A stretch of DNA of 24,702 bases, from assembly GCA_016190245.1 (NCBI GenBank), contig JACPQY010000026.1, positions 1 through 24,702 of the forward strand. The letters run 5' to 3'. Below, in pieces: positions 1 through 24,702 of the stretch. The notes under the pieces are model-generated. The model saw only the letters and a list, made by a program, of their open reading frames with translations, searched no databases and had not been told where the DNA came from. The DNA is from Nitrospirota bacterium. GTDB lineage: Bacteria; JACPQY01. Each line of letters opens with the position of its first letter. Position 1 is the stretch's first letter. The translations under genes and the position numbers were made by a program.

Positions 1-135
1 GGATTTCTCTCTCCCCGTCAATTCCCTGACGAATCTTGGACGGCTCACACGCCTTCGCTCCTTCACCCCCGGTTGTCCCCATCATCCCATTCGTCAGGTC
101 CATCGATTTACTTTAAAAGACTTTGGTAAGAGGGC

Positions 136-1749
136 TTAGTGAATCAACCTCGACCGCTGTCGGATGTAGTCCACAATGATGTAGCGGCCGATCTGGTCCG
201 GCCGGGTGAACAGCCCGCGGCCTCGGTTGATCTTGATCATCTCCTCCACGAAGGATCGCAGGGCCGGGTTCTCATCGATCATGAACACATTGAGCACCAC
301 GCCCTTCCGTGTGATCCGCCGCACCTCCTCGATCGTGTAGTGAAAGGCGTTCGGCGAGAGCCCCATGTACGGCCACTCGATGTGCATGCCGTCCTCCCGG
401 ATGTAGGCGGTCGGCTGGCCATCGGTGATCATGATGATCTGCCGGTCCACGTTGCCATCCCTCTCCAGCAGCCGCGAGGCGAGACGCAGCGCATCCTGCA
501 TGTTCGTGAACGGCTCCACGTGGTTGAGATTCGCGAAGGGGAGATCCTTCGGCTTGAGCTGCACGGCGTAGGTGAAGAACCCCACGATATGGAGCCGATC
601 GGTCGGGAACCGCGTGCGGATGAGATGCTCGAGGGCAAGCGCCACCTTCTTGGCCGCCGTGAACTTCCCGCCCCAGGCCATGGACCAACTCATGTCGATG
701 AGCAGCGCCGTCGAGAACCGCGAGGTGCGCTCCTGCGTGTGGACCATGTAATCGCGCGGCGAGATCCGCCCCTTGGTGAACTCGCCCGAGAGGAGACTCT
801 TCCGGATCGTCTCGCCCACATTGAGAAGGAATGGATCTCCAAACTCGTACGGCTTGAGATCCTCCTGCTGCTCGAACCCCCACCCGCGGGCTTCGTTCGG
901 ATGACGACCGAATTGCCAGGGGTGGACGCCTTGGAAAATATCCTGCAGGGCCTTCTGGGCGATTCGGCGAATCGCCATCGGCGTCAGCTTGACGAAATAG
1001 CCGTCCTCCGCGAGGTATCCGCCCTCCTCGAGAAGCTTCTTAATCTGTTTGAGGGCGTTGAGCCCTTCCATCGTCTCCCCGCCGGCCACCTGATCGACCG
1101 CCTGCGGGTCCACCCGCTCCAGGTTTCCCTTCCGGAGGTTCCGCTCCATCTCCTCCAATCTTTGGATCTCCTCCACGACGTTGAGCGCCTGCTCGAGGGT
1201 AAGCGGTTTGCGACCCCTGAAGCGATAGCTGTAGTCCTCGTAGAAAGATTCGAACTGCCGGATGCGCTCTTGATTTTCCTTGAGCCACTGCGAGGCATCG
1301 GGCGAACTCGTGCGGAAGGCGTCCTCATCGGCAGCCTGCTCAATGAAATCCGAGGGGCTCTGAGAGAGCCCGGACCATCGCCGCTGTTGCGCCTCAGTCC
1401 CGGATCCGCCCGTGCGACTCTCCCCGCCGCCACTCCTCTGCGCCTCCTCCATCGCCTTGCGGATCATCTCGCGGAGCATTTCGCCCAGCTCGTCGCGCGC
1501 GGGGTCTATGTCGTAGGTCCTGAAGTAGTCGCGCAGCTTGTTCTCGATGTCTTTCAGGATCTGGCTGATGCCCTTGATGCGCTGGCCGCTCTTGGGATCC
1601 TTTAGGCCCTCGCGCAGGAGTTTATCCAGCGCCCAGTTCAGATCGCCGTGATCGAGGAGGTGCTCGGTGAGCTCGCCGAAGACGTCGTCCGCGCTCAGTT
1701 CGGGCCCGCGGTTTCCCGCCTCCCGCCGCAGGTATGCGTATGTCGCCAT
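136..1749 (-). CDS. VWA-domain protein, partner of the adjacent MoxR-like ATPase
   Basis: A 537-residue cytoplasmic protein with no signal peptide or membrane segment. The C-terminal third is a von Willebrand A domain with a complete metal site (MIDAS): DMSWS at residues 352-356, a threonine near 415 in PFTNMQDAL, and the ITDGQP loop with Asp443. The N-terminal 340 residues are mostly helical and charged, with a Gly/Ser/Arg-rich linker near 105-125. VWA proteins beside MoxR/ChlI-type ATPases usually act with them as a chaperone or metal-insertase-like pair. That role is inferred from family and context; no substrate can be named. The gene lies 55 bases downstream of the ATPase gene on the same strand. 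The ATG at 1749 has only a weak ribosome site. Confidence 0.85.
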   Translation of the reverse strand: MATYAYLRREAGNRGPELSADDVFGELTEHLLDHGDLNWALDKLLREGLKDPKSGQRIKGISQILKDIENKLRDYFRTYDIDPARDELGEMLREMIRKAMEEAQRSGGGESRTGGSGTEAQQRRWSGLSQSPSDFIEQAADEDAFRTSSPDASQWLKENQERIRQFESFYEDYSYRFRGRKPLTLEQALNVVEEIQRLEEMERNLRKGNLERVDPQAVDQVAGGETMEGLNALKQIKKLLEEGGYLAEDGYFVKLTPMAIRRIAQKALQDIFQGVHPWQFGRHPNEARGWGFEQQEDLKPYEFGDPFLLNVGETIRKSLLSGEFTKGRISPRDYMVHTQERTSRFSTALLIDMSWSMAWGGKFTAAKKVALALEHLIRTRFPTDRLHIVGFFTYAVQLKPKDLPFANLNHVEPFTNMQDALRLASRLLERDGNVDRQIIMITDGQPTAYIREDGMHIEWPYMGLSPNAFHYTIEEVRRITRKGVVLNVFMIDENPALRSFVEEMIKINRGRGLFTRPDQIGRYIIVDYIRQRSRLIH

Positions 1750-1804
1750 GGTTCTGTGGGGGCGCCCCGCTCTCGAGAGGCCCGGCGGGCGCTCCCCTCG
1801 ACCG

Positions 1805-3211
1805 CTACTTGATCCCTCGGAAGTGGAACGAGTGATCCACCCCCTGCTTGAAGAGCTTCTGGTTCAAGAACAATCCTTCGAGGAGAAACTCGACTCCGCT
1901 CGCGATCCACGGCGGCCCCTCTTCCAGCGCCAGTGGGGCCAAGTGACGCGTGAGGTCCGGCACGAACTCCGCGGCCTTCAGATAGTCCATCGAGGGCTGG
2001 TGGTCGGAGACGACGAACACGTGCCCACCGTTGAAGGCCTCCACCACCGGCTGGAGATCCTCGAGACGATAGTACTTCTGAAAAACTTCCTTCACCGCGC
2101 GCCGGAGGATCTTGTCCACAAGCTCCCCCTCGGCCTTTTCCTCCCCCGAGTATTCCATCTCGATCTTCCCCTCGGTGGACCGCCGCACGGCATCCAGGTC
2201 CGTGATCCGGGGCACGGCGACCGCTTCGCCCAACCGGACCGCGCGCTTCTCCGCGTTCGCGATGAGCGTTTCCACGTTCGCGATCGAGAGCCGCACGCTC
2301 ACCCCCGAGCGCTGGTTCACCTCGGGGCTCTTGCGGCCCTGAAACGTGAGCTCGGACACGATCTCCTTGATGAACTGCGGAACGGCCACCTGGTAGCCGC
2401 CGTTCGTCGGTGGGTAGGCGCACTCCTGATCCATGATCTGGATCTCAATCTCACGCGTTTTGGGGTAGTGCGTGCGGATCTGCGCCTGGAACCGGTCCTT
2501 GAGAGGCGTGATAATCCGGCCGCGGCTGGTGTAGTCCTCGGGGTTCGCGCTCGCCATCACAAACACGTCGAGGGGCAGCCGGATCTTGTAGCCCTTGATC
2601 TGCACGTCGCGCTCCTCCAGCAGGTTAAAGAGGCTCACTTGAACGCGCTCCGAGAGGTCAGGCAGTTCGTTCACAGCGAAGACGCCGCGGTGGGACCGGG
2701 GGATGAGGCCGTAGTGGATCGCCCGCTCGTCGGCGAGGTAGCGACCCTCCGCGATCTTGATGGGATCGATCTCGCCGATGAGGTCCGCCACCGTCACGTC
2801 CGGCGTGGAAAGCTTCTCACCGAAGCGCTCCTGTCGGCCGATCCACGCGACGGGCAACCGGTCGCCATCTGCGCGCGCCCGCTCGCGGCACTCGCGACAG
2901 ATCGGATCGAACGGGTTGTCGTGGATCTCGCATCCGGCGACGGCCGGCACCGTCTCGTCGAGAAGCTCCACCACCTGGCGGATGAGGCGGCTCTTGGCCT
3001 GCCCCCGCTCGCCAAGGAAGATGATGTCGTGGCCGGCCAGGAGGGCGTTCTCGAGGGCCGGGATGACGGTCTCTTCGTAGCCGAGGATGCGGGGGAAGAG
3101 CTCTTCGCGTCGCCGCAGCCGAGCCAGGAGATTCTTGCGGAGCTCGAGCCGGACGGGGAGAGCCCGGTAGCCGGAGGCCCGGAGCTCCCCGAGCGTCTTG
3201 GAGTCGTTCAC
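1805..3211 (-). CDS. MoxR/magnesium chelatase (ChlI)-type AAA+ ATPase
   Basis: A 468-residue AAA+ ATPase. It has a Walker A motif GERGQAKS (residues 67-74), a Walker B-like GVFAVNEL (176-183), a sensor-1 segment MASANPEDYTSRGR (219-232), and a following LKDRF with the likely arginine finger. The sequence GEIDPIKIAEGR (146-157) is typical of the magnesium-chelatase subunit I branch. Between Walker A and B, cysteines 94, 105 and 108 sit in a short insert that may bind metal. The start is a GTG at 3211, about 10 bases after a good promoter. With the downstream VWA gene it forms a two-gene operon. No chlorophyll or cobalamin genes are nearby, so a real chelatase role is unlikely; a MoxR-like chaperone role is the better guess. 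Confidence 0.85.
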   Translation of the reverse strand: MNDSKTLGELRASGYRALPVRLELRKNLLARLRRREELFPRILGYEETVIPALENALLAGHDIIFLGERGQAKSRLIRQVVELLDETVPAVAGCEIHDNPFDPICRECRERARADGDRLPVAWIGRQERFGEKLSTPDVTVADLIGEIDPIKIAEGRYLADERAIHYGLIPRSHRGVFAVNELPDLSERVQVSLFNLLEERDVQIKGYKIRLPLDVFVMASANPEDYTSRGRIITPLKDRFQAQIRTHYPKTREIEIQIMDQECAYPPTNGGYQVAVPQFIKEIVSELTFQGRKSPEVNQRSGVSVRLSIANVETLIANAEKRAVRLGEAVAVPRITDLDAVRRSTEGKIEMEYSGEEKAEGELVDKILRRAVKEVFQKYYRLEDLQPVVEAFNGGHVFVVSDHQPSMDYLKAAEFVPDLTRHLAPLALEEGPPWIASGVEFLLEGLFLNQKLFKQGVDHSFHFRGIK

Positions 3212-3221
3212 AAGTCCATAA

Positions 3222-3251
3222 ATGATACCGCCCTGGCCTCGGCTTGGTCAA
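3222..3251 (-). promoter_or_regulatory. Promoter of the ATPase-VWA operon
   Basis: On the minus strand, TTGACC (3251-3246), an 18-base spacer and TATCAT (3227-3222) match a sigma-70-type promoter. The GTG start lies 10 bases beyond the -10 box, so the 5' leader would be only a few bases long. Confidence 0.55.
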
Positions 3252-3265
3252 GGCAAAGCGGATTT

Positions 3266-3301
3266 TGACGCAGCACGTTATCCACTTGACAGGTTGCGTC
3301 A
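3266..3301. promoter_or_regulatory. Inverted repeat over the acyl-CoA dehydrogenase promoter, possible operator
   Basis: TGACGCA (3266-3272) and TGCGTCA (3295-3301) form a perfect 7-base inverted repeat, 9 of 10 when extended outward. The pair encloses the plus-strand -35 box, a fitting place for a repressor. No regulator gene lies beside it. Confidence 0.35.
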
Positions 3302-3315
3302 TAAAGCGGTATAAG
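3286..3315 (+). promoter_or_regulatory. Promoter of the acyl-CoA dehydrogenase pair
   Basis: TTGACA (3286-3291), an 18-base spacer and TATAAG (3310-3315). The -35 is a perfect consensus. The ATG at 3323 is 7 bases after the -10 box, so transcription should start at or next to the start codon (leaderless mRNA). Confidence 0.65.
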
Positions 3316-3322
3316 CGCCTCG

Positions 3323-4375
3323 ATGATCGACTTCGGCCTCTCCGAAGAAGAAGAGCTCATCCGCACCAGCGCCCGCAGTTTCGCCTCCGAGAAACTCCGA
3401 CCCCACGCCCTCGAACACGAAGAGTTGAGCCGCGTCAAGCCGGACGTGGTGGACGCTTACCGCCAGCTCGGGTTCTCCCTTCTCGAAGCGCCGGCCGAAC
3501 TCGGCGGCGCCGGACTCTCGACCTTCGCCAAGTGTCTCGTGTTGGAGGAGCTCGGCTGGGGCGACGCGGGCGCGGCCCTTGCGGTCGAAGGGGTATGGCC
3601 CGGTTACTACGCGCTCCTCGAATCCGCCCCCAAAGAAGTTCAGTCCAAGCTCTTCGGGGAGCTGGCTGGCTCGGGTGAGCCCCGGTGCGCTCTCGTTCTC
3701 GATGTGGACGGCCGCCTCCAGATTCAGAACGGGACGGTGCAGGGATCCGCCTCGTTTGTGCCCACAGCATCCGCGCAGACCGCCGCCGTGCTCAAGGAGG
3801 GTGAGATTCTCCTCGTGGACGGAAAGGGACTGACCTTCAAGCCCCTGACGGGTTGCGCGCTGCAGGCCACGGGCCCCTCGGAAATCCAATTCACCGATGC
3901 CAAGATTCTCCATCGCGCGAAGGATCCGGCCGCCTACGAACGCTGTGCCGCCCGCATCCGCCTCTACACCGCGGCCCTCCTGGTGGGTGTCGCGCGCGCC
4001 TCCCTCGAGTACGCCATGAAGTACGCACAGGAGCGATCCACGTTCGGAAAGCCCATCGCCCATCATCAGGGCATCGCCTTCATCATCGCGGACATGGCCA
4101 CGGCCGTGGATGCCGGCCGCCTGAGCCTCTGGAAGGCCGTCTACCAACTCCAGAAGGGCGAACAGATCGGATGGCATGCCGCCGCCGCCTATCAAGAAGT
4201 CGGTGAAAACTCCCGCTATGTGACGGACTACGGCGTGCAACTCCTGGGCGGTCACGGGTACATCAAGGACCATCCCGTGGAGAAGTGGATGCGCGAGGCG
4301 CAGGTGCTCTCGACAATCTGGGGCGGTCTGGATCAGGCGGATTTGGACGGGGCCGAGCTCGTCCTCGCCGGATAG
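3323..4375 (+). CDS. Acyl-CoA dehydrogenase family protein, probable non-catalytic subunit
   Basis: At 350 residues it is shorter than the usual 380-400. The N-terminal helical domain (1-115) and C-terminal helical domain (205-350) are recognisable: QER..FGKPI near 237-245 and QLLGGHGYIKDHPVEKWMRE at 306-325. The middle beta domain lacks the flavin-loop signature (TEP.AGSD). Where the family has YEGT with the catalytic Glu, this protein has WGG (333-335), putting Gly at the catalytic position. The alternative Glu used by isovaleryl-CoA-type enzymes also appears absent (Ile/Arg around 212). The gene is followed after 17 bases by a complete dehydrogenase. Known heteromeric enzymes (mycobacterial FadE28-FadE29, ChsE1-ChsE2) pair one degenerate and one active subunit; the same is inferred here. 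The substrate is unknown. Confidence 0.85.
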   Translation: MIDFGLSEEEELIRTSARSFASEKLRPHALEHEELSRVKPDVVDAYRQLGFSLLEAPAELGGAGLSTFAKCLVLEELGWGDAGAALAVEGVWPGYYALLESAPKEVQSKLFGELAGSGEPRCALVLDVDGRLQIQNGTVQGSASFVPTASAQTAAVLKEGEILLVDGKGLTFKPLTGCALQATGPSEIQFTDAKILHRAKDPAAYERCAARIRLYTAALLVGVARASLEYAMKYAQERSTFGKPIAHHQGIAFIIADMATAVDAGRLSLWKAVYQLQKGEQIGWHAAAAYQEVGENSRYVTDYGVQLLGGHGYIKDHPVEKWMREAQVLSTIWGGLDQADLDGAELVLAG

Positions 4376-4392
4376 CCAGAGGAGACAGTCCC

Positions 4393-5607
4393 ATGCTCGA
4401 CCTGAGCCCAGATCCTGGTGCAGAGAACATCCTCGGAATGCTGAAATGGCTCGGCAAGGACAAGCTGCGCCCCCTCGGAATCGAGTGCGACAAGAAACAC
4501 CAGGCCCTCCCGGTGGATCACCCGTTCCTCAAGGAGTTCCTGAGCTTCGGCGTCTCGTTCGGCATGCGCGCGCTGGAGCCGGATGGCGACGGAAAGAAAG
4601 GCGAGAGCAAGGGGCCGCGCCGCATGGGCCGGCTGGGCATTCTCGCTGCCGAGGAGATCGCCTACTGGGATCAGGGCGTGGCGATGTGTTTGCCGGGTCC
4701 GGGTCTTGGCGGGCCGCCCGTCATGATCATGGGGACGCCGGAACAGAAGAAGCGATTCTTTGACATCTTCGAGGACAAGTCCACGCCGCGCTGGGGCTGC
4801 TTCGCGCTGACGGAGCCCAGCGCCGGATCGGATGCCGCTGCCATAAAGATGACCGCGCGCAAAGACGGGAAGCACTACATCCTGAACGGCGAGAAGATGT
4901 TCATCACGAACGCCGTGCGCGCCGACTGGGCGGTGACGTTCGCCACGGTGGACAAGAGCCTCGGCCGCGCGGGCCATCGCGTGTTCGTGGTGGAAAAAGG
5001 CACCCCCGGCTACCGAGTCGGGCGCATCGAGGACAAGATGGGGCTCAAGGCCTCCGAGACCGCCTCCCTCCTCTACGAAGACTGCCGCGTGCCGGAGGAA
5101 AACCTCCTCGGCGGCGAAGAGCATTACCGTGGGAAGGAAGGATTCAAGGGCGCGATGGGAACGTTCGACATGACCCGGCCCGCGGTGGCGGTCATGGCCA
5201 TCGGGATCGGACGATCCGCGTACGACTATGCCCGCGATTTCGTCAAAGAGAATTACATGATCCACCGGCCGATCCCTCGGTATCAGAAGATCAAGGAGAA
5301 ACTGCACCGCATGCGCCGGAAACTGGATACCGGGCGCCTCCTGTGTTGGAAGGCCGTGTGGATGATGGACACGGGGAAGTCCAACAGCGTGGAAGCGGCG
5401 ATGGCGAAGGCATACTGCCCGGTCGCCGCCATCGAGGTTACCCGGCAGGCGATGGAGATCCTCGGCGATGCGGGCGTGCGGAACGATTACTTCGTGGAGA
5501 AACTCTTCCGCGACCTGAAGGTGTTCGACATTTTCGAAGGCACGGGCCAGGTGCAGAGGATCGTCGTCGCCCGGCGCCTCGTCGGCCTGCCCGGATCGTC
5601 GGGCTAG
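4393..5607 (+). CDS. Acyl-CoA dehydrogenase, catalytic subunit
   Basis: A 404-residue flavoenzyme that oxidises an acyl-CoA to the 2,3-enoyl-CoA and passes electrons to electron-transfer flavoprotein. It has the flavin loop TEPSAGSD (140-147), the NGEKMFITNA segment (165-174) and the C-terminal FEGTGQ with catalytic Glu382. The ATG at 4393 is chosen because AGAGGAGA lies just upstream. An open frame runs back to 4285 but overlaps the previous gene and has no family similarity there. It is co-transcribed with the shorter dehydrogenase upstream and probably forms a complex with it. Chain-length or ring specificity cannot be read from the sequence. Confidence 0.9.
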   Translation: MLDLSPDPGAENILGMLKWLGKDKLRPLGIECDKKHQALPVDHPFLKEFLSFGVSFGMRALEPDGDGKKGESKGPRRMGRLGILAAEEIAYWDQGVAMCLPGPGLGGPPVMIMGTPEQKKRFFDIFEDKSTPRWGCFALTEPSAGSDAAAIKMTARKDGKHYILNGEKMFITNAVRADWAVTFATVDKSLGRAGHRVFVVEKGTPGYRVGRIEDKMGLKASETASLLYEDCRVPEENLLGGEEHYRGKEGFKGAMGTFDMTRPAVAVMAIGIGRSAYDYARDFVKENYMIHRPIPRYQKIKEKLHRMRRKLDTGRLLCWKAVWMMDTGKSNSVEAAMAKAYCPVAAIEVTRQAMEILGDAGVRNDYFVEKLFRDLKVFDIFEGTGQVQRIVVARRLVGLPGSSG

Positions 5608-5655
5608 CGCCACCCGCCCCTTCGATCCCCGTCACGCCAACAAGAGAGTTTTGGG

Positions 5656-5728
5656 TCCCTCCCCTTTGTAAGGGGAGGCCAGGTGGGGTAGAAACGTACG
5701 GGCGGATCGGTGCGGGGATCGCCCCGTA
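5656..5728. repeat. Intergenic palindromic repeat, two hairpins
   Basis: A perfect 9-bp hairpin, CCTCCCCTT-TGT-AAGGGGAGG (5658-5678), is followed by AGGTGGGGTAG. A second, imperfect hairpin follows: TACGGGCGGATC (5697-5708) against GGATCGCCCCGTA (5716-5728). The first resembles the repeat blocks near 8205-8354 and 13360-13566. There is no T run, so it is not a classical terminator, though it may still end or process the dehydrogenase transcript. Confidence 0.6.
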
Positions 5729-5743
5729 GGTCCTCCGGCAACC

Positions 5744-6667
5744 ATGACCACGTTCCTGGAGCCACTCGCCCTCTCGCTGCTCACCGTCCTGCTGCTCTGC
5801 CCCGACGATGCTTGGGCGTGGGGCCCCTCGACCCACCTCTGGATCGGGCAGAACGTCCTCGCACAGATCCCCACGCTCCCGAGCGAGATCGGGTTTCTTG
5901 CCTCCTCCTTTCGGGCCGACTATCTCTACGGATGCATCGGCGCGGACATCCTATTCGGGAAGAACCTCGCCGAGTACCGCTACCACTGCCACAACTGGCA
6001 GGTGGCCCAGCGCCTCCTGAAGCGCGCGCGGACGGACCACCACCGCGCTTTCGCCTACGGCTACCTCACCCATCTCGCCGCCGACGTCGTCTCCCACAAT
6101 GTCTTCGTGCCCCTCCAACTCGTCAATTTCTTCTACAAAAACGCCTTCAAGCACACCTACTGGGAGTACTGTGTCGAGCGGCTCGCTCTGCCAGAGCTTC
6201 ACGTTTCGTTCAAGTCGGTCTTTCGCGAAGCCGCCAAGCGCAACAACGATCTCCTGGAATCCAACCTAACCCCCACGCTGCTCACGTTCCGGACCAACCG
6301 CCTGCTCTTCTCGGGCGTGTTGTTCCTCGACCGGTTGCGCCACCGTCGGCACCGGCCGAGTGTGTACCTGCCCGAGGCCGAGAGCCGCGCCTACCTGCGC
6401 CTTGCCCTCGGGAATGCGCTGCAGTTTCTGAGGGAGGGGCGCGCGTCGCCCCAGTACAAGAGCGATCCGGCGGGCCTCCAGAACATCGCCCAGGCGCGCG
6501 AGCTTCGCTCGATCCTCCGGCGCACGTACTGCGGCAAGAGAGCCGGCAAGGAAAAGTGGAAAGCGCAGGGCGTCCAGATCTCCGCCCGCGACATCCCCGC
6601 CTCCCCACCCTACCCGCTTGAGCAGATCCTCAACGCCCGCCTGATCCTCACCCCACCGCCGGCCTGA
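5744..6667 (+). CDS. Secreted zinc-dependent phospholipase C-like protein
   Basis: A 307-residue protein with a signal peptide (residues 1-25) ending in AWA before Trp-Gly-Pro. In Bacillus cereus phospholipase C the mature N-terminus is a Trp that binds zinc, and cleavage here would leave Trp26 first. The remaining ligands follow in family order: His31, Asp68, His81/83, His110, Asp114, His118 (HLAADVVSH), then His137 and Glu141 (HxxxE). The spacing fits the zinc-dependent phospholipase C family. Many environmental relatives are uncharacterised, so phospholipid hydrolysis is inferred. The C-terminal ~150 residues are basic and unlike the classical enzyme. It stands alone between repeats, and no good ribosome site precedes the ATG. 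Confidence 0.8.
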   Translation: MTTFLEPLALSLLTVLLLCPDDAWAWGPSTHLWIGQNVLAQIPTLPSEIGFLASSFRADYLYGCIGADILFGKNLAEYRYHCHNWQVAQRLLKRARTDHHRAFAYGYLTHLAADVVSHNVFVPLQLVNFFYKNAFKHTYWEYCVERLALPELHVSFKSVFREAAKRNNDLLESNLTPTLLTFRTNRLLFSGVLFLDRLRHRRHRPSVYLPEAESRAYLRLALGNALQFLREGRASPQYKSDPAGLQNIAQARELRSILRRTYCGKRAGKEKWKAQGVQISARDIPASPPYPLEQILNARLILTPPPA

Positions 6668-6839
6668 GCCCTCGAACTCCTTCAGTCCGCAACGGGACTC
6701 CTCGATCCCCACTCACCCCGGCGTCGCAGACAGGCCCGCGACGAGAATCGGAGACCCGCGCGCCGAAACCGTTCTGAGGATTCTCGGACTCCAGTCTTGA
6801 CGCCGCGAACCTCTCGAATGGGAGACCACATAGCCAGAG

Positions 6840-7256
6840 TCAACCGATTTTCCGGCCCGACAGGGTTTCGATCAAGCGCCGGGCGACGTCAAATGCTGAC
6901 TTGGCTGCCGTGGCCGTACGCATCTCACCCCCGTAATAGCCGGCCAGGTGCACCATCGAGTAGGTGGTATTGACCAGCTTCATGAGCTTTCCGTTTCGAA
7001 TGGCCAGATTCTTCGCAACCTTCTCTCTGAGCGCCTCCCATGACTTCGGGATTTCCTTCTCCGTCACACCTCTCTCCGCCAACGCGGCCTTGATCGCCTT
7101 GTCCACCGCCAGCCAAACGGTGCCGAACGCCTCTTGGACTGGCTTGATGTCTTCGTAGATGTCTTGGCTTACCTTGCAACGACCGAGCAATTGCCGGGCG
7201 TTCCGATAGTACCGGACGGCCTCCCCGAAACCGTTCTCTCTCCCCTCGATCCTCAT
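6840..7256 (-). CDS. DUF5618/HEPN-like small helical protein
   Basis: A 138-residue, predicted all-helical protein. The arrangement A..YYRNARQLL ... YEDIKPVQEAFGTVWLAVDKAI (near 14-56) resembles the DUF5618 family, which looks like HEPN-type helical bundles. The HEPN RNase motif (RxxxxH) is not seen. The function is unknown. An open frame extends far upstream opposite the mlaF gene, but the recognisable part begins at the ATG at 7256. A possible promoter lies 7 bases before that ATG. It is divergent from the mla operon and convergent with the phospholipase gene. Confidence 0.65.
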   Translation of the reverse strand: MRIEGRENGFGEAVRYYRNARQLLGRCKVSQDIYEDIKPVQEAFGTVWLAVDKAIKAALAERGVTEKEIPKSWEALREKVAKNLAIRNGKLMKLVNTTYSMVHLAGYYGGEMRTATAAKSAFDVARRLIETLSGRKIG

Positions 7257-7263
7257 GATTTCG

Positions 7264-7292
7264 ATCGTGGCATGGTGCAAGACGACCGTCAA
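7264..7292 (-). promoter_or_regulatory. Possible promoter of the DUF5618-like gene
   Basis: On the minus strand, TTGACG (7292-7287), a 17-base spacer and CACGAT (7269-7264). The -10 is weak. The ATG is 7 bases beyond it, the same geometry as other likely leaderless starts in the window. Confidence 0.3.
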
Positions 7293-7353
7293 GGTCGTCA
7301 ACCGGCGGCTTTGCCCCGCGGAAAATTGTACACCCACCGGCCGATTGTGTACC

Positions 7354-8187
7354 ATGCCCGCCATGGCGTTTTTCTCGCCGGGGGCCGGGCGCGATCTGTT
7401 GGAGCGCGTCCGGAATCTCTCGCTGCGCAACCAAGCTGAAGCGATCCGCGTCCGGCACCTCACGAAGGTGCTCCGGGGCAAGACCGTCCTCAGCGACGTC
7501 TCGCTCGACATCCCCGGCGGGAAGACAACCGTCATCGTGGGCCAGAGCGGCGTCGGCAAGAGCGTCCTCATCAAACACATCGTGGGACTGATGAAACCGG
7601 ACGCGGGAAGTGTTTTCGTCGGCGATCTGGACGTCACGACCCTCCCCGAGAAGGCGCTCAACGAATTGAGGAAGAAATTCGGCATGCTGTTCCAGCACGG
7701 AGCGCTCTTCGGCTCGATGGACGTGGGCGAGAACGTGGCCTTCCCGCTGCGCAAGCACACCCGGAAATCCGACACCGAGATCCGCGACATCGTTGCCGAG
7801 AAGCTGCGTTTGGTCGGGATGCCGGGCACGGAGTCGTACCACCCCTCCGAGCTCTCCGGCGGCATGCGCAAGCGCGTCGCCCTCGCCCGCGCGATTGTCC
7901 TCGAACCCGAAGTGGTCATCTTCGACGAGCCCACAACCGGGCTGGACCCGGTGACCTCCGACGCGATTGACCGCCTCATCCTGGAGACGCAGGAGAAGCT
8001 GGGCATCACGTACGTCGTGATCTCCCACGACATCAAGAGCACGTTCAAGATCGCGCATCAGATCGGGATGCTGTATCGCTCCCAACTCGTCGCCTACGGC
8101 CCCGCGCCGAACATCAGGGCCTCGGCGGACGCCCTCCTCCGCCAGTTCTTCGAGGGCCGCTCGGATGGCCCCATCCAGGTGCTCTGA
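7354..8187 (+). CDS. mlaF: MlaF-type ABC transporter ATP-binding protein
   Basis: The cytoplasmic ATPase of an Mla/MCE lipid transporter. At 277 residues it carries Walker A GQSGVGKS (63-70), Q-loop Gln114, signature LSGGMRKR (167-174), Walker B VVIFDEP (187-193) and switch His225. The MRKR form of the signature and the PTTGLDPVTSD segment are typical of the MlaF/Mkl branch. The start is ATG 7354 or 7363; the frame continues upstream to 7255 but that part shows no similarity. The gene leads mlaF-mlaD-mlaE-mlaE. The next gene originally began 5 bases after this stop, judging from the duplicated mlaD start sequence. Confidence 0.9.
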   Translation: MPAMAFFSPGAGRDLLERVRNLSLRNQAEAIRVRHLTKVLRGKTVLSDVSLDIPGGKTTVIVGQSGVGKSVLIKHIVGLMKPDAGSVFVGDLDVTTLPEKALNELRKKFGMLFQHGALFGSMDVGENVAFPLRKHTRKSDTEIRDIVAEKLRLVGMPGTESYHPSELSGGMRKRVALARAIVLEPEVVIFDEPTTGLDPVTSDAIDRLILETQEKLGITYVVISHDIKSTFKIAHQIGMLYRSQLVAYGPAPNIRASADALLRQFFEGRSDGPIQVL

Positions 8188-8371
8188 CGGCCATGAAGCG
8201 CTTCCGAGGGATCAGGAATCCTCACCCTCCCCCTCCCCGCCTGCCGGAGCGGCGCGGGCAGGCCCTTTTCAAGGAGAGGGGACAAGGAGACCGACCCCCT
8301 CGCCCTGGAAGGGAGAGGGCGCCGCGCCTGCCAGCGGGCAGGGGGGTGAGGGTTCGGCCATGAAGCGTTTC
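8188..8371. repeat. Palindromic repeat inserted between mlaF and mlaD, with 17-base flanking duplication
   Basis: The sequence CGGCCATGAAGCG(C/T)TTC occurs at 8188-8204 and again at 8355-8371 (16 of 17 identical). Between the copies lie 150 bases of nested palindromes, with outer arms CCTCACCC and GGGTGAGG. Inside are CCTGCC...GGGCAGG (twice) and CCCTCGCCCT...AGGGAGAGGG. The first copy carries the old mlaD start codon (8193). A 56-codon frame from it runs through the repeat and stops at 8361-8363, overlapping the present mlaD ATG as ATGA. Confidence 0.75.
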
Positions 8372-9235
8372 TCGACGGAGTTCAAAGTCGGCCTATTCGT
8401 CCTGGGCAGCATCGCTCTCATCGTGTACATCGGCGTCAAGTTCGGGTCGTTCAACTTCGGCAACCGCTACCTCGTCCACGTGACGCTCCCCCACGCGCAG
8501 GGCGTGGTGGCGCTGGGCAACGTGCAGATCGCCGGCGTCTCTGTGGGCCGCGTGGAGGACCTCGATTACGTGGATGGCGGCGCACGCATGACCCTCGCCA
8601 TTGATAGCGACGTCCGGCTCCACCGCGACGCCACGGCGACGATCCGTCCCAAGAGCCTCCTCGGCGAGAAAGTGGTCGAGCTCACGCCGGGCTCGGGCAC
8701 GGAACCGCTCATCGAAGACGGAGGGGAGATCGTGAACGTGATCCCCAGCACGGACGTCTCGCAACTCCTGAACGATGCCGGCCAGATGTTCGCGAAGTTC
8801 TCGCCCGCTCTCAATGAACTCTCCGAGTCCATCGGCCGGATCAATTCCATGCTGGCTGAGGATCCCCACGGCCCGGGACGCGGCGACCTCGCCACTAGCA
8901 TTGCCGATACCGCCGCTCTCATCCGTAGAATGCGAACCTTCTTCGAACAGCACGAGGCCGAACTCGGACGCACGCTGAAATCCGTTGACGAGATCACCCG
9001 GAAGGCCGGCCCGGCGGTCGACGACCTGGCCAAGGCCACCGCGGCGCTTCGGTCCCTCACGGAAGAACGCAAGTCCGATCTCGAGGCCATCGTGAAGAAC
9101 AGCCGCGACATCACCACCAAGCTCAACCAGGTGCTCGACAAGGTCAACGACCCCGAAACGCAGGCGCGGATCAAGTCCCTTCTCGAACAGCTCGACAAGG
9201 CGCTGGAAAAAGTTCGGAAGTCCTGGCTGCTCTGA
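8360..9235 (+). CDS. mlaD: MlaD-type MCE-domain lipid-binding protein
   Basis: A 291-residue periplasmic lipid-binding subunit anchored by one N-terminal membrane segment (about 10-27). The MCE domain (about 37-115) includes GVVALGNVQIAGVSVGRV and the conserved LLGEKVVELTPG (100-111). The C-terminal 150 residues are predicted helical, with long charged stretches, as in MCE proteins that form a hexameric tunnel. The ATG at 8360 directly precedes the membrane anchor. Longer frames upstream are made only of repeat sequence. The start region is duplicated at 8193, a mark of repeat insertion. Confidence 0.88.
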   Translation: MKRFSTEFKVGLFVLGSIALIVYIGVKFGSFNFGNRYLVHVTLPHAQGVVALGNVQIAGVSVGRVEDLDYVDGGARMTLAIDSDVRLHRDATATIRPKSLLGEKVVELTPGSGTEPLIEDGGEIVNVIPSTDVSQLLNDAGQMFAKFSPALNELSESIGRINSMLAEDPHGPGRGDLATSIADTAALIRRMRTFFEQHEAELGRTLKSVDEITRKAGPAVDDLAKATAALRSLTEERKSDLEAIVKNSRDITTKLNQVLDKVNDPETQARIKSLLEQLDKALEKVRKSWLL

Positions 9236-9238
9236 ACC

Positions 9239-9364
9239 GTGAAGTCGTGAAGTCGGGAGTGGGCCTGCAAGCAGGCCAAAACAATCCGCGGACAGAGCGA
9301 CTCGGAGGGACAGGTTGGTCCGCGCCATGAACGACCTCTCGACCTCCCGACCTCACGGCCTCAC
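9239..9364. repeat. Inverted repeat spanning the mlaD-mlaE junction
   Basis: A 21-base arm at 9239-9259 is matched in inverse at 9344-9364 (18 of 21). Each arm holds an internal GTGA(A/G)(G)TC-type tandem. Inside lies a perfect palindrome GGCCTGC-AA-GCAGGCC (9262-9277). The right arm lies within the mlaE coding sequence and encodes most of TSRPHGLT. Confidence 0.6.
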
Positions 9365-10115
9365 GGCCGCGGCAACCGCCGCCACGGAAGAAGTCGGCCG
9401 GCTCGCCATCTACTCGCTCACGCTTCTTGGGCACCTCGTGCGGCCGCCTTTCTACATCCGGGAGACATTCCGGCAGATCCACTACATCGGCGTCACCGGA
9501 CTGCGGCCCCTCATCTTCATGGCGGCAGGGTTCGGAACGTCCATGACCGTCATCGGCATGGCGGGCGCCACGGCGCTCGGTATCGAGAAATACGTGGGCG
9601 GTCTCACCCTCTCTCTCCTCATGGGCGACGGCGCGATCGTCCTCACGGGGAGCATCCTCGCGGGCCGCGCCGGCTGCGCCATCGCCGCCCAGATCGCCAC
9701 CATGCGCACCAGCGAAGAGACCGACGCCCTCGCCGTGATGGGGATCCACCCCGTCAAGTACCTCGGCATCCCCTGCTTCGTCGCCTTCTTTCTCACGAGC
9801 ATCCTCTACAGCTACATCGGCGTGGCCATCGTCATCGCCCTCGGGCTCCTCATGACGGCCGGTCTCCGAAACCTCACGACCGTGGGCGACTTCATGGACG
9901 GGCTGACGCTGATGATCACGCCGGACGATTTCTTCCTGCTCGGCGCGAAATCCATGATCATCGGGTTCGCACTCGGTGTGTCCACCGTGTACTGCGGCTT
10001 CACCAGCGAACCGAGCGCGGAGGGGGTCGGCGAGGCCACCAACCGCAGCATCAACTACAGCTACTTCATCGGGCTGACGATCCTGCTCCTCTTCGACCTC
10101 TTCATCTATGGCTGA
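9315..10115 (+). CDS. mlaE: MlaE-type permease, first copy
   Basis: An integral membrane permease of the Mla/MCE transporter with about five to six hydrophobic segments. It carries the conserved cytoplasmic coupling segment EETDALAVMGIHPVKYL. Start choice: GGAGGG (9304-9309) is 5 bases before a TTG at 9315 and 17 before an ATG at 9327. The ribosome site favours the TTG (266 residues), but the ATG (262 residues) is possible. The first ~20 residues are not family-like and partly come from a repeat arm. It overlaps the second permease gene by 8 bases. Confidence 0.85.
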   Translation: MVRAMNDLSTSRPHGLTAAATAATEEVGRLAIYSLTLLGHLVRPPFYIRETFRQIHYIGVTGLRPLIFMAAGFGTSMTVIGMAGATALGIEKYVGGLTLSLLMGDGAIVLTGSILAGRAGCAIAAQIATMRTSEETDALAVMGIHPVKYLGIPCFVAFFLTSILYSYIGVAIVIALGLLMTAGLRNLTTVGDFMDGLTLMITPDDFFLLGAKSMIIGFALGVSTVYCGFTSEPSAEGVGEATNRSINYSYFIGLTILLLFDLFIYG

Positions 10116-10884
10116 GGCATCCGTGCGCGAATCCATCGAGGAGATCGGCAGCGGGATCTTCTTCGGCGCTCGCGCCGGCGCAGCCGCCCTCCGCGAGCCC
10201 GCCGCCTACCTGCCCGAGTTGCCTCGCCTCCTCAGCCGCATGGCCTCGCGCGTCCTCCCCGCCCTGTGCGTCCTCACCTTTATCGTGACGTTCGTCCTCA
10301 TCTACGGCGGCTACACCTTCTTTTCCCGGCTCGGCGCGCAACCCTACTTCGGCCTCCTCATCGCCATCCTCGTCTTCCGCTTTGAAGGACCTTTCATGGT
10401 GGGCCTGCTCTACAACGCGACCTGGACAACGCTCAACACCGCGGAAATCGCCAGCCGGAAGCTGCACGAAGAAGTGGACGCCCTCACGGTCATGGGCCTG
10501 GATCCGATGACCGAACTCATCGCACCCCGGCTGGTCGGCGCGGTGATCATGGGCCCCCTCTACACCGCCGCGGCGATCCTTGCCGCCTATCTGGCCGCCC
10601 TAGCCGGCACGTGGGCCGCGGGGTACGGGTCGTGGGTGGTCAACAAGTGGACGGCCGAGATCATCTCGTGGACCGACGTGGCGTACGGGCTCCTCTTCGG
10701 TACCTTGATGTGCGTCTTCCAAACCGTCGTCTCCTCCCACAAGGCCCTGCGCTCCGAACCGAGCCCGGATGGCGTGCGCGCGGCCGTGACTCAGACGGTC
10801 GTCGCGAACCTCTATCTGGCGTTCGTTGTGTCGCTGGTGATGACGGTGGTCCTGCAGGCCACCACGTGGCGGATCCCCGCATGA
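10108..10884 (+). CDS. MlaE-type permease, second copy
   Basis: A 258-residue permease distinct from the one just upstream but of the same family. It has hydrophobic segments from about 50 onward and the coupling segment EEVDALTVMGLDPMTEL, parallel to the first copy. Two permeases for one MCE protein suggest a heterodimeric channel, as with the paired YrbEA/YrbEB of actinobacterial mce operons, rather than the homodimer of E. coli MlaE. This is inferred from gene order. The start overlaps the previous gene by 8 bases, implying coupled translation. Confidence 0.85.
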   Translation: MAEASVRESIEEIGSGIFFGARAGAAALREPAAYLPELPRLLSRMASRVLPALCVLTFIVTFVLIYGGYTFFSRLGAQPYFGLLIAILVFRFEGPFMVGLLYNATWTTLNTAEIASRKLHEEVDALTVMGLDPMTELIAPRLVGAVIMGPLYTAAAILAAYLAALAGTWAAGYGSWVVNKWTAEIISWTDVAYGLLFGTLMCVFQTVVSSHKALRSEPSPDGVRAAVTQTVVANLYLAFVVSLVMTVVLQATTWRIPA

Positions 10885-10897
10885 AAGGACGGATGAC

Positions 10898-12028
10898 ATG
10901 AACCAGAAACTGAAGATCATCGTGCTCGGCGGCGCGGGCGACATGGGCTCCCGCGCGGTTGAGGATCTCGCGTCCTCGGCCGATGTGAGCCGCGTGACCA
11001 TCGCGGACCGGAACACGACCGCAGCGGACAAGATCGCCGAACGCCTGCGCGGCCAACCCGCCCGGGTTGATGTGCGCGCGGTGGACGCCAACGATCATGC
11101 CGGCCTCGTGAAAGCCTTGAAGGGATACGACGTCGCCGCTTCCGCCCTCGGCCCCTTCCACATGTTCGAGGCGAAACTCGTGCACGCCGCCCTCGACGCG
11201 GGCACGGACTACGCCAGCATCTGCGATGAATGGCAGGCCGCCGAGGCGGTCATGGACAAGTTCGACAAAGTCGCGCGGAGCAAGCGGCGCACGATCCTCA
11301 CCGGCCTGGGAGCCAGCCCGGGGCTCTCCAACGTGGGCATCCGCCACCTTGCCTCCCGCCTCGACCGCGCCCGCCGGGCGGACATCTATGTCTATCAGCC
11401 GCTCGATGCCGGCGGCGGTGAGGCGGTGCTTCGCCACATGCTTTTCATCATGACGGGACACATGACGACGTGGCGAGGGGGTCGGCGGACCACGATTCGC
11501 GCGTGCAGCGAGACCCGCACCGTGGAATTCCCGCGCTTCGGGTCCCTTCGGCTCTGGAACATGGGACACGCGGAACCCGTCACCGTGCCCCGCTTCATGC
11601 CCGAGATCGAAGAGGTCAATTTCTTAATGGGCTACGGGCGGGGGTCCCAACTCATCGTCGCGCCCGCGCGGCTGGGGGTGTTTCGTTCTCCCCGGCGGGT
11701 CAATCTGACCGTGCGGCTTCTCATGGCACTCGAGCGGGCCACGCGGCCACCCCAGCCGGGCGAAGGAGCCGTCCGAATCGAGGTGACCGGAGAGAAGAAC
11801 GGCAAGACCGAGACCCACATGGTCTGTGGCACGGGCCAGATGCGCGAAGTGACCGGCATCTCCCTCTCGATCGGGACGCTCATGCTCGGCCGCGGCGAAA
11901 CCACGAACAAACGGGGCGGCGTTTTCGCCCCCGAAGGCTGCCTCGATCCCCGGCCCTTCATTCACCGCTTCCGCGCCAAGGGCCTCCAGGCCTTCGAAGA
12001 CCTCGCGATGACCAAACCCCTGGAGTGA
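10898..12028 (+). CDS. Saccharopine dehydrogenase-like NAD(P)-binding protein
   Basis: A 376-residue oxidoreductase-like protein. It opens with a Rossmann motif, VLGGAGDMGSRAVEDL (residues 9-24), followed by an acidic ADRN at the end of beta-2. The central SALGPF...AALDAGTDYASICDEW segment is typical of the saccharopine dehydrogenase NADP-binding family. The substrate is unknown; many such proteins are not lysine-pathway enzymes. It starts at ATG 10898 with AAAGGA upstream, 13 bases after the second permease, so it probably belongs to the mla transcript. Confidence 0.8.
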   Translation: MNQKLKIIVLGGAGDMGSRAVEDLASSADVSRVTIADRNTTAADKIAERLRGQPARVDVRAVDANDHAGLVKALKGYDVAASALGPFHMFEAKLVHAALDAGTDYASICDEWQAAEAVMDKFDKVARSKRRTILTGLGASPGLSNVGIRHLASRLDRARRADIYVYQPLDAGGGEAVLRHMLFIMTGHMTTWRGGRRTTIRACSETRTVEFPRFGSLRLWNMGHAEPVTVPRFMPEIEEVNFLMGYGRGSQLIVAPARLGVFRSPRRVNLTVRLLMALERATRPPQPGEGAVRIEVTGEKNGKTETHMVCGTGQMREVTGISLSIGTLMLGRGETTNKRGGVFAPEGCLDPRPFIHRFRAKGLQAFEDLAMTKPLE

Positions 12029-12059
12029 GACACGAGCTGCCGGGCCCGAAGGCCATGCC

Positions 12060-12200
12060 TGGCTCTCAGCGTCCCCCGCGCCAGGGGCGTGCCGATGGAA
12101 CCGGAGGCCGTGTCCACCTCCGCGATGCTCACGACGTTGCCAGCGGGGTCATAACCGCAGTTCAGCGCCTCGCGCCGTGAACCGAAGGAACAAGAAGTGC
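12060..12200 (-). pseudogene. Rhs/YD-repeat remnant
   Basis: Read on the minus strand, the segment encodes LNCGYDPAGNVVSIAEV (YDPAGNVV at 12153-12130). This fits one YD repeat of the Rhs/wall-associated family (YDxxGNxxxI). No start codon belongs to it and no second repeat is seen. It is a short orphan fragment at the edge of the accessory patch. Confidence 0.4.
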
Positions 12201-12205
12201 GCGGC

Positions 12206-12418
12206 TCAAACTCTGACGAAGTAAGGAATGGCGACAAAAACAGCGCCGACGATGACCAGAAGCACCCAATTCTGGATGAAGTACGGAACGACCACGAGCA
12301 CCAAACCGCAAAGCAGAGGGACGACTGCGCGCTGTTTCCTGCCGTAGACGAAAAACCCTAGCCCGATTGAGCCGAACAGTAGACCCCAAAGCAGGGAGGA
12401 GGCAGTTATGTCGGCCAA
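12206..12418 (-). CDS. Small membrane protein, 70 residues
   Basis: A short hydrophobic protein with two or three membrane segments: SLLWGLLFGSIGLGFFVYGR (9-27), VVPLLCGLVLVVVPYF (32-47) and WVLLVIVGAVFVAIPYF (51-67). It resembles a widespread small-protein family sometimes labelled amino acid transport protein, whose function is not established. The best start is a TTG at 12418, just before the first hydrophobic stretch. The open frame extends to 12658, but that part is a shadow of transposase remains. The ribosome site is weak. The ending PYFVRV matches the family ending, so it is likely full length. Confidence 0.6.
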   Translation of the reverse strand: MADITASSLLWGLLFGSIGLGFFVYGRKQRAVVPLLCGLVLVVVPYFIQNWVLLVIVGAVFVAIPYFVRV

Positions 12419-12529
12419 TCCAAGATCGCCAAAACTACTATTGGGGCAAGTTGTCAGAGGAAAGCATTTTCGTCCATGTGACGCCGCCATCAGTCCATGC
12501 CACAAGTTTACATTGTTGCCAACGTCCCC

Positions 12530-12665
12530 AAGTCCCGGGTGGCCAGGCGGGCCAGGAAGGCGTCCCCGATCGAGGCCATTCGCGGAAAATCTCCTCCCGG
12601 TCGAGCCCGCGGGCCATGACATGGTGGAGTTCCCCCGGGGCGTCGTGTCGAGGTCCACAGGGCAT
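12530..12665 (-). pseudogene. REP-associated (IS200-type, Y1) transposase fragment
   Basis: The fragment begins MPCGPRHDAPGELHHVMARG at 12665, then LDREEIF, the typical N-terminus of REP-associated tyrosine transposases. After about 35 codons the frame breaks: a one-base shift is needed to reach DAFLARLA. The HUH and catalytic tyrosine regions are absent. Upstream on the minus strand there is a TTGACA-like box in the TTGTCAACTG sequence near 12696. It is a dead remnant. Confidence 0.6.
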
Positions 12666-12861
12666 GGGCGAAACGCTACGATATTCTACCTACTTGTCAA
12701 CTGTATAGAGTTCTGGAGTTTACTGAATTTCCCTCGTAGTGAGGAGGGCAGTTGGTGATTGAGATAAGGTCCTTTCCCGCCGATGTTTTTTGGGAGGTTA
12801 TGAATCGGGGGGAAAGGAGGATTGTCCTGTGGGAGACATGGACCGTCTCCGCAAACAAGTC

Positions 12862-12886
12862 TGACCTTACCCCCAAAAACTGGTCC
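12862..12886 (+). mobile_element. Possible left end of an IS3-family element
   Basis: The sequence TGACCTTACCCCCAAAAACT (12862-12881) resembles left ends seen upstream of IS3-family orfA genes. It lies about 50 bases before the orfA ribosome site. No matching right end was found, in line with a truncated copy. Confidence 0.35.
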
Positions 12887-12938
12887 AGGGATAACCTCAC
12901 AACTGGGGGTATGATTCCCCGTGAAAGGAGCTCTGGAC

Positions 12939-13130
12939 ATGAAGAAGTCGCGATTTTCCGAGGAGCAGATTCTGGCCATCCTGAAGGAGGCGGAGGCCGG
13001 GGCGAAGATCTCGGAGCTGTGTCGCCGGCATGGGATTGCGGTGTGGACGTTTTACACGTGGAGGCGGAAGTTTCAGGGGTTGACGATCTCCGAGGCCCGG
13101 CGGCTGCGGCAGCTTGAGGAGGAGAACCGT
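12939..13130 (+). pseudogene. IS3-family transposase orfA, truncated
   Basis: Starts MKKSRFSEEQILAILKEAEA (ATG 12939, AAAGGAG 8 bases upstream). It continues through ELCRRHGIAVWTFYTWRRKF and SEARRLRQLEEENR, the helix-turn-helix part of IS3-type OrfA (about 88 residues in full). Similarity stops after residue 64 at 13130. The frame stays open to 13577 but encodes only repeat-derived sequence. No orfB follows. It is a truncated, inactive insertion sequence. Confidence 0.75.
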
Positions 13131-13599
13131 GTGTCTGGGGGACGTTGTTTCCTGGATTGCATAACGGCTGGCGACGGGCGCGCGCCGGCAAGGACCTTGG
13201 GTGTGTCTTGTCAGGCCCGGCTGCTGCCCCACGCCCTCGGCGCGCGAGTATGCGCCGGGTGCTCGGTTTCAGTGGTCCCGACGGTAATTGTCTTGGATGG
13301 CAGCACCCCTTCGGATGTCCTCGATCGGCTCGCCCCCACTCCTGGCGAGGTCGGGGGGAATGGGGTCCGGCACCCCCACCCTAGCCCTCCCCCGTCGGCC
13401 TACTCCGCCGACCCTCCTTCGCCCGCCGAAGCGGGCTTCGCGAAGGCGGGAGCAGCTTCGGCTGAGAAGGCTGGAAGAGGGAGGGGAGAATTGGGGACAG
13501 CCCATTCTCTTTCTTTCCTTCCCCCCCTTGTCCGCCGCGGCGGACTTGAGGGGGAAGGCAAGGATGGGGAGTGCTGAACGGATACAGCCTGTGCACGCG
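13131..13599. repeat. Non-coding stretch with a large palindromic repeat block (about 13360-13566)
   Basis: No gene is supported here. From 13131 the sequence GTGTCTGGGGGACGTTG abuts the broken orfA. From about 13360 lies a nested palindromic block: CACCCCCACCCTAGCCC at the left and AGGGAGGGGAGAA further on. It also holds GTCGG...CCGAC, CCGCCGAAGCGGG, and GTCCGCCGCGGCGGAC, a perfect 16-base palindrome flanked by CCCCCC and GGGGG. It resembles the blocks at 5656 and 8205. Stretches at 13160-13350 hold nothing recognisable. Confidence 0.55.
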
Positions 13600-13627
13600 T
13601 TGAAAACGAGCGCCCCTCTGCTACGAT
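13600..13627 (+). promoter_or_regulatory. Promoter of the thioesterase gene
   Basis: TTGAAA (13600-13605), a 16-base spacer and TACGAT (13622-13627). Transcription would begin about 10 bases before the ATG at 13645. Confidence 0.5.
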
Positions 13628-13644
13628 GACAGGTCCAGCCAACC

Positions 13645-14145
13645 ATGACGCAGACGGGTTCGTCCGAAGGGATCGAAGACTTCAAGACACTGTACAACGC
13701 CGATCATGCCGAGAGGCTCAAGCAAGCGGTTGTCCTCTCGCCGTTCTTCCGGCACATGGGGATACGCGTGGACGACATCGGCCCGGGCTTCATCACGTGC
13801 AGCCTGGAAGCGGGAGAACATCTGTGGGGGAGTCCGGGCCTGGTACACGGAGGGGCGGTGGCCGCGCTCGTTGATTCCGCGCTCACGCTGGCCGTCTTCC
13901 CCCTCACGGGCGGCCGCGATGCGCGAACATTGGAATACAAGATCAACTACCTAGGCAAAGTCGAGAAGGGCCGTTGCACGGCCACCGCGCGGGTCCGTTC
14001 GCTGAAGCAACAGGTGGCCGTCGCGCTGGTGGAAGTCACGAACGACGGCCGAACCGTCGCGTCCGCCCAAGGCACCGTTTTCATCCGGGAGGCACGCGCG
14101 AGGCGCTACGCCAATCAGGTCCCTCCGACCCCCACCGGCTCGTGA
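13645..14145 (+). CDS. PaaI-like hotdog-fold thioesterase
   Basis: A 166-residue acyl-CoA thioesterase of the hotdog fold. The conserved GLVHGGAVAALVDSAL (65-80) holds the HGG turn and Asp77, the usual catalytic acid region. This is followed by LEYKINYLGKVEKG and a final beta strand with ASAQGTVFI. It would hydrolyse an acyl- or aryl-CoA ester; the substrate is unknown. The N-terminal 30 residues precede the core, as in many PaaI relatives. The gene has its own promoter, and the radical SAM gene downstream has a separate one. Confidence 0.85.
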   Translation: MTQTGSSEGIEDFKTLYNADHAERLKQAVVLSPFFRHMGIRVDDIGPGFITCSLEAGEHLWGSPGLVHGGAVAALVDSALTLAVFPLTGGRDARTLEYKINYLGKVEKGRCTATARVRSLKQQVAVALVEVTNDGRTVASAQGTVFIREARARRYANQVPPTPTGS

Positions 14146-14157
14146 ACTCCTCGGTGC

Positions 14158-14186
14158 TTGATCAGGACCTGCGCCGCGCGTATGAT
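14158..14186 (+). promoter_or_regulatory. Promoter upstream of the radical SAM gene
   Basis: TTGATC (14158-14163), a 17-base spacer and TATGAT (14181-14186). An ATG lies 6 bases after the -10 box at 14193, the start of a 12-codon leader ORF. Confidence 0.6.
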
Positions 14187-14192
14187 CCCCCG

Positions 14193-14231
14193 ATGATCCC
14201 CCACCGGGAGGCGCGGGCGTTCGCCTGCTGA
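14193..14231 (+). CDS. Possible 12-residue leader peptide
   Basis: The frame MIPHREARAFAC begins 6 bases after a good -10 box, so it could be translated from a leaderless transcript. It stops 5 bases before the radical SAM ATG, which has no convincing ribosome site of its own. Reinitiation after this short ORF could drive translation of the enzyme. There is no similarity evidence; the call rests on position only. Confidence 0.3.
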   Translation: MIPHREARAFAC

Positions 14232-14236
14232 GCGTC

Positions 14237-15133
14237 ATGTACGAAGGCACACCAGGAGAAACCATCCGCTCGGCGATCCTCGACGTGACGGACCGCTGCA
14301 ATCTGCGCTGCAAGCATTGCTTCTACTACCGCGAAGAACACGACTCGCAGGAACTCCCCGCGGACGAGCTCTTGGCCGGACTCCGCACGCTCCGGGAGCG
14401 CCACGATATCCAGGCGATGGCGTGGTGCGGCGGCGAGCCGCTCTACCGCCGCGAGGTAATCGAGGAAGGCTGCTCCATCTTCCCGATGAACTGGCTCTTC
14501 TCGAACGGCACCATGCCGCTCCCCGACATCCCCAACCTCATGCTCTTCGTTTCGGTGGAAGGTCCCAAGGAAATCCACGACCGCATCCGCGGCCGCGGCA
14601 CCTACGATCGGATCATGGACACCGTCTCCAAACGCCCCTCCGGCAAGCCGGTCGTCTTCCTTCCCACGTTCCACAAGCTCAACTCACCCTTCCTCGAACA
14701 GACCGTGGCTCAGCTCTCGCGCATCCCCAACACCTTCATGGGCGTCGAGTTCTTCACGCCCCTCAAGGCGTATCAACACATCAAGGGGTACCCCCACACG
14801 GAACTCCAGAAGACCGACCTTGACCTCACGTGGGAAGAGCGCGACGCCATCATTGACCAACTGGTTCGGCTCAAGGTGGAGTACCCCGGCTTCATCGTCT
14901 TTCGCGATCGCGTGCTGGAACTGATGAGATCCGATGCCGCACCGGCCTGCATCGAACGCTGCAACATGCCACGCCGATGCCTCACGCTGGACGTGAAGCT
15001 CAACCGCAAGCAACCCTGCGTGCTCGGCAAGGATGTGGACTGTTCGAAGTGCGGCTGCATCTTCCCCTATGAGCAGCAGGCGCGCGCCGAGGACAAGGCA
15101 GGAGGAAAAGAGACCCGGCCGCTGTTTCTCTGA
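14237..15133 (+). CDS. Radical SAM protein with Cys-rich C-terminus
   Basis: A 298-residue enzyme that uses a [4Fe-4S] cluster to cleave S-adenosylmethionine. The cluster motif CNLRCKHC (Cys21, 25, 28) follows ILDVTDR. GGEP (65-68) and FVSVEGPKEIHDRIRG complete the core. The C-terminal 65 residues hold seven cysteines (238, 242, 248, 261, 269, 272, 274), enough for an auxiliary iron-sulfur cluster like those of SPASM or twitch domains, but the spacing is not a textbook SPASM. The substrate is unknown, and no short peptide gene with an obvious precursor look lies downstream. It is the first in-frame ATG after the upstream stop. Confidence 0.85.
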   Translation: MYEGTPGETIRSAILDVTDRCNLRCKHCFYYREEHDSQELPADELLAGLRTLRERHDIQAMAWCGGEPLYRREVIEEGCSIFPMNWLFSNGTMPLPDIPNLMLFVSVEGPKEIHDRIRGRGTYDRIMDTVSKRPSGKPVVFLPTFHKLNSPFLEQTVAQLSRIPNTFMGVEFFTPLKAYQHIKGYPHTELQKTDLDLTWEERDAIIDQLVRLKVEYPGFIVFRDRVLELMRSDAAPACIERCNMPRRCLTLDVKLNRKQPCVLGKDVDCSKCGCIFPYEQQARAEDKAGGKETRPLFL

Positions 15134-15152
15134 CGACCTCCCACGCCGGGCT

Positions 15153-15189
15153 GCCCCGAGGGGCCTCCGGGGGTGATGGGGTTTCACCC
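15153..15189 (+). terminator. Two small hairpins after the radical SAM gene
   Basis: GCCCC-GA-GGGGC (15153-15164) and GGGTGA-N7-TCACCC (15171-15189) lie 20-55 bases after the stop. There is no T run, so termination is only possible. Confidence 0.3.
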
Positions 15190-15341
15190 TCTCCGTGGAT
15201 GCATCTCCCTGCCCGTGCCGAGCTTGCTCTGGTCGTTGAAGTCGACCTGCTCGATGACGCCCTCGAGTTCGATGGCAATCGCCGAGGCTGGGCCTCTTCT
15301 GCCTAGCCGGTAGGGCATAAGCTTCAGTCTGGCTGTTTATA

Positions 15342-15370
15342 TTGACTATCTACCATACTAATGCTAGACT
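15342..15370 (+). promoter_or_regulatory. Promoter of the toxin-antitoxin pair, within an inverted repeat
   Basis: TTGACT (15342-15347), a 17-base spacer and TAGACT (15365-15370). The inverted repeat TCAGTCT (15324-15330) / AGACTGA (15366-15372) brackets the promoter and covers the -10 box, as expected for an autoregulatory operator. The GTG start at 15378 is 7 bases beyond the -10 box. Confidence 0.55.
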
Positions 15371-15377
15371 GAGAGCA

Positions 15378-15662
15378 GTGGATGTCAGCTCCGGTGACTT
15401 CATTTGGGACATCGAGAAGGAGCTGGCCAATATCGAGAAACATGGTATCGGGTTCGCGGCGGCCGCGCAGGCCTTCGCAGACCCAAACAGGAAGATCTAT
15501 GCCGATTCCAAACACCGTGCAACCGAGCCACGACTCTTCTGCATGGGGAAGGTCGAGGGAAGGGTGGTGACCGTGAGATTTGTCTATCGACAAGGAAAGA
15601 TCAGGATTTTCGGCGCGGGCTATTGGAGAAAGGGGGCGCACTACTATGGGAAAAAGGATTGA
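15378..15662 (+). CDS. brnT: BrnT-like ribonuclease toxin
   Basis: A 94-residue protein of the BrnT family, a RelE-fold RNase that is the toxin of type II BrnT-BrnA systems. It shows the family opening FIWDIEKELANIEKHGIGF, then AFADPNRKIYADSKHRATEPRLFCMG, a VVTVRFVY strand and IRIFGAGYWRKGAHYYG near the end. GTG 15378 is chosen because the alternative TTG at 15342 is the -35 box, and the GTG gives the usual BrnT length. The transcript is then nearly leaderless. It overlaps the antitoxin gene by 17 bases. The toxin-first order is normal for this family. Confidence 0.8.
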   Translation: MDVSSGDFIWDIEKELANIEKHGIGFAAAAQAFADPNRKIYADSKHRATEPRLFCMGKVEGRVVTVRFVYRQGKIRIFGAGYWRKGAHYYGKKD

Positions 15663-15879
15663 GTCGGAAATGCCCGTTGGGAGACTGGTCCGAGTGAAGG
15701 ATTTCCTTCCGCCCCCGAGCGAGCTGGCTGCACCACGAGATGAAGTGAAGGTCACTCTGGCTTTGTCACGACGAAGCATTGCGTTCTTCAAGGCACAGGC
15801 CCGGCGCAACCACACGAAGTACCAGCGAATGATTCGCGAACTCGTGGACCGGTACGCGTCACACTACCTCACCAAGTAG
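15646..15879 (+). CDS. brnA: CopG/BrnA-like antitoxin
   Basis: A 77-residue protein with a C-terminal ribbon-helix-helix-like segment: EVKVTLALSRRSIAFFKAQ, then YQRMIRELVDRYASHY. Such antitoxins bind the toxin through the N-terminal part and the operator through the RHH fold. The ATG at 15646 lies inside the toxin gene with GAAAGGGGG about 9 bases upstream. It is shorter than some BrnA proteins, so the general label CopG-type antitoxin is safer than a strict BrnA assignment. An attC-like palindrome begins about 20 bases after the stop. Confidence 0.75.
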   Translation: MGKRIESEMPVGRLVRVKDFLPPPSELAAPRDEVKVTLALSRRSIAFFKAQARRNHTKYQRMIRELVDRYASHYLTK

Positions 15880-15899
15880 TCCACCTTCCCGCTACCAAA

Positions 15900-15966
15900 A
15901 AGCGCTAACGCTCAGCATCAGCGGCGGCGCGCAGTGCCGACCGCTGCATGCTGCTGTTGGGCGCTT
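15900..15966. other. attC-like folded site (possible integron recombination site)
   Basis: A 67-base imperfect palindrome with the layout of an attC site. Outer arms are AAGCGC/GCGCTT. Core-like ends are CGCTAAC (15903-15909) and GTTGGGC (15956-15962; a perfect GTTRRRY). Inner arms are AGCAT/ATGCT and CAGCGG/CCGCTG with an extra C at 15947 in one arm, and the end hairpin is CGGC-N7-GCCG. Seen from the minus strand, GCCCAAC is a perfect RYYYAAC and the other core is imperfect. It lies between convergent genes. A bidirectional terminator hairpin is the alternative, but there are no T runs. Orientation is unclear. Confidence 0.4.
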
Positions 15967-15974
15967 CCGCGGAT

Positions 15975-16214
15975 TCACGCAACCCCCTCATTGGGCAATT
16001 CTGTTGATTGTGTTGCTGTCCTCAGATCGAGAGTCTCGATCTCCTCCAGATCGCCGAGGCGATCTCGCCAGGCGGTGGGCAAGATCATGTGTGCGGCTCC
16101 CGTGTCCACGAGGGCATCACACCGCAGGCTCTTCACTGGGTCGGCCAGATTGTCGATCTTGACTGAGCCAGTAATCCTTCCCAATGTGATCACCTCCGGC
16201 AGAGAGAATACCAC
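15975..16214 (-). pseudogene. Truncated retropepsin-like aspartic protease
   Basis: A 79-residue frame with GSVKIDNLADP, then CDALVDTGAAHMILPTAW, holding the catalytic DTG of clan AA single-domain aspartic proteases. Bacterial relatives usually run to about 120-140 residues. Here similarity ends near LRTATQ, and the last ~10 residues (STELPNEGVA) look unrelated. The GTG at 16214 has a fair ribosome site (GGAAAG). The stop is 8 bases from the attC-like palindrome. Dimeric retropepsins need the missing flap and second half, so it is probably inactive. Confidence 0.55.
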
Positions 16215-16263
16215 CGCTTTCCTGCAGTCACCATCCTTGTTGCTGCGTGTCGTCGAGAAATCT

Positions 16264-17703
16264 TCAGCCCCCCGGCGGAGGCACCCAGCCGCCGAAGGCC
16301 TCCTCGAGCCGCAACGCCGTGCCGATGGTGAGGTGGTCCTGCCCGGTGCCGCCGATCACCTGAACACCGAGAGGCAGGCCCTGCGCGTTCAGCCCCAGCG
16401 GGACCTGGGTGGATGGAAGTTCCATCACGTTGATGATGGCCGTGTAGGCCCAGCGGATGGGCGGCCAGAGGGGCCGGTTGTGCCGCGGGGCCGGCTCGGG
16501 ATAGGAGGGGTAGAGCATCACGGCGTTCTTTCCGAGTCGCGAGAGCAGTTCTTGCCGCAGCGCCCTCCCCTTCTCAACCGCGCGCCGCGCCCGTTTTTCG
16601 AGCCCCTGCGGCAGCTTCTCGAGGAGCGCCAGACCGATCGCGGGGAACGTATGCTCCGATCTCCCCAACATCCACTTCAACAGCTCCCACCCCGCGCGAA
16701 CAGGTGTCCCGTTCCCCAAAAGCTCGCTGAACGTCGGCCCGCCCGCCGCACTCATCATGGCGGCCCAGATCTCGATGGAGTCCCTCAAACCATCAAGCTT
16801 CAAGGTCTCAACCCGCGCCCCCTGCCCCGCCAGCCACCGCGCACATTTTTCCTGCGCCTCGCGAAGATCGTCGGACACCGACGCGGCGCCGTTCTCCGGC
16901 ACATCCAGGACCCTCAGCCCGCGCAGTTTGACCTTGGTCGGGTCGCCGAATCGAAAGCGTCTCGTATAGGGATCGATCCCGTCGGGTCCGGCCAGGATAC
17001 GCAGGAGCGGCATGAGATCCCCGGCGCGGCGGGCCAGGGGCCCGACGCAGTTGTACCGGCGGATGTCGTTTTCCGGCTCCGGGTAGTGCCCCGTGCTCGG
17101 CACCGCCGTCCCCGTGGGCTTGTGACCGAATACGCCGTTGAAGAAGGCGGGCATCCGGATGGAACCGCCCACATCCGCACCGAGGCCGAACGGCGAACCG
17201 CCCGCACCGATGATCGCGCCCTCCCCTCCCGAGCTCCCGCCGGCGATTCTCCCTGGATCGTACGGGTTCCGCGTGCGGCCGTACACCTTGTTGTTCGATT
17301 CCATCCACATGCACAACTCGGAGAGATTGGTCAGGCCGAGAGGAATCGCGCCAGCGTGCCGCAGCCGCGCAACGGTGGGGCAATCCGCGCTTGCCGGACG
17401 CCCCTTGCGGGCCACGAGACCCGAGGTCTGGGGCATCCCCGCGAACGCAAAGCACTCCTTGATCGTGCACGGCACGCCGAAAAACGGCGGAAGGGAATCC
17501 CGGTCGCGCCTGCCCAGTCTCCGATCCGCCCGCCCCGCCTCCGTCCGCGCCTGCTCGAACCGATCCACCACCACGGCGTTGATTTTCGGATTGACCTCCT
17601 CGATCCGCCGGATGTGCGCCTCGACGACCTCCGACGAGCTCACCTTGCGCCGCCGGATGAGGTCGGCCAGTTCGCGTCCGGAGCACACAAGCAGAGATTT
17701 CAT
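16264..17703 (-). CDS. Amidase signature family hydrolase
   Basis: A 479-residue amidase with the complete Ser-Ser-Lys triad: Lys82 (CTIKE), Ser157 in GGSSGGEG and nucleophile Ser181 in GGSIRMP. The 75- and 24-residue spacings equal those of fatty acid amide hydrolase (Lys142-Ser217-Ser241). Glu after SSGG also fits the FAAH side rather than GatA, and no gatB or gatC is nearby. It cleaves an amide bond; the substrate is not known. The start ATG overlaps the msbA stop by 4 bases (ATGA), making it the last gene of the lipid A operon. Confidence 0.85.
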   Translation of the reverse strand: MKSLLVCSGRELADLIRRRKVSSSEVVEAHIRRIEEVNPKINAVVVDRFEQARTEAGRADRRLGRRDRDSLPPFFGVPCTIKECFAFAGMPQTSGLVARKGRPASADCPTVARLRHAGAIPLGLTNLSELCMWMESNNKVYGRTRNPYDPGRIAGGSSGGEGAIIGAGGSPFGLGADVGGSIRMPAFFNGVFGHKPTGTAVPSTGHYPEPENDIRRYNCVGPLARRAGDLMPLLRILAGPDGIDPYTRRFRFGDPTKVKLRGLRVLDVPENGAASVSDDLREAQEKCARWLAGQGARVETLKLDGLRDSIEIWAAMMSAAGGPTFSELLGNGTPVRAGWELLKWMLGRSEHTFPAIGLALLEKLPQGLEKRARRAVEKGRALRQELLSRLGKNAVMLYPSYPEPAPRHNRPLWPPIRWAYTAIINVMELPSTQVPLGLNAQGLPLGVQVIGGTGQDHLTIGTALRLEEAFGGWVPPPGG

Positions 17704-19442
17704 GCCGTCACCAATTTCAAACGCTCATCTTCCGCCATCTGTGCGCGATAGAGCCGGTAGTAGTCTCCCTGCCGGTGCATCAACTCCTCGTGCGTTCCGC
17801 TTTCGATGATCTCGCCGCGATCCAGAACCACGATCCGGTCCACCCGCCGGAGAGCATAGAGCCTATGTGCGATCACGACAACCGTCCGCCCTTCGAAGAG
17901 GGGGATCATCATGCGTTGGATCTCGAGTTCGGACTCCGGATCCACGGACGATGTTGCCTCATCCAGAACGAGAATAGGTGCGTTCTTGAGGAGGGCCCGG
18001 GCGATCGCGATGCGTTGCCGCTCCCCCCCCGAGAGCCGACCGCCCCTCTCCCCGATCACGGTGTCGTAGCCGGCCGGAAGCCTTTCGACGAACTCGTCGG
18101 CCCGCGCCGCTCGAATCGCGGTTTGGACCTCCTCACGCGTCCGGTCCGGGCTGCCGTATGTCGCGTTCCTCCAGACCGTGTCGTTGAACAGGAAAGTCTC
18201 CTGCGTCACGAGGGCCGCAAGACCTCGGAGCGAGGCGAACGAGAGATCGCGTAGATCCACGCCGTCTAGGAGGATCCGGCCAGCCGAAGGATCGTAGAAC
18301 CGCAGGAGCAGGCTGGCCACGGTGGTTTTTCCCCCACCGCTCGGTCCAACGAGCGCGATCACTTCACCTCGCCGGATGGTCAGGCCAAAATCCCGGAGCA
18401 CCCACTCGTCCCCGTACCGGAACGAGACTTTCTCAAACGCGAGGTCCCGCTCGAAGGTGAGTTTGGAGACCGGGGCAGGACGTTCGGCGATCTCGGGAGC
18501 GAGCGAGAGAACCCCTCTCAATCGCTCGGCGGCGGCCAGGGCGGGCGGGAAGACGGTGTTGAGGCGGCTCGCCTTCTTGAGCGGCTGGTAGATAAGCGCG
18601 AGGGCCGTCAGGCAGGACGAGAAGGCCCCCGCGGTGGTTTCGCCACCGATCACCCGCCACGCGCCGTATGCCAAAGCGAGGACGAAACTGAGAGTGCCCA
18701 ACATCTCGGCCATCGGCGACGTGAGGGCGCCAACACGCAGGGCGCGCACCCCCGCCTGGTAGACCTCGCGATTCTTCCCGCGGAAGCGTTCCTCCTCGTA
18801 GCGCTCGGTCCCGAATGCCTTCACCACGCGGATCCCTGCCAACACCTCCTCGAGCAGGCCCAACAGTTCTCCCATCTTGCGCTGCACCACCCCGCTGCGC
18901 GCTTTCACGCGGCGTGCCGCCACGAAGAGGCCGACACCGACCACCGGGAAGACCACGAGAGAGAACGCCGTGATCCGCCAGTCCTGCCAGAACGCGACCA
19001 GGAGGAGCCACAGCATCGTCAGAGGCGAACCGATCAGGTCAACCAGCGCAGGCACCACGCGCTCGATGAGGGCCACGTCATAGCTCACCTTGGACACGAG
19101 ATCACCCGACAGGCTGCGATCGTGGAAGCTCATGGAGGCGCGCTGGTACGAACGGGCAAGGTCGGTCCGGACGTCTGCGACGAGGCGCTGTCCCGTCCGG
19201 TTCAGGGTGAAGGTGTAGTAGTAGCCCAGCGCGGCCTTCAGAACGGCCAGCCCAACCAAGGTTCCGGCAATGAAGTAGAGAGAGGGCAGATTGCGCTCGA
19301 TCAGCACGCCGTCCATGAACGGACGGACCAGCCACGCCATCACCCCCGGGACCGGTGAGATGACCACCGCTGCCAGCAGCGCGAGCAGCACGCGTGAGAG
19401 GTAAGGCCGCCCGTATCCGACCAGCCAACGGACGTCGTTCAC
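17700..19442 (-). CDS. msbA: MsbA-type lipid A exporter (ABC transporter)
   Basis: A 580-residue half-transporter that would flip lipid A-core across the inner membrane. The N-terminal six-helix domain (about 15-320) is followed by an ATPase domain with Walker A GPSGGGKT (366-373), signature LSGGERQR (470-477), Walker B ILVLDEATSSVD (490-501) and switch His526. Placement directly after lpxB (GTGA overlap, GTG start) supports MsbA over another lipid or drug exporter. The usual following genes (waaA, lpxK) are replaced by an amidase. Confidence 0.88.
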   Translation of the reverse strand: MNDVRWLVGYGRPYLSRVLLALLAAVVISPVPGVMAWLVRPFMDGVLIERNLPSLYFIAGTLVGLAVLKAALGYYYTFTLNRTGQRLVADVRTDLARSYQRASMSFHDRSLSGDLVSKVSYDVALIERVVPALVDLIGSPLTMLWLLLVAFWQDWRITAFSLVVFPVVGVGLFVAARRVKARSGVVQRKMGELLGLLEEVLAGIRVVKAFGTERYEEERFRGKNREVYQAGVRALRVGALTSPMAEMLGTLSFVLALAYGAWRVIGGETTAGAFSSCLTALALIYQPLKKASRLNTVFPPALAAAERLRGVLSLAPEIAERPAPVSKLTFERDLAFEKVSFRYGDEWVLRDFGLTIRRGEVIALVGPSGGGKTTVASLLLRFYDPSAGRILLDGVDLRDLSFASLRGLAALVTQETFLFNDTVWRNATYGSPDRTREEVQTAIRAARADEFVERLPAGYDTVIGERGGRLSGGERQRIAIARALLKNAPILVLDEATSSVDPESELEIQRMMIPLFEGRTVVVIAHRLYALRRVDRIVVLDRGEIIESGTHEELMHRQGDYYRLYRAQMAEDERLKLVTA

Positions 19443-20653
19443 GGAACGGCCTCCGCCTGAGAGCCCGGCGTCAAGAACCGTGTCACCACCGCGGCGGCTC
19501 GCGCCGTCGCGTCCCCTTCGCCCAGGCGCGACACCACCTCATCGAGCCCGCGCCTAACCTGTTCAGCCCTCTCGCGCTCGACCAGCAGGACCCGCAGCGA
19601 GGCCGCCATCGCCTCGGGCGTCGCCCGATGCTGGATCAGCTCGTCCACAAGCCGTCGCTCCGCCACCAGATTCACAAGGCTGATGAACGGGACATGCACG
19701 AACAATCTCGCGATGAGGTAGCTGAGCCAGGATGTGCGGTACACCACCACCATCGGTACCCGATGCAGGGCGCAGACAAGGGTGGCGGTGCCGGAGACGA
19801 CGAGCGCGGCCTCGGCTTCGGAAAGCACGCGCGGGAGTTCGTTCTGCGAGGCCACGGCGGTCGCCTGGCCCACCGCGACCCTCGGGGCAAGGTGCCGTAC
19901 GGCATCCGCAACGCAGACTACACCGCGGACTCGCAATCCTTCCCGTCGAAGCAACTCCACCGCGTCCAGCATGGGAGAGAGGCATCGGTCAAACTCCTGT
20001 TCGCGGCTGCCGGGGAGGAGCGCCACGACGATCTCTCGCTCGGACGGCGCCGTGGACGCCGGTCGGAACGCGGCGGGATTGTTCTGCCGCGACGACGCCG
20101 CCTCCCCCCGCTGCACCAACGGATGCCCCACGTAGTCCACCGGTACACCATGCGCCTCGTAGAAGCGCTTTTCAAAGGGAAGAATCACGATCATCCGGTC
20201 CACGACCCTCCGGATAAGACGCACTCGGCCCCGTCGCCAAGCCCAGACCTGGGGGCTGATGTAGTAGAGAATCGGAATCCCCGCTCGTTTCAACCTTCGG
20301 GCGAGTCGCAGGTTGAAATCCGGGAAATCGAGCAGGATCGCCGCATCGGGAAGCCGCTCCCACACGCTCCGTTCAAGCCTGCGGAAGGCACGGAACACTG
20401 CGGGCAACTTCGCGACCACCTCGCTAAACCCCATCACCGTGACGTCCTCCATCGGGACGCAGATTTCCGCCCCCGCCTGCTTGAGACATTCACCGCCCAG
20501 CCCGAAGAACGTCCAGCTCGGATGGTGCCGTACCAACTCGCGGACAAGCGCGGCGGCGTGCAGATCGGCGGACGGCTCGCCGGCCACGATCAGGATCTCG
20601 CGCCTGTCTTCCACCGGCGCGGTGCGCCGGTGAGTCGCCGCCTCCAAGCTCAC
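19439..20653 (-). CDS. lpxB: Lipid-A-disaccharide synthase LpxB
   Basis: A 404-residue glycosyltransferase that joins lipid X to UDP-2,3-diacylglucosamine. It has the N-terminal GEPSADLHAA (25-34), FFGLGGECLKQAG, DFPDFNLRLARRLKRAGIP, YYISPQVWAWRRGR, and the late SGTATL...PMVVVYRTS. All are hallmark LpxB segments. The start is a GTG at 20653 overlapping the upstream stop as GTGA. The first ~18 residues extend beyond the typical start. It overlaps msbA by 4 bases. Confidence 0.95.
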   Translation of the reverse strand: MSLEAATHRRTAPVEDRREILIVAGEPSADLHAAALVRELVRHHPSWTFFGLGGECLKQAGAEICVPMEDVTVMGFSEVVAKLPAVFRAFRRLERSVWERLPDAAILLDFPDFNLRLARRLKRAGIPILYYISPQVWAWRRGRVRLIRRVVDRMIVILPFEKRFYEAHGVPVDYVGHPLVQRGEAASSRQNNPAAFRPASTAPSEREIVVALLPGSREQEFDRCLSPMLDAVELLRREGLRVRGVVCVADAVRHLAPRVAVGQATAVASQNELPRVLSEAEAALVVSGTATLVCALHRVPMVVVYRTSWLSYLIARLFVHVPFISLVNLVAERRLVDELIQHRATPEAMAASLRVLLVERERAEQVRRGLDEVVSRLGEGDATARAAAVVTRFLTPGSQAEAVP

Positions 20654-21618
20654 GCCCCGCTCTGGACGGCCTCGGCCCCGACGCGCCTCAGGAACGCGTC
20701 CACCTGTTCCCGGATCCGGAGCGCCGTCCGGAGGGCGCGAAGGCCGTCCTCACCCGTAACCCGGGGCGGACGCCCCCCTCGCACCGCGGCCACGAAATCC
20801 TCTATCTCGAGCCGGAGCGGGTCCTCTTTGTCCATCGCCTCGCGCGTCTCGTCGAGTCTCTTCTCTTCCGCCTCCGGTCCCACCCGGCAGGCGCGGACCA
20901 CGCCATTGAGGAGGTCGGCTGAATAGTAGCCGTCGGGCTGAAAGAGCCGGATCTTCCTCACCGTCTCCGGAGACACGCGACTCGCCGTCAGGTTGCACAC
21001 GAGACCGCTCGGGAACTCCAGACGGGCCGTCACCATGTCCACCTCCCGGCTCAACACGGAGACGCCCACGGCATCCACGCGGGAAGGCTCCGCACGAGCC
21101 GCCGAGAGGACGAGATCCACGTCGTGGATCATAAGGTCCAGCACCACGTCCACATCCGTGCCGCGCTCCCTAAAGGGCGCCAGGCGCTGGGTCTCAAGGT
21201 ACATGGGTCGCCGCACGTAGGGCTCAACCCTGCGCCACGCGGCGTTGAATCGCTCCACATGCCCCACTTGGAGCACGCGCCCCAGTCGGCGTGCCCGGGC
21301 CACGAGATCCTGGGCGTCGGACTCGGAGCGGGCCAACGGTTTCTCGACGAGCAGGTGCAGACCCCGCTCGAGGCAACGCACCGCCACTTCGTGGTGGGCG
21401 GTGGTCGGCGTAGCCACGATCGCCGCCGACAGACCGCTGAGGTTCTCCAGACCGGCGCGCAACGGCTGCACGCCGAAACGCCCGCACACCTGCTTCAGAC
21501 GCTCCGGATCCGCGTCAAAGAGCCCGGCCAGTTCGATGCCGGGGATCTCGAGCAGCTTGTTCACGTACCTCTCACCCCACGCCCCCACCCCGATCAGGGC
21601 GATCCGGAGATCGCTCAA
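20650..21618 (-). CDS. Gfo/Idh/MocA-type oxidoreductase, GnnA-like
   Basis: A 322-residue NAD(P)-dependent sugar oxidoreductase. It has a Rossmann motif GVGAWG (10-15), the EKPLA loop (92-96) with the conserved Lys, and DLMIHDVDLV (161-170) with the catalytic-region His. In Acidithiobacillus ferrooxidans, gnnA lies between lpxA and lpxB and makes the 3-keto UDP-GlcNAc used by GnnB to give an amide-linked lipid A precursor. This gene has the same place, but no gnnB aminotransferase is present. The role is therefore likely but unproven. It starts with a TTG overlapping lpxA (TTGA) and ends overlapping lpxB (GTGA). Confidence 0.8.
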   Translation of the reverse strand: MSDLRIALIGVGAWGERYVNKLLEIPGIELAGLFDADPERLKQVCGRFGVQPLRAGLENLSGLSAAIVATPTTAHHEVAVRCLERGLHLLVEKPLARSESDAQDLVARARRLGRVLQVGHVERFNAAWRRVEPYVRRPMYLETQRLAPFRERGTDVDVVLDLMIHDVDLVLSAARAEPSRVDAVGVSVLSREVDMVTARLEFPSGLVCNLTASRVSPETVRKIRLFQPDGYYSADLLNGVVRACRVGPEAEEKRLDETREAMDKEDPLRLEIEDFVAAVRGGRPPRVTGEDGLRALRTALRIREQVDAFLRRVGAEAVQSGA

Positions 21619-22412
21619 CGCGCCACACCCCGCTCGCTGGATCGCATGAACTCGAGGACCTCGCGGACCTCAGGGACGAAGCCTGCCTCCGCCTCCACTT
21701 TTTCCATCGCCTCCTGATGCTTGAGATGGCCAAGAAAGAGCGTCCGGCACGCTGACTTGATCTTCGAGATCGCCTCGTGGGAAAACCCGCTGCGTTCCAG
21801 GCCCGTGGTGTTGACCCCGATCACGCGGGCCCGATCCCCTACGGCCATCATGAAGGGCGGGATGTCCTGTGCCACCATCGCGCCCGCGCCGATGAAGGCG
21901 TGCCGCCCGATCCGAACGAACTGGTGGACCCCCACTAGGCCGCCCAGGACGGCCTGATCGGCCACGGACACGTGTCCGGCCAAGGCCGTCCCATTCGCCA
22001 CCACGACCCGGGAGCCCAGTTGACAGTCGTGAGCCACGTGCGAGTAGGCCATCAGCAGACACTCGTTCTCGATCCGTGTCACCCCCCCCCCGCCCGCCGT
22101 TCCGCGGTGGATGGTGACCCCCTCGCGGACCCGGTTGCCGTCGCCGATCTCGAGCCGCGTGGGCTCGCCTGCGTACTTGAGATCTTGAGGATCGAGACCC
22201 ACCGAGGCGAAGGGAAAGAAAACGTTTTGCCGGCCGATCACCGTGTCTCCGTCAATCACGACGTGCGAGATGAGACGCGTCCCCTCGCCCAGGCGAACCT
22301 GGGCGCCCACCACGCAAAAGGGCCCGATGCGCACGTCGGCCGCCAGCACGGCTCCGGGGTGAACCCGCGCCGTCGGGTCGATCGCGACTTCAGTCTGCTC
22401 CGCCGCCCCCAC
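21615..22412 (-). CDS. lpxA: UDP-N-acetylglucosamine O-acyltransferase LpxA
   Basis: The first step of lipid A synthesis: transfer of a 3-hydroxyacyl chain from acyl carrier protein. It is 265 residues (E. coli 262), with left-handed beta-helix hexapeptide repeats. TIHRGT and SHVAHDC hold the catalytic His128 (E. coli His125), and the C-terminal helices are present. The start is the GTG at 22412, chosen for length and GGAGAGG upstream; it overlaps fabZ by 23 bases. The residue aligned with the E. coli chain-length ruler Gly173 appears to be Ala176, which might shorten the accepted chain. A related amide-forming acyl transfer is possible given the GnnA-like neighbour. Confidence 0.93.
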   Translation of the reverse strand: MGAAEQTEVAIDPTARVHPGAVLAADVRIGPFCVVGAQVRLGEGTRLISHVVIDGDTVIGRQNVFFPFASVGLDPQDLKYAGEPTRLEIGDGNRVREGVTIHRGTAGGGGVTRIENECLLMAYSHVAHDCQLGSRVVVANGTALAGHVSVADQAVLGGLVGVHQFVRIGRHAFIGAGAMVAQDIPPFMMAVGDRARVIGVNTTGLERSGFSHEAISKIKSACRTLFLGHLKHQEAMEKVEAEAGFVPEVREVLEFMRSSERGVAR

Positions 22413-22863
22413 GTGAAGCCTCTCCAAGGGCCGCCAGAATCTCGCCCTCCGCCACAGGCTCATCTCCCACACGCGCCGTCACCGAGAACTTCCAAATGGG
22501 CCCGCGATGCTTGAGGACGTGCGCCTCGAGCGTCAGCACCTCGCCGGGCCGAACCGGCCGACGGAACCGGAACCCATCCAGCCCGGCCAGGTAGAACGTC
22601 TTCTTTGCGCCGGCTCGGAGCTCCACCTCCATGCCGGAGGCCACCAGCAACGCGCACGCCTGCGCCATCGCCTCCACGATCATCACGCCGGGCAGGATCG
22701 GATCGCCGGGGAAGTGGCCGACAAAGTACGGCTCGTTCATCGTCACGTTCTTTGCGGCTACGATGCGCCGACCGGGTTCCACCTCGATGACGCGGTCCAC
22801 GAGGAGAAACGGATACCGGTGGGGCAACTTTGCGAGAATCCCCCTGATGTCGAAGCCCTCCAC
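22390..22863 (-). CDS. fabZ: 3-hydroxyacyl-ACP dehydratase FabZ
   Basis: A 157-residue hotdog-fold dehydratase of fatty acid synthesis (E. coli 151). It has [13 protein letters not shown] near the N-terminus, catalytic His50 in [11 protein letters not shown] and Glu64 in VEAMAQ. The GTG at 22863 is preceded by GGAGGAGAT and sits 1 base after the lpxD stop. The longer upstream frame lies opposite lpxD and is not used. In many Gram-negatives it shares this operon because its substrate, hydroxyacyl-ACP, is also used by LpxA and LpxD. Confidence 0.95.
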
Positions 22864-22864
22864 G

Positions 22865-23959
22865 CTAGGATCTCCTCCGCTTCGACCGCCGTCGGACCGG
22901 TGCACGTGCGGGCCGAACGCTGGGCGGCGCAGCGCGCGCCGTTTCCAACGCCGCCACACGGTCCTGAAGATCTCTGAAGGCCTTGAGGAACTCCGGGAGG
23001 CGGGCCGCCAGCGCAACGGACTTGATCCATACGCCGTGCCGCTGGTGGGGCGTACCCCCCACCGTCGCCCCCCCCTCCACATCACTGATGACTCCGGCCT
23101 GCCCCGCGACCCGCGCCCCGTCGCCCACGTGAATGTGCCCCGCGAAGCCCGCCTGCCCGCCCACCTGGACCCCCCGGCCCAACTTCGTGCTACCGGATAT
23201 CCCTACCTGGGCCACAAGGATACTGTCCTCGCCCACTTCCACGTTGTGTCCGATCTGCACGAGGTTGTCGATCTTCACACCGCGGCCGAGGCGTGTGACC
23301 CCCACGCTCCCACGGTCCACCGTGGTATTCGCGCCGATCTCCACGTCTTCGCCGATCTCGGCCATCCCGACCTGGGGCACCTTGAAGGACCGGCCGCCGT
23401 CTTGGGCGTAGCCGAACCCATCGCTCCCCACCACCACACCCGGGTGAAGGATGACCCGATCGCCGACACGACAACCGTCCATGACGACCACGCCCGGATG
23501 GAGCGTGCACTCGCGCCCGATCTCGGCGCCCTCCCCGACAAAGACACAAGGACTCAACACCGTGCGCGATCCAACCCGGCTCTTCGCACCGACGTAGACA
23601 AAGGGAGCGATGGACACGTCCTCGGCCACGGTCGCGGAGGGATGGACGCAAGCCAGTCCGGAGATACCGATGCTGCGCGTCCGGGGCGGATGCAAGAGGG
23701 CGAGGATCTTGGCCACCGCCAGATACGGATTCGCCGAAATGATGGCATTGCGCCCCTCCAGCCCCTGCGCGGAGTCGACGACCAGCGCCCCCGCCCGGCT
23801 GGCCGCGGCGTGCCGGCGATACTTCGGGTTGGCGATGAAACTCAACTCGTCCGGCCCGGCCGTCTCCAGAGGCGCCACGCCGCTCACCACGAGAGCCGCG
23901 TTCCCCACCACGCGACCGCCGACGTGCCCGGCCAACTCGCCCAGCGTTCGGCCGCCCAC
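22865..23959 (-). CDS. lpxD: UDP-3-O-acylglucosamine N-acyltransferase LpxD
   Basis: A 364-residue acyltransferase adding the N-linked hydroxyacyl chain. The N-terminal uridine-binding domain includes [11 protein letters not shown] (37-47). The left-handed beta-helix (about 103-305) holds GSDGFGY (178-184) and IGHNV with catalytic His238. The C-terminal helix is followed by an unusually basic tail (about 345-364, many Arg/Lys) longer than the E. coli protein. The GTG start at 23959 is preceded by GAAGGAATAA, present twice in tandem after the skp stop. Confidence 0.95.
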
Positions 23960-23976
23960 CTCTATTATTCCTTCTC

Positions 23977-24519
23977 TTATTCCTTCTTTGCCGGTTTCTC
24001 GCCCGAGGTGTCGAATCGCTTGAGGACTTCCGTGGTGATGTCGATGCCGTCCGCGGCATAGAGGACGGCCCCCTCGTTCTTCTCGATGACGAGTGAGAAC
24101 TTCTCCTTCTTCGCGAAGTCCTGCAGCAGCGTTTGCACCTGCTTGAGGATCTCCTGCGTCAGCTCCAGATCCTTCTGGCGGAGTTCCGCTTCGTGGCGCT
24201 CCGTCAGTTCGGTGAATTCTCGCCGCTGCGTCCAGTAATCCTGCTCCTTCTTGCGACGGGCATCCTCGGAGAGGAGCGGACCCTTGTTTTGGAGATCCTC
24301 CCCCAGCATCAGGATGCTGTCGTACTGCTTCTTCAGCACGCCCTTGCGCTCCTCGAACTCGCGGGTGAGGGCCGACTTGGCCTGCTTGCCTTTTTCCGAG
24401 TTAAACATGATGGACTGAAGGTCCACGTAGCCGATCTTGAGATCCCCCGCCTCCGCCATCCCGGCCGGCACGAGGACGGCTGCGAGACCCACCAGCATCC
24501 GAAAACTCCGACTGTTCAT
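23977..24519 (-). CDS. skp: Skp/OmpH-type periplasmic chaperone
   Basis: A 180-residue chaperone for unfolded outer-membrane proteins. It has a signal peptide of about 24 residues (ending MAEA before GDLKIGYVD), then a long charged coiled-coil (about 45-135), and a final strand [16 protein letters not shown]. The IGYVDLQSI start is a family hallmark. AAGGAGGT lies 7 bases before the ATG at 24519 but directly touches an earlier ATG at 24525, so 24519 is the start. It heads the lpx operon, as in many Gram-negatives where bamA-skp-lpxD are linked. bamA is not in the window. Confidence 0.9.
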
Positions 24520-24548
24520 GGGCATACCTCCTTTGTCTGCGCGGGGGC

Positions 24549-24577
24549 ATTGTATATGTCTTTCTCGCTTATGTCCT
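24549..24577 (-). promoter_or_regulatory. Possible promoter of the skp-lpx operon
   Basis: On the minus strand, AGGACA (24577-24572), a 17-base spacer and TACAAT (24554-24549). The -10 is 5 of 6 and the -35 is 4 of 6. It lies about 30 bases upstream of the skp start and ahead of its ribosome site. Confidence 0.4.
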
Positions 24578-24621
24578 GGCCTTTGGCATGTTTCCGCGGA
24601 TCGTTCGGACGCACCCGTGAA

Positions 24622-24667
24622 GGCCATGTTCCATGCGGCCCTTCCTGGGCCGCAACCTATCATGGCC
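24622..24667. repeat. Two-tier inverted repeat upstream of skp
   Basis: An inner perfect hairpin TGCGGCCC-TTCCT-GGGCCGCA (24634-24654) lies within outer arms GGCCATG (24622-24628) and CATGGCC (24661-24667). There is no T run on either side. It may terminate an upstream gene or be a mobile palindromic unit. Confidence 0.5.
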
Positions 24668-24702
24668 CCATGCCATCCTCGGCAAGGGGGTGCGGCTACC
24701 AC

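Follow-up and report, generated by a model that had tools for sequence, protein, structure and literature searches.

An isolated attC site beside a truncated retropepsin-like gene on a Nitrospirota contig

An imperfect palindrome with attC-like cores (15901-15967) lies between a BrnT/BrnA toxin-antitoxin pair and a truncated gene in the window, which is the whole 24,702-nucleotide contig C12 (24.7 kb) of a draft genome totalling 3.29 Mb in 86 contigs. This raises the question whether the hairpin is a genuine integron recombination site and, if so, which neighbour occupies its cassette position and how the site came to lie there.

Identity and strand of the attC site

The palindrome, of which the attC core spans 15903-15962, was divided as follows.

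15903..15962, minus strand: attC site core, R'' to R' (match of model R1 at 15904-15962, minus)
15956..15962, minus strand: R'' core GCCCAAC, a perfect RYYYAAC (from the sequence; aligned to the start of the model)
15903..15909, minus strand: R' core GTTAGCG, an imperfect GTTRRRY (from the sequence)
15913..15953, plus strand: inner stem and tip, with L boxes, spacer and tip (from the folds)

As originally predicted, one core is perfect (R'') and the other imperfect, R' departing from GTTRRRY in its final two bases. Exchange in integron recombination takes place at G|TT, and by this general rule the exchange point would be expected between G15909 and T15908 of the R' core. The inner arms pair as CAGCAT/ATGCTG, CAGCGG/CCGCTG and CGGC/GCCG, followed by a 7-base tip. 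The extra bases predicted for the inner arms are present as two unpaired bases, A15940 and C15947 (plus strand), both on one side, in the arm adjoining R''. The site thus shows the features of an attC hairpin: one imperfect stem-loop that has an inner L stem and, on its R'' side, extra-helical bases. Folded as single-stranded DNA, the plus strand reaches -25.7 kcal/mol (z -3.25), equalled by 2 of 200 shuffles; the minus-strand fold is also better than shuffles (z -2.60).

Scanning 84,980 species genomes with a degenerate attC pattern derived from sites of this genome retrieved 83 stretches from many phyla. A covariance model, R1, was built in this analysis (it is not the IntegronFinder model) from 66 aligned attC sites, i.e. 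65 pattern matches and the aadA1 attC of plasmid R100, leaving the window site out of the training. R1 scores the site at 47.7 bits on the minus strand (15904-15962) versus 12.6 bits on the plus strand, with an E-value of 2.3e-7 over the whole 3.29 Mb genome, although its training pattern was modelled on attC sites of the same general type and biases it toward that subfamily. The covariance-model search that the original prediction proposed as a check hence gives a significant match on one strand. The match to the other attC sites spans all 60 positions, cores included. R1 also detects more divergent sites, both on C83 and close to the integrases of genomes G026 and G058. A search of the window against Rfam at gathering thresholds gave no match. 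The hairpin is a genuine attC-type site.

In the R100 reference, the attC follows the aadA1 gene on the top strand and has its extra bases in the left arm. In the window site, the extra bases are in the left arm of the minus strand, in agreement with the strand preferred by the model. Because of these extra-helical bases and the model score, the top strand of the attC is the minus strand of the window, and the plus strand was ruled out on the same two grounds.

The site is 82% identical to a C78 attC of the same genome over its length, while the closest attC sites outside the genome are 85-88% identical and found in unrelated bacteria; near-identical sites occur in Nitrospira, Planctomycetota and a Klebsiella MAG.

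The gene in the cassette position

The following features flank the site.

15342..15370, plus strand: promoter-like site of the toxin-antitoxin pair, TTGACT-17-TAGACT
15378..15662, plus strand: BrnT-type toxin gene (PF04365, E 4.9e-20)
15646..15879, plus strand: BrnA-like antitoxin gene (PF14384, E 0.006, below cut-off; assigned on position and overlap with brnT)
15975..16184, minus strand: truncated retropepsin-like (clan AA aspartic protease) ORF in the cassette position (Asp_protease_2, E 7.7e-4, below curated cut-off)

On the R'' side, the minus-strand ORF 15975-16184 stops 12 nt before R'', within the spread seen at other sites. Cassette geometry was counted at 62 reference attC sites with ORFs of at least 80 codons: 45 of the 62 have a top-strand ORF ending at the R'' side, versus 21 of the 62 with an ORF ending at the other side, the former count being inflated by 22 stops that fall inside the core, as the TAA of TAAC. 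Homology of the protease ORF is confined to 16008-16184, with GGAGGTGATC preceding its TTG start. It shows 51% identity to residues 1-59 of a 128-residue homologue, after which the homology ends and an unrelated ten-residue tail follows. No convincing second copy of the fragment was found elsewhere in the genome, and a search of the plasmid collection with the attC and protease region gave no match.

The original prediction took the BrnTA pair, with its plus-strand genes and the attC downstream, as the cassette closed by this site. BrnT cassettes do occur in the C78 integron of the same genome and beside attC sites of other bacteria, and the proposed spacing of about 20 bases holds, as the antitoxin stop (ending at 15879) lies 23 nt from the attC; that end, however, is the outer R' end, whereas a cassette gene should stop at R''. 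Since the top strand is minus, as both the strand scores and the extra-helical bases indicate, the pair lies beyond R', which is the wrong side for a cassette, and points in the opposite direction, and the BrnT cassettes checked on C78, L105, L084 and L139 all run in the same direction as their own attC. A reversed toxin-antitoxin cassette in a minus-strand array would need a further attC below 15378; a candidate at 15301-15369 scored 9.7 bits, matched an R box only, overlapped the promoter and was taken as chance. A BrnTA cassette at this site is thus considered highly unlikely. Even less probable is a mere resemblance to attC, the hairpin being an ordinary intrinsic terminator or some other stem-loop between convergent genes. 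The minus strand does form a 9-pair hairpin (15923-15903) followed by CTTTTT, but shuffled sequences do not contain clearly fewer terminator-like matches (mean 1.1 versus 2 found), the attC match covers the cores along with the rest of the site, and sites of the same type adjoin intI in the same genome. The truncated retropepsin-like gene, not BrnTA, occupies the cassette position of the attC, and the BrnTA pair is an independent neighbour.

Isolation of the site and integrons elsewhere in the genome

The distances between the attC and the contig ends, 8.7 and 15.9 kb, show that it is not part of an array cut by the assembly. With filters off, R1 found no second attC in 11900-17900 except the 9.7-bit match; a genome search with TIGR02249 gave no integrase match on C12, with weaker matches on other contigs. 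The whole 24.7 kb contig carries one attC matched by R1 and no nearby intI, in line with the original view of a stray or decayed site in an integrase-free window. Such a single attC lacking an integron-integrase is known as a SALIN; 115 orphan sites were described in 41 Shewanella genomes (PMC9229058). The window shares with these the one attC, the absence of intI and a second attC from the contig, and an ORF at the R'' side. It differs in that its ORF is truncated, no upstream boundary was found, and the comparison covers a draft genome and a single family relative. IntegronFinder 2.0 leaves single attC sites to the user owing to false positives (PMC9024848).

Further attC sites and intI, proposed as a second check, are present on other contigs. 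TIGR02249 identified two full integron integrases above the curated cut-off, with 394 and 392 bits (C31:2189-3127 and C78 20.8-21.7 kb). C78 has the classical layout, in which intI is divergent from the three attC sites that lie upstream of it. Its cassettes encode a TIGR02391 (Ymh) protein, a MazF/PemK-like toxin with an RHH-type partner, and a BrnT pair; the toxin-antitoxin cassettes are forward-oriented, each with its own attC. One attC of this array also has a non-consensus R' (GTTCGCC). Relative to the IntI of C31, the 431-aa IntI of this integron (L013, C78:16.8-21.8 kb) has about 17 additional residues following KGDKD. C31 carries one attC, also classical and divergent from intI, and the cassette beside this second IntI (L014:796-1689) is an Mrr-type restriction endonuclease gene. 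A decayed integron on C83 (L016, C83:14.4-15.5 kb) retains one clear and one weak attC and an apparently internally deleted intI.

The window site resembles the attC sites of C78 and C31 in length class, cores, stems and extra-helical bases; unlike it, these lie next to intI, in arrays whose cassette genes are intact. Likewise, it shares its layout and strand asymmetry with the aadA1 attC of R100, which, in contrast, belongs to a class 1 integron, lies next to intI1 and is preceded by an intact cassette gene. Among 60 genomes searched, R1 matched at E<=0.01 in 16, 13 of which have no IntI above the cut-off. Several of the matches are isolated sites with good cores, and at some an ORF stops at R''. 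G001, a genome of the same family in which a full IntI is absent, carries five isolated attC-like sites (L186-L190), each on a different contig.

Locus history and significance

The attC is part of a patchwork between two chromosomal genes.

10898-12028, plus strand: saccharopine-dehydrogenase-like gene
12029..16263, no strand: 4.2 kb patchwork between the two genes
16264-17703, minus strand: amidase gene

Besides BrnTA, the attC and the protease remnant, the patchwork contains a transposase remnant, a thioesterase gene and a radical SAM gene. In the only other family member compared, G001, the saccharopine-dehydrogenase-like gene lies directly next to the amidase gene, convergent with it and about 50 bp away; this gap (L061:7301-7351) is a perfect inverted repeat, AATCGGTGACAGTATACT..AGTATACTGTCACCGATT. 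The transposase remnant in the window (12862-13577) is a truncated HTH_Tnp_1 gene, and the 60 bases directly before it are identical to C78:384-443.

Most probably, the attC is an isolated copy (SALIN) that marks the 3' end of a decayed single gene cassette. Off-array activity of IntI or the rearrangement of an older array would have brought the cassette into the patchwork, and its 5' boundary would since have been lost. The cassette position now holds only the first half of the retropepsin-like gene, joined to a short tail. The folded bottom (plus) strand is predicted to be what IntI would bind and cut, at G|TT (15909/15908), and the site could remain a substrate in trans for the two IntI encoded elsewhere. 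Points against this explanation are the imperfect R' core, the tuning of R1 to a subfamily, and G001 being the sole family relative.

No upstream GTTRRRY boundary was found between the attC and the amidase gene, and the only other GTT upstream of the protease remnant, at 15983, is a poor core (GTTGCGT). Cassette insertion by IntI is therefore only a putative origin of the locus, and a deletion joining an old cassette end to the protease gene may explain it instead. As a special case of the decayed-cassette explanation, IntI might have inserted one cassette at a non-classical attG genomic site, with only its 5' half decaying later, a route described in work cited in PMC12901181 and PMC11023631. 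IntI is encoded in the genome and isolated attC sites are scattered over 13 of the 60 searched genomes without a full IntI, but no recognisable cassette bounded by a pair of G|TT sites was found, nor a close relative with an empty site at the nucleotide level. Such an attG insertion is possible, though rather doubtful.

The retained explanation, a decayed single cassette, makes this attC a good example of an already known type, ordinary in kind and mildly useful. A site noticed by eye in raw sequence proved real, and its strand asymmetry determines which neighbour counts as the cassette. Orphan attC sites record earlier movement of cassettes off-array and could themselves be mobilised in trans; their presence in a lineage with and without IntI offers a small test set for off-array insertion. 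Tentatively, IntI may scatter isolated attC sites off-array through the chromosomes of this poorly sampled lineage, where they would outlast intI, as in G001. The R' half of the window attC, a terminator-like hairpin (15903-15923, minus strand) with its CTTTTT, may also stop transcription arriving from the amidase side.
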